Shown: in pieces, positions 1-64,000 of the stretch | Layout: every line of letters begins with the position of its first letter | How positions within the stretch are numbered: the first letter of the stretch is position 1 | NCBI GenBank assembly: GCA_003194525.1 | Contig: NBIV01000301.1 | Location: 1-64,000, forward strand | DNA from: Gracilariopsis chorda | Lineage: Eukaryota > Rhodophyta > Florideophyceae > Gracilariales > Gracilariaceae | Direction: 5' to 3' | DNA: 64,000 nt | Position numbers and translations under genes: made by a program | Notes under the pieces: model-generated | Database searches by the model: none | Told to the model about the DNA's origin: nothing | What the model saw: the letters and a program-made list of their open reading frames with translations, nothing else

Positions 1-810
1 TCAGGGAGGGATTCTGGTACTTGATCGTTTTCCCGATATTATCGGTTGTGTAGTGTGTATATGAACTACGCCCCACAATGGTGGGTATGGACACGTGGGA
101 CACGGTTTTGGGTCAATTGGCGGTTGGCCACAGTAGTGGATGTTGCCACGAAATGTGGAGTATTTTAGTTAATATTATTTATTATTTTCACACCCATTTC
201 TGGGAAGCTAGTACTTAGTGCGACGGCGCACTGCCGTCGCACCAGTAAACCTTCCCCAACAAGGGACCCCAACCTGGGGAATTGGCTCTAGTTGTTGCCG
301 CTTGCGCGCGTGCTCTACTCCTCCTTGGAGGGAAACGCCGTAAACCACGGGACATCTAACCCCCTTGCACATCTAAAGAAGCCCATCCTTGGGAGTATAA
401 TTGTTCCAATCACATTGGTGTTTCGCCCTGTATAGGGAGTCCTGTCACCGGCATTGCCGTATCTGTTCGTCGCTCTCGCGACTCACTTCGTCCTCTCTTC
501 CTCCTCTTCGCCCTTCCTTTTTCCCCTTTTTAGGGTAGCACCTCCCGCTATCCGCGGCCCTCGTGTGCGCATCCGCTCACACACCCCCACTTACGTGGAA
601 ACATACCTCTACTGAGGATCACACCCCGCTCACGCGGATACCGATTCTTCGCCTTCACCTCCCTGCGCGAGTCGCGACAGGTGTCCCTGGTCTTACAAAC
701 CGGCTTCGCCGTGACACCTCTGGGAGGGCTCTACCCAACTGGGTTCACCTCGTGAGAGGAAGATCCCGAACGTCTTTCGGTGTTTTTCCCCTTTGGGGCA
801 TTGCACCACA
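1..810 (+). repeat. 5' LTR of the chromovirus (left edge truncated by window)
   Basis: Matches 10847-11654 along its length. It ends TTGCACCACA just before the primer-binding site, giving the usual TG...CA termini. It is crowded with short hairpins, for example CCGAT-ATT-ATCGG at 33-45, CCCA-TCCT-TGGG at 382-393, GTCGC-TCTC-GCGAC at 469-482 and CCTC-GTGA-GAGG at 748-759. Confidence 0.9.
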
Positions 811-813
811 AAG

Positions 814-831
814 TGGTCTCCCGACCTAGAA
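814..831 (+). promoter_or_regulatory. Primer-binding site for minus-strand priming
   Basis: TGG follows the LTR end after three bases. The reverse complement reads as a tRNA 3' end: a T-arm-like GATTCTAGG, a seven-base acceptor strand, a discriminator base and CCA. The tRNA identity could not be named from sequence alone. Confidence 0.7.
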
Positions 832-916
832 TCGGTTTTTGTTTTCCCTCTTACGAGGTTTGTTTTTCATTCACCGGAAGTTCCGTGATCGTTTCCCGTC
901 GTAACGGTATTTTCTC

Positions 917-3088
917 ATGTCGAGAAATCCCTCCGATGCGGAGCCAGTGGTTACGCGTAGTCGCTCCCGCGACAACGCGGACACTTCCGAAGTTCGGTTC
1001 GTACCCCGTATCCCTATACGGACAAGTTCCAGCCGTGCTGGCGCCGCTTCATCGCGGAATGATACCCCGACCGGGAACCCCGGAACCTCCTTTTGCCCTC
1101 GTTATCACCCCCGCAGGGGAATGCAGCATCGACTCCGGCTGTTGCCGCAGTGCCCCAGGCACCCCGGCCTGCTCCCGCTGTCGCGGCTTCAAGCCCCCGT
1201 GGAACGGGCGATAACACCCCCCAGGGGACTTCCCTGGAATCCCAGGTCCGCGCTCTGTGGACCGCCCATGACACCCTTGTAGGGGAACTAAAATCCCTCC
1301 AAGAGGTGGTCTTGGCAACCCCCGTAAAGGAGGTTGCCGAGGAACTCCGTATTTTACGGTCTGACGTCAACTCCGTGTTGGAGAGTTTGGGACAACCCGC
1401 CACCTTCATCGAAGGAGTTGAAGCCCGATTTGATCGGATTGGTGCCCGCCTGGAGACGCTGGAGCAGTTCGTCCTCATGGACAAACCATCCCCGGATGAT
1501 CCGGTAAACGAGGCATCGCACAACGACCAGCTTGCTGGGAAGAAGAAACGCCGTCATCGACGGAAACACCACCGAAAATATTCGGACTCCGATTCTTCGA
1601 CATCGTCGGACTCATCCCGAAACCATTCGGTTAGCTCGAGCTCCTCGGACTCCGACTCGGAGGACGAGAAGCGAGGCTACTCCTCCCGCTCGAAGCGGTC
1701 ATCGGCCACTGAAGGTGTGGTCCGAACCCGCCAGAAGGGGAGAAGACACCCCGGTCTCCGGGAATTGAAACCGACAAACCCGGATTACCGGAAGCTTTTA
1801 TCATACCGGTACTACCGGCTCGAAGATTCGTCACTTGGACGTACGCCCCGTGGTACGGGAAAGGTGCGAGAATGCATTAAGCGAATGCAGCTCTCGCTCC
1901 GCAACCAGTATTTTACTGGAGAGGACCCAGTCCTAGTACTGGATTTCCTATCCCGCTTTGTAGCGGAGGCCGATATCCTCGGTATGAATGAGGGACAAGC
2001 CTATTTGGCTTTACCGTATTTCTTACGGGGAGTGGCGGAGGACCAATACAACTCTGTCAGAGGATCTTCTCGTGCCTCCGAGGGAGGGTTACTTGCTGGC
2101 CGGAGGCTGTGCAGTATCTTCTGCGCTCCTACGCCACAAACACCGCTATTCAGCAGGCTATCCTCGCTTTGCGAGATACACGCCAGCGTGCTGGAGAGAC
2201 CGAGACCGATTACTCGGTGCGCCTTAACAAGGCTTTCCACAGATGTGGTAACGTATACCCCGCTGGGGAGCGCAGTACCATGTTCATCGATGGTCTTGAC
2301 CCGGCAATCCGGAGTTTAGTTACCCGTTATCGGGAGGACAAGCGGAGGATCACCTATCTCGAGCTGGTCCAACACGCTCGAGCGGAAGGGGATGCACTTC
2401 GTGCAAGAACTCCGAACAATCGGTCTAAATCCGCCAAGGCGTTGTTGCTGGAAAGCGAAGCTTCCTCACTCCCGCTCACTGCGGATGGGAACCCTGGACA
2501 GGGATTTGATACCGTGCATTTAGTGCAGGGGATGGTGTGTCGATACCCACCAGTGATTTGCCGTCAACGACGGAGATGACCCGTGATACGGGAACGGAAG
2601 ACCCCGTTCTTATACGGTGGTAACAGTCGGGTTCAACCCCAACGACTCCCGTTTTCAAACGGTCAATCCCGTTATCAACGGCCTGGATGGACTGACACCC
2701 GCCCTGCGGTTCGCTTCTCCGATACTCGGAATAATAATCCGCGTGTCGCGGTATTGGCTCTCATTTGCCACCTGTGCTATGCCCATGGCCATACCTCCCT
2801 CAGTGTATTTGTTCACTGAAGGATATGGCCAAGGTGGTGGCAAATTATGAGGCCCTCACTCCAGAGGAGAAACGTTCCGTCCCGACGGCTTCCTACCTCC
2901 GTGCTAAAACGGACTTTTCCCATGCCCTACCACAGACCCCGCGTGCGCGGCAAGCTTCATACACCCCGATTCGGGAGATCACGCAACCATCCGTTGCAAC
3001 CCCCGCTTATGCGGATAGAAACCCCCGTCAACGGGATGAAGCACTCGTTGTCGAGGAAACCAACCCACCGCCGAAGGCGGAAAACTAA
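917..3088 (+). pseudogene. gag: Gag of the chromovirus, frameshifted
   Basis: Gag forms the particle around the element RNA. The first plausible ATG is at 917 (MSRNPSD), but the coding sense moves to another frame near 1085, again near 2085 and again within the zinc knuckle near 2800. Visible in order: a Pro/Ala-rich N-terminus, a coiled-coil-like stretch (about 1260-1480), a Lys/Arg then Ser/Asp-rich segment (about 1540-1700), a capsid-like helical region (about 1860-2420), and a CX2CX4HX4C zinc knuckle near 2768-2810 whose last Cys is in a shifted frame. The reading ends with TAA at 3086-3088, 18 bases before the next long frame. The assignment rests on position and the knuckle; capsid similarity was not tested. 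Confidence 0.7.
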
Positions 3089-3105
3089 CTGAGGGAGTCT
3101 CCCCT

Positions 3106-6100
3106 TTGGGAGAGGCGTCCTCAAGAACGAGGCTGTTGGCGCCCGAGGCGTCCTCGCCTCGCTCCCCGGTGAAAGTCCTCTCGAGGAAAGACACCGCTGA
3201 CGCGGACTCTGCGCACCTCGGTGTGTTGCGTCGCCCGTGGATACGGAGTAAAAATCCCCGGATTCCCGGTAGAGTCTTGGTCTTGGCCAAGCGCAATTAT
3301 AAGGTCTATGCCGACCTTGGCCTTGATCCCCAGTTTATGGTGAGGTTTCTCACCGTCCTGGATACAGGTGCAGGCCCCAACTTTGTTGTGGAATCATTGT
3401 TACCCCCGCTTGTGCGGTCTCGTATCCGCTCTGACGCGGTCCCCGACATTTCGGATGCGAACAACAATCCGTTACAAACGGTGGGCACAGTGGACCTCGT
3501 CGTGAGACTTGGTACCTCTGTGGTGAAGTTGGACTTCATCGTTTGCCGTTCATTGGCAGCACCAGTCATACTGGGATGTGATTACTGCGACAGATTTGTC
3601 GACGCAATCAGGCCCCGCCTCAGGCGTGTAGAACTTGACGACGGATCGTCGGTTCCGATTGTTCGCCGCCCGCTAAAGCGGTCCTCTCGGAAACAAGTTC
3701 CGCTCCCTGCTGCGCAGGAACCACCGCCCGCGTCCCGCGAGTCCACCAAGCTCCGCGTCGCTGCCTCGGTTTCTATACCGCCTGAGTCCCAAGTCTGGGT
3801 GCAGGTAAATTCCCGTCAACACGGTCTTCGGGTTATACAACCCCTCGCCTCGTTGTACGAGAAATCCCAGCTGGCGCTGGCTAATGGAATTGTCTCCATT
3901 TCCCCGGATGTTCCTTTCCGGATATTGGTTGCCAACCTTGGCAAACACCCCCAGTATCTGGTAAAACACCAAGTAATTGGGAGTGTAACCCCCCATCCTA
4001 TGGGAATGCTGCCAACGAAGATGACAGCCGCCGATGTACTCGGAGTTACCACCTCTTCTGAGGAGTTCGCCCCGCCGTCCGAAGACGTCAAGTCTAAGGA
4101 GGGGGAGGAAACCGCTACTTCAGCGTCGAACACACCGAGTAACTCGGAATTGCGAACCACACCTGTTCCACAGGACAATGCTCCATCGAGCAACGACCGG
4201 ATTGATCCGGAAAAGGCACTTGAAGCGCTGGACTTCAGCCACGTGCCAGAGTCGCACCGCGACAAACTCCGTACAATGTTACGGGAATTCACCACAATGT
4301 GGGATGGCTCGCTTGGCGAGATTAATGCAACGGAACACCGGATCGATTTAATCCCCGGTGCGCGACCGGTTGCACAACCCCCTTACAGGGCAGGTCCGAA
4401 AGCTCGGGAAGAGGAGCAGTCCCAAGTGGACAAGATGCTCCGCGCAGGTGTGATTGAGCCCGCTCAATCACCCTGGGCATCCCCAGTTGTACTGGCTTTA
4501 AAGGCCGACGGAACCTGGAGGTTCTGTGTCGACTACCGCCGGCTCAATGCCGTGACTGTTAGGGACACGTACCCTATCCCTCGTATGGACGAGTGTATTG
4601 ACTCCCTTGGAGACGCCACCGTGTTCACGGCCCTCGATGCCAATTGGGGATATTGGCAAGTACCTGTCAGACAGGAGGATCGCGACAAAACCGCATTCAC
4701 CTGCCACGCAGGAACGTACCGCTTCAAGCGGATGCCATTTGGGTTAACCAACGCCCCCGCCACCTTTCAGCGTGCAGTAGATATTCTACTCAACCGCTTT
4801 AAGTGGCGGAGTTGTCTGGTCTACCTTGATGATATTATCATCTTCTCCAACTCGTTGGACGACCATCTCACTCACGTCCGAGACGTGCTGACCGTACTCC
4901 GCGATGCGGGAATTACCCTCAAGTTGAGGAAATGCGAGTTTTTCACAGATACTGTGAAGTATCTGGGTCACATTATCCGTCCTGGACGGTTAGCGATCGA
5001 GAAAGCTCGAGTCAAATCCCTCGTTGAGGCGAAAGAGCCCCGTACTCAAACGGAACTGCGCTCCTTTTTGGGGCTGGTCAACGTCTATCGACGGTTTATC
5101 CCGAACTTTTCGGATACCGCGGCGCCCCTGAACGCGTTGTTGCGAAAGGGGAACCCCCAAAACTGGGAACATTTACGCCCGAGCAATCGGAAGCCTTTAA
5201 CTCCTTGAAGGAGGCTGTCACATCAGCACCAATCCTACATCTCCCAAAACTTGGGTTGCCATACTCCGTAGATACGGACTCGAGCGACTACCAAGTCGGG
5301 TGTGCTCTTTTTCAAACCACCCCCGAGGGGAACGACATCCAATTGGTTATTGGTCGCGCTCGCTCAATGTTCATGAGCGGAACTACTCCGTATCGGAGAA
5401 AGAGTGCCTCGCCGTCGTATGGGCGATGACCACTCTGCGCCCCTACCTTATGGGAGTTCACTTCACCGTGTACACGGATCATTCCTCATTGAGGTGGTTA
5501 ATGAATATCTCCGACCCGTCGGGACGCCTCATGCGCTGGAGACTCCGCCTCGCGGAATATGACTTTCAAGTCATTTATAAAAAGGGCGCGCAGAACACCC
5601 AAGCCGACGCCCTGTCGCGGTTACCCACAAGTGGGGAAGCACTCCCAACGGAGGATGATGAAGTCCCATGTTTCATGGCCATAGACCCGGATGATCCGGA
5701 ATGTGCCGTCGAGGCTGGGCCAGAAAACTGGGACGAGGATGCTGACTTTGACGAACTACTCGCATCGCGAGATGAATCTGAGAACCCGTTACCGGGAAAC
5801 TTTGTACCGGTATCACCGGAAGAAATGATCCGAGAACAATTCGGCGACCCATTCTGTACGAGGATTCGTGCCCGTCTTAACGGTGGTGAAGATCTCCCTT
5901 TCGGGGTAAACGACAAAGGCTACCTCGTAAGGAAGGTCGAAGCCCGCCCACAGATTGTGGTACCTCATTCCCTGCAGTCGCGGGTGTTACATCTATCACA
6001 CTACGCCCCCATTGGAGGTCACCCAGGTGGGAGGAAACTCTACCTAACCCTGCGAAGGGATTTCTATTGGCCCGCCATGGCGGTGGATTGCTACGCAACC

Positions 6101-8838
6101 GTGCGGTTTTGTAGCGAATGCGCGAAGAATCGCGTCAAACTCCGCAAAAATGCGAAGAAGATGAAACTATTCCCCGCAAGGGCGCCGCTCGAGTTTATCG
6201 CGATCGATATTCTCGGACCACTACTCACCACGAAACGTGGAAACAAGTTTCTACTTGTCATTACCGACCGCTTTTCTAAGCTGGTACGGACTGTCCCTCT
6301 TCGGAGGATAACCGCTCTCACGGTGGCCCAGGCTCTGGTGACGCACTGGATTTTCGTCTACGGTCCCCCTGTGGAGGTGCTCTCCGATAACGGGAAACAG
6401 TTCGTGAGCAAGTTCTTCCAGGATGTTTGTCGCATCCTGGATGTCAAGAACTTGTTCACGACTACCTACCACCCCCAGTGTAATGGGCAAGTTGAACGGT
6501 TTAACCGGACGTTACTCGCGGCGTTACGTTCCTACGTCGCAGACCACCCAAAGAACTGGGACATGTACGCTGATGCGGTAACCTACGCGTACAATACGCA
6601 GGTACACCGGACTACCGGAGTTTCGCCATTCGAGTTGGTTCTATCTAGAACACCCCCGCCTGTGGCGCTGGAACCCCAAGCTACCTTGGACAATTTCCCA
6701 TCAGTGGGTATCTACCGGCAGCAATGGAAGCAATGGCTTTCCAAGCTGGTCCCCGCTGCGCGGAAGTCTATGGCACGGGCCCAAGCCGCTTACAAGCGGG
6801 ATTTTGATGCTCGCTTGCGAGGGAAACCGTCCCCGATTCGGGCGAATAACTACATCTTCATCAGGAAGGAGTACTACAACCCGGAACGGGAGAAGCGCCA
6901 TAAACTCTCGCCTGTGGCGGATGGACCATTCAAGGTCATCTCTGTAAACACCGACACTGTCGTGGTAGAGATGGGCGACACGCACGAACGGATTTCCCGT
7001 GATCGTGTTGTCCTTGCCCCTCCTCCCTCGTCAGAGGTAGTCCTGGATCCAGGCAACCCCGTTTCTACGGACTCTGCAACACCGGAATCATCCGGGAGTA
7101 CTAGGCCTACGGTACTACCACACCCCAGCCGGGGACTCTCAGACCTACCGACCCTGTCGGACTCACCGGCTCAGCCGGGTAATTCGGGCCTCTCAGCGCC
7201 CGCCCCTACCACGCCCGCCCCACTGGCGCGCATTTATACCCGCCAGGCGGGGAATGTTATCCCTTATCCCGCCGCTCCGTCTAAGGAGGGGAGGAGAACA
7301 CTCGTTTTCGAGGAACGATATCGCCGTCGCAACGGGAAACACACCGTAACATACGGAACACTGACCGTGGAGCACGGAGTATGTCACGCGACACTAATCC
7401 CCGTTCTCGGGCAGTGCTGTGCAACAGGAACCAGACGCGCAGGCCCCGCAAAAGCGGCAAATACACCGTTTGTCACGGGAAAACGAGAAGCCTCCCTCCA
7501 ATACCGCAGCAGCGGAAATGCAATCGCCCGATCCATCCCCGGAGGCATCGCCACAAACGCGGGAAATATACCGTGCTACACGGGAAGTTGAAGCGCAACT
7601 ACCGCACACCCCTGTCAGGGAAGGATCCCCGATAAGGAGTATGGTGACGATTGCCCCCAATCCCCTGAGCAGAGCGATGCATCGAAGCCGCCATTGGCGG
7701 AAGCCCCCGCGGAAGGGTTCAATTAGGTCCAGCAGACCCGCGCCCGCGGAGAAGAGGCGTCCAGATACGCCAGCCTCACAGGGAAATACCCACACCCCTC
7801 TTGGGGAAAAAGGCAGCCAAGCCGCAGTCGAAGCTTCAGGCCTGGCGCGCAAGCGCCGGAAACGCCTCCCGTCGTTGACGGAATCGAAGCCCCCGCTCCG
7901 GGGAATAATTTGCGCCAACCCCGCAACGCTGCGGCGAAGAACCGAGGAACTCGGGAAAAACGCGCGCCATCGCACGCTCGAAACCGGTCGTACCGGACGC
8001 TGCTCCTCCTCATGGAGATGGTGCACCGCGCTTAGCGGCAATTCCCCTGAAAAGGGTGTCATCGGCACCTGCCCGGCACCCCCAAAGGGGAATTTTGACC
8101 AAAATACCGGTGTACCGGAGTTAGCCCCAGGCAACCCGTCAGTAACCGGGGACACCACGGCGTCGCCGGAACGTATGGTGCAGAGCGCTCGTGCACCTGG
8201 CAGGGAGGCGGAACGCTTACCAATCACCGTGTCGCACGGGACCCCGCAGGGGATGTCGCAAACGCCGTTCCCGCATACGCGGCAAGACCCCGCAAGCTCG
8301 CGGTTCGCGAAGAAGACCGCACTCGCGGAGTTCAAGTCCCCCGCGACTGGCGGTTCGCCCGGCCTACCGTGAAGACGGGAACAACGACACCCCTCTGGGG
8401 AATGACTTGCCGGTGAAAACCGTGACGCCACACACCCTCTTGAGGGATATTTTCCCGCATGAGCAGCGGCCACTAGGACAGCGCACGGCAACGCCGGAGA
8501 CATCGCCGACAACCCGGATGGGGGGCAACATACCGCACAGCGGGCAACCCTCGCAAGGGAGTAAAACCACCACCCGGCACGGCCGGCAGGTCTACGAACG
8601 AGAGTTCGTAGTAGACCGACTTGTCGGACACACCTGGGACCAGGATGGTATTCTACAATACCGCGTCCGCTGGTACGGGTATGACCCCAGTGGGATACGT
8701 GGGAGCCAATTGAACACCTCCCACGATCGCAGGTCGTGCGATACCACCGTCAAACGGGAACTGCAGCCCCAGCCACGCTGGTTAATGCCCAAGTCGGGTA
8801 ACGCTGCCGCGCGAGCGGAGGGCAGTAAGAAGGGATAG
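3106..8838 (+). pseudogene. pol: Pol polyprotein (PR-RT-RNase H-IN-chromodomain), frameshifted
   Basis: This copies the element RNA into DNA and inserts it. The first frame (3106-5208) holds the protease DTGA at 3361 and the RT with YLDD at 4822-4833. The sense changes frame near 5168 and near 5345; the latter frame runs to 7591 with RNase H, an HHCC zinc-binding region (about 5990-6130), the integrase catalytic Asp in IAIDILGP, Asp in LSDNG, Glu in GQVERFN, and a GPF-type C-terminal patch near 6925. A Pro/Arg-rich linker of roughly 500 codons follows in another frame (7419-8372). The last frame (8191-8838) ends in a chromodomain-like sequence (VYEREFVVDRL...YRVRWYGYDPSG) that slips frame again near 8693. 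Chromodomains of such integrases are known to read histone marks. Confidence 0.88.
8593..8765 (+). other. Chromodomain at integrase C-terminus
   Basis: YEREFVVDRLVGHTWD, then YRVRWYGYDPSG, then in a shifted frame DTWEPIEHLP, follows the chromodomain pattern: initial beta strand, aromatic RWYGY core, and WEP before the C-terminal helix. The frame slip falls between the core and WEP. This domain class binds methylated histone tails and steers chromovirus insertion towards heterochromatin. Confidence 0.8.
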
Positions 8839-8988
8839 CAAGGGAAAGTCCGTCCAAGACGGGGAATTCTAATTGGAAATCACCGTCCGAGACGGGAAAG
8901 TTTACCTAGTGGAGCAGCAAGCTCCATACTACACTACACTAACTGGCATAGCCAGGGAAAGAAGTACCAGGAAACTGGACTAGAGGTT

Positions 8989-10775
8989 TCACTCACTCCC
9001 ATCGTCCGGGGCGTAACCACCAGCGAGGCGGTACGCCAACGCGTCCGCCATAGTGGTGACATCCCCCGATACCTCGGCAGCGCTCAGACCGGCACCCCGG
9101 AGAAAACGTGCCATGATCTCGTTTTCATTCGCCGTCACCCCGCTGGGGATAGAAGGTCCGGCACTTGCCGCCGAAGGGTAAGCAGCCGGCTTGGCCGGAG
9201 ATAACCCCTCTGGGAAAGCTTCCGCGCTAGCGCCGGGTTCCTCTACGTCCATCTTCCCGGGTTCTTCCGGTTCGTTATCGACCATTGGGTCGTCCCCGCC
9301 GTATGCGCGGTAGTAGTCGTCAGAATCGACTTACCCAACAGGGTGGTCTTCCCGCACATGCCGGGGCGTATCGCGAAGCTCGCGCGCCTCCTCGGAGGAA
9401 ATTTCCCGGAACTCCCAGGGGTCGAAGTAGATAAAATCCCCCGCAAGGGCGGTGTTTCTACCGAGTCCCGGACCACCGGTGTTACCGCTGCCACCATCCA
9501 GACGACCGCTTTGCTCTAGCGGGACCTCACTCCAGCTAACGCTGTCGATGTACCCAAGTAATTGGAGGACCTCTTCATTGTTGGCCTGGCCCCCAAGGGG
9601 GATGCGAAGATCCAAATTGCGGATTGCTGCCCGCACACGCGGTGGGAGGAACCAGAGACGAAACTGGTCGTACGCCTCATTGAGGATATAAGCCGCAGCG
9701 CGGGCCGCCCACTCCGTAACCACTACGGACCACAACCCCGACCGGGGACCCTGCATTAGCAGCGAACCGAGGTAGGTAAGTACCGGCGGGAGTTCTATGT
9801 AGCACCCCCGGCAGGCTTCATGGAAGCGCCACCACTCGGGGAGTGCTACATACCGACCTAGTCGGTGAGGCGGCGCAATCCGCTCTATCTCCACGTTCTG
9901 ATACGGGATGAAATACCCGAATCGGGATCGCCAGCGCCACTCGTAGCGGATGAAGTTTTGGAGAAAGTTGGACCGGTATTGCCGGGGAAGATACCTGAAC
10001 TCCGCCCGAATAATCGGTCGCTCCCAACAAAGGGCTTCTTGCCGCGCTGCGTGGAAATTCCTCCAAGCGAGGGTCTCGAGGCGGAACCGGTTGTCGTCGT
10101 ATCCAATCTCCCCGCGAGTGCGGAAGTGGCTAACGTCGAAGCCGAACTCCGGTGGGACCGGTAAATCGAATGGAGCCCGGCTCTGCCGTTGGTATGCCAT
10201 GCGCGTCAACGCGGTCTGCGCCGCAGCGACGGTCTCGCCCGAAATCCTTCGGAGGTGGTGACGCGGAATCGCAATCCGGTGACGCCATTCCCACGATGTG
10301 GTGACTGCTCTGGGCGGATCCCCCGGAAGGGTGTCTGAGCCATCCGCATAAGCGGTGACCAATCCCTCATTGAGGACAGCGATCGGGTGAAACCACGGGG
10401 CAAGGCTGCGCGCGACGCGTGATTCCGATTCATCGGGTTGAGCCCCACCAGGGTGTTGTAGGTTGGCCAGTTGAACGCCGGAGCTGTTCCGGAGGACACC
10501 ACCGAAGGTGGTAGTGCGAAGGGATGGTTGGCTGCAGCAGCCATATTCCCCGGTTGTACCGGATGTCGATCGCCCTGAGGCAGAGGAACTGACCGGAAAC
10601 CGGTGGTGTATCGCCCGAGAGGCCTCGGAGGTTGGCTGTTAAGGTTGATGTTGTTGTCGTTGTTCATTTCTCCCTTTTTGAGGGTGGCTGTTGTTGTTGT
10701 TTGTGCGCTCGATGACTCTGGTGCAGAGGGATTTACCGAAGAACCGGAGACAGAGCACGCGCTTTTATCACCCAT
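8989..10775 (-). CDS. Extra antisense ORF between pol and 3' LTR, unknown function
   Basis: Read on -, it starts with ATG at 10775, 57 bases from the 3' LTR. Its N-terminal part is Ser/Thr/Asn/Pro-rich (10775 to about 10440). The sense then moves to a second frame (10362-9331, 343 codons) rich in Trp, Arg and Tyr with an FDPWEF motif near its end. A TAA at 9331-9333 interrupts; the same frame continues to 8989 with an acidic, Ala/Pro-rich tail (VEEPGAS...YAPDDGSE). The stop lies within GGGTAAGT, which resembles a 5' splice donor, so a short intron is possible. No signal peptide or membrane segment is evident and I recognise no family. Antisense extra ORFs at this position are known in some plant Ty3/gypsy lineages. 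Confidence 0.55.
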
Positions 10776-10818
10776 TTTCGTCTGGGAATCCTCCGCGTCC
10801 GCGGTCGTTTTCCCGTCT

Positions 10819-10831
10819 TAGGGGGGGGATA
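10819..10831 (+). promoter_or_regulatory. Polypurine tract
   Basis: A run of A and eight G followed by ATA sits directly before the LTR start TGAAGTGC at 10832. This is the expected plus-strand primer location. Confidence 0.75.
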
Positions 10832-11654
10832 TGAAGTGCAACGCCCTCAGGGAGGGATTCCTGGTACTTGATCGCTTTCCCGATATTATCGGTTGTGTAG
10901 TGTGTATATGAACTACGCCTCACAATTGTGGGTATGGACACGTGGGACACCGTTTTGGGTCAATTGGCGGTTGGCCACAGTAGTGGATGTTGCCACGAAA
11001 TGTGGAGCATTTTAGTTATTATTATTTATTATTTTCACACCCATTTCTGGGAAGCTAGTACTTAGTGCGACGGCGCACTGCCGTCGCACCAGTAAACCTT
11101 CCCGAACAAGGGACCCCAACCTGGGGAATTGGCTCTAGTTGTTACCGCTTGCGCGCGTGCTCTACTCCTCCTTGGAGGGAAACGCCGTAAACCATGGGAC
11201 ATCTAACCCCCTTGCAAATCTAAAGAGGCCCATCCTTGGGAGTATAATTGTTCCAATTGCATTGGTGTTTCGCCCTGTATAGGGATATTGTTACCGGCAT
11301 CGCCGTTCGTCCCCGTCGCTCTCGCGACTCACTTCGTCCTCTCTTCCTCCTCTTCGCCCTTCCTTTTTCCCCTTTTTAGGGTAGCACCTCCCGCTATCCG
11401 CGGCCCTCGTGTGCGCATCCGCTCACACACCCCCACTTACGTGGAAACATACCTCTACTGAGGATCACACCCCGCTCACGCGGATACCGATTCTTCGCCT
11501 TCACCTCCCTGCGCAAGTCGCAACAGGTGTCTCTGGTCTTACAAACCGGCTTCTCCATAACACCTCTGGGAGGGCTCTACCCAACTGGGTTCACCTCGTG
11601 AGAGGAAGATCCCGGACGTCTTTCGGTGTTTTTCCCCTTTGGGCATTGCACCAC
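10832..11654 (+). repeat. 3' LTR of the chromovirus
   Basis: An 823-bp TGAAGTGC...CACCACA repeat matching 1-810. Substitutions relative to the 5' LTR often fall in hairpin loops (CCAAT-CAC-ATTGG becomes CCAAT-TGC-ATTGG), though some break stems (CGGC-TTC-GCCG is lost). The flank after it is TATAC; the partner target-site copy would be left of the window. Confidence 0.93.
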
Positions 11655-12135
11655 ATATACCAGCCGGATTGTTTTTGGATTTCACAAGACCCACATCGGA
11701 TATTTATTGGGCATCGTATGCCTCACGAACGGACGTGGTATATATTAAAAACCATTTCTCGGCGGGCGCCGAAGATTTAGCTATCACATCAAAGGGACGT
11801 TTGGGATTACTGAACATTCTTAACGAGATGGATTGCTCCAGTATTTGTTGCAGATCGTGTTTCAATGTATAGGAGTAGTCAAATGCGTCATTAAACGCAT
11901 ACGACTCTGCTCCTAGTACTGATCTCACAACTCGTTGACTCTTGTAACATAGATAATGAATGATGTTGCAATTGTTGTACATGTCCGCAAGTAGCACTAG
12001 ATATCCCAGCTGAGAAGTCATATCGTCGTTGTTAGAGAAGAAATCGTGTGAATAAATTCGTAGATGGATTGATAATTTATTTAATTCACAGTACCGAAGT
12101 CTCGAGTTTCCTGTTTTTTTTTTCTTTTTTTTCAT
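11655..12135 (-). pseudogene. Copia-type RNase H / pol C-terminus relic
   Basis: On - the frame reads SQLGYLVLLADMYNN, then SQRVVRSVLGAESYAF, then YTLKHDLQQIL. This is the RNase H region at the end of copia polyproteins, where SQLGY and the RS...AE motif carry catalytic context. After an in-frame TAA it continues (ISDVGLVKSKNNPAG) to the exact LTR edge at 11655. The remainder was displaced by the chromovirus insertion and lies outside the window. Confidence 0.7.
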
Positions 12136-12322
12136 TTCTTTTCTTTTTTATTCAGGTTAGATTCTGTGTTCTTGGATTTTCTTTCTTGGATATTTCTGTT
12201 TTATAAGTGCCTTTTAGTTTACAAATAAAAATTTACTATGTACATTAAACTATTTTACTGCTAAGGTTGGTTTTTTGGATACCACGACGGCTGTTTCTGT
12301 AATGCACTTGCAGATCGTGTGC

Positions 12323-12829
12323 TTATGTGAACATGATGTCATACAGGTGACAGGTGATGTCACTGTCAGCGTAGTTGGCACGGGGTTTGTTCTTTTTGTG
12401 CTTGAAGCCTCTTAGATGTACTTCGAATTGGCGTTGGCACACCAGTGAAGTATTACAAAATTTGCTGTTTATGAATTGCCACTTTTTGGTTTCGATTTTG
12501 CGTCCCCTTTCAAACTGGGTTGCCACGCGTGCGATATGTATTGCACGGTACTCGGTTAAATGGTTAGAATCTAGCTCACTTCTACGTGTACGGTCTGGGA
12601 TTAGGTTGGCAGCAGCCTTGTCACGATGTATGACAGGTATATTCCCGCTACTTTGCTGGTGAATTGTAAAAGTTTCCGGTGGAGGTTTTTCTACCGTAAC
12701 TTCTGCCTCGAAGTCCGCTATAGCTGGTGCAACAACCGAGTCCGTTGAATGGTGCAACAAAACTGACAAATATTTTGAAGAAGTTTTGCGTCGCGGCACT
12801 AGGTAGAATAGAGCTAGGTTGGATATCAT
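12323..12829 (-). CDS. Uncharacterised ORF (168 codons)
   Basis: An open frame with no motif I recognise, just upstream on - of the copia relic and separated from it by T-rich DNA (12116-12245). Basic residues are common at the C-terminus. It may be an unrecognised part of the same decayed copia element or a chance frame. Confidence 0.25.
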   Translation of the reverse strand: MISNLALFYLVPRRKTSSKYLSVLLHHSTDSVVAPAIADFEAEVTVEKPPPETFTIHQQSSGNIPVIHRDKAAANLIPDRTRRSELDSNHLTEYRAIHIARVATQFERGRKIETKKWQFINSKFCNTSLVCQRQFEVHLRGFKHKKNKPRANYADSDITCHLYDIMFT

Positions 12830-13262
12830 ACGCAGTATCTTTAAAGAAGTAAAAAATACGTACTTTTTAACTTTAGTTTTTCCGCAGAAACAATGCAGTG
12901 TGTTCTCTTAGTGCAATATCAAATACAATAAGGGACAATAAAGTATTTTTTCTGCCAATACCACTAGTTGATATTCGAGTATTGAAGTATTTTATTTGCG
13001 AGTGTGGTATTACAATAAGTACAGCAAAGTTGTTGTGATGTTAATGAGAATGTTGATCGAGTAGAGTTGACACAAAAGAGATGGTAAATATGGTGAAAGT
13101 TAATGTCGGACTAGGTTGTTGAACCTATCTACTCTTTTTCTGTTATAGTACACTAGCCTTTTGAACATTTCACAGTGGTTATTTGTTTGTGAGCCTAAAA
13201 CGGTTTATTTGCCATAATCGGCATTTTCACAATACTACATAATTTGCGTAGGTGACTTGAAG

Positions 13263-13350
13263 TTGCGTGGGTGCCCAATATGTTACCCACGCAAGCTTAT
13301 CACAGACAATGGTGCAGAACTCTCTTTTAGAAATACTTACAACTGAGAAT
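13263..13350 (+). pseudogene. Integrase active-site fragment with 10-bp stem hairpin
   Basis: From about 13292, KLITDNGAELSF then stop resembles the second catalytic Asp motif of LTR-element integrases. Just before it, TTGCGTGGGT and ACCCACGCAA (13263-13272 and 13285-13294) form a perfect inverted repeat around a 12-nt loop. Too short for family assignment. Confidence 0.4.
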
Positions 13351-13467
13351 CGTCTTGAACGCGATATCTATGCAAATCTCTGAGGGATGGTCCTTGGTTT
13401 CCATTTAATCAATTACGCCGCGCTGTTGGATATTACGGCCATTAAATGACGTGCTGTCATAAAAAGT

Positions 13468-13686
13468 TTGGTGGAAATGCGCAATGCCCATTGTAGTCCG
13501 CGCAAATGCGAGCAGTATTATGATACTGCACAGAATAAATTGTATTGGCCGCACGACAGAGCTCGCTGGCAATATACTATATCAGCAATATTGTACGTCA
13601 GGTTGCGCACACATTCTTGTTTGTCGGATCAGCTATCTTATGACTCGGCAAGGGTGCTTGTAAAAACCATCCAACTTCTCGGATAG
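13468..13686 (+). pseudogene. Possible gypsy integrase zinc-binding fragment
   Basis: HCSPRKCEQYYDTAQNKLYWP resembles the H-x-G...LYWP lead-in of the integrase HHCC domain. The following Cys pair is not clear. It lies downstream of the integrase-like fragment rather than upstream, so if real the order is scrambled. Confidence 0.25.
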
Positions 13687-15422
13687 GCACTCACAAAATC
13701 AAACAACTATTGAGGCGTTAACCAATTGCTTATGACGAGCACCTGTCCTTTTAGCATTCTCGCTTTTTGCGCTGTTGGGCTGTATTAAAGCACTGAACAA
13801 CAATGTTTGAAAGAAAAAGTTGAACGCAACTGCCTTATAACTAAAGAAAAAACTGCTCACCAATGACAATTATCAAGAATTAAAGCTTTTCTCTTCATTG
13901 CTTACAATGGATGTAAACCTGTCTTTTTATCGATTATAAGAGTTGTTCATCAAAAGTTGGAAGCAAAGTTGAGGAATGTCTTGGTTCCAAAGCAAAACTT
14001 TGAGCATGCTTCGACATGACATTTTGAAGATTTCTTTTTGCTGTTGAAGTGATTTAACAACTTCAAATAAAAAACTACAAATCAAGACTTAGAACTACGT
14101 TTGTAATTATTTATTTAAGGCTCAACTTGTTGAATATCAGGGCTTCAAGCACAAGCTTTTTATTAAATTAAAAACATCACATCCATTTCTTGAAAAACAT
14201 ACATTGCTACTACCATTTTTAATAGTTATTATCAAGAAATATTCTATATCTCAAGTAGAAAGGTCGACTGACCCTTCCTGATATTTTAATTCAAAACAAA
14301 GCAATGTTGGAAGATCATTGTAATGAATTACAGTAACACAAACACCTGAACAATTTGAAAAGACTTTTCTATGTACATTATCTACAATTTTCATGTAGCA
14401 AATATATTTATTTTAAGAGTACTCTTATAGAATGCAAAATCTCCAAAAGAATCGCTTTTTGTTGGCAGTAAGGTATTTATATTGTTTCTTATGAGTATCG
14501 AAGCTTTACGATTGTTGTCTTTATCCGATTCATTTGTTTTTAAACTTTTGGTATACAATCTTAATCCTATAGCAAAAAAAATGTTTACTTTTCTTGTGAG
14601 AGAAAGAATGAAACCACGTGGATTGTTCTTCCTCTTATGAACATAATTCTTGGGAAACATAACAACTCCTAAATTTTATTGTTCAACTTTGAACTCTTAA
14701 GATATTTACGTGGTTTGGGTTCAGGGTGATGACAGAGCATACACTCTGATCATCTGGTCGCAAGGCATGACCCGCTTTCGACATCAAGAAGAAGCTTATG
14801 CTGCTCATGTGATGGCAGGGTGGGTATTCAATGATATTTGGTGATTGGAACTAATGTTCGTCTTTGGTCCGGTCTTTGATGCTCGCAAGTCAGAAGAACA
14901 GATTCGAAAGATGCGTAAGAGACTGCGAAGAAGCAGTTCCACTACGATCCCCGCACAAAAGTCTCAAATAAATCAACTTCTTCGTGTTCTTAAAAATTGA
15001 TTTTCTTACTGGTTATCAACTAAACGTCCTGCGATGAATCGTTGTTTCACATTAACGGGCATGTACTTCACTTTTCCCGAAAGTCCTGACACCCCAACTG
15101 ACAAAACTCTCTGCGGATCTCGACTCTTCCTGAGGTATCATGTGCCTCGGTACGCTTTGGTTTTCTTACCTCAAACGTATCTTTTTTAGAATCCAGCAGT
15201 CGGTTGACGTTCTTGCCTGCTATGAATCCACTTTACCAGAACAATATCTTTTAATTCTTACTTCTTCAACCGACAACGTCCGACTATCTGAATGGTTTTC
15301 CCAGAGCACCCCAGAAGTGGATTTATTTGAGATATTTCTTGGCTGTGAAGAGCTACAGGATATCTGCCCGACCCCAGATTGGCAGAGGTGATCTTTCTTG
15401 TCATGTTGAGCATTGAAGGTAT

Positions 15423-15592
15423 TGAAAGCCACAAAGCGGCTTGCCTCCCCCTTCGGATGGGAAGGGGAGAGGGGCTGGCTTTTATTGACTCTGGCCCTCC
15501 AGCGAGATCGCTGGAGGGCCAATCAGACGTCTTCATAAAGGCTGGCGTGCCATACGCGCCAGCCAAGTCCGTCCACGTGGACAGCCTCTACA
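15423..15592 (-). repeat. 3' LTR of the second gypsy element
   Basis: Read on -, it starts TGTAGAGG and ends GGCTTTCA. It matches 22305-22474 with few differences and contains an internal hairpin (CCCTCCAGCGA / TCGCTGGAGGG). AATAAAAG within it on - could act as polyadenylation signal. The GGTAT duplication ends at 15422. Confidence 0.95.
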
Positions 15593-15699
15593 GTCCGCCT
15601 CCCAAGCCGCCGCCACGGGCGGCTATATCAGCGTACTTTTTTTCTCTTGCTTTCCTCTTCTCTCCCGTCATTCCGACATCATTTTGCGTCCTCGCCTCG

Positions 15700-15990
15700 C
15701 CCCAACGCGCCATCTTCGCACTGCCTGCTTCGCCGCGCCCCGACGCGCCATCTTCGCACTGCCTGCTTCGCCGCGCCCCGACGCACCATCTTCGCACTGC
15801 CTGCTTCGCCGCGCCCCGACGCGCCATCTTCGCTCTGCCTGCTCCACCACGCCCTGCACTACCTGCTCCGCCACGCCCCGACGCGCCATTTTCGCTCTGC
15901 CTGCTCCACCACGCCCTGCACTGCCTGCTCCGCCACGCCCCGACGCGCCATTTTCGCTCTGCCTGCTCCACCACGCCCTGCACTCTACGC
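15700..15990. repeat. GC-rich minisatellite, about 38-bp and 62-bp units
   Basis: About three copies of a 38-bp unit are followed by about three of a 62-bp unit. Both are built from blocks resembling GCGCCATCTTCGC, TGCCTGCT and GCCACGCCCCGA. It lies inside the second gypsy element between the 3' LTR and the start of the opposite-strand ORF. The long overlapping frames here on both strands only reflect the repeat. Confidence 0.85.
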
Positions 15991-16218
15991 CACCACCTTT
16001 CGGCATAGCATTGGGGTTAGCGTACACATCTTCTTGAACAAGGCTTCAGAAACGGTTACTTCGTCTAGCGGTTACTTATCCTGGTTAATAAAGCTTACTG
16101 TAAGCTTACTGTAAGACACGTTTGCATTAATTGAGACGTACTAAAGTGGGGTTTATGTCCCCTAGTATACTCTTAATACAAGCTGACTTGTAGTATTAAA
16201 GTAACCAAGAGAACCAAA

Positions 16219-17461
16219 ATGGCTCGTACAAAGCCCACCGCTAAGAAGACGGTATGCGAAGCCCCTCCATATCATCACATTGGAACGAAAAGCATAAAAG
16301 CTATTCCATTTAACCCTAGAGATAATCTTCTCTTGAGGTTTTCTCGACGTGGTGATGTGGAGAAGGTGAAGATTCTGAACGGCCGGGTAGGGCTACGTCA
16401 ATTTGTCATACGTTGCTCCAACGGCGACGAAGGTCAGTTCACGAGAGAAGAGTTCTGGCAACTTCTAGGCCCGCATATTCTTATGTTCCTTGAAGACTCC
16501 CCATGGGAGGAGCTCTCTTTCAATGATATCTACCGTTTAGGGCTGACGCTTTCCGTGAAGGACAACGTCGACTATAGCACACTTGAGGGGTACTCTTGGG
16601 TAATTGAGAAAATAGTATTCAAATATGGATACTACTATGGTGTGGACGAAGCTACTCAGCGCGAACACGCCATTGATCTGTATACCCTTCGCATATTCGG
16701 TACTCCTTCCAACGCATCGATGTTCATTCCGTGACCGAATCTGGAAACTTTAGGTTTGGCACGGATAATCGAATCATGGCAATTTCCGAGGTGGACGAGT
16801 GGTGCTTCAAGAACCCAGGACGTTATTTACGAATGTCTACTGGCCGTTCTCGAGAGCCCAATCCCAGCCTTAGGGATTACGAGCTATCTCACGTGCAGCC
16901 CATTCGCTTCCGGGACGAGACTGGTTTATGTCTCCCCGCAGCGTTATGCAATGGGTTGCATGCCCTCCACGCTTCTGTTTGTCATGATTACTGGGAAAGG
17001 TTCCGAGGTTATCAGAATGCTTTTGAGCAGTTTGGTATCCCCGCGCCTCGGATTCGAGACCTCCGTGATTTACAAAAACACCTTTCTCAGCGTGATGCAA
17101 ACCTTCAAAGGGTTCATGGACATGGTCACTCGATTCGTCTCACAGATGTTGTTTATCTTCCTGCTGGTGTCTATCTTCTTACCCTCATGGAACTGGGGGT
17201 GTCTACCACACTTTGGCAATCGATACTGATCATGGTCATATACTTGATTGTATGGAGCCATACAGATTGGTACTTTGCCCACATTCACTGCAGAGATGCG
17301 TTGGTAGTGGTTCTGAGTTCCTTGAAGTTACCGAAATCCGGCAACTAGTCTTGACTCCCCGTGGTTCTTCTAAACGTCCACGTCATCACAATGATAACCA
17401 CACTAAGCGTCGCCGTAGGCATGCGTCACATCGCGAGGAGGAAGTTATAGTCCTCGATTAG
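16219..17461 (+). pseudogene. Accessory ORF antisense to pol; histone H3-tail-like N-terminus, possible Cys-His protease fold
   Basis: It starts at ATG 16219 in context AAAATGG. The first residues, MARTKPTAKKT, match the histone H3 tail (MARTKQTARKS) at 7 of 10 positions after Met, keeping Lys4 and Lys9. The first frame runs to 16734; the sense then moves to a second frame (to about 17200) with GLCLPAALCNGLHAL, and to a third (to 17461) with HTLAIDTDHGHILDC and a basic C-terminus (KRPRHHNDNHTKRRRRHASH). The Cys-then-His arrangement recalls papain-like or OTU-like peptidases, but this is inference. The basic tail could be a nuclear localisation signal. Each frame change is of the same sense, so either indels or programmed slippage are possible. 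Confidence 0.6.
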
Positions 17462-17613
17462 GTTCTTCATTAAGGGCTAGTCTTTCAACCCCTATGCATA
17501 GATTCAATAAACTGCCCACAAATTGCATACGTGCATCTGCTTTCCTACGACCATATATCAAGGTTTTATACTATATTTGTTTAGCCAATTACTCATGCGT
17601 ATTCATCTTCCTT

Positions 17614-20600
17614 TCAATTCTCTAGAATTGTTGGTCTTCTTACATATGGGACCAGGCGTCGAGCGTGGATAGGACTCCTGCTTATCTTTCCATGCCTTGA
17701 ACTTAGAGTATAAGCAGGATGCTTAGCTCTAATGATCTTACAAGGACCATAGAACTTGGATGTAAATGGGGGCCATTTCTTGGCCTTGTTCATACTTGCT
17801 CCTCGAGCTACTAGGACTTCGTTTCCTACATGAAAGACTTTATCCTTAGCAGCTTGCTGGGAGTTTGCGTGCTTCAGGGCTCGCGTGGCTCTGTGACGCA
17901 AGGCAGACTCTAATTCCACCCCACGATGTAAGTCGCCCCCGCTTAGGACGAGAGCGGATGGGTCATCTTGCGACATGCGTGGGGGAACACCATACAGCAA
18001 TTCAAATGTAGAAGGCCCATTTCTTAGATGACGGCGCCTATATCCATACAGTACCTTCTGTAGAACTTCGTCCTAAGGCTCTTGGTATTCTAAGATGCTC
18101 TTCCTCATGGACTTCTTTAGAATGCCAATCATTAGTTCAGCTCTGCCGTTCGACATTGGTGCATATGCCATCACCGTTTTCCAGGTGATGCCATGGTGGT
18201 TGTTGAATTCTGACAGAGTTTTTGCAGTAAAACTAGTAGCATTATCAGAGACCACGGTGCAAGGCGGGCCGAATGGGGTCACGATTTCATCTTTTAAAAA
18301 TTCAATCACTTCCTTGGCGGTTGATGTCGGTGTAGCTTTCGCAATCGGCCAACCTGTTACATGCTCTACTCCTGCCAACATGTATCTATTCTTCCGAACT
18401 GTCATGGGTAGAGGTCCTGCAAAATCGATAGAAAACGTATGAAATAGGCCCGTCAAGGGGTATCGGAGCGTAGTTCGATACGTCGGAATATTCTTTGCTG
18501 ACTGGCATCCACCACAACTGCTTACATACTCCGTAACATGCTTGTATACCTCTGGCCACCAGTAACGTTCAAGCACAAATTGCTTGGTACTATTAACGTC
18601 CCAGTGTCCAATATCATCATGAAAACTTCTTAAGATCTGTAGTCGGTTCCTTACTTCTGGTATTACTAGAGGTCCTTTCTTAGTTCTACGGAAGAGTCTT
18701 TCATTCCACACCATATAATTCTTTGCGTTCCTCTTAATCTTGCGACGCTCGAGGGGATCCTTAATCTCCAATGTCAACCCCAAGATGTAGTTCCCTGTAT
18801 CAACAAGGAATTGCTCTAAGTCTTCGAATATCGGTCTTTCCGAGGAAACTGCTAGTATTACTGCATTGGTCTCCTCTTCCCCAGATACTTCAATAGGCGA
18901 CAAGTAGTCTGCAACACGGTTACTTGCTCCTGGCCTGTACTTTATCTCAAATTCATATTCCGAAAGAAAATCAATCCATCTTGCCAGTCTCCCATGGATA
19001 TCTCGTTTTCTAAATGCATACTGCAAGGCCTGATGATCAGTAATGAGTGTAAATGGGAGGGAGGATAGCAAGTAAACACGAAACGTCTTCAACGCAAAGG
19101 TGACCGCTAATGCCTCGCGTTCGCAGGCTGAATAACGTCTCTCGGCGGCTGTCATCGTACGACTGGCAAATTGTATAGGATGTAGTTTGCCCTCCTTCTT
19201 CTGAGAAAGTACTGCCCCTAGGGAAACACTGGATGCATCAGTTTCAACTATGAAGGGTTCATTAAAGTCAGGAAATCCTAGAACGGGGGGTTTCATTAAC
19301 TTTGCTTTGAGACTTAGGAAATCATCTTCCATTTCTGGTGTCCAGAGCCATGTTTTCTTAGGTGACGTGGCTTCATGCAAGGCAGCAGATGCTTCAGCGA
19401 AGCTGGGTATGAACCGTCGATAATAACTGGCCAGTCCTAAGAAACTTCTTAGTTCCGTCGCGGAGGTTGGACATGGAACTCCCTGTATAGCTTTGATCTT
19501 TTCCGGGTCCGTCGCAACTCCCGTCTTATCGATGATATGTCCTAAGAGCTTCACCTGAGGCTGCCCAAAACTACACTTAGCCAGTTTAATCTTCAGTCCA
19601 TGTGAGGCAATTCTGCCAATAACTCTTTTGCAATGCATAAGATGATCTTCTATATTGTTGGAGTAAGTGACAACGTCATCCAAGTAGACACAAACGAAAG
19701 ATAAGTATTTCAGTACGGCGTCCATCATTCTTTGAAATGTGGCAGGTGCATTCATCAATCCGAATGGCATGACTTCAAATTTAAATGTACCGAATCTGCA
19801 GATGAAAGTCGTCATCTCTTTGCACTCCTCGGCCATCTTCACCTGCCAATACCCTGAAAACAAGTCTAGAGTTGTGAATAGTGAGGATCCACGAAGATCA
19901 TCGAACACTTCTTCTATGCGAGGTAATGGCCAACGATCGGACTTCATTTTGGCATTCAATGCACGGTAGTCCACGCAAAATCTCGGGCTTCCATCTCTCT
20001 TTGTCGCGATTACAATAGGGAAAGACCAGGCAGAGTTTGCTGGCGTAATGATTCCTGTACGAAGCATTTTGTCAATCTCATTCTTTACCAAGTCATTATG
20101 TCGCGGTGGGAGACGTCTTGCCCGAAAAGCTAAAGGTCCTGGATCCTTTAGCTCAAAAGAATGCTTCACAAGGACATCAGCAGGTCTGAGGTCCTCCAGG
20201 GACCAAGCAACGGCCTTTGAGTCTATAAGGGTCGTAGAGAGCTGCCTCTGTGCCCGCTCCGAGAGATGCTTGACCTTTGTCGCTAGCAATGCCGATTTTA
20301 GGTCTTCTTCCTCTTCGGTCAGGTTCAGCACATGTAGCTCCCCTTCTTCAATATCACTATCTTCATCTTCTTCTAAGAGCAGGGGGATGGTTTCTTCCCG
20401 ATCGCTCTCAGAATTCGTTATTGGGTGAGATTCGATCTCCTTCGCAAGAGCCACGACAAGCTCTTTATCGTCATCAATTTCCGAACTGGAAGACGCTGGG
20501 TATATCTCTGAGTCTGAGGTGAAATCCTCACTATCGGTCTCGGAACCTTCCATATCGGGGATACGTTCATCATACTCTAGATCTAATACGGATTCTTTCT

Positions 20601-22272
20601 CTTCTATAGTCACAGTCACTGTATGATTTCCCATGTCGATGCAGGCCTGAATATTCTCTAAGGTTGGGGAACCGATAATCACATCCACTGGTGGGTCATC
20701 AACAACTAAAAAGTTTAAAAGGGTCTTGGACTCACCAAACAGCACAGGTACGTCTCTGACGACACCTCGTACTACACTAGAGCTTCCATCAGCGACTTTG
20801 ATCTTCCTCGTCGTCGCTTCCGGTGAGAGCGTAAGTTCTTCCATCAGAGAAGTGGAGAGAAGGTTTGGAACCGCTCCTGAGTCCAGCAATGCGTTAACTC
20901 TAGTTCCGAATAGCTTCAACTTCACCACTTTTAGTCTTCTGATACTTCCAGGCCTATGCGCAATAGCAACCTTTTGACTTCTAGCATTCTTCACAAACAG
21001 TTTTTGAATCTGTCTTTTTGCTTCTTCGGCATCTCCACGGAGCAGCTGGCCAAACGTGAGCCCACATGAAGCATTTGCCAACTCAATGAGAACATTGTAC
21101 CGTCCTACGAAGTCTGAAATTCCATGTTTTCGGGCCTTCTGGGCCTTCTTCCTGGCCGGCTTGCGGGATTTAGGCTTGGCCTTCTTCCGACTTGGTAGGC
21201 CCTTCGTAAGGTCAATGACTGGACCCGGCTGAGGGTTGAGTAACTCTCTCACAGCCAATCTTCCTGTCTTTGGCTGTTTCGGCAGCGCCCTGCCCTCAGC
21301 ATCTCTCTTCGTAGCATTGACAGTCTCTTCTTCTTCCACTTCTTCAGTCACTATTCCCACTGTGTACTGTTTATCGTTTCCTGAGTCTTTCAGTGTGTCT
21401 CCTTCTGTTTTCATATGTGTGTCATTAGCAGCGACGGCGGGCTGTAGCATCTGGGGCTTTGACCAACACGTAGCTTCTGAGTGTCCCATCTTCCCACACC
21501 GTGGGCATCTGGTATTCCGGTGGGGATTCTTGTCGCAGCGGTTCGCTCCATGTCCTGGCTTGTGGCAGAATGAACAGACACGAACATTGTTCTCCTCGGT
21601 CGAAGTTTGTTTCTTCTTAACCAAGAGGGTGAGTTCCGCTATCTGAGAGGTGAGATCATCTACCTTGTTCTCCAATGACTCCACCGTTTGTTCGGGGCGA
21701 CGGAGAATCCTCATAGTGTGAGGTCGCTTACCTTCTCCTCCTTTCCTTTTTCCGATGTAGGCTTCACTGAAAGTTTCTCGGCAACGAACATAGTCCCGAA
21801 TGGTACGCTTGAGCGATTCGTAGTCGCTTGCACCTCTTAACAACACGTATTGAGCCAGGTCCATATGTTCCATGACTGCATTTCTCAGCAATCCAAACTT
21901 AGCTTCATTGTTGAAGTTAGCTTTCTTAAAAGCGCCATCCATATCTGTCAGAGAACTAGCCATGTCCAACGGACGGAGCTTGCAGTTCATGGCTCTTCGT
22001 ATATACTCTTCCTGACTAACCACTTCAGAAAATTCTTCGATCATAGCTTGCTTCACAGCAGCGTAGTCATATGCTTCTTCAATTAACTTTCCTTCGTACG
22101 CGTAGGTTTTGTAATAGAATTCAAACGCCTTTCCTGTCAAACACGCCAGGAGTTGCGTTGCTTTTTCCGAATCATTAGTACCTTTCGCGACAACATTGTC
22201 AAAGAAAAAGAAGAACTTGACTACATCCGAGTCAGGTTCACCATTGAACACAATTGCTGAAGACGACGACAT
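17614..22272 (-). pseudogene. gag-pol: Gag-pol of second gypsy element, one in-frame TAG
   Basis: The open frame reaches 22305, but the likely start is ATG 22272 (MSSSSAIVF), because the upstream ATG overlaps the LTR/primer-site junction. Visible in order: helical capsid region; two CX2CX4HX4C zinc knuckles (residues about 232-268); basic linker; protease DSGA near residue 464; acidic linker; RT with FCVDYRALNA and YLDD near residue 863; RNase H (VETDAS, ITDHQAL); integrase HHCC, catalytic Asp in SIDFAGPL, Asp in VVSDNA, Glu in NGRAEL. A TAG at 18073-18075 interrupts just after the integrase core; the same frame then continues to 17614 with the integrase C-terminal domain. One substitution therefore separates this copy from a full-length polyprotein. 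Confidence 0.93.
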
Positions 22273-22286
22273 CGTTCTGAAAAGGT

Positions 22287-22304
22287 CCCTCCTCGAGAGT
22301 ACCA
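22287..22304 (-). promoter_or_regulatory. Primer-binding site of second gypsy element
   Basis: On -, TGGTACTCTCGAGGAGGG follows the LTR end (TTTCA) with no spacer. The complementary tRNA would end in GAGTACCA; its identity was not resolved. Confidence 0.7.
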
Positions 22305-22474
22305 TGAAAGCAACAAAGCGGCTTGCCTCCCCCTTCGGATGGGAAGGGGGGAGGGGCTGGCTTTTATTGACTCTGGCCCTTCAGCGAGATCGCTGGAGGG
22401 CCAATCAGACGTCTTCATAAAGGCTGGCGTGCCATACGCGCCAGCCAAGTCCGGCCACGTGGACATCCTCTACA
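22305..22474 (-). repeat. 5' LTR of the second gypsy element
   Basis: 170 bp, TG...CA on -, matching 15423-15592. It is flanked by GGTAT at 22475-22479, the second half of the target duplication. Confidence 0.95.
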
Positions 22475-22479
22475 GGTAT

Positions 22480-23692
22480 CAATGTTGTTGGAGGTATGAT
22501 AAGTAGCACTTCGGCAATCCTACTTACCACTCCCATGAACAGAAGGTATCTTCCGGATCAGTTTGTAATATCTCAGTTCCACTGAGCTCTTTGTGATGGT
22601 TTGTTAGCCTCCACGATCTTTTTACAAACATTAACGATCTGTCGCTTGGCATAGTCTAATAGCGAAGAATAATCGGAATTGTTACACGCCGTGCAAGTCA
22701 ATGTAGAAAACGCGCACAACGAGTAGGTTTTCTGAAAATGTGTGTGTTGAAGCTTTTGGTTAGCGTGAAGTATTTCTACAAAGAATGTTCACAAAAAAAA
22801 TTGCCAAGTTCGTAATGAAGACATAGATATAGACCTAGAAAACATTTGAGTTTAGAAGAAAGAGAATTCGAATCAAAGTTATTGCGGCACAAGAAAGCAT
22901 TTCTAATTTTGTAGAGCGAAACCAAATCTTCAATCATAACTTCATATATGCTCTGGTGCTCTGCAAATAGAGGTCTTTAGGTTTAGCTTGTAAGTGTTTA
23001 CGGCAAAAGAAAAAACGTATTAACGCATTAATACATTCCTGAATACGCGAAAACGCGTTACCATTCTTCTTGTAATAAGGAGCAATGCTTTCTTGCACTT
23101 ACGCAAACGTGAGATACATCCTTTTTATTGTATATATGTAAGTTAAGTACCTATTTTTGTGTAGATTTTAAGAATCTTGAGGCCTAGAATCAAACACTTC
23201 GGAACTGGCTTAGAGAATAATCTACGAGATTCAATTATTCTTGCGCAACACTTGTACAATTTCTATTTTATTCCCCCTACTGGTCATAGCTATATCTCTT
23301 GCACCGGCATGCGAATGAAACAAGTTTGCCCTGGTAAATGTGACATATTGAAACACCTGAACATGTATTCTATCATAATCTTAAAAATTGATATATGACC
23401 ATTTTGTGGCAATAACTGGGATCGATTTGCGAGTCCTGTCAGGTAGGAGAACAACGATGAACTATGTAAAGCAAATTGAACTCTGTCTGCATTGCTTGGC
23501 TTCGACTAGGTGCTACGTCCAAGATAGGATTACAACAAGATGCTACTTCGGGAAGGTCTACATCGGTTTCACTTCAGTGAACAATAGGTGTACAAAAGAC
23601 CAGAGAAATCACAACAACTTCGACCTCCAAGAAAGCCAACTTTTCTAGATATATATGCGTCCCACCATTGCAGAGGCGCACTCGTGACTCTT
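22480..23692. other. Gene-poor stretch
   Basis: Only short frames are open and none has a recognisable domain. AT-rich overall, no tandem repeats of note. Confidence 0.5.
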
Positions 23693-23816
23693 CTATTTTG
23701 CCATAATAGAAAGTATGAGAAAAGTAGTCATTTTCCTATTTTTCATCATTTTCGAAGACCTTGACTTCCATTCTTGGAGACGAGTTGAGTAATGACTACC
23801 TCATGTGGCAAAATAG
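23693..23816. mobile_element. MITE-like element, copy 1
   Basis: The ends are inverted: CTATTTTGCCAT at 23693 and TGGCAAAATAG to 23816. Internal blocks (GTAGTCATT, GACTACC) are also inverted. The reverse complement aligns with 36429-36582, showing a dispersed family. No coding capacity. Confidence 0.65.
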
Positions 23817-24718
23817 TGAGCCGTAAACACGCCCTTGGTACGAGGTCCTAGTGCTTCCCACGCGTTTTGGGCGTCTCGTGACAACTCAACTACACAGATT
23901 TAAAAGGCAGATATATGAGTTCAATGGGTGTGTTCCCAGGAAGCTCAGGTCTTTTGATGCTCCTTATTCAAGCCTCGTTTCTTGCTGAGGAGAAAGTAGA
24001 ACAAATTGTTGCACTACTGACGTAAGCTCAACTACTTACGCTGACATGACCTCGTGCAGCTCGCGCTGCTCCGAGGATGAGCTAAAATAAACTCATGAGT
24101 CGCGCTTGGCACTGCCTGCCAAGTGCAGGGGACAGTAACGAAGAAGGAAGACTTCTCACTGCGACTTCTCCCCTTTGACGGACTCCGTGCGCTGCGCAAA
24201 ATGTCCGCACCTCCAATACAAATCTCTCGAAAACGAGATAATGAAGAAACGGTTTTGCTTTTTGTGCTTTCTGGAGACACCCACTAGCGTATCTTAAGAT
24301 ATATGACGAGAGACAACCCTTTAGTATCATATCACGCAGCATCAGAAGTATGTCTATTCAAAAAGACCACATTCAATCTCACCTTATCGTCCGTGTGCTT
24401 CCGTAGGCCATGTATGAGAGCCTGCGTGATTGTACGAACGGACCTTTATTTCGCCAACGACGAAAGGTTAATTAAATACTACCAAACCTACGACCGACAA
24501 ATATCTACTCTGAACCAGTCAGGTAGTACCACCGTAACAAAGCGTGTAAGAGTTTCTTATTTCTTAGATAAGGGTTTGTTCGCTCCGGCTTGCAGATGTT
24601 AACAGCTTTCTAACCGCTTACCGCCAGATCACGGTGAAGATCGCGAGAAAAGCCCCTGAGAAACAAGCCCGTAGGTTTAGCAACATTATGGCACCGAAGG
24701 AGTGAGGATTACTCAGCA
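23817..24718. other. Gene-poor stretch
   Basis: Short frames on both strands (24032-24342 -, 24303-24602 +) have no recognisable domain. Nothing else supported. Confidence 0.4.
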
Positions 24719-24902
24719 AGCAAGAATTCCTGCGTTGCAGTCGAATGGGTACATGTCAGGCAACCGTGCGATAAGCACATTATATATCGGAAAACTCGTG
24801 CAGCTACAGGTCACTGAAGGCAAAATTGGTTCCTCGCCAGCCGCTCGGGACCAGACTTCTTCTCGTGCCTCATAGTCCGCACTCGTCGGTCGATACAACT
24901 CA
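24719..24902 (+). repeat. Dispersed ~180-bp repeat with internal hairpin, copy a
   Basis: It shares in order TTCCTGCGTTGC, GTGCGATAAGC, a TTATATATC block, AACTCGTGCAG, AATTGGTTCC, CGGGACCA, TCTCGTGCC and TCCGCACTCGT with copies at 28905, 33003, 34165, 37340 and 37655. The ATTGGTTCC and GGGACCAAT blocks are inverted with respect to each other. Confidence 0.7.
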
Positions 24903-25114
24903 TACCTAGCTGGTCCGCGCCTGTGGCTTGACATCCAGCCAACCGCTAGGTGTTTTCGCGAAATGTTATGAATTCCTTGTCAACCACGGCAAGCTGGCTG
25001 TTAGAATAGCGAACCACGCGGGAAAGTTCTGCGTTGTGCTGGAAAGAACAGTTGGCTTCCTCTCAAGCACGATTCCTTCACCTCCATTGACGGCCTTCGG
25101 ACGTAATACCTTAT

Positions 25115-25233
25115 GCCATCCAGGGTAAGGTATTGTCAAAATATATTTTGACATTACCTTACCTTACTAATATGCCATCCAGGCTAGGGTAAGGTCAAGA
25201 CCTATCTTGACATTAACCCTTACCCTGGATGGC
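25115..25233. repeat. Nested palindromic repeat
   Basis: GCCATCCAGG starts at 25115 and again near 25174, and CCTGGATGGC closes at 25233. The second half is a near-perfect 60-bp palindrome (GGTAAGGTCAAGA ... TCTTGACATTAACC) and the first half contains its own TGTCAAAATA/TATTTTGACA palindrome. It resembles one MITE inserted in or duplicated beside another. No coding capacity. Confidence 0.75.
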
Positions 25234-26091
25234 GAGCAGTCGCACCCTTGCCATTCCTAATCAGTAATTATAAGGTCGACGTAAAAGGCAAAGAAGCCAG
25301 CACTAACTGGTTTTTGGGCTCTTCTTAACACCGACACGGTGTTTCAAACATTACAGTGTGCACAGACAGTACAACGACGACGACATTTCCAGTAAGGAGT
25401 CAGGACCTTCCTTCCATACTTTGTCCGAGCTGCCTGGAACCACAGTTCATCTAGACACTGCATCTGGTGTCAGGGGCTTGAGCCCCAAAGCCCCCGCGTC
25501 CATCAACAGTTGTCACAGGTTAGGTACCTTATGACAATGGCTTACCGTGTTTGGTGTAGCGACAAACCTGAAGTTGCCATGGGAGACAATAGATTTATAG
25601 ACCCAGAACGTTCAGCTTTGCATCTGGCTTTGCTCTTGACAGTTTCGACGTTTTTTTTGGAGAAAGACATTGAAAACAAACAAGTCGTCGTTGCCGTCGC
25701 CGTTGTTGGCGAATCTCTCTCACAAACACGGCTCACAACTACCACTGTGAACTTGAAGAAAGTCTCCAGCAGATTTTTTGGAACCCCAATAAACAGAGAG
25801 CAACGTCACAATGGGTATTGGTGCATGCACAATCGCTCGTCAGGACTTCATCCCTTCCTCCCGGCCATACATTCGCAACGAAACCTCATTCCAAATTCAA
25901 TCTCATATTTCCACGAGTGTAGCAAAGGTATCTTGTTTCACCACAAGCATCTCGATTCTGGCACATTCCCCTATACCCTTCGTATATTATTTACCTGGTA
26001 CCATACCCTGCCAGTAGTAGAAACTCAATCTTTTCCCCAGATAGCGTTCCAAGACTCCCAACATCAGTCACCATACTCGCTCCCGACTGCC

Positions 26092-26098
26092 TATAAAA
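26092..26098 (+). promoter_or_regulatory. TATA box of the Lys/Tyr-rich secreted protein gene
   Basis: TATAAAA lies about 85 bases before the ATG at 26181, with a pyrimidine-rich stretch (CACTTTCCTTTCATTCTC) in between as a possible initiator. Confidence 0.5.
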
Positions 26099-26180
26099 GA
26101 GAACACGTGATGGCATCAATACCACTTTCCTTTCATTCTCAGCTACTAAACGGTGCACATCGTGTTCCTTCGTCCTCTAC

Positions 26181-26510
26181 ATGATCATCATGAGGTTTAT
26201 CACGCTCATCTTCTTCGCTTTGCTTTCTAGTGTTGCTCTATCTGCCCCACCGCGGAAAGCCACCCACACGGCAGCCGCTGTGAAACTTGACACCACTGTT
26301 GAAGCACTTGCCACGGAACTGACGGCAGCTGAAGATCTGGTGCCGGTTGAACACTCTTATCACAAGGGATACCGTCCGTACAAACCGAAGTTCTACAAGA
26401 AACCGTACAAGAAGTTCCCGAAGTATAGGTACCCGAAGAAGAAGTTCTATAAGTTCCCGAAGTATAAGTATCCGAGGAAGAAGCATTACTTCCACAAGAG
26501 GCATCACTAG
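26181..26510 (+). CDS. Secreted Lys/Tyr/Pro-rich small protein (109 aa)
   Basis: The start is MIIMRF; the second Met (26190) is equally possible. Residues 1 to about 21 form a signal peptide (hydrophobic FITLIFFALLSSVALSA). Residues about 23-57 are an Ala/Thr/Glu-containing spacer. From about residue 58 the chain is made of Lys, Tyr, Pro and Phe in a loose repeat (KFPKYRYPKKKFY, KFPKYKYPRKKHY), ending in His/Lys. It is strongly basic. Such Tyr/Lys-rich secreted chains occur in extracellular matrix, adhesive or antimicrobial proteins; none can be chosen here. Single exon with a TATA box upstream. Confidence 0.75.
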   Translation: MIIMRFITLIFFALLSSVALSAPPRKATHTAAAVKLDTTVEALATELTAAEDLVPVEHSYHKGYRPYKPKFYKKPYKKFPKYRYPKKKFYKFPKYKYPRKKHYFHKRHH

Positions 26511-27923
26511 GCGGTTGAATATTGTCATGGATTGGTCGCAGGTTAATTTGCTGCCTCTAGAGAAAACGAATGTGAACAACTGAAGGCGAGATGGATCTTG
26601 TAATGTTGTAGTCTTTCAAAGTGGGCGTTGTTCTGCATGCGTTTCAACAGTAAAGTACGGTACGAAACAGCTGTTTCGACTTGATTGCGTTGTTTAACCT
26701 GTTGAAGAGTTGGAAGTACCAAGGGTACTTCAAACTGTGCTCGTGTTGTACACAAATGCCTCCCAATGCTGCAACCCTTTAAACTCTTGACCAACTGATA
26801 TAATCGCATGCCCGATTACAGCGAAGTGGAATCGATGGCAAAGCTCGCTTCTCGGGCGTAACGCAATGCTGCCTTTGCACAGCACTTCGAGCTGCACTGT
26901 ATGTCTTGGGCGCATGTTACCGTGTTCCGAGGTATACCATCCTGCTACAAATAGTCAGATCTGCGTGTTCATACGTTTGAGACTTCCCGCCTTCATCACT
27001 ACTCCTCTCGCAGAGCATGGCGCAGCAAAGCCGCCTCGTCCGCTCCATGGCAGATTGGGTCAAAACATCTGGCAACATATCTCTTAGAAACACTTTGATC
27101 TATCTCCTGTGTACCACTTCCATTTGGACAAGAATTGCTTATGTGGCTCTTATCTCTGTGCGTCACAATCGTTACGGCTGCTAGTAGGATTACTACCACT
27201 GCGCATGCCCTTCGTATTCAACCAATTCAACAAGAGCAACTTTCCGTACTTCATTTTCAAACCGTTCGATGCAACCTTCGGTTTGTTTAGTGCTCGCTGA
27301 TACTAGAACAGCAACTCAGCCGTTAGAGAGGGCTGTGTTTTCAGTGTTCAAGACGCGAAACAGCAGTTGAGTGAACAAATCAGTAGCGAAATATCGCAAA
27401 TAAAACCTGTATCTCACACAGATGGACGTTTGCACAGTCATAAGGGCGAACGAACAGAGCTTCTCACCGGAAAACACCAAACGAGGATTCAAGATGTGCG
27501 GGATACATCCGACAGATGATATCGTTTTGTTCGCCCTAACATGACATTTTAGCCACTCGAAGCCATACATAATCGCTTCAGTCGACAAAATGTGTCGGAT
27601 GCTGGACAACCGACGCAAAGAGCTTTCTGGTTCGGTATTGAGTCAAAGAAAGGTGTTGAAATCGGCTCTAATCGATACGCCGTGCGGAGTGGTATTAACA
27701 TCTGACGTGGCAATAAGTGTGATAAACTTGTCGAGAAGAAAGAAAATGAGCGCAGAGCAGCTCAAGAGACGTTAGAGGCGAAGCACGTAGAGTGGGAGGC
27801 AGAAGGTGTTCGTATCCGGCAGGAGCGAAATCGCTTTGAAGAGATGTGATCGAGGGTGTCGTGATGGTCCGAAATGTACAATTCAAGGTGCATGTAGATT
27901 AGGATGCTGCGCATATGCCGGCA
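26511..27923. other. Gene-poor stretch
   Basis: Only short unrelated frames are open. No repeat structure or domain recognised. Confidence 0.4.
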
Positions 27924-28363
27924 TGTTAGGTAGCATGCTTGACAGATTGTGATGTTATCGCCTCCTGGGAAGCTCCTAAATAAGGGTTGACTGCATCACA
28001 ATCAGCTGGAATGACGGGCAGGCGTCTGGCTGAAGCTCTCTGGGCCTCCCTCCTCTCCCATCTCAACCGAGGGACCGCTAGGGTACGCAGACACACAAGT
28101 TGTTCGAAGGTCGTTGGCTGCACGTTGGGCGAGTGCGCGGGGGAGGAGGATTGAGAACGAGGGCCAAGTTGGCGACAAACGACGGCGGCAAGTCTGTGAG
28201 TTGTGATTGATTGTGCGTTATTTAATTGTGTGAGGTAGCCGTTTGTCCACAGTTGTGAGCTCCAAGATTTCTGCGCGGCTGCGTTAGGAATAAACAACTG
28301 CTGCGTGATTATACAGCGTGCGAGTCGCTGCAGATTCTTGGTCTGCAAGTCACGAACTCTACA
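27924..28363 (+). repeat. Copia-type LTR (440 bp)
   Basis: It begins TGTTAGG and ends ACTCTACA, typical copia termini, and is followed one base later by a primer-binding site matching initiator tRNA-Met. The frame 27926-28348 (-) is a chance opening across it. No second LTR or pol was seen downstream, so this is the left end of a mostly deleted element. Confidence 0.7.
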
Positions 28364-28364
28364 C

Positions 28365-28374
28365 TGGTATCAGA
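28365..28374 (+). promoter_or_regulatory. Copia primer-binding site (initiator tRNA-Met type)
   Basis: TGGTATCAGA matches the start of the usual copia primer-binding site, the complement of the initiator tRNA-Met 3' end, one base after the LTR. Confidence 0.75.
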
Positions 28375-28904
28375 AAAGCAAAGCAACACTGTGCGCTTTC
28401 CGAGTGCCGACCATTCTTATGCTTCTTGTCCCGCCAGAGTTGAGGGCCTCGTGCCCCGGAAAATGCTATGGGATACCGAAACCAGTACCCCGTATTTTGA
28501 AACGTTTTCAAAGATAATTTTATTTCTGTCTAATACATCTCATTTTTCGCCAAAACAAACCTTACATCCTGCTTTATCCGCAGGCCAAATTCATGTTAGC
28601 AGACATGTTATATGGAATACAAGATAGCGGAACTATCTATTTCGGTACCCCATATTTCTTAAATGTTTGTTCAATTTTGGTATTCTTTTTTCTCTACGCC
28701 ACGTGTTGGTTTATTCATTAAATTTTAGCACAATTTTCCCATCAATCTCGGTACCCTTGGTATCCCATAATTTTCGAGGGTTATGCATGGCCGCATCATC
28801 GCACTGAATCAGTAAGAATAACTCAACGGTCCAAAGTTACGGTGGTGTGATCGATATCGGTCCTATGACTTCCATATCCCTAATCTCATTTCATTTTTCA
28901 TTTC

Positions 28905-29088
28905 TCAAGCATTCCTGCGTTGCCGTTGATTGGCTACGCGTAGGCCGTTAGTGCGATAAGCCAGCTATATCAAAAAACTTGCGCAGTTACGGTTCTCTCG
29001 CAGCGAAAATTGGTTCCTTGCCGGAGGCTTGGGACCAATTCTGTCCCCTCTCGTGCCCCGTCTTTCGCTCGCGTTGGTCGATATAATC
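28905..29088 (+). repeat. Dispersed ~180-bp repeat, copy b
   Basis: The clearest copy. GCGTTGCCGTTGATTGGCTA, GTGCGATAAGC, TATATCAAA and an ATTGGTTCC/GGGACCAAT inverted pair around a GCCGGAGGC-like core. It has an inverted CCAAT box (GATTGG) and a TATA-like block, so it could act as a promoter module. Confidence 0.75.
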
Positions 29089-30408
29089 GCTAAAAACCCC
29101 TAAGACCCCCTCCACCAATTTTAGTAATTGCGCTGGGTTGTTGAGAATCGGTATCTACTGTAATTTAATCCCCTAACAGGTGAAATCACCACGGACACTG
29201 TAGACATACAGAAGGGGGGGGGGGTCGCGCAATAGTGCCACTCTTGAGCATTGCCACACTCCATATAGTGCTACCCTAATTCGCGTCCCGCAACTATAGA
29301 CGAGTAAGCTTGACTAGGAGCAGTAAACTCCAGCCCCCACCTTGGCGCAGCTCAAACAGCCAAGAAGCTTTTATCATCTGCGGAAGGCACGAGCTGCGCT
29401 TCTAAAAGCCAAAAGAGACGAGCGGAGAGGGCGTACTCGCCAATTGCTCATAACTGAAATGATGTACACGACTCTCAATGTCCACTTCCTACTAGTACTG
29501 CGCACTTCGGTATAGTGCCAAGCCAGCGGATATGGCACAGTAGACCCCACTGTGCCTTCGTAAAATTACCCGCGGCTATCGAAACTCTGCCGCTGGCCAC
29601 GCAGATCAGCTTGCTGAGATACCGATGTACCCTTTTCACTCGGTAACATCAAGTCTTTCATCACAACCCCCCACAATTATGATTTTGGTTTGACGAAGGA
29701 AAGGAGATACATTTAGCCAAGCTTCAGAAAGAATGATACTGTTTAGTAGCATCTAATAGTCCAGAAGAGCAGCCGGACATCATCGCTGTCTGTATCTTCA
29801 CATCTCTCTGGAAATCCACGTGACTTGCACTTGTGCACACTTCGTTCTTTCTTCTCTGCCCATATCTGCGCTTCAGGTTTGAAGCATATGCTTCACATCA
29901 GAAAGCATCGTTTGGTTTGTGAACAAATATCCTGTGAGTAAGAGTGCAAATGTAGCTCGTCCAGTATCGGTGAAGCATGCGAAAAATCACCTGACTTCAC
30001 GAAGGAGTATGTTTCTTACGATTGTACTTGGAGGAAATGTGAGGAGCCCTGCTTGGTACATCGCATGATTGATGCACCTGATGCACAATGTTCGTGACTG
30101 TTTCGAATGCGCCCAGAGCGCTATTTCAGCACGCCTCGAGGAAAGGCCCGCAGTCACCTAGTCCGGAGTGTGATAAACGATGCGCATTGGCATGAAAAGA
30201 CCTTCTGTTGCTCCACCAAACATGGTTTGAGTAAAATAGGAGGAAATGGTATACGATATGTAAGGCACACTTCAACAGTGGATGTGAGTTAATGGCAACT
30301 GGGTCGATGGCCTCTTTACTAGGTATCTTCTGCCCAAACAAGAGCGCTTAAATAAGCATTCAATCTACAGTTTCGCGCCCTTTGGATATCTTACTGACAC
30401 AATCCGAA
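29089..30408. other. Gene-poor stretch
   Basis: A homopolymer of G lies near 29213-29223. No coding sequence recognised. Confidence 0.4.
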
Positions 30409-30681
30409 TTACTTGACCGATTTGAGTTCCATTCCGACGACCATTTGCAACACTAGAATATTTCTGTTGCACACACCAGTACGCACGATGCTCAGCACGT
30501 CAAACGAGAGGATGTCGAGGTTTGGTGCAGTGCTACCGTGGAAGAGATCATCACCAACGTACTTCTCATTGATGTAGAAATACTCGCCCTTGTAGTCGTC
30601 ACTTTCGAACGTAACAAAGGTGGTCTTTGCCGCCGACGTGGAACGATTTCCTAATATGCACTGAACGGTATTTCTGTAAAT

Positions 30682-31671
30682 GGGCGACTCCTAAAACTCA
30701 AAATGCGAGCAATTCGCATATATCAAAATGAGCACAAACACACATGTTGAGCGTCATAACGGTCACTGATATTATCGCACAAAATGCAATAGGCCAAGAT
30801 GTTCAGCTTAGCATTGTCTCCACCTTTTTCAATCTCTGTCCCAAAACATGAGACCAACTTCAGTCCTACTGATTTCCCTGCTTAACGGAGAGCTGTCTAA
30901 GACTTTAACATTCAAACAAAGGCTTAACTCCGAAGGAATACAACGTCGAGATCGTCACATTACTCGTTCTGCTTTGCTATTGCCATCAAAGTCCCCGTTT
31001 ATAGACGTTTTGAATTCAATGTCTGATCAGTCTATGATAACTTTAACAGGAATCGATCACGTTACATTCGTGTATCTTCTGAAACTATTCGAATTAGTTT
31101 ATTACCGATACACTCCACACGCCCGCAATGGGGATATAGGACTATGATTCAGCAAAAGTGGTCGTCCCCGCTCGATGACAGCCGAAATGTGCCTTAGTCT
31201 TGTGCTTTCCTGGCATTACACAAGAGACGCGATGTGGAATTAGTGCCTTCTATTCGGAGTTACAAACTCTGTGTGCTTTATGTTTCTTCGGTTTGGGAGG
31301 CGTTTGCTACTGCGTGTCTTGTCCCCGACAAGCATGCTACTATAAAAATGCCAAATCTACTTCAAGTACAAGAATTTAAGGAAGCTATAGAAGCTGAGCA
31401 AGTTTGGTTAAGGCAGAAAGCGTTCTGATCGCTCAGAGTGGGTGCTGTGGTTGGGTTGTGTCAAATCCAGTAGGCAGTTTCGGGCTCTGGTTTGGCGGCA
31501 TTCGGGTTTTGGTAACCTGTTCGGCGCCAAAAGAGCGAATGCCGCATTTTGCGGAACAGCTCGTACGGGGCGGAGGCATCTCCGACTTTCGCATTTTGAG
31601 TGCACGCTAAAGCTCTGAATTAATGAATTTGAGTGTGCGCTTTTTGCGATTTGAGATTTTAGGAGTCGCCC
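30682..31671 (+). mobile_element. PIF/Harbinger-like non-autonomous DNA transposon
   Basis: Terminal inverted repeats GGGCGACTCCTAAAA lie at 30682 and, inverted, up to 31671, with ACTCAAAATGCGA subterminal repeats. Flanking AAT at 30679-30681 and 31672-31674 is a 3-bp target duplication; removing the element and one copy restores the host reading frame. Three-base duplications fit PIF/Harbinger elements. Confidence 0.85.
30848..31428 (+). pseudogene. Harbinger-like transposase remnant
   Basis: The first frame (30848-31147) contains SPFIDVLNSMSDQSMI, then GIDHVTFVYLLKLFE, then YRYTPHARNGDIGL. These resemble the N-terminal half of PIF/Harbinger DDE transposases. The sense goes on in another frame (RPRSMTAEMCLSLVLSWHYTR near 31165) with an internal TAG at about 31240, then a third (DKHATIKMPNLLQVQEFKEAIEAE near 31330). 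The catalytic C-terminal half is missing, so it is inactive. Confidence 0.65.
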
Positions 31672-33002
31672 AATGCCTGCCGGATAGGTATAGGTGAAGT
31701 CATCTACACAGAGGCTTAGACGCACAGACGGCAGATTGGCCCGCTCAGAGACAACGGCAAGAGACCATACTGCATACGCACTGTTAATAGAGCAATATGG
31801 CTCCCCATTGTCAACCCAAATACCGCCAACGTTGTAGAGCCTATTCGTCTGCACCATAGAGGTAACGCCCGCCCAAGCACCGTAGAACCTTAGACTGGTC
31901 GTATATCCGCCATAATAAGTCCTATTTGCTAGAACAATGACGCCGTTGAAAGAAGCTTTCGCTTTCTGTCTCAGCCGCCCGGATGCGGACCAATAAAGGA
32001 TTGCTTTCTTTACCTTTGCTCCCGTCGGCAGTTTCAACCTCGCAGAGCTTGACTTCCGGTGTTGACAATTCCTCCTGTCCTCGCTGCGACTGAGAGAGTT
32101 TCCGATCAGAACATAGTCCCCAGGCCCATCAAACGTGAAGCAATCTTTCTGCCGACATTGGGATTCCTTAAGAACGGTTCTTGGGCTCGGCAAGCGGTGA
32201 GGTGGCTGTGCGTCACGGGTCACTCTTTCAATGCAAATCGTAGCGACGTTCGCCATGTTTTTGATGCCGCGAACAAACCCAGATAGGAAGCCGAGACGGC
32301 CAGGCTTAACGTTTTCAAACGTGATGTGATCGGGATTGCGGCAGCCAACGGCTCTGAACACGTCCACGCCGACCTTGGGCGTACCTTGTACGTTAAGATT
32401 CATCACTCTGGCGCCAGGCTTGCAAGTGTCCTTGTTCACCTCAGCGAAGCCGAGAGTGACCCTGTAGTTGAAGCGCTTGTCCACCTTGACGACAAAGGAG
32501 ATCAAACGATTCATGCGCTGGGTCACGTAGGCGTGGTCGAACTTAGTGCCGTTGACTCGAAGTGAGGGATTGGAGAAAAGGCCGGGTTGCGGATTGTGGT
32601 ATTCGATGAGATCGGGTTCGGCTTCGAACGGCCCGATGGCTTCGCACCGGGAACCGAGATTGACAGTGTCGTCGAGGAACTTTGCCATTCCGTGGGGCGA
32701 AAAGCGACGTGAGGCGCTGAGATTTGCTCTTTTAGGCTGCTGCAACACAGAGGAGGCCCATGAAAACGGATATTTTGGGGGACCAACCTGGCCATGGCGA
32801 CAAGATGGCGATGTTTGGAATGAGCAAAACAGGGATGCATCGAGAACTTGGATGTCATGCGGCGCGACCTGCTCCCAAGAAGCTTTTTTGGCTTATCACA
32901 GCGAAACAGTGAGGACCGCTGAGCGGTGCATGGTCATCTCAATCTGTCGGTGAGATTACCATTCAGGACAAACTTGAATACGATATCAATTTCTTTTTTG
33001 AT

Positions 33003-33125
33003 TTCTCAAGTATGATATTCATGCATTGCGGGTGATTGGCCGCTCGACGGGCAACTGTGCGATAAGCATTTTATATCGAAGATCGAGTGCAGACTACGGG
33101 GCACGATAAGAGCAGAAATTGGTCC
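33003..33125 (+). repeat. Dispersed ~180-bp repeat, copy c (diverged)
   Basis: Keeps GCATTGCGGGTGATTGGC, ACTGTGCGATAAGC, TTTTATATCGAAG and AAATTGGTCC; the distal part is lost. It lies upstream of the malectin-like gene but in the opposite orientation. Confidence 0.55.
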
Positions 33126-33399
33126 TACTCGCTTTTTGACATGACTCGTACAAAACACAATGGACCTTGAAAGTGCGCTGTCTTTGCCCACGTTGCCTGA
33201 CTTTCACTCTCCGTTTAAAGGTATAAGCGCAAGAGGATCTTTGGCTTCACTGGTGGGATCTAACAAATCTCGTATACAGCTGTCGACTTGACTGTTGATA
33301 TGATGTTGAATTTCACACATTTTTGCTCGGCTGTTCTCCTTCAAAGCTCTTCAGATTGGCAACACAACTGCCAGACCGCAACCTCGAGCGCGAGAGCTT

Positions 33400-33807
33400 T
33401 CGTTCATGTAGGCCAACTTCCTCGCAAAGCGGTACAGTACCTTCTTAGAAAGCGTATCTGTTGCGCTCTGTTGCGTACTCCGTTGCATTGGTTACTACTG
33501 ATGAGAGGTTTGAAACGTCTGCTTTTAGAAATCTGAAGTGCGACAGACAATCCTGATCTGTCAAACTACTAAATACGCCTTGAAAAGTAGTAGAGGAGAT
33601 TATCTGGCTTCGCAAGTCGGCTCTGTAAAAGTTGTTGTAGAAGCGCTGAAACTGATCGTACGAATGATTAAGTACATAGAAGGAATTGCAAAGGTGTGTT
33701 GACGGCATCTTATGAGTGTGTTTATTATAGTTTTGCACTGTTTTGTGCGAGTGTTTTGTGCGAGTGTGTGACGTGACAGTTTCTTTGTGTGGTTGGCAAG
33801 GGAGCAC
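33400..33807 (-). pseudogene. Possible Harbinger-type transposase relic
   Basis: The frame from 33807 reads PSTHLCNSFYVLNHSYDQF, then SSLTDQDCLSHFRFLKADV, then TERNRYAF and stop, with ARKLAY in a shifted frame beyond. The SHFRF...DV, RNRY and RKLAY order resembles the region before the DDE core of Harbinger-like transposases. No TIRs found around it. Confidence 0.4.
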
Positions 33808-33943
33808 TTGGAGTGCATGTTGAGTCTCGTGCTTTCTCGAGATGGGAGAGATACGCGGGAAGCTACCTACACGTAGCGCTAAAACTGCAACTGCATAAGC
33901 TGAATGTCAAGCGGCGATCTTCACATCACTAATGTGCGCCTTT

Positions 33944-34070
33944 GAAATCATCAAAAAGTGGCCGGAATGTATGCTGGTCTTCCTAGCGAGAGAACGCTTT
34001 TTTCACATGAAGCGATCTACACTATGTAGGAATTAGACTGGTGTACCCGTAAAAGAGAGAGAGAGAGAGA
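33944..34070 (+). mobile_element. 5'-truncated LINE, 3' end only
   Basis: Essentially identical to the last part of the LINE at 43695-43819, including the stop codon, GTGTACCCGTAAAA and a GA-dinucleotide tail. This is the signature of abortive target-primed reverse transcription. Confidence 0.92.
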
Positions 34071-34164
34071 TCCCGCGTGCTTCTCTGCGTTGGCCATGCT
34101 GAACGCCACTTCCGCCGGGGGCGGGGGGTGCGCAAAAAGCTCGGTAACGGGTCATTCACAACAA

Positions 34165-34330
34165 AGTGTTTCACTCGGTCTTCATGCGTGCGTTGCGGTT
34201 GATTGGCTAAAGTTTACACGTGGGGAACAGAGAACGACGGTAAGCATTTCCGTACAGTGCGCTTTGCGTTGCCGTTGATTGGGCACGCATCGGGCAACAG
34301 TGCGATAAACAGGTTACGTGGACGAACGCC
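34165..34330 (+). repeat. Dispersed ~180-bp repeat, copy d (double partial)
   Basis: GCGTTGCGGTTGATTGGCTA near 34190 and GCGTTGCCGTTGATTGGGC near 34266 are two 5' portions in tandem, the second followed by CGGGCAACAGTGCGATAAAC. It lies about 300 bases before the secreted-protein ATG at 34624. Confidence 0.6.
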
Positions 34331-34623
34331 ATCACAGCGTTTTCAGCAATTGAGGAACGAGAGAAAAAGTTACCGTTGAGCTCGTAAATTATGAGTCGCA
34401 CTGACGCGCCATACGCCCCACGTTGTTTGAGAGGTAAACTGTGTCAAACAAACCCTTACCAACTGTCAACGCACGCTCGGAACGCCAACCGCAGTAAGCA
34501 ACCCTTGAAAACGAGTCTCTCATCTCTTCTTTATCCGCACGCACACGAGTTGAAGCCGCTTCTCTCGAACCACCATCACCGCCGATCCAGCTGCTCGTTC
34601 CGTCGCCGCAAGTATCTACCAAA

Positions 34624-35142
34624 ATGATTCGTCTTACTCACGTCATTCTCCTCGTGCTTCTAGCCGCCGCAGCACGCTGCCAGGGTGTGCCTCCAGACTT
34701 TTGCGTCTCGTTCTTTGATGACTGTGTGCTACGCTTCGCTGGTCAGGCTGCGCTCGCAACGTTCCCGCTGGCTGCGACGGTCGACAATGTGGCGTTCACT
34801 CCCGCAATCGTGTTCCCCGGTGAGCAGATCGGCATCGTGAACAGCAACGGAGTGATTCCGCAGTTCATTGAGTCTAAGCCGTCGGGAATAACTGCCACCA
34901 ACGTTACCGCTTTTGGACTTACGCCCACGCAGTTCAAGCCGTTTACCATTGTCAACACTACCACGAGCGGTGTGGGCCACGAAACCTTCCAGGGCGCTGT
35001 TTCTGTGGCGCAGCGTCGGTGCGTAAGGGTTTACTTCACTTCCGGACAAATACTTCAAGGTGGTGTTGTTGTGGACAACGCACAGTTTACACCGGAGGAG
35101 GCCGTTGCGGAGAACGTATGTGTGGTGTTCCGTACTAGTTGA
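34624..35142 (+). CDS. Small secreted protein with four cysteines (172 aa), unknown function
   Basis: ATG in context CCAAAATGA. Residues 1 to about 20 form a signal peptide (HVILLVLLAAAARC). The mature part is beta-rich in composition (many Val, Thr, Phe) with four further Cys: two close together near the N-terminus (DFCVSFFDDCVLRF), one in RRCVRVYF, and one near the end (NVCVVFRTS), suggesting two disulfides. I do not recognise the family. Single exon. AATAAA at 35255-35260, about 115 bases past the stop, is a plausible polyadenylation signal. The 34729-35184 frame on the other strand is a shadow. Confidence 0.8.
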   Translation: MIRLTHVILLVLLAAAARCQGVPPDFCVSFFDDCVLRFAGQAALATFPLAATVDNVAFTPAIVFPGEQIGIVNSNGVIPQFIESKPSGITATNVTAFGLTPTQFKPFTIVNTTTSGVGHETFQGAVSVAQRRCVRVYFTSGQILQGGVVVDNAQFTPEEAVAENVCVVFRTS

Positions 35143-35193
35143 ATGGGAAGCTTTGTGAAGGTTGGTAGAAAATAGATGCAGCACGTGATCCTT

Positions 35194-35223
35194 AGTATCT
35201 ACCAGTATCTACCAATATCTACC
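35194..35223 (+). repeat. 10-bp tandem repeat (x3) in 3' UTR
   Basis: AGTATCTACC twice and AATATCTACC once in direct tandem, between the stop codon of the secreted-protein gene and its AATAAA. Confidence 0.8.
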
Positions 35224-35254
35224 ACTCAGAACGTCCTAGTGTACAGGGCGGTTC

Positions 35255-35260
35255 AATAAA
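35255..35260 (+). terminator. Polyadenylation signal AATAAA
   Basis: Located about 115 bases after the stop of the 34624 gene, on its strand. Confidence 0.45.
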
Positions 35261-36428
35261 AATGTGTGCGAAATGTGGCAACATATATAGTGTACGTTCC
35301 CAGCTGTCACCTGCCATCGGGTACACACCGGACTTGTGACCTAGCCGTGTTTGTCGTCACACGAACCATTGCATTCAACGAGTGTAGCCACGGCGACCAC
35401 GGCGATCAAATGTACATATGGTGTTCATGTTGAGGAGGACGCTTATGGTTTGCGATATACAAACCGCTATGAGCTCCGAACATGGAAACATCCCTGATGC
35501 TTGAGGGCATCGCCGCGATTGTTTAAGCGTGAGCGGACACTTTGAAGGGCCTACATGCACTCACTGGTTGCGCAGTCCCTTTGATGTGCGCGCCGGTTGC
35601 TTTCCTCGAGAGAGAACGTGATGAAGAGCGAATTGAGCTTGTAAGATACGGTGGGGTAGGCCGCTCGTTGTGTTGATTACTTGGCACCGCTGTCAGAGCA
35701 TCTCCTGGGGATCAACGTGTTTCAAATCCAAATCGCGATCCAAATTTGCAACATTTGGATCACGATGCCGCGTATTGCTCTTCGCTGCCAATGCGCTCTG
35801 TTGTACAGCGCCAAATCGGCAAATTTTAGCACGACGCCGTTCTGCTGCCCTCGGTCTCTTGCAGAACGGTACAAGGCGGCATCTTTGCGGTCTTGCCCGC
35901 GCGCAGCAATGGGTAGATAGGCTTGGCGATGACAGAACGGCCGTACTCTCGTTTTTCATGTGCTATGGCAACGGTTGCCATTTGTGGCCACCTCATATCT
36001 CGATTGTACTGAAGCGGTACTGTGTGGAATACATTAAGAATGCGCCATCGCATGTGCCTCGTGAATTGCATACAAGACGAAACCGATAGAGTTCGAGCGG
36101 GCGATAGAGCCCTTTGGCGATTGTCATCATTGCAGTGAGCCCACGCGAACGGGCACTAGCGCTACCATACAAAGGCCTGGCTGGAGGCCGAGTAAACTGA
36201 TGGCAAGAGCATGCGGAAGGAGCGAGCGAAGCCCAGCGTTGTGCTGAATCTGTAACCCGAGCAAAATTGACTTTGTAGAATATAGGGTTAGGATTGCTAC
36301 CCTCGTCAATATGGCAGTTCATATCGATCAATCATTTACAACTGTACCGTGGTTTGGGTTGGACTTTGGGGCAGTCTTGCGTACTTTAGCCTTTTTTGAG
36401 TTGGCTAACACACAGGGGCGTTTTCTTG
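35261..36428. other. Gene-poor stretch
   Basis: The frame at 35670-36089 (+, 139 codons) is opposed by frames of similar size on - and shows no domain. No repeats recognised. Confidence 0.4.
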
Positions 36429-36582
36429 ACTGACTATTTTGCCACGTGAAGTAGTCATTGGTCAATACTTTTCCAAAATTGTTAGCCAAAAGCCGTCAAT
36501 AATAATAATAAAATAGGACGACGACTACTCTATTTATCACAGTAGTCAGACGCGTTCCCCATTATGGCAAAGTAGTTAGTCA
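36429..36582. mobile_element. MITE-like element, copy 2
   Basis: The ends GACTGACTATTTTGCCAC and ATGGCAAAGTAGTTAGTCAC are inverted with a few mismatches. The internal GTAGTCATT...GACTACT pair matches copy 1 at 23693-23816 in reverse orientation. Confidence 0.65.
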
Positions 36583-37339
36583 CAAATACGCCGCTGTTTT
36601 AGAAAACATTGGCAGCAACTGTGGCGACTCGCTTCGAAAGGGATCGTTGTTTTCGCCGCTGGGGTGCAAACAGTGTTGAACTACCCTTGGGTAGCCTTGC
36701 TGTTATGTAATCTGAGCATTGAGCTCTCACACGCTGAAGAAGAAGAAACACTCACAACAGTCACCTCGGGGGGGGCGCGCGCGTTTGGTACGAATGGCGC
36801 GTTTGTTACGAATGTACCAAGGGCCGTTGCTGGCCTACCCTTAACAAGACAAAAAAGCGAACGTATCTGGCAGCCGAGATCTTGGAGGCGTTTTGGACCA
36901 GTTCAATGGCTGCTAGTCAGCAACGAAACGACTCCGCATACGAGGCACCGCATGATTGAATCTTGTGCGCACTGAAGGTTACACAATTCCAAGGTGCTGT
37001 TTGGAGTATTCCCGCACCCAACCTGTAATACAGAAAGAGGTCTCGGGTGTTATGAGCATGGTAATCGATGGGTCTGAATCATGTAAACCTTGCTCGTTGA
37101 GTCTGGCCTCCTTCCCAGGAGGACGCCGAGAACTCTCTGAGCTCTATAGTGTACGAGAATGTAGCAACCTAGCTAGTGCTCAAGAGAGCTTGTAGTAATT
37201 ACCACGGACGTAACGTCGACCAGCAAGTCTCTATCTACGGCTGCAGCTGTGACATAGCTTGTAGCGTTACACAACCAGTGAGCCTAACTCAACGGTCCAA
37301 GTTATCTCATCCTATCCGTGGCGTTTTCGTCGACATCAG
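36583..37339. other. Gene-poor stretch
   Basis: A frame at 36664-36975 (+) starts with a hydrophobic segment but its remainder is unconvincing. Nothing else recognised. Confidence 0.3.
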
Positions 37340-37512
37340 TTTTCTTATTCATTTCTCAAGCATTCCGTTGGGACACAGTGCGATATGGACAAAATATCGA
37401 AGAACTCGTGAAATCACTCCAATGCAAAACTGGTTCCTAGCCGTCGGCTCGGGACCAATTGTGTCCCTGCTCGTGCCCAGTAATCCGCACTCGTTCGTCG
37501 CTGTAACTCACA
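37340..37512 (+). repeat. Dispersed ~180-bp repeat, copy e
   Basis: CATTTCTCAAGCATTCC, CACAGTGCGATA, AAATATCGAAGAACTCGTG, AACTGGTTCCTAGCCG and GGCTCGGGACCAATT are conserved; the CCAAT-box part is deleted. Confidence 0.65.
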
Positions 37513-37654
37513 TCTACCGAAGGTACCGTTGGTAACTTTGGTACTTGTCGCACCAAACCAGTGAGCATATCTCAGCCCTCCATAGGTACTGTATCTCACT
37601 CCATCGATGACTATTCATACCTGATATTATTCTCGTTTATTCTCTTTCATTCAT

Positions 37655-37790
37655 TTGTCTAGCTTTCATACCCTGCGGCTGATTGGCTACACTCTACACC
37701 TCGGGCAGCAGTGCGATAACTGACCTTATATCAAAGAACTCGTGCCACCACACCGCTACCGGCCACACGTTCGTCGATGTAATATCTTGT
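37655..37790 (+). repeat. Dispersed ~180-bp repeat, copy f
   Basis: GCGGCTGATTGGCTAC, GGGCAGCAGTGCGATAA, CTTATATCAAAGAACTCGTGC. It ends about 70 bases before the BCS1-like ATG, in the same orientation, so its CCAAT and TATA-like blocks could serve that gene. Confidence 0.65.
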
Positions 37791-37860
37791 TTAAGAGTAC
37801 ATACAACACATTGTAGAAGTTACACCTGTAGTAAGGCGAGATGTCTTCTTAAAGTCATCC

Positions 37861-39822
37861 ATGGCCCTCGAAGGAAACGCGCCTTCACGGTTTAAGTCAC
37901 GCATGCACTGCCATTCTTTCTATCACTTTCGAAACCAACCTGGACATTCTCCCGCCATGAAGGGAGCAACCGCTCAGAACTGCACCGCCTTCGCGCCAAA
38001 GGCCAGTTTGTCACACTTCCCGCCAGACTACGTTGAACATATAGCATCCGCACTCAACGTCAAGCCGCAAGCGCTGACCACGCTCACCATCGGCAACGAC
38101 ACCCAGCCGGTCTATACCGCTATACTGGAGTACGCTGCGCATTACCATTCTTTTCCCGCTCACCATCAGCAAACCGCACCTCGAAACCTGTCCATAGCAC
38201 AAAACTCCCCGTTCGAGTCCGCTGCAGGGCCTTATGACAACGATCTGGATGACAGTTCTGATTTTGCAAACGCTCTTCTGCTCAACGCCGTTTCCATGTC
38301 AAGAGGCAGGCGTCTTTCGCGTCAAGCTTTGAGACTCATGCGTGAGGAATCGGACATACAGCCTGGACGGGGAATTCGAGAGCACAAGTGTCCTAGTGTC
38401 GTACCTCGCGTAAGTCTTCATCTTGGTGATTGCGTCGTGCTTTGGCCACCACCAACCCATCTTATGCCACCCGCCGTCCGCAGTCGTCGTCGCGAACTCT
38501 TCGAAATAGCCAAAGCAGCTCAAGAGTACTGTTCACCCTCGAAGAAGTGGGCGGTTGATGGTGAAGGCGTGCTTCAGGAGCTTGTCCAGTCAACCAGTGC
38601 TCCTGCAAACGAAAAAACAAGGGCTAAACCCAATTTGAATCACATCAGTGACGACAGGAGCGATCAAATCAACAACGTACAAGACACAGAACGTTTCGAC
38701 TTGTTCATAGCCCATTACGAGATTGGATTGCCTGTGCAAGATGGAGATGGTTCGACAGTAACGGAACGCAAAATACTCCTTGCCACATCGAATGGGGTGC
38801 CGGCTCTCACCACCTTTTTCTCTGGTGTGACAGCGTGGAGGTTTGAAAAAGATCGCATTCGTAAGCACAAACATTGTTGTTATGAGTTATACCGCTTTCG
38901 TTCCGAATGCAGCAGAGGATTCTGGGAATCGCAGGGACATCGTCATGCTCGACCGATAGATTCAGTTGTTCTCGCTGAGGGACAAATGGACAATATTTTG
39001 GATGACGTGACCAATTTTCTTCAGTATTCCACCAGGAAGTGGTTTTCTAGTCACGGCCTCTCGCACAGACGCAGTTACCTATTCTACGGCAAACCCGGTA
39101 CGGGAAAGACGAGCACCATTCGAGCCATTGCGGGCGAATTCGGATTGAATTGCTGTTTTCTATCCATGACGGACGCCAGCTTCAGCAATCAAATGTTGTT
39201 TGACGCGCTGCGAGAGATCCCATCCAACGCTTTGCTGGTGTTGGAGGACGTCGATAGTCTTTTCCACAACGACCGTTCCAGCAAAGTCTCGCCGTCGCTA
39301 ACATTTTCATGAATGTTGAATTCGTTGGACGGAATCGCCAGTAGTGACGGTGTAATCACTGTGATGACTACGAACCATATGGAGCGCTTGGAGTCGGCAC
39401 TGATTCGCGGCGGACGCGTAGATCGACGGTTCCATTTCGACTGGCCATCGGAGCGACAGCTGCAGAGGCTGTTCTTGACGTATTACAAGGATGCATCGGA
39501 GGAGCTGGCAGCAGAATTCGCTCGTGCAGTGTTTGAGCGGCCGGAGGGTATCGAAGCGCGTAGCATCGCGACGTTGCAGCAGTTGTTCGTGTACTTCCGC
39601 GAAACCCCGGCGAAGGATTGCGTCGTTGGCGTGGACGAGTTCTTTGAGATGCACTTGGGCACAAGCGATCCGCCTTCACGTGGTGTGCCTGTCTTCTCGC
39701 AAGAGAAGCGAAACGGATCTGCGGTTGGGTCTCCAACGGAGACCAGCATAATTCAGGCTGTGGAAGATGAAAAAATCCAAAAACAACAGCGAAAGAAGAA
39801 CATTACGCATACTCCAGCTTAA
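37861..39822 (+). pseudogene. BCS1-like AAA ATPase, internal TGA and 3' end replaced by a LINE
   Basis: BCS1 proteins are AAA ATPases; the mitochondrial founder translocates the Rieske protein during complex III assembly. Start at ATG 37861, or at 37957 (MKGATAQ). A BCS1-specific domain covers residues about 270-390. Walker A GKPGTGKT is at residues 410-417, Walker B LLVLEDVD near 457-464. A TGA at 39310-39312 interrupts where family members have Gly (LTFS-stop-MLNSLDG), then the same frame carries on with the sensor and arginine-finger region (MTTNHMERL, RGGRVDRRFHF) to 39822. The last ~18 codons lie in LINE sequence. No N-terminal transmembrane helix is obvious, so a mitochondrial role is uncertain. 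Confidence 0.85.
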
Positions 39823-42800
39823 CTGCAGGAGCTTACTTGCGACCGGGAAACGAAGCGAGATCGCGCGCTTAGCTCATGCTTGGAAGGTGGACATCCTTTG
39901 TCTTCAGGAAACTCACTTCCAGGAGTTAGATCGGACACCTCGAATCCAAGGTTTCAAGTTAGTAGGAAGATGTGACAGAGATGCCGACTTTGGACAACAA
40001 GGAGGAAGGGGAGGAGGAGTGGCAACGTATCAACGAGACGACCTGACAATAGACCTATTGACAGACGAGCCAATTCAGAAAGGATTAGAGAGAGTGACAG
40101 TACTAGTCAGGTCTCCAAAACGTCCGCTCTCAATTGCTAATGTATACGTTCCTCCACAACTGCACGCTACAGAGTGGTACAAGGCATTGGACGACCAGGA
40201 TATGGTAGTAGCCGACAGCAACACATGCGGGTCGCGGTATCCATCAAGAGCGGAAGCTTCTGGAATTGTATTAGAAGAGTACCTCGGAGAAACCAAGCGC
40301 GTCGTCCTGAACGTAGATGGGGTCGCAACCCATACGGATCCAAGGCATGGAACGCAAAGTGCGATAGATATAACGGCGATACCAGAAAAATGGGTTCCGC
40401 TAACCACATGGGAGGCATCGGACCTTCCATTTTCAGACCATCACCCGTGCCTTGTGTCCATAGATATTGGGCGTAAGTCTTGCGTCCAGAAGAAATGGAA
40501 GACTTGGAGTATCAAAAATGCTGACTGGACCAAATTCCAAACGTACGTAGACGATAACCTTAGCATGATTGAAGATAGTAGTATAGAGAGCTTAGACGAA
40601 CAGTATCATCGCTTTTGCGAAGTAGTGCTAAGAGCAGCAAGGATGCATGTACCATTTGGAAGACGGAGACGCGAAGCACCATGGTGGAGTCCGGAAGCAT
40701 CCGAAGTGATCCAGCTGAGAGCAGCGAAATGGAGAGAGTATCGAAACGATCCGAGTGCAGGAAATAGGTTAGCATTACAGCAGGCCCAAGAACATGCGCG
40801 AATAGTTATTGAAAGACTCAAACGGGATGCATGGCAGGAACTCACAAGTTCACTACACCCAAACGATAATGATGCAAAGTTATGGCGAATAACGAAGGCA
40901 ATTGAAAAGGGAAAATGGGAACGTCCATCACTTTGTCCTCCAGGGGGCGAACAATGGTTTGATAAGAAGAGAGCGAAGTGGTTTGTCAAATCAGAGATCA
41001 GAAGTGTGCGGACACACGTCAAGAACAGAACAGTGAGAAACGAGTACAGACGGGCGCTGGACACATATCATAAACATGCAAAAGAGTCAGTGATAGGGAA
41101 GGTATTTCAACCTCAACACCTTGATGTGGAGTTGAGAAATATGACCCCGAAGAAGGTAGGAGGCCCGGATGAGATACAGATAGCTTTCCTACAGAATCTT
41201 CCTCCAATTGGAAAAGAGTGGCTACTGCACCTTATAAACAGAAGTTACAAGGAAGGGCGGACTCCGGCAAAGTGGAGATTATCCCGACTCATTCCAATTC
41301 CTAAACCAGGCGTCAAGGGAAAGTGTCGGCCGATATCTCTCACATCGGTCGTGGCACGGCTTGCGGAACGGATGGTTAACAGGGAATTCATGAAATGGTT
41401 GGAGCCAAAACTCCCTGCGTGTCAAGCAGGATTCAGAATGAGCCGAACGACAGACGAACATATTGCTGCCCTTTGCGAACATATAACGCATGGCTGGCAG
41501 CAACGCCGACAGACATTAACACTTTTCTGTGACTTCTCTAAGGCTTATGACTGCGTTCAACATCACCGACTGTTAGTAAAGCTGGCAAATCTTGAGTGTC
41601 CGACTTACCTCTGGAGATGGATAAGAGCATTTGTAATGGACCGCAGATGGACTTGCAGATGTAACACAGCTGATACCAGACCCTATGTAGTAGCTCAAGG
41701 TCTACCACAAGGCGGGACTCTTTCGCCAGGACTATGGCTTGCATATGTCGCAGATCTTCCCGAGCGAGTGCAGCAGGGTGATTCAAGAATTGCGGTAACA
41801 ATGTTCGCCGATGATGTATCCATATCAGCGACACAACGAAAACTGGATTTCTGTGCCCATGTTATTCAATCTGCAGTACAAAGACTGGAGCAATACTGCG
41901 AAGAAAATAACATCAAGATGAATCCGAAGAAAACCACACTAGTTCCGTTCACATACGCACAATGGAAAAAAGACCGTAGCAAGTACGAAGTACAAGTAGC
42001 TGGAACGTGGATAGAGCTTTCAGGTTTCACGAGATTTCTAGGAGTCATCATGGATAGCCGCCTTACATTCCACCATCATATACACAAGGTGGCTGCACGG
42101 TACAGGTCACGGTCGCGCATTCTTCGGTGTCTAACTGGAACCACGTGGGGGGCAGACTGGGTGACCATGCACGTATTTAGAATGGGTTTCGTTGAACCCA
42201 TTGCAAGGTATGCAGCGTGCGTAGTCATACCGAATGCTCTATCTTGTGCAGTACAAGAATTGGAAAGAACCCGAAATGAAGCAGCCCGAATTCAAACAGG
42301 CTGTACACGATCTTCCCCAGTGAGAAAACTTAGAAACCTTTTGAGTCTACCCTCTCTTCAAGAAATTGCGGCTGCACAGGCAGCACAGTTATACGAGAAA
42401 GCGAAACGATGTCGTGCAGAGGATCCAACACCTATTGCTTTAGCACTTAACAGAGAGTCTTCGGCACGTATTCGCAAGAACAGGTCGTCATTCAAGAAGA
42501 CAGCAGAGCAATTATTGGCTGAGTGTGGTTTATTGCAGCTCAACAGAGCACCACTCCCAACAGAGCTAGGCTTGGGCCAAACAGGAGGCATCAGCTTCTG
42601 TTACACGTCATGCACTAAGGAAGATTCGGTTGAACATCAGCGGTACCAGGCTCTACAAACATTGAAAAAGCTCCCACCGGCCGATTGCGAGATCTGGAGT
42701 GATGGCTCAGTGGGGCGACCGAAGTGGCTTCAAAAAGCACAACCGTTACGAGCAGCTGTGGAGTGGGACGAAGGATGGTACGCGGGATCGATTGATTATC

Positions 42801-43789
42801 CGAACAGCTTCACGGCCCATGCGGAAGTTGTTTCCAACTTTCAAAACAAACATAATCGGACACCGAGTATAGTGATACGATATGACGATGGATTTGTAAT
42901 GGGATACGAAATAGACGCTGAACATCAAGAGTTACTCGATGCCGATGGACATAAACTTAAATGGCGTGTACTCAACATTTCCGAGGTTGGGGGAAGTGCT
43001 TTTGCGATCTGGTGGAATGCATCAATTACCCCCCAAACTGGCATGGAGCCCGCAGGGATAGGGAAAACGTCGTTTTATGCGGAAACATGAGCAATATATC
43101 ACTCACTTCAAGTTGTTAAGGGAAGAATAGGATCTGGGTGGACTGGACACATAAGGCTGATAACGGATTCTCAGAGCGTGGTTGAGAGTATCCGAGGAGC
43201 TGTAAGAGATCAGCCGTATTCTGTGCAACAAGTATCACGTACATTGTACGAGATTGGCAAAACATGCACTATGGATATGGTCTGGGTACCGAGCCATTGC
43301 GGTTTGCACCGCAACGACCTTGTAGACAGTTTGGCCAAAGAATCATTGGAACTACCTCAGCACTTGCAGATAAACGTGCCAGTGGACTACGCAGAAGTGA
43401 AACGAAGAGTGAAGTCTCGAACACGATGTAGGAAAATTATTCAGTCTATACCTCAGGAGCTCACACAAGTGGTATCACAAAGAGAAGCGGAAGTTACATT
43501 GTCGCAGTTTGCAGTAGGCCATACACCTCTTTTGCACCCGCTCGGAACGCACTTGTACAAGCGAAGAATCGTGTGTACTTGCCGACCGGGAGTACTGAAT
43601 GATGTGGACCACTTTGTTCTAAGGTGTCCTTTGCGAACAAGGTCTCGCCGAACCTGCCTGCCAAGTACGCGAGAAAGACACGGGATGGATGTTGGAGAAA
43701 TCATCAAAAAGTGGCCGGAATGTATGCTGGTCTTCCTAGCGAGAGAACGCTTTTTTCACATGAAGCGATCTACACTATGTAGGAATTAG
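39767..43789 (+). pseudogene. LINE ORF2: AP endonuclease, reverse transcriptase, RNase H, zinc knuckle
   Basis: The protein nicks target DNA and primes cDNA on it. Endonuclease (residues about 12-235): LQLNCRSL, catalytic Glu in CLQETHF, SDHHPCL. RT (about 480-760): RPISLTS, FCDFSKAYDCV, QGLPQGGTLSP and FADD at residues 680-683. RNase H starts near DCEIWSDGSVGR. A TGA at 43088-43090 stops it, then the same frame carries on with ITDSQSVVESI and WVPSHCGLHRNDLVDSLAKE, the other RNase H catalytic motifs. The C-terminus has a CTC...DHFVLRC zinc-knuckle-like pattern. RNase H after the RT suggests the R1/I/Jockey side of the LINE tree. Confidence 0.93.
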
Positions 43790-43820
43790 ACTGGTGTACC
43801 CGTAAAAGAGAGAGAGAGAT
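39767..43820 (+). mobile_element. LINE (non-LTR retrotransposon) with GA-repeat tail
   Basis: Begins at or near the first codons of the endonuclease and ends in GTACCCGTAAAAGAGAGAGAGAG. The 3' end is duplicated at 33944-34070, fixing its boundary. No 5' UTR or ORF1 is seen, so the copy is probably 5' truncated; it has displaced the 3' end of the BCS1-like gene. Confidence 0.92.
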
Positions 43821-45285
43821 GCACTTTCCAACACCGCCGGAAGGAAAAAACCACTCGCTCTACTTGTGATTCGATTGAACAAAATCTGTTATTCCTTACT
43901 CTTACAGTACATAAGCTATCTGAAAAGCTTTACATTTTGCGAAATGTAGGAGGCACACAGGAACACCAGCTCATGCTGAAGGGGAAATACGGAGTATCGC
44001 TACCTCTCTCTCTCTCTGTTTACGAACGAGTAACATCAATTCTATGTTAGCCCCGGGGTTTGCTAAGGACCCCTACAACCTATAACGCGTTCTTCGTACG
44101 ATAGCTATTAGCTACAACCCGGAGTCGTGCTACACACACTGGGTTACTACTATACTAAGAATGCATTAGGTGTCTAGGCGTGTTCAACCGCAGAATCGTT
44201 TCGTTTCCGAGGACTGTTGCCTTCTTCATTCCACCATTTCATTCAACCTCTAGAGGTCCTCGGGTAAGGGGCACACCACGACAAGGCGATTCGCATGTAC
44301 CACGTTGGCCGCCAAGAAACCATTGACGACATCCTTTCCGCCCAATCCTCATTTCAGCGGCAAGATCGGGGGTAAGAACCGGCGCGTAACCTGCTGCGGC
44401 GTCTGATCCAAGTGTAGATCCTCCGAGAAAACCCTGGAAAAAACCCCGGTCCAGAGGCTCCTTTGGAGCTCTTCCTTCGAGGGAAAAATTCAGGGAAACA
44501 GCGGCTGGATCTTCTTCCGGTAGCGGGCCCGTGATCGACTGCGTACGTGCAGTTACGCGGGTGACTTTTCAAGACTATTCACCCAGGTCCGCGAGGGCAA
44601 CTGGCAAGCTGACCGGTTGCTTGGGCGAGTTTAACGACCTCCCGGGTCATCGCTACCTCTAATCGCTTTGTACTGCAATGCAGCTACAAGCAACTACCAA
44701 CGGTTTACCTTACAGGATCAAGCCTCTAAACGAGCTATAACAACCTTCTTGTGTATTGGGAATAAACAGCACGGCCCACATTAGACAACAACAACATTCT
44801 TTCAAACATTTCTGAGATATATTACGATGGTGTAGCAATTACAAACGGTGCTGTTACCGACAAAAATACTCTGAAACGATGTGCTAGCGCACGTCTTCAG
44901 TTTCGAGATCTCATCGCGACTGTGTTAATGCACAACCCATTAGTGCAGTCCGCACCGTGCAAGTATAAATACGGCTCATATCTTACTCCCCTTACATTAC
45001 CGATACAGCCCAATTTTGATAATCTACAAACGGCAATAGTAAATGCACTAACTGCCTACGTCGCAGCTCGATGTACGGTCCGGGCACGGGAGCTGCTCTA
45101 AATGTGGAGCGCCCAAAAAGTCTGATCGGGAACGTTCCTAGTTTGCCTGAAAAGCACAAGAAAGAGAATACTGCACGTGAGAACAAACAAGTGTCTACTT
45201 GACATTGACTTCATATGAGCTCAGATTTAAACTTTTCTATAAAACAAAAATTTAAAGCTTTTTATAAAACTTTTTGTACCATATT
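43821..45285. other. Gene-poor stretch, CT-repeat and one open frame on -
   Basis: A CT-dinucleotide run at about 44007-44019 reads on - as CGTAAACAGAGAGAGAG, similar to the LINE tail junction, so it may be another LINE 3' end. On - between about 44575 and 44255 a frame of roughly 100 codons without ATG is open (Pro/Gly-rich) and not recognised. The rest is unremarkable. Confidence 0.35.
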
Positions 45286-45599
45286 AATCTGACCAGCGCA
45301 GAAGAAGTTGCCGCGTACATCCACAGTCAAGCAATCCAACGTCTTTCCCTGTTTTTTTTTTTGAACGGTAGCTGCAAACGACAGACGAATGTGGAACTAC
45401 CTTCAAATCATGCGAATGCCTGCGAGAAAAAACCATAAGTCGATACGATGCAGGAACAGTCGTTCCAGCACCTGTACGTTTTCGTCGAATCAAGCCACCT
45501 GCATTGTAAAATCATCGAAATGCAGGACTACGAAAAGCTTTCCATCGACCACAGCAGGATGAAACAAGTTTCGAATGACCACAACTGGCACACCAATCC

Positions 45600-48500
45600 T
45601 CAAATCCAAGTTATGAAGTGGTACTGTAGACGATGTATACTGATTTGCAAACTCCGGAACACATTTATTAGTGACGTCGAGCTCCGAGTTTCGCCTAGCG
45701 TCAGGTTGTACCTCGTAGCTGACGGAAGAGTGAATCGTTTATAAGGAAACAGATTCAGCACTGCCGCATTTTTTTCATATCCCAACTGCTTTGTGGATGC
45801 AGTGAGCATTTTGCTGAGATCTACATCCTCCTTTCGTCGTGTTGCGAGCCACATTCGCAGGATTTAGTAAGCGTTTTGCATGTGAGCGGTAGATTTGAGA
45901 GGTAGTGGAGAGTTCTTGGATTTTGGGTTGCGTGCAATAGAACGTAACGGCGACGCAAATGATGGATAATCGGCTTGGCGTACTTGTTCGGTGAGGAACA
46001 GCACTTAAACCCAGTACAATTTCTACAGATCACTCTCTACGGCACCTCCTTGACAATTTTTGTGTACAATCGTATCACATTTTTACTCTGACCAGCCTCC
46101 ATGTATATCTGCGGCACGACTGGAAGCAACTGGGAGTAATCACCGGATATAATGATCGCCAATTTCCAAACGGAGGCGGTTTTTCCATTTAACTGCAGCG
46201 AAGATCTTTGAGCAACGCATTTATGAGTTTGAAGAGCTTTTGTGAGAGCTTGGACGCCTCATCCAAGAAGAGCAGTTGTAATTCACGTAGCCGTTCCGCA
46301 CATTGAGATTGGGGACCGTACGTTGACAAAGTGGCTATATTGTTGCTTGTGCTGTCCCTATCAGCTACATCCAGTCCAAGCAGGCTATCTAAAGCTCGGC
46401 CCCCTTCGTAAAACGAAGCTTCAATGCCTGTTGTAGCGTTCATTTCGTCGAGCATTCCTTCCGACTAAGCGATATCGCGAAGGAGGTTGAGCACGTATGT
46501 CTTTGCGGTTCCTGCAGATCCTTGCACAAAGAAAACCTTTTCAGGAGTGCTTGTTCGCTCCTGCAGCGCCTGTCGTTGTTGAAATGCAGCAATGGAGGTG
46601 TCAATGACTTTTCTATGGCGAGGTTTTATGGTAGCGTACCTTGACTGCAACGATGACGCATTTCGTACCACTCACGCGTCTCGAGCTTTTATAGCTCGAT
46701 TCGCCTCAGTCAATGCTCCATTATTCTGCTGTAGCGGTTAGGAGAAGAAGCTGTGACTGTGGAGCAGTCGTGCACTGTGCCGGTCTGAGATCTCCACCAC
46801 ATGTCGATACATTTCTTGCTTTCGTTGCTGCTCATCACGTGTATGTATGTCGCTACATAGCGCCTCTCGCTTACCGACAGCCATTATCTCTCGATCTGCG
46901 CATTTTTGGTATAATGTGACAACCAGACATCGTAGCTCGGAGAGCATGCTGTAGATCTGCATTGATTCTTGAAACGTAATATCAAACTCGGTTCCGTCCG
47001 CGAGCAGTACGCTTGCAATCGCCATTTCACGATAGTTTCCATACTGCTGTCTGTTGAAATTCCTTGCTTCTTCATAAGAGCTCAAGCCGTGATTCATGAG
47101 CACCAAGCAAAGAGCAAACAGCTCAATGTCAGACGGTGAAATAACTCTGATCCTTGCGACGCAGTGCTCGTCTTCCGTGCGCTATACCACGTACATGGGC
47201 GGATCGCAGTCGTCTGCATGCACCTGAGTGCTGTTGCCGTCGTGTTGATTAAACACACGTGCAGAAAGCGTGCGATACAAATGTACCTTTTCAGAATAAG
47301 AAAGGTAGTCGAGGTTTGCATAGCTTCGGGCCTGGCAAATTATCTCTCCAGAGTAGACGGCTGCCATGCAGAAAGGAGCTGGTTTGGATCTCTCAGCAGA
47401 AATTTCTGCTCTCCTTCCAAGTAAATGGCCAGTCGCTGTACTTCAGGTACAATTATAACATGGCGAGACTAACAAGTTCTCCAAGCTGCGTTGACAGCGC
47501 CCACCACACGCGCTTGCATGTATGCACGAATGTCTTTCTGCACCTGCGGCTCTTGTTACTGCTTGTTCTACGTGCCTGTCTCAGTAGCACCACTCACTTT
47601 GAGCCCCACCTCGTGAGCTTTGGGCTGCTTAAAGGCGTACTTCATCAGATAGGCCACTGCGCCCCCTCTTTGCGCGCGTTCTATGTTGATATGGGAGCGG
47701 TACTTCTTGGTCAGAGTTGGGTTGTACGACACAATCTCGATGTCTTCTTGCCTTCTTCTGCGATAGGTCACGGGATTCAAGCCTTCTTCAATGTATGTCT
47801 CCGGCACAATCATGTTGCTGACGTATCCAAACTTGCACCGGCCAGCGCGATTCCAGCAATAGGAGGAGTGGCAGTGCCTGTGCATGGAACGAATGAGGTC
47901 ACGCAACGCGTTATGTTCACCGGGAAGGGGTAATTATGCACGAATCAGCTCGTCGAACACGTGATCGTCTTCAATCACACCGCCTTCAAGCCACACGACC
48001 ATGTGGTGATGAGGCACATTGTGTTCTTGAAACTCAAGCTTTGATGCAAGCCCAAGGCACTTCATTCCAAACATGTGCTTCGATTTCTTCTCCAAATCCT
48101 TCATGAATTCATTTTCGTACTGTTTGTACACCTTTGCAATCAGATCCGGTCGGTCAAATGGCCGAGGGCGCTTACTCTGTGCAGTAAATGCGCCACGATT
48201 GGTGGTGTCCATCCCAAGGGGCTGGATGTACTCTCGCCAGATGTTCATGGTGATTATAATGAACAGAGAAGGCGGTCCTCTCCACGCCACGATCGCCTGT
48301 TTATCCATGCGGTTGTTCTTCTTGTAAGCTGCTGAGTTGACCGAGTCATCGGGCAGAAAGATCCGTCCCATTTGTGCTAGTCGGGATGGTGACATGTGAC
48401 CTGTTTGCTGTTGTGCTTGCTGGATCTCTTGCTCTTTTACAATGCGTTCCTGGCATTCTCTCTCCAGAAAACGCAGTTTTAGTGCAACGCCCCGAAGCGG

Positions 48501-50149
48501 GAGCGCACCGAAAGACGTTCGGGATCTTTCCTCGTTAGAGGTGAGCCCAGTTGGGTAGAGCTCTCCCAGGAGTGGCACGACTATGTCGGGTTGTAAGGCC
48601 AAGGTCACACGTCGCGACTTGCGCAGGGAGGTTGAGGCAAGAATCGGGTATCCGCAGGAGCGGTGTATGGGGGTGGTCGTCCTCTAGAGAGGTGACGCTT
48701 CCAGGTTAGTGGCACGCGCGAACACGAGCCGTGGGTAGCGGGAAAGCCAACCTGTAAAGGGAAAGATAAGGGGGAGCTGAGTCACGAGTGTCGTGACGAA
48801 GACTAACGGCAGTGCCAGTAAATAAACCTTATACATGGCGAACACCAAGAAAGCTGGAATAACAATCCGAATACTCGGGTCCTTTAGATAGGCAAGGGAG
48901 TTAGACTTCCCTTATGTGACGGTGCTTCCCTCCAAAGTGGAGTAGAGAACACGCGAAGGTGGTGAGGTCTAGAGCCAATTCCCCAGGTTGGGGTCCCTTG
49001 TTGGGGAAGGTTTACTGGTGCGACGGCCCGCCGGCGCATTATGTACTAACCATCCCAGGCATGGGTGTAAAATAATAAATAGAATTAACTAATTTAATCC
49101 ACTTTGGTGGTTCATGCCCACTACTGTGGCCAACCGCCAATTGACTATTCCATGTCCCACGTGTCAAATCCACTATTAGTGGTCGTAGTTCATGCAATGA
49201 CTACATTACCGAAACATTCGGGAAATTAATCAAGTACCAAGAATCCCTCTCTGAGGGCACTGCACTTCAGCAGTCGCATGTCCTCAATGTTTGTGTGGGT
49301 GCGAAGCATCCACATCTGCATCAACAGTCCACTGTTCCGAAAGATGTTGTCTGACTACAGTCGTCTCTTCGCGTTTTCAGCCCAGGTGAGCTTTCGAAGC
49401 TCCCACTCGTTGACGCTGAGACATGAGCTCTGCTGTGTAGAGTTCCGTGCGTCCACAAACAAGCCGATCTCAAACAGTTCCTGCTGATCGCCGTACGGGT
49501 AGAGAAGAGGGAATGTGCCCTTCTCTGCAAGTTTGGATGACGGTCTTAGAAGTCGGTACCGAACTTGCGCATTGTTTGTGGCAGTCGCAGTCGCCCCTGA
49601 TCCAGCAGCAGCAGTACTCGTCACTGCAGCGTGCTCTTTGGTTACGGTTCCTTCTACCAAGCCCGGTACTTGAGCCTCCACTCGTTACTAACCAGTCGGA
49701 TCAACCACGAGCGTTTTCATCATGGTTGGAGCCACACCAGGAAGATCTTCAGGGAGAGGTTCAGCACCTGCATGAGGAGCACAGACTGTAGCACTTCGGG
49801 TTCCTTCATATCCACGTACGACTAATCTTTGTTCCGCTGCTTGCACGCTGATATCCACGGTGGTCTCTGCATTTTGGTTTTGTTGTGGCTGTTGCGTGTT
49901 ATGCATATACCGGTAACGTTCGCGCACCACGTCTGGCTTCGGATGGATCACATCGTACAACTTGGGTACGATGTCTCTTAAGTTGATGTCCTGAATGAAC
50001 GCACGCAGATTGGCACGCGCATAGTGAGATAGATCCAATAAAGGCTGACCGGTACCCCACAAAAAGCTGTAGTGCGTGCTGTTCTGGTTCTGCGTGGGCA
50101 GAGCTAGAGCTGCGTTGCCTTCAATATGAGAAAGGAGGGACCGGACCAC
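45600..50149 (-). pseudogene. Helitron Rep-helicase, copy 1, fragmented
   Basis: Pieces in order on -: NAALALPTQNQNSTHYSFLWG (50149-49688); GTFPLLYPYGD (49681-49355); solo LTR; GPPSLFIIITMNIWRE and the HUH-like VPHHHMVVWLEGG (48460-47934); CKFGYVSNMIVPETYIEEG (47906-47568); helicase pieces with GSAGTAKTYVLNLLRD, whose Walker A reads GSAGTAKT instead of GSAGTGKT (46671-46465), and LLFLDEASKLSQKLFELI-like text (46455-46189); a C-terminal shred (45854-45600). Many frameshifts and the altered P-loop show it is dead. Confidence 0.75.
48478..49269 (-). repeat. Solo LTR of a diverged subfamily of the hairpin-rich chromovirus
   Basis: Read on -, it starts TGAAGTGC and aligns along its length with the LTRs at 1-810 and 10832-11654, but is clearly diverged. 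GCAGT flanks both sides (48473-48477 and 49270-49274), a 5-bp target duplication. Helitron copy 2 has the matching empty site near 57428. Only the LTR remains, as after recombination between two LTRs. Confidence 0.93.
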
Positions 50150-50378
50150 CTCCCGTTACATAAAACATTTCCATGAACGCTTGTGTCGTCGCCAAGAGCG
50201 TATTCAAGTTGAAGAAATGGCTGTCAAATGTCAAAGGCTATAAATACTGCAAACGAACTCGCTGTTTGCCTTCTGCGGAAGGTGAAACCCCATCCTGACA
50301 TTCTTTTCATTCCACAGCACAATAAAGTGTTCATTTTGCCAAGTAATACACAACTGCAATACTTGTAGCTATGAATTT

Positions 50379-51354
50379 TCAATGTCCAGTCCGGGTACGG
50401 GCAGGAGAAGAGCTTTTGTGAGTGTTCACCGCATCTTCATCATCGCCTTTGACCTGCAGTAGGAAGTGTCTCAAACTCTGGCACGCTTGCGCGGATGGTC
50501 GATCATTCCTCGCCTCAGCTGCGACGGGATCCCACGCATAGTAAACGCGATAGAGTCCTAGATCAGTACGCCCAAAGTGCATGACCGTCGTATCAAGCTT
50601 TTGCGTGGCTGCTGCTGCGGCTAATGAGAGGGAGCCGGTGTTATCTCATCATCTCCCATCTCCATCGTAATGGGCACCCGTTTTTCTTCCTGTTCAGCTT
50701 GTCGGAGCGCAGGCTGCGACGGCGGGTGTGAGGGAGTCGGGCTAATCTCATCCCCTCCCACTAGCATCGGGACGGGAATCTGTTCTTCCTCTTGTTCAGC
50801 TTGTGGCAGAGCAGACTGCTGTGGCGGCGGTGGCTGTGAAGGAGCAGAGGTGATCTCACCCTCTTCCACTTCCATCGCAACGGGCATCTGTTCTGCAGGC
50901 ATCGGTGGGAGAGGGGGAAACATCGGAGGTGGAGGAATGTGATTTGGAAAGCTTCTCACAAACTCCAGAAATCCAGGTACTGGGCACAAAGTTGGTAAAC
51001 CTTTGACAACGGATCCATTGGCTCCAGCGGCGTTTGTTCTATCTGCAGCTGCAATCGGAGTAGGTATAGGGGTAATTTCGCCTTTTTCTACCACTGGAGC
51101 AATAGGTCATGGAACGTGCGCTCCATTCTCATTTACTACGTCCTCATTTGGAGCTGGAGAAGCTGGCACTAGTCGGAGTTTCCCAGCTCCTGCCCGTGCT
51201 CCACCCCTGCCGATGCGACGACTACCAGCTTGTTGCCTTGCACCGCCTGCGTTTCACCCTAGCGCCTCTAGAATTGTCTCTGGTACCTCCAGAGTTAGAT
51301 CGGACCCCACCAGATTTCCGACGTCGCCCTCCTCCCTTCATTTTAATTTACTAA
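50379..51354 (-). pseudogene. Low-complexity N-terminal region of Helitron protein, copy 1
   Basis: From 51354: a basic Gly/Ser/Arg segment with decayed SGG repeats, then Pro/Glu repeats (PVAMEVEEGEITSAPSQPPPPQ and relatives) to about 50621, then a LYRVYYAWD block shared with copy 2. A zinc-knuckle remnant and CPYPDW follow in a shifted frame, reading straight into the next zinc finger without the stop found in copy 2. This suggests the ancestral protein was one polypeptide. Confidence 0.6.
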
Positions 51355-51845
51355 AAAGGAAAGAGATGATTCTATTTTTTTAACCACTAAAACATTTGCC
51401 AGAGTTCCAGAATAATTTCCAATATAACACAAAGCTGAAACTTAAAAACTGGTCGCAGTTTGTTGCGTTGCACCCACCAGGCCTACTTGCATGAAAAATT
51501 AAAAAAATGGCTGCAAGACTTATATTTACCTGATGCAGTCGTGCGCAGTACAGCGACTCCGGACCCAATCGTGTTGGATTATGACGGGCGGAGTGTGCTC
51601 AGCAGGTTTTCAAGCCGTTTGATGTTTGACCCGCGTCCGGTTGAAAGGGTTGGCCTGCCTTTACTCACACACAGAAGTGTGCTTTCTGGCGCCAAGAGGC
51701 ACGGCATGGCGGCTGCCCCGGACGCTGCACAGCAAGCTGTTATTAGGTGCGGGAAACCCTCAGACGTTCTGGATCGCCGTCAACTGATTAGTTCACCACA
51801 GAGGAGCATCTGAACATTCCCAGATCCATGGTGCTCAGTGGGTTA

Positions 51846-52022
51846 CTCTTATGGGTAGCTGCACACGAGCTCGGCCTTGCCTAAGTCTCAGGCCAGAAAC
51901 AGTACCTGAAGTAGCAAAAGGTTACAACACTGCGTTATTTGCCAAGCCTGAAATGGGAGGTGCACATACTGTCTAGATTGAGCAAGGGATATGCTTTTGG
52001 CACTGCGCCATTGCAGTATATA
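51846..52022. repeat. Upstream module of Helitron-like element, copy 1
   Basis: Matches 60311-60482 and 61643-61815: CACACGAGCTCGGCCTTGCC, AGTAGCAAAAGGTTACAACA, CCTGAAATGGGAGG, ending CACTGCGCCATTGCAGTATATA, which has a TATA-like end. Three copies in one window suggest tandem or independent duplication of an element end. Confidence 0.7.
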
Positions 52023-52242
52023 CGTCTGTGGCAGGCATGTTTGCAATGCAATTTCAGCATACACTGCAGTGATGCACCGCAACCTGCCACATGTCGCCAT
52101 GAACAGCCGGGTTTTGCTGCTGAGTGGCTGGCACCACAATGTGATTGTTTTGAGAGCCGTTCAGTAGCCATTGCACAGTCAACATGCGGCAAAAGCTAGT
52201 ACACTGAACGCTTTGCTGCTGCTGCTGACTTTGACTCTCTTT

Positions 52243-52329
52243 GTTGGTAGGGAGGCCTTGCGTCAAATGGGCGTTTTGCATGCGCAAACGGGTGCGTGCA
52301 AAACAATTTTGTGATGCAACGCCTCACAT
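52243..52329. repeat. Hairpin module GGAGGC...GCAACGCCTC, diverged copy
   Basis: Aligns with the perfect inverted repeat at 60744-60819, with several substitutions, preceded by the same CTTTGCTGCTGCTG run. Confidence 0.55.
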
Positions 52330-52330
52330 C

Positions 52331-53050
52331 AGTCTACAACACGCCCCTTTTACGCATGTAATGCTTAAGAGTGGAGTGTTCAAATAGGGTAAACAGAGAT
52401 TTTTACGTTATCTATAAAAAAATGTCTTTAAAAGCTCAAAATGTAAGCGCAGAACTACTTTTCGGCTTCGCAGTAAAAGAATATTTTCTACAGAAAAGTA
52501 TGTCAAGTACCTAGATTAATAAAATTTGCTAGGAGTGTTTAGAAAGCGTTAAAAAATTATTGTCATTGTTAGTTTACCAGTATCATATGTTTTTTGCTTT
52601 AAAAGCTGTCATGAAGGCTTCTATTTTTATCAAATTTAAACCTACCTAACTTTGGTTTTCTAATCCGCGTTAAAAGTGTCTGCGCTTGATAAAACTTTCA
52701 AATAACAGAGCGTGTAGCAGTCACATTACATATATTACAAAGCATCTACGATTGTCTGAGGAACCTAAAATTCTTTGTAGATTACAGATTGTAGAATGGA
52801 AATGTGTTGAAAGCAAGCACCATGAGTTAGTAATTGGATTAAAGTTTTTGGCATTTTTCTGGCCCCATTTGAGGTCAGCCAGCCGATTGGATAGACACTA
52901 GTCCTTGACATTTACCCGAAAACCTGCAAGATCTCGAATCTAAGAGCATCTCTATCAAAGACCCAAATACCTAAATATTTGGTTCCGATCCCAGAACGCA
53001 TTTCTACCAAGTCCTTAAAACGTAACAAGGGTAAGAAGGGCCTTAGGCCG
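52331..53050. other. AT-rich gene-poor stretch
   Basis: No domain recognised in the short frames here. Confidence 0.4.
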
Positions 53051-53245
53051 TACCACTCTTTCCTGCATTTGTGACTTCTGCATCTTTCCTGCAGAAAAGA
53101 GTGGTAGCGCCGCCCTACCAAACTTTCCTGAAGTTGTGATGTCTGCATTTTGCCTGCAGGAAAGAGTGGTAGGGCCTCCATACCATTTTTTCTTGCAGTT
53201 GTGACGTCTGCATATTGCATGCAGGAAAGAGTGATAGGGCCGGAG
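53051..53245. repeat. Three 65-bp tandem units, each palindromic
   Basis: Units start at 53051, 53116 and 53181, each beginning TACCA. In unit 1, ACCACTCTTTCCTGCA and CTGCAGAAAAGAGTGGT are inverted, so each unit can fold on itself. 65 is not a multiple of three, so the array is not a coding repeat. Confidence 0.85.
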
Positions 53246-53466
53246 CTTCAGCGGTGACAAACCTGAGAATGAAACGTTTTGGTTGTACAAAACGTTTGAT
53301 TATCATTGGTGCAAAGAGTTGGCGTACCAAAACGCTCAAAACATGAACGTGAAGCACGATTTTGGTTGCTGGCGCAGTTTGCACCAAAAAAACGAAATCG
53401 TGCATTTTACTAATTTTTTAAGGGGTGCGAAGGTCGTTGTCGCACAAATCCTTTGTTAGGTTAGAC

Positions 53467-53640
53467 AAGTGGAAACGGCCTTCGGCCGTGGGCGGCGCTG
53501 CGCGCCACGTCGTTTTTGTAGCTTTGTGTATTTAGTAGCGTTCGGAGGCTCTCCGAGCACTTTGCTCGCTTGCGCTCGCAATAGCACTCGTAGAACCACG
53601 GGGCGCGGCGGCGCCTAGAGTAAGTAAAGCCGTAGGGGTT
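53467..53640. repeat. Direct repeat flanking Helitron copy 2 (left)
   Basis: Matches 61467-61642: GTGGAAACGGCCTTCGGCCG, TTTAGTAGCGTT, GGAGGCTCTCCGAGCACTTT, TAGAACCACGGGGCGC. It contains the GC hairpin CGGCC-TT-CGGCCG. Confidence 0.75.
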
Positions 53641-53799
53641 TGTGTTTAGGTGCCTAAATTGACTGCAGTGCCATCCAATGATGAGAAAACGCGACACGTT
53701 GCTTTCTGTAACTGGGTGGCACTGCAGTCATTATGGGAGTGCCAGCCACTAGGCAGAAAGCTTTGCTGCTGCTGCTGCTGCTGAAGTTTTTAAATGGTA

Positions 53800-53876
53800 G
53801 GGAAGCGTTGCGCCAAATGGCAGTTTTGCATGCCCGTAGAGGGGCATACAGGGCGGTTTATTGGCGCACCGCCTCC
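53800..53876. repeat. Hairpin module, left-side copy
   Basis: GGGAAGCGTTGCGCCAAA and TTGGCGCACCGCCTCC are inverted with two changes from the perfect copy at 60744-60819. A GCTGCTGCTG run precedes it. Confidence 0.7.
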
Positions 53877-54076
53877 ATTCAATCAAGAACACCCCCTCAT
53901 ACATGAACAAATACTTATAGTGGAGAGAAAAGAGGAAGCGGCCTTCGGCCGCGGGCGGCGCTTTGCGCCGCGGTTGAGGATTTATAAACAGCGGTGAGAA
54001 GAAAAAATGGGTGAAGAAAGCAAAAGCAGAAAGGCAAGTAGTTTAATTCAGTGAATCAAGAACGCAAGAAATATGA

Positions 54077-55915
54077 TTACGGTTGTGGAGGGATGCAGAA
54101 CTGAATGGCTTCAGGCAGCACTGGGTTGGAGATGGCCACAGGCATGGGATGAATTGTGTGCGCATTCGCGGATGTAAGCTGCGGGTCATGCAGGAGCAGC
54201 ACATGGTCGTTCCATCGAACGCGCGACAATGCGACATAAAATTGACCGGCGCAAAAGAAGTTGGATCGCACATCCACAACCAAGCCATCCAATTTCTTTC
54301 CCTGTACTTTGTGAAAGGTAGCTGCAAACGCAAGACGAATGGGGAACTGCCTTCGAATCATGCGAATGTCTGCGAAAGAAAACTCGAAGTCGATACGATG
54401 CAGGAGCTGTCGTTCCAGCACCTGTCCGTTCTCGTCGAATCGAGCCACCTGCATCGTAAACTGATCGACACGCACGACTACGAACAGCTTTCCGTTGACC
54501 ACAGCGGGATGCAGCACGTTCCGAAGGACCATACGTGGCACTCCGATCTTCAAGTCCAAGTTATGAGGCGGTACTCCAGTAGGCGCATACTGATATGCAA
54601 ACTCGGGGAAGATAGAACTGGCAAAGTCAGACTCTGGATTCTGTCCACGATCAGGTTGTACCGTCGTAGCTGACGGAAGAGTGAAGCGCTCACCAGGAAA
54701 CAGATCTAGCGCTGCCACATTATGTTCGTCGACCAACTGATTTGTGGACGCAATGAGCATTTTGCTGAGATCCACATCCTCCTTGCTTCGTGTTGTGAGC
54801 CACTTCCACAGGAATTGGTAGGCAGTTTGCATGCCACCGGTAGATCTGAGTGGTAGTGGAGCGTTGTTGGATATTGTGTTTCGTTCAAGGGAACGTAACA
54901 GTGACGCAAATGCCGGATCATCGGCTTGGCGTACTTGTTCCGTGCGGTACAGCACTTGAACCGAGCACAATGTCCGCAGATCACTCTTTCACGGCAATCC
55001 GTTGAGAATTTTTGTGTAAACTAGTCTCACATTTCCACTTGGCTCGGCCTCCATGTACACCTGCGGCACCACTGGAAGGAGCTGGGAGTAGTCGCCGGAT
55101 AGAACGATGGTCAAGCTCCCATACGGAGGTGGGTTTTCCATTCCACTGCAGCGAAGATCTTTGAGCAACGCATCCATGAGTTCGAAAAGCTTTCGTGAGA
55201 GCATGGACGCCTCATCCAAGACGAGCAGTTGTATTTCGCGTAGCTGTTCTGCACGTTTAGATCGGGGACTGTACTTTGACAAAGTGGCTGTAGTGCTGCT
55301 TGTGCTGTCCCTATCAGCTACACCGAGTCCAAGGAGGCTATGTAAAGTGCGGCCACCTTCGTTCAACGAAACTGCAATGCCTGTTGTAGCAGTCATTTCG
55401 GCGAGCATTCCTTCCGACTCTGCGATATCACGAAGGAGGTTAAGCCCGTATGTCTTTCCAGTTCCTGCGGATCCTTGCACAAAGCACACGTTTCCAGGAG
55501 TGCTTGTTCGCTCCTGCAGCGCCTGTAGTTGTTGCAATGCGGCAATGACGGTGTCAATGACTTGTCTTTGGCGAGGTTTTAAGGTGGCGTACCTTGACTG
55601 CAAATTTGACAAATTTCGCACCACTCGTGCGTCTCGAGTTGTTGTAGCTCGATTCGCCTCAGTCAATGCTGTATGATCCTGCTGTAGGTGTTGGGAGGAG
55701 AAGCTGTGACCGCGAAGCAGTCGTCCTCCGTGCCGGTCTGAGATCTCCACCACACTTCGATAAATTTCTTGCTTTCGTTGCTGCTCATCTCCTGTATGTA
55801 TGTCGCTACATAATGCCTCCCAGTTTTCGACAGCCATTTTTTCTGGGTCTGTGCCTTGTTGGTATAGTGTGACAACCAGACGTCGTAGCTTGGAGGGCGT
55901 GCTGTATATCTGCAC
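54077..55915 (-). pseudogene. PIF1-like helicase domain of Helitron, copy 2
   Basis: The first frame (55915-54989) has Walker A GSAGTGKT, Walker B LLVLDEAS and the GDYSQLLPV helicase motif. The sense then moves to another frame (54970-54077) with FHKVQGKKLDGLVVDVRSN and FYVALSRVR, the PIF1-family motifs near the C-terminus. This domain unwinds DNA during rolling-circle transposition. All visible motifs are conserved, unlike in copy 1, so the damage is limited to the frame change near 54980. Confidence 0.85.
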
Positions 55916-55921
55916 TGCTTC

Positions 55922-58534
55922 TTAGAATGCAATATCAAACTCGGATCCGTCCGCGAGCAGTCCGCTTACAATCGCAGTTTCACGATACGTTCCAAACTGC
56001 TGTCCGTTGAAAGTCCTTGCGTCTTCATAAGAGCTCGAGCCGTGATTCATGAGCAGCAAGCGCAGAGCAAAGAGCTCAATGTCGGACGGTGAAACACCTC
56101 TGATCCATGAGACGCATTGCTCGTCTTCCGTGCGCTGTACCACCTACATGGGCAGATCGCAGTCGTCTGTGGTCCCCTGAGTGCTGTCTCCGTCGTATTG
56201 GTTAAGCACGCGGGCTGGAAGCGTACGATACAATCGAACTTTTTCAAAGTACGAAAGGTAGTCGAGGTTTGCGTATGCTTCGGGCCTTGCAAAGTATCTC
56301 TCCAGTGTAGACGGCTGTGATGCAGAAAGGAGCTGGTTGGGACCTCTCAGCAGAAATGTGCGCTCTACTTCCAAGTGAATGGCCAGTCGCTCTACTTTTG
56401 GTACGATGTGAACATGTCGAAACTCGAAAATTCTCCAAGCTGCATTGACAGGGCCCACCACACGTGCTCGCATGTATGCACGAATGTCGTTCTGCACCTG
56501 TGGCTCTTGTTGCTGCTCGTTGTGTGCGCCTGTCTCATTAGCACCACTCAAGTTGAGCACCACCTCCTGAGCTTTGGGCTGCTTAAACGCGTACTTCATC
56601 AGATAAGCCACTGCGCCCCCTCCTTGCCTGCGCTCTACGTTTATATCAGAGCGGTACTTCTTGGTCAGACTTGGGTGTTACGGCACTATCTTGAGGTCAT
56701 GTTGCCTTCTTATGCGGTAGACCACGCGATTCGTGCCTTCTTCAATGTACGTCTCCGGCACAATCATGTTGCGGTCGTATCCAAACTTGTAACGCCCAGC
56801 GCGATTCAGGCAATAGGGGGAGTAGCGGTGCCTGTGCATGGAACGAACGAGGGCACGCAACGCGTCGTCTTCACCGGGAAGAGGAAGTTCTGCAAGAATG
56901 AGCTGTCGATCACATCAACGTCTTCAATCATGCCTCCTTCGAGCCACACGAGCATGTGGTGATGAGGCACATTGCGCTTCTGAAACTCGAGCTTTGATGC
57001 AAGCCCTAGGCACTTCAATCCAAAGATGTGCTCCGAGTTCTTCTCCAAGTCCTTCATGAAGTTGTTCGCGTACTGGTTGTACACCCTTGCAACCAGATCC
57101 GGTCGGTCAAACGGTCGAGGGCGGTTACTCTGTGCCGTAAATGCGCTCCGATTGCTGGTATCCATACCAAGGCGCTGGATGTCCTCTCTCCAGATGTTCA
57201 TGGTGATTGTAATGAACAGAGAAGGCGGTCCTCTCCGCGCTACGATCGCCTGTACATCCATGCACTTGTACTTCCAGTACGCTGCTGAGTTGACCGAGTC
57301 ATCGGGCAGAAATATGCGTCCTATGTAGGCGAACTGTGATGGTGAAACATGAGCGGTTTACTGTTGTGCTTGCTGGATCTCTTGCTCTTGTACAATACGT
57401 GCCTGTTTTTTCTCTCCAGGAAACGTAGTCGCATGTCCTCAATGTTTGTGTGAGTGCGGAGCATCCACATCTGCATCAACGGTCCACTTTTGAGGAGGAT
57501 GTTGTCCGAGTACAGACGTCGCTTCGCGTTCTGAGCCCAGGTGAGCTTTCGGAGCTTCCAATCGTTGACGCTGAGACCTGAGCTTTGCTGTGAGGAGTTT
57601 CTTGCATCCAGGAACAGGCCGATGTCAAACGGTTCGTGCTGATCACCGTACGGGTAGAGAAGAGGGAAAGTGCCCTTCTCTGCGAGTTTGGATGCCGGTT
57701 TTAGAAGTCGGTACCGCACTTGCGCATTGTTTGCGGCATTCGCAGTCGCTCCTGCTCCAGCAGCAGCAGCACTCGTCACTGCAGCGTGCTCTTCGGTTAC
57801 GATTCCTTCTACCAAGCGCGGTACCTGAGACTCCACTCGGTACAGGCCAGTGGGAGCAAACACGAGTGTTCTCATCATGGTTGGCCCCCACCCGGAACAT
57901 CTTCAGGGAGAGGGCCAGCACCTGCATGAGGAGTACTGACCGTAGCACTTCGGATTCCTTCGTATCCACGTACGACTACTCCTTTTTCTGCTGCTTGCAC
58001 GCTGATACCCACGGCAGTCTCTGCATTTTGTTGTTGTTGTTGCTGTTGTGTGCTAAGCAAGGATCGGTAACGTTCGCGCACCACTTCTGGCTTCGGCTGG
58101 ATCACATCATACAACTTGGGTACGATGTCTCTTACGTTGATGTCCTGAATGAACGCACGCATATTTGCACGAGCATTGTGAGATGCATCTAAGGAAGGCG
58201 GACCGGTACCCCACAAAAAGCTGTAGCGCGTGCTGTTCTGGTTCTGCGTGGGCAGAGCGAGAGCTGCGTTGCCCTCAAGTCTGAGAAAGGAGGGACCGCC
58301 TCCCGTCACATACGACATGTCCATGAACGCTTGTGTCGTCGCAAAGACCGTATTCAAGTTGAGGAAATGGCTGTTAAAGGCTCTCAGGCTATAAATACTG
58401 CGAACCAACTCACTGCTATGCCTTCTGTGGAACATGACGCCCCACCCTGACATTCTTTTCATTGCACAGCACACTCCATTGGTCTCTTTGCCAAGCAAAA
58501 CGCATCCGCAGTACTTGCAGCTATGAATTCTCAA
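55922..58534 (-). pseudogene. Helitron Rep (HUH nuclease) region, copy 2, frameshifted
   Basis: In order on -: a CKYCGCVLLGKE...CC zinc-finger-like start; SFLRLEGNAALALPTQNQNS; KGTFPLLYPYGDQ; GPPSLFITITMNIWRE; the HUH-like VPHHHMLVWLEGG (57261-56806); RYKFGYDRNMIVPETYIEEG (56860-56678); VAYLMKYAFKQPK (56611-56144), where the catalytic Tyr would lie; and a linker to the helicase (56143-55922). HUH Rep proteins nick one strand and link to it through Tyr. There are at least five frame changes or stops. Confidence 0.82.
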
Positions 58535-58540
58535 TGTCCA

Positions 58541-59800
58541 TTACGGGTACTGGCAGGTGGAGAGCGTGTGTGCGTGCTCGCCGCATCTTCCGCATTGCCT
58601 TTGACCCGCAGTAGAAAGCATCTCAAACTCTAGAACGCTTGCCCGGATAGATGGATCATTCCAAGCTTCATCAGCCGCGGTATCCCACGCATAGTACACG
58701 CCATACAGTCCTCGATCCGGACGTCCAGCACATTGCATGATCGTCGTATCAAGCTGTTGCTGTGGCTGATGCTGCGGCTGGTGTGAGGGAGCCGTTGTGA
58801 TCTCACCCTCTTCCACCTCCATCGGAATGGGCACTTGTTGTTCTTCCTGTTCAGCTTGTGCCAGCGCAGGCTGCGGCGGCGGGTGTGAGGGAGCCGGGGT
58901 GATCTCATCCTCTTCCACTTCCATCGGAACTGGCATCTGTTCTTCCTCTTGTTCAGCTTATGGCAGCGCAGGCTGCGGCGGCGGGTGTGAGGGAGCCGGG
59001 GTGATCTCATCCTCTTCCACTTCCATGGGGACTGGCATCTGTTCTTCCTCTTCTTCAGCTTGTGGCAGAGCAGGCTGCTGTGGCGGCGGTGGTGACAGCG
59101 GTGGCTGTGAAGGAGCAGGGATGATCTCATCCTCTTCCACTTCCATCGCAACGGGCATCTGTTCTGCAGCCATCGGTGGGAGAGGGGGAGGCATCGGAGG
59201 CGGTGGAATGTGACTTGGAAATCCTCTTACAAACTCCAGAAACCCAGGAATTGGGCATGAAGTTAGTAGACCTACGGCAACGGACCCACTGGCTCCAGCG
59301 CCGCTTGTGCTATCTCCAGCTGCAACCGAAGTAGGTGCAGGAGTAATTTTGTCCTCTTCCACGGCTGGAACAATGGGTCCTTGCACGTGCACTCCGCTCT
59401 CATTTACCGGCATGTCATCTGGAGCGGGAGGAACTGGTAATCGTCGAGGTCGTCCAGCTCCGGGCCTTGCGCCGCCCGAGTTCACTCTAGCCACTCCCGA
59501 ATTGGCTCTGGCACCACCGGAATTGGCTCTGGCCCCTCCAGAATTGGCTCTGGTGCCTCCAGCGTTTGCTCGAGCATCTCCAGCATTCTGTCTGGCCCCT
59601 CCGGAAATGGCTCTGGCACCTCCAGAATTACGTCTGGCACCTCCGGCATTGGATCGAGCGCCCCCAGTATTGGCTCTTGCACCTCCAGAATTGGCTCGTG
59701 CACTTCCAGAGTTGGCTCTGGCATCTCCAGAATATCTTCGAGCACCTCCAGAGTTCGGTCTGGTCCCACCAGAGTTTGGACGTGGACCCCCTCGCGTCAT
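58541..59800 (-). pseudogene. N-terminal repeat and zinc-knuckle ORF of Helitron, copy 2
   Basis: From ATG 59800: about 17 copies of a seven-residue GGARANS-type repeat (residues 4 to about 120), then a Pro-rich spacer, then several ~35-residue acidic/Pro units (MEVEEDEITPAPSHPPPQP). A TAA near 58957 interrupts one unit where sister units have CAA. The same frame goes on to a CGRCGEHAHTLSTC zinc knuckle (CX2CX4HX4C) and TAA at 58541. The next frame starts eight residues later with the Rep zinc finger. The gag-like knuckle suggests single-stranded nucleic acid binding. Function of the repeats is unknown. Confidence 0.75.
59412..59800 (-). repeat. 21-bp coding minisatellite (GGARANS-type repeats)
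   Basis: In-frame tandem 21-bp units encode Gly-Gly-Ala-Arg-x-Asn-Ser. Copy 1 retains only a few decayed units at 51109-51354, so the array has expanded or contracted between copies. Confidence 0.85.
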
Positions 59801-60310
59801 TTCAATTTACCAGAAAAAGATTAAAAACCATTTTTTTTAACCCCGTAACAAATTTGTCAGAGTTCCAGAATACTTTCCAATATAACAAAAATTTAAGCGT
59901 AAAAAAATGGTTGCAGTTTTTGCTTTGCACCCACCGGGCCTAGTCGCATGCAGAAATTAAACAAAATTGCTGCAAGGCTTATATTTACCCGATGCAGTCG
60001 TGCGCAGCACAGGGACTCTCGACACACTCCTACTGGATTATGACGGGCGGAGTGTGCTCAGCCGGTTTTCAAGGCGTTTGATGTTTAAACCGCGTCCGGT
60101 TGTAAGGATTGGTCTGCCTTTACTCACACACCGAAGTGTGCTTTCCGGCCCCAAGAGGTACGACAGGGCGGCCGCCCCGGACCCTGCATAGCAAGCTGGT
60201 ATTAGGTCTGGTAAACCCTCAGACTTCCTGATCGCCGTCAAACGACCAGTATACCACAGAGGAGCACCTGACCTTTCCCAGATGCGTGGTACTTAGTGGG
60301 TTACTCTTGT

Positions 60311-60482
60311 GGCGACGTGCACACGAGCTTAACCTTGCTTAGGTCCCAGGCCAGCAAACAGTGCCCAAAGTAGCAAAAGGTTACGACATTGCACTATTGG
60401 CCAGCCTGAAATGGGAGGTGAAAATAGTGGTTAGGGTCAGAAAGCGAGATGCTTTTTGCACTGCGCCAGTGCAGTATATATG
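60311..60482. repeat. Upstream module of Helitron-like element, copy 2
   Basis: Same module as 51846-52022 and 61643-61815, ending CACTGCGCCAGTGCAGTATATA. TGCACTG and CAGTGCA form an inverted pair just before the TATA-like block. Confidence 0.75.
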
Positions 60483-60574
60483 CTCTGTGCATTGTGCTGC
60501 ACTGGCGCAGTGCAAAAATGCAGCCACGTGTCGTGCAAGCCAGGTACTGCTGAGTGGCTGGCACTGCAGTCATT

Positions 60575-60637
60575 TACTGTAGTGCCAGCCACTGATACTG
60601 TAGTGCCAGCCACTGATACTGTAGTGCCAGCCACTGA
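60575..60637. repeat. Three perfect 21-bp tandem units
   Basis: TACTGTAGTGCCAGCCACTGA repeated at 60575, 60596 and 60617. The GTGCCAGCCACTG core recurs singly near 53730 and 61208, and inverted near 60555 and 52123, always near the hairpin modules. Confidence 0.9.
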
Positions 60638-60743
60638 GCAGCAGCGGCAGTCAATATGCAGCAGCAGCCAATAAGGTTAGAGCTTTGCTGCTGCTGCTGC
60701 TGATGCTGCTGCTGGTGGTGGTGGTGAATTATTTGGATGGAAG

Positions 60744-60819
60744 GGAGGCGTTGCGCCAAAAGAGGTTTATGCATGCGCTGAAGAGGCCGTGCGGGCATGT
60801 TTATTGGCGCAACGCCTCC
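60744..60819. repeat. Hairpin module with perfect 16-bp inverted repeat
   Basis: GGAGGCGTTGCGCCAA at 60744-60759 and TTGGCGCAACGCCTCC at 60804-60819, around a 44-base spacer containing TGCATGCGCTGAAGAGGC. A GCTGCTGCTG run lies just before. Confidence 0.9.
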
Positions 60820-61334
60820 GTTCAATCAAGATGTAGGTTCTCATACGCTTGTAAATGGTTATAATGGAGAGACAAGTAGAAGTGGCATTCGGCCGCGGTT
60901 GGCGCTGCGCACCGCTGAATAAGGCTGACTTTGCGGGATGTACATGCCGTTTCTGCTCGCTATCGCTCGCAAACGGCCTGCAAACCAATGAGGGCTGCGG
61001 CGCTGAGAGTGAATATAGAATAGAGCAATAATGGAGCGGCCATGCGATTGTGATTGGTGGGCATTGCAGTTGTTGAGGGCCCGTGCGATTGGGATTGGCG
61101 GGCACTGCAGTTGTGCATGGGGAGTACAGTAGAATGTAATTGGCCGGCACTGCCAAAATGATTGTAGTGCCAAACACTGTGCAGTGGGATGGGTAGCAGG
61201 GTTGCAGTGCCAGCCACTGAGCAGCAGCGGCAGTCAAGATGCAGCAGCAGCCAATGAGCTCTGTGCTTTGCTGCTGCTGCTGTTGGTGATGCTGCTGCTG
61301 CTGCTGCTGGTGGTGGTGAATTTTTTTGAATGGC

Positions 61335-61412
61335 AGGGAGGTGTTGTGCCAAAAGAGATTTATGCATGCGCTGAAGAGAACGTGCGGGCGTTTTTATTGG
61401 TGCAATGCCTCC
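61335..61412. repeat. Hairpin module with CpG-to-TpG changes
   Basis: GGAGGTGTTGTGCCAA and TTGGTGCAATGCCTCC. All four differences from the copy at 60744 are C-to-T at CpG sites on this strand. Confidence 0.8.
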
Positions 61413-61466
61413 GTTCCATCAACATTTGCGCCCTCATACGCTTGTAAATGGGTATAATGGAGAGAT

Positions 61467-61642
61467 GAGTGGAAACGGCCTTCGGCCGTGGGCGACGCTG
61501 TGCGATGCGTTGTTTTTGTAGCTTTTTGTATTTAGTAGCGTTTGGAGGCTCTCCGAGCACTTTGCTCCTTTGCGCTCACTATAGCGCTCATAGAACCACG
61601 GGGCGCCGCGGCGCATAGATTATGTGGAGCCGTAAGGGTTTT
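61467..61642. repeat. Direct repeat flanking Helitron copy 2 (right)
   Basis: Matches 53467-53640 as described there, about 8 kb apart. Several differences are C/T at CpG. Confidence 0.75.
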
Positions 61643-61815
61643 TTGGCGACCTGCACACGAGCTCGGCCTTGCCTAGGTCCCAGGCCAGCAAACAGTGCCC
61701 AAAGTAGCGAAGGGTTACGACACTGCGCTATTGACCAGCCTGAAATGGGAGATGCAAAAAGTGGTTAGGGTCAGCAAGCGAGATGCTTTCTGCACTGCGC
61801 CAGTGCAGTATATAG
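61643..61815. repeat. Upstream module of Helitron-like element, third copy
   Basis: Third copy of the 51846/60311 module, ending in CACTGCGCCAGTGCAGTATATA and followed at once by the right half of the hairpin module (GGCGCAACGCCTCC). Confidence 0.7.
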
Positions 61816-62117
61816 GCGCAACGCCTCCCGTCAATCAACAACACCCCCCTCATACATGTGTAAATCATTAAGAGTGGGGTGGTGTTGAGATTTTGATTGC
61901 GACCTACACTTCAAGCCTATTTAGCCGGATGTTTAGGTTGCAACCTAAACTGAAAGACCAAACGCGTTGCGCCAAGTTTTTGCCAAGTGTGCCACTGTGC
62001 ACTGGTTGTAATTCGCGCCATTTTAAGACCAGAACAATCGCTTTAAGATAACCTTAAAACTGATTGCGTCAACAGTTGTCTCGCGAAGTCCAGGCCTTGA
62101 GTGTCGCAGTTCCAAAG

Positions 62118-62288
62118 ATGAAGAACTCACGAGGTGCCAACTTCACTCCTCATGAAGATCTAGCTCTTTGCAGAGCATGGATCTCTGCAGAGAGTTTTAG
62201 CTTAAGACTGCAAGTCAAAAGGGTTGCTTGCATAATCGCCGTTCATGAAACTGTTTCTGGCGACATTTTTGGCTTTGGCAATCGCTGA
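62118..62288 (+). pseudogene. Myb/SANT-like accessory protein fragment of a DNA transposon
   Basis: MKNSRGANFTPHEDLALCRAWISAES resembles the start of the Myb/trihelix-like proteins encoded beside PIF/Harbinger transposases (pattern NFT-x-EED-x-LCRAW). After about 26 residues the similarity stops and the frame ends at 62288. No transposase is seen next to it. Confidence 0.4.
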
Positions 62289-62754
62289 TAGTCAGATGGG
62301 CAGTCAGGCCATATTTAGAAATTTGGCAAGTTTCAGATATACTTTTAGGTGTGTTGATAGAGATGCTCTAACCTTGTTATATAGTTTTGTTATGGGCCAT
62401 AATAGAGCGAATTTGCAAGGCTTTAGCGAGAGCGGTTCTGACGGTACTAAGTCATTTTCATGCACCAGGCTTGTGTGTAGGAGACCCGCGATCTCGCAAC
62501 AGCGGGGTTGGATGATATTTACACTCTATAGCGCCAAAAAGTTTTCATTATTTCGCTTCGTACACAGAACCTTTGAAAGAATCAATCTGCTTTAAGACTT
62601 TTGGAATACTTGGTTTGCCGGCCAGGCGTTTCTTTCTCTCATTCGAGAGTATCCTTAGTTTTCATCGTGAGAGTCGGGAGATGTTGCGACTTCGTTTCGC
62701 GCCATCGCAAAAGTTGCTCTTTGCGTCTCGAAGTAGCCTGGTAAAACTATCAGG
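62289..62754. other. No gene recognised
   Basis: Overlapping frames at 62245-62595 and 62573-62923 (+) show no domain; the latter lies over a copia LTR. Confidence 0.4.
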
Positions 62755-63059
62755 TGAACATTATATATCTAAGAAAGTATGGGAGCGGTCGTGGGGGAAA
62801 TTAAACGACAGAATCCACTGCTGCTTCAGTTCAGTCTTTTTACAGGTTGACGAATCAGCTTATCGCTTATCTTCACTCACAAGACAACCAGAATGGTTCT
62901 TATATAGTCCTCGAGGGACGTAGTGCGAACAGAATATCTTCTAGATATCATCAGCGCACATGACAATTCAATCTAACGAGATAACTGTAAACAGAATGTA
63001 TAGAATGTAAATAAGCATGTAAACAATTCACTCATGCAAACAATTCACTATTAACATCA
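62755..63059 (-). repeat. Probable copia 3' LTR
   Basis: On -, it starts TGATGTTAATAG directly after a purine tract (ATGAGGGGAAG, 63060-63070) that follows the pol stop. A TATA box (ACTATATAAG on -) lies near 62905. The other end is set tentatively at TGTTCA (62755). Confidence 0.6.
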
Positions 63060-63071
63060 CTTCCCCTCATT

Positions 63072-63899
63072 CTAGACAGTCTCTTTCATGTCAAGACCCA
63101 TACCACGGCAATGATTATTGTGAGTGGCAGCATCAACTGGTTTCGTTAATATATCTGCAGTCATGACATGTGTCTCAACGTATTCCAAACAAACATCTCC
63201 TCGTTTCACATGGTCGCGAAGAAAATGGTACCGAATATCTATGTGCTTCGTACGTTCACTGCACACCGTGTCGGTGCTTAGACGGATTGCTCCTTGATTA
63301 TCACAACCAATTACCATACCTTTCTCGGCCCAAAGTCCAAGTTCAATCATAAGTGAACGGGGCCAAAGAGCTCCTCGTACTGTATTAGAGACGGAGACAT
63401 ATTCAGCTTCAACTGTAGACTGCGCCACAAGAGATTGCTTCTTCGACCGCCAGCTAACAGCTGCATCAGAGTTGATAAACACGAAACCTGCAGCTGACTT
63501 ACGGTCGGTGGTATCACCTGCAAAATCAGAATCAGAAAACCCTTTCATACTGTCAACACGTTGGACAAACATTAAGCCTACATCTTTGGTGCCCTTCAGA
63601 TACCTCAAAACCCGTTTCGCAGCCCTCCAATGTTGTTCACCAAAGGTATCCATGAAGCGGCTTAGATAGCTGACAGATAATGCAATATCTGGTCGACAAT
63701 TGTTCGAGAGGTATATCAGAGCGCCAACAAGTTCCTTGTACGGAAGGCCTCTTACTTCTTCATCCCGCACTCCATCCAACGCATAGTGTAAGATCATGGC
63801 AGTCTTCACCGGTGCACAAGATTGCATGCCAAACTGATCCAAAACGTGAGCGATCATGCTCGCATTATGAACCTTCAATGTGCCATCTGTGCCACGAAC
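63072..63899 (-). pseudogene. Copia pol C-terminus (RT end and RNase H), cut by LTR insertion
   Basis: On -: KVHNASMIAHVLDQFGMQ and GLPYKELVGALIYLSNNCRPDIALSVSYLSRFM (end of copia RT and connection), then RNase H: GFSDSDFAGDTTDRKSAAGFVF, SLVAQSTVEAEYVSVS, CDNQGAI, KHIDIRYHFLRDHV and ADILTKP, to the stop at 63072. Asp, Glu and Asp catalytic positions are present and the frame is open throughout. The upstream pol is displaced by an LTR at 63900. Until that insertion the copy looks intact here. Confidence 0.93.
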
Positions 63900-64000
63900 T
63901 GAAGTGCAACGCCCTCAGGGAGGGATTCTGGGTACTTGAACGCTTTCCCGATATTATCGGTTGTGTAGTGTGTATATGAACTACGCCCCACAATGGTGGG
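63900..64000 (+). repeat. LTR of another chromovirus copy, start only
   Basis: TGAAGTGCAACGCCCTCAGG at 63900 matches the LTR start at 10832 and then window position 1 onwards, keeping the CCGAT/ATCGG and CCCAC/GTGGG hairpins. It begins abruptly inside copia RT sequence and runs off the window. Confidence 0.93.

What the first reader, a model, noticed from the sequence alone, without database searches (positions are those of the whole stretch)
1..11654. A retrotransposon built almost entirely of tiny hairpins
Directly visible: short perfect inverted repeats every few tens of bases in LTRs, leader, gag, RT, integrase, linker and antisense ORF. In 4580-4675, inside the RT core, five hairpins fall within 96 bases; in 3883-3944 at least two lie within 62 bases. 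Many follow CCnn-loop-nnGG. They cross reading frames and ignore domain borders, so they are not a protein-level repeat. The neighbouring gypsy element, LINE and host genes lack this density by eye. Candidate explanations: genome-scale ordered RNA structure (packaging, protection from nucleases or small RNAs), protein-binding stems, or repeated quasipalindrome correction by template switching during reverse transcription. I know of no described LTR element with this architecture.
Basis: seen in the sequence. Interest (0 to 1): 0.92.

Follow-up and report, generated by a model that had tools for sequence, protein, structure and literature searches.

The report
Red-alga retrotransposon studded with mini-hairpins
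A jumping gene of a red alga, and a group of its close relatives, carry a tiny stem-loop about every 30 bases from end to end, and selection appears to preserve these stems in the family that could be tested best, which suggests that the element's RNA is covered with repeated docking or shielding structures.

Summary
Element 1-11650, a Ty3/gypsy-type LTR element of a red alga, has 2.4 times the dinucleotide-shuffle expectation of short stems; synonymous-codon shuffles give z 10-13 in gag, RT and IN, against 1.8 and -0.5 in the gypsy and LINE neighbours. A further pair is favoured only if it closes a loop of at least 3 nt, so the geometry is that of a folded strand. Stems are mostly perfect, 4-5 bp, capped, and start CC and end GG (154 seen, 12.4 expected). 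In 30 genomic copies, variants private to one copy strike stems normally, while variants shared by copies avoid them (rate ratio 0.27 in 2400-5600). A second family (27 copies, low power) did not repeat this. All 18 sampled members of one clade are enriched, one probably from another organism; nine outgroup sequences are not. Positions turn over, and covariation between families does not exceed control. Template-switch correction fits badly. Likely function, inferred: binding units on the element's RNA (Gag or a host protein), or shielding from the host's RNAi. Closest known: genome-scale ordered RNA structure of RNA viruses.

The parts
1..11650 (+). Ty3/gypsy-type LTR retrotransposon (family A); the contig begins inside its 5' LTR. 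Hairpins throughout: 374 non-overlapping stems >=4 bp with loops 3-5 counted in 1-11654
1..805 (+). 5' LTR (first bases missing at contig start); 96% identical to the 3' LTR; end read by eye
10837..11650 (+). 3' LTR, ends TGCAA...TTGCA, preceded by a G run (perhaps the polypurine tract); ends read by eye
917..2319 (+). gag-like region (by position), in this copy in two overlapping frames (905-1282 and 1063-2319); basic and serine-rich stretch; no Pfam match over cut-off
3040..5208 (+). ORF with reverse transcriptase (PF00078, E 6.9e-37)
5201..7591 (+). ORF with RNase H and integrase (PF17917, PF17921, PF00665)
8146..8838 (+). ORF with a chromodomain-like end (PF00385, E 2.9e-4, below the curated cut-off)
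9331..10638 (-). antisense ORF; 82 of 97 scored genomic matches show no stop (97 of 1991 candidates scored), open frame most often 609 aa; relative in Gracilariopsis chorda at 61%; hairpins here too
4663..4675 (+). example hairpin CCTGT-CAG-ACAGG in the RT coding region
3992..4004 (+). example hairpin CCCAT-CCT-ATGGG
48483..49264 (-). diverged LTR of the same clade (75% identical), itself hairpin-rich; 8 of 23 hairpins with changed stems are still centred at the same place (2.95 expected by shift, up to 9 in single shifts)
   Evidence: ends placed by hand from the alignment

Best explanation
The element carries an end-to-end array of minimal stem-loops: an unpaired flank, a perfect 4-5 bp stem that in family A mostly begins CC and ends GG, and a 3-5 nt loop. 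Shown here: the excess, its folded-strand geometry, the cap on stem length, the end motif, its restriction (in the sample) to one clade, and avoidance of stem sites by variants shared between copies of family A. Inferred: the stems form in the element's RNA and each is a binding unit for a protein, most likely the element's own Gag, so that many redundant contacts collect and condense the genomic RNA into particles. Redundancy would explain why density is kept while positions move; a cognate protein would explain the fixed stem end and the different end preference of other families.
For: P(next inner pair is Watson-Crick | 3 outer pairs) is 0.23-0.25 if it would close a loop of 0-2 nt, 0.53, 0.50, 0.50 for loops 3, 4, 5, then falls; families C, E, F and L061 show the same jump, D a weak one. 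CC..GG ends 12-fold but GG..CC 1.5-fold, although the two stack alike (recalled), so stability alone does not choose the end. The stem is capped: a fifth pair outside CC in 20 of 214, a sixth in 3 of 83. In six RNA phages the chance of a further pair stays 0.37-0.48 at every length; in element A it goes 0.53, 0.33, 0.18, 0.20 (and 4 of 6 for the eighth); in families C-F 0.40, 0.24, 0.16. Shared variants avoid stems in 30 copies (2400-5600: 10 variants over 998 stem sites v 81 over 2201, p 8.6e-6; CC stems 3 over 528 v 88 over 2671) while single-copy variants do not (ratio 1.07). Gaps under 4 nt between hairpins are rare and 6-12 nt favoured in A. End preference differs between families: A and E CC, C (A/C/T)C, D C(C/G), F (T/C)C. 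Folding z by 120-nt windows: + strand -1.50, - strand -1.06; gypsy, LINE and host -0.60 to +0.14 on either strand.
Against: No protein has been shown to bind. In family C (27 copies) shared variants do not avoid 4-bp stems (10 over 736 sites v 38 over 2747; only 48 shared variants). Between families, double changes at stem pairs are Watson-Crick in 175 of 403, in pseudo-stems 126 of 324: no clear covariation; between L001 and L007 in 5700-6700 only 3 of 18 changed hairpins are still centred in place, 2.21 by shift. The spacing preference is absent in the pooled other families. Family A shows no G-T excess over A-C, so sense-RNA folding is not proved; the + over - strand difference is within error in each region with 80-nt windows, and folding is weak in the antisense ORF. 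Loop composition reverses in the antisense ORF (p 0.01 and 0.03), which a purely genomic-RNA role would not predict. With L007 as reference two of five pseudo-stem controls over the whole piece also fell to 0.48 (p 0.0005 and 0.086).
Confidence: 0.42

Rival explanations
1. Shielding, as proposed for the genome-scale ordered RNA structure of persistent RNA viruses: hairpins keep the RNA inaccessible to siRNA-loaded Argonaute or nucleases, while the cap at 5 bp keeps them invisible to Dicer and passable for ribosome and RT.
For: The host has 2 near-complete Piwi-domain matches and two large open frames each with a pair of RNase III domains. Only 17% of 21-nt windows in element A are free of hairpin, 64% in a host stretch and in the gypsy neighbour. 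Turnover of positions and depletion of recurrent but not single variants at paired sites match what PMC7642675 reports for coronaviruses (abstract and passages).
Against: The CC..GG end is not explained by stability, nor is the avoidance of gaps under 4 nt in family A. No small-RNA data were available.
Confidence: 0.33
2. Hairpins act in DNA: in single-stranded cDNA during reverse transcription, or as extruded hairpins in the integrated copy.
For: Strict Watson-Crick pairing without a wobble excess in family A; the arms read the same on both strands.
Against: Families C-F show a G-T excess on the sense strand (k=5: 110 v 78.2; A-C 119 v 100.2); RNA phages show hardly more G-T than A-C (1.28 v 1.27 at k=5, 1.84 v 1.67 at k=6), so the lack of wobble does not exclude RNA. 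Loops are T-rich and G-poor on the coding strand of gag-pol. Private variants of integrated copies show no constraint.
Confidence: 0.12
3. Mutational origin: repeated quasipalindrome correction by template switching in reverse transcription.
For: Would give perfect short inverted repeats with small loops; arms are perfect. Two single-copy two-sided Watson-Crick changes were seen in 2400-5600.
Against: Stems are capped and end in a motif. Copying one arm to the other should leave many two-sided changes: in 2400-5600 none is shared between copies; all shared ones lie beyond 6100, where subfamilies diverge. Other LTR elements with RT in the same genome lack the pattern.
Confidence: 0.04
4. Artefact of base or codon composition or of local repeats.
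For: GC is higher in the element (0.54-0.60) than in most of the window.
Against: Dinucleotide and synonymous-codon shuffles, loop-length and mirror controls, minimum-loop rule; the noncoding LTR and leader share it.
Confidence: 0.01

Closest known systems
Genome-scale ordered RNA structure (GORS) of positive-strand RNA viruses (PMC7642675, abstract and passages seen)
   Same: Hundreds of consecutive stem-loops through coding sequence, pairings poorly conserved between relatives, paired sites spared by recurrent but not by single variants, raised folding energy difference (14.2% on the + strand here; about 15% reported for SARS-CoV-2, by another method, so only roughly comparable).
   Different: It sits in an LTR retrotransposon; stems are uniform, capped at 4-5 bp, with a CC/GG end motif, and cover the LTRs too.
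Dispersed packaging signals of RNA viruses and HBV (PMC6281560, passages seen)
   Same: Many short stem-loops with a shared recognition feature, redundant and dispersed.
   Different: For MS2 the passages place the motif in the loop and a bulge, and the sites number tens (recalled); here hundreds, with the common feature at the stem base. No binding protein is known here.
Ty3 and Ty1 genomic RNA structure (PMC11381356, passages seen; others seen in the listing only)
   Same: LTR element RNA folds and is packaged by Gag.
   Different: The passages I saw speak of particular folded regions, a well-folded core and pseudoknots, not of a uniform hairpin array.
RNA phages MS2, PP7, GA, Qbeta, SP, fr (sequences tested here)
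   Same: Excess of small hairpins (1.4-2.0 times at loops 3-6).
   Different: Weaker, and extends to long stems without a cap; element A reaches 4.1 times and is capped.

Membership tests
Ty3/gypsy LTR retrotransposon | two LTRs, RT-RNaseH-integrase order | tested here: met
Ty3/gypsy LTR retrotransposon | chromodomain (chromovirus branch) | tested here: inconclusive
   PF00385 at E 2.9e-4, 21.2 bits, cut-off 25.1, in a separate frame
GORS | folding energy below shuffled controls along the whole genome | tested here: met
   MFED 14.2% (+), 10.5% (-); gypsy 6.2/3.8, LINE -1.7/0.4, host 3.0/-1.3; but weak in the antisense ORF (z -0.2 on both strands)
GORS | paired sites spared by recurrent variants | tested here: met
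   family A met; family C not, at low power
GORS | pairings not conserved in position between relatives | tested here: met
GORS | structure formed in the RNA in cells | not testable with these tools
   needs chemical probing
Dispersed packaging signals | shared recognition feature across sites | tested here: met
   CC..GG stem ends and cap in family A; that anything recognises them is inferred
Dispersed packaging signals | binding by the capsid protein | not testable with these tools
   none
Quasipalindrome correction | two-sided templated changes | tested here: not met
   none shared between copies in 2400-5600, two in single copies

The most novel reading that the evidence does not exclude
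A clade of retrotransposons has turned its whole transcript into an array of uniform, length-capped stem-loops whose stem end is a family-specific code read by the element's own RNA-binding protein, so that each family recognises its own RNA by hundreds of weak, movable marks instead of one packaging signal.
Probability: 0.3. Interest if true: 0.92.

Novelty: new variant of a known kind. Interest (0 to 1): 0.82.

Why it matters
Genome-wide RNA structure is known from RNA viruses but described there as functionally uncharacterised (PMC7642675 abstract); my searches found no LTR element with such an array. Here it is more uniform than in the RNA phages tested, is confined in my sample to one clade with unenriched relatives in the same genome, and exists in many copies, so its purpose can be tested by comparing families and by synonymous disruption in reporters. 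In family A it also adds constraint at all three codon positions, which ordinary protein analysis would misread.

Tried and rejected
alignment of copies without reorienting minus-strand loci; discarded, redone. Wobble test as proof or disproof of RNA: undecided, since RNA phages also show hardly more G-T than A-C. 20-nt periodicity: z about 4 in family A, but z of about 4 at other periods in the control stretches, and no spacing preference in other families; not claimed. L083 seemed a distant hairpin-rich element; its hairpins lie at 34-1066, outside its AT-rich RT, in what I take for a clade LTR from its GC and hairpins. Viral contigs gave no relative. Rfam at gathering threshold and ARAGORN found nothing in the window. 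Cross-family covariation was not above control.

Full report
WHAT IS THERE. The stretch 1-11650 is a Ty3/gypsy-type LTR retrotransposon: LTRs 96% identical at 1-805 and 10837-11650 (ends read by eye), RT, RNase H and integrase domains, a chromodomain match below cut-off, and an antisense ORF at 9331-10638(-). The contig begins inside the 5' LTR. Among named protein relatives are Agarophyton chilense (RT, 67% over 71% of the query) and, for the antisense ORF, Gracilariopsis chorda (61%), so the host is most likely a red alga; the species was not identified. At least 40 copies match the RT stretch at 98% or more (40 of 1271 candidates were scored).

ANATOMY. The excess peaks at loops 3 and 4. 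Given three outer pairs, the next pair is Watson-Crick at chance level if it would close 0-2 nt and at about 0.5 if it would close 3-5 nt. That is the steric rule for a folded single strand; recognition of double-stranded palindromes or codon effects would not be expected to produce it. In family A 303 of 423 maximal stems begin with C; CC-ended hairpins are 154 against 12.4 expected, GG-ended 15 against 10.1. With CC/GG ends and pairs 3 and 5 fixed, pair 4 is Watson-Crick in 80 of 85 and G-T or T-G in 1. Stems stop: 20 of 214 CC-ended 4-bp stems have a fifth outer pair and 3 of 83 5-bp ones a sixth, background 0.24. Of 400 greedy non-overlapping hairpins (loops 3-6) 369 have 4-5 bp. Six RNA phages used as a yardstick show a weaker excess and no such cap. 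Loops of gag-pol are T-rich and G-poor on the coding strand; in the antisense ORF the bias reverses (p 0.01 and 0.03), but flanking bases do not clearly follow, so this is weak.

CONSTRAINT. In 30 copies of a piece of up to 4.3 kb (the loci returned, of 40 scored matches), variants seen in one copy strike stems as often as the rest (ratio 1.05), variants shared by copies half as often (0.49; CC stems 0.35). Five pseudo-stem controls with loops 12-32 gave shared ratios 0.75-1.14 with L001 as reference; with L007 0.48-1.14, one of the two at 0.48 with p 0.0005. Copies are mosaic: beyond 5650 two subfamilies differ by 14-25%. Restricting to 2400-5600 strengthens the result: 10 variants over 998 stem sites v 81 over 2201 (ratio 0.27, p 8.6e-6), CC stems 0.17; L007 and L024 as reference give 0.24 and 0.35; nine pseudo-stem controls there lie at 0.56-1.15, none significant. 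In 5650-6700 the ratios are 0.73-0.84 for all stems and 0.52-0.58 for CC stems. The effect is seen at each of the three codon positions and in the stretches left unframed. Family C, 27 copies, gave 10 over 736 v 38 over 2747, no difference; 5-bp stems 1 over 288 v 47 over 3195, not significant. I read this as purifying selection in copies that still move, with one family tested well and one inconclusive. Repeated arm-to-arm correction would also spare stems, but should leave two-sided changes; in 2400-5600 none is shared and two are in single copies.

TURNOVER. Between representatives of five families at 63-72% nucleotide identity most hairpins lie elsewhere. Centres coincide more often than the shift mean in ten of ten pairs and above every shift in four (A-D, A-E, A-F, D-F; for example A-F 20 v 6.3), weakly in others (C-D 3 v 2.1); double changes are Watson-Crick in 175 of 403 against 126 of 324 in pseudo-stems. 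Counting only hairpins with changed stems, none of six family pairs exceeds every shift, nor do L001 and L007 in 5700-6700 (3 of 18, 2.21 by shift); between the 5' LTR and the diverged LTR at 48483-49264 8 of 23 are still centred in place, 2.95 by shift but up to 9 in single shifts. Density is kept, positions are not.

DISTRIBUTION. Of 28 RT sequences compared, the 18 in one clade (support 0.92) have ratios 1.90-4.64; nine others 0.83-1.25; L083 reads 1.95 because of hairpins outside its RT. A further 22 copies of the clade families among L037-L060, and L002-L030, were measured and lie at 2.55-4.50. L061 comes from a contig filed under a bacterial MAG and is probably from another alga; L062, the next branch, is at 1.22 near RT and 1.36 over the contig. 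The families were taken from the best RVT_1 matches of one genome and one scan of genome contigs, not at random.

HOW IT MAY WORK. Shown: folded-strand geometry, cap, end motif, constraint in family A, clade restriction in the sample. Inferred: that it acts in RNA and that a protein reads it. The end motif and the cap argue for a recognised unit, hence the docking model (0.42); the dense cover, the turnover and the host's Argonaute-like and Dicer-like genes argue for shielding (0.33). Both may hold. DNA-level action is less likely (0.12), copying by template switch unlikely (0.04).

KNOWN OR NEW. It works like genome-scale ordered RNA structure (PMC7642675, abstract and passages) and may work like dispersed packaging signals (PMC6281560, passages). 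Searches for such an array in LTR elements or red algae found no description (open-access papers only, mostly listings). I file it as a new variant of a known kind.

Noticed in passing
window 9331-10638 (-): Antisense ORF conserved in the family: 97 of 1991 candidates scored, 82 of 97 without a stop, open frame most often 609 aa; relative in Gracilariopsis chorda (617 aa, 61%), which has no Pfam match. Function unknown.
   Followed up: partly
window 5650-6700 against L007: Copies of family A are mosaic: 96-100% identical before about 5650, 75-86% after, as if subfamilies recombined.
   Followed up: partly
G000 contigs C483, C648, C777, C944: Broken Piwi-domain fragments repeat at a spacing of about 8.0 kb, as if an Argonaute fragment were part of a tandem or mobile unit.
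   Followed up: no
window 48483-49264 (-): Diverged LTR of the same clade inside the window.
   Followed up: yes
window 52001-54000 and 62001-64000: Mild stem excess (1.51 and 1.60) without an excess of CC ends to speak of (0 and 2), unexplained.
   Followed up: no
L083:1-1070: A hairpin-rich, GC-rich stretch, probably a clade LTR, lies directly beside an AT-rich gypsy RT.
   Followed up: partly
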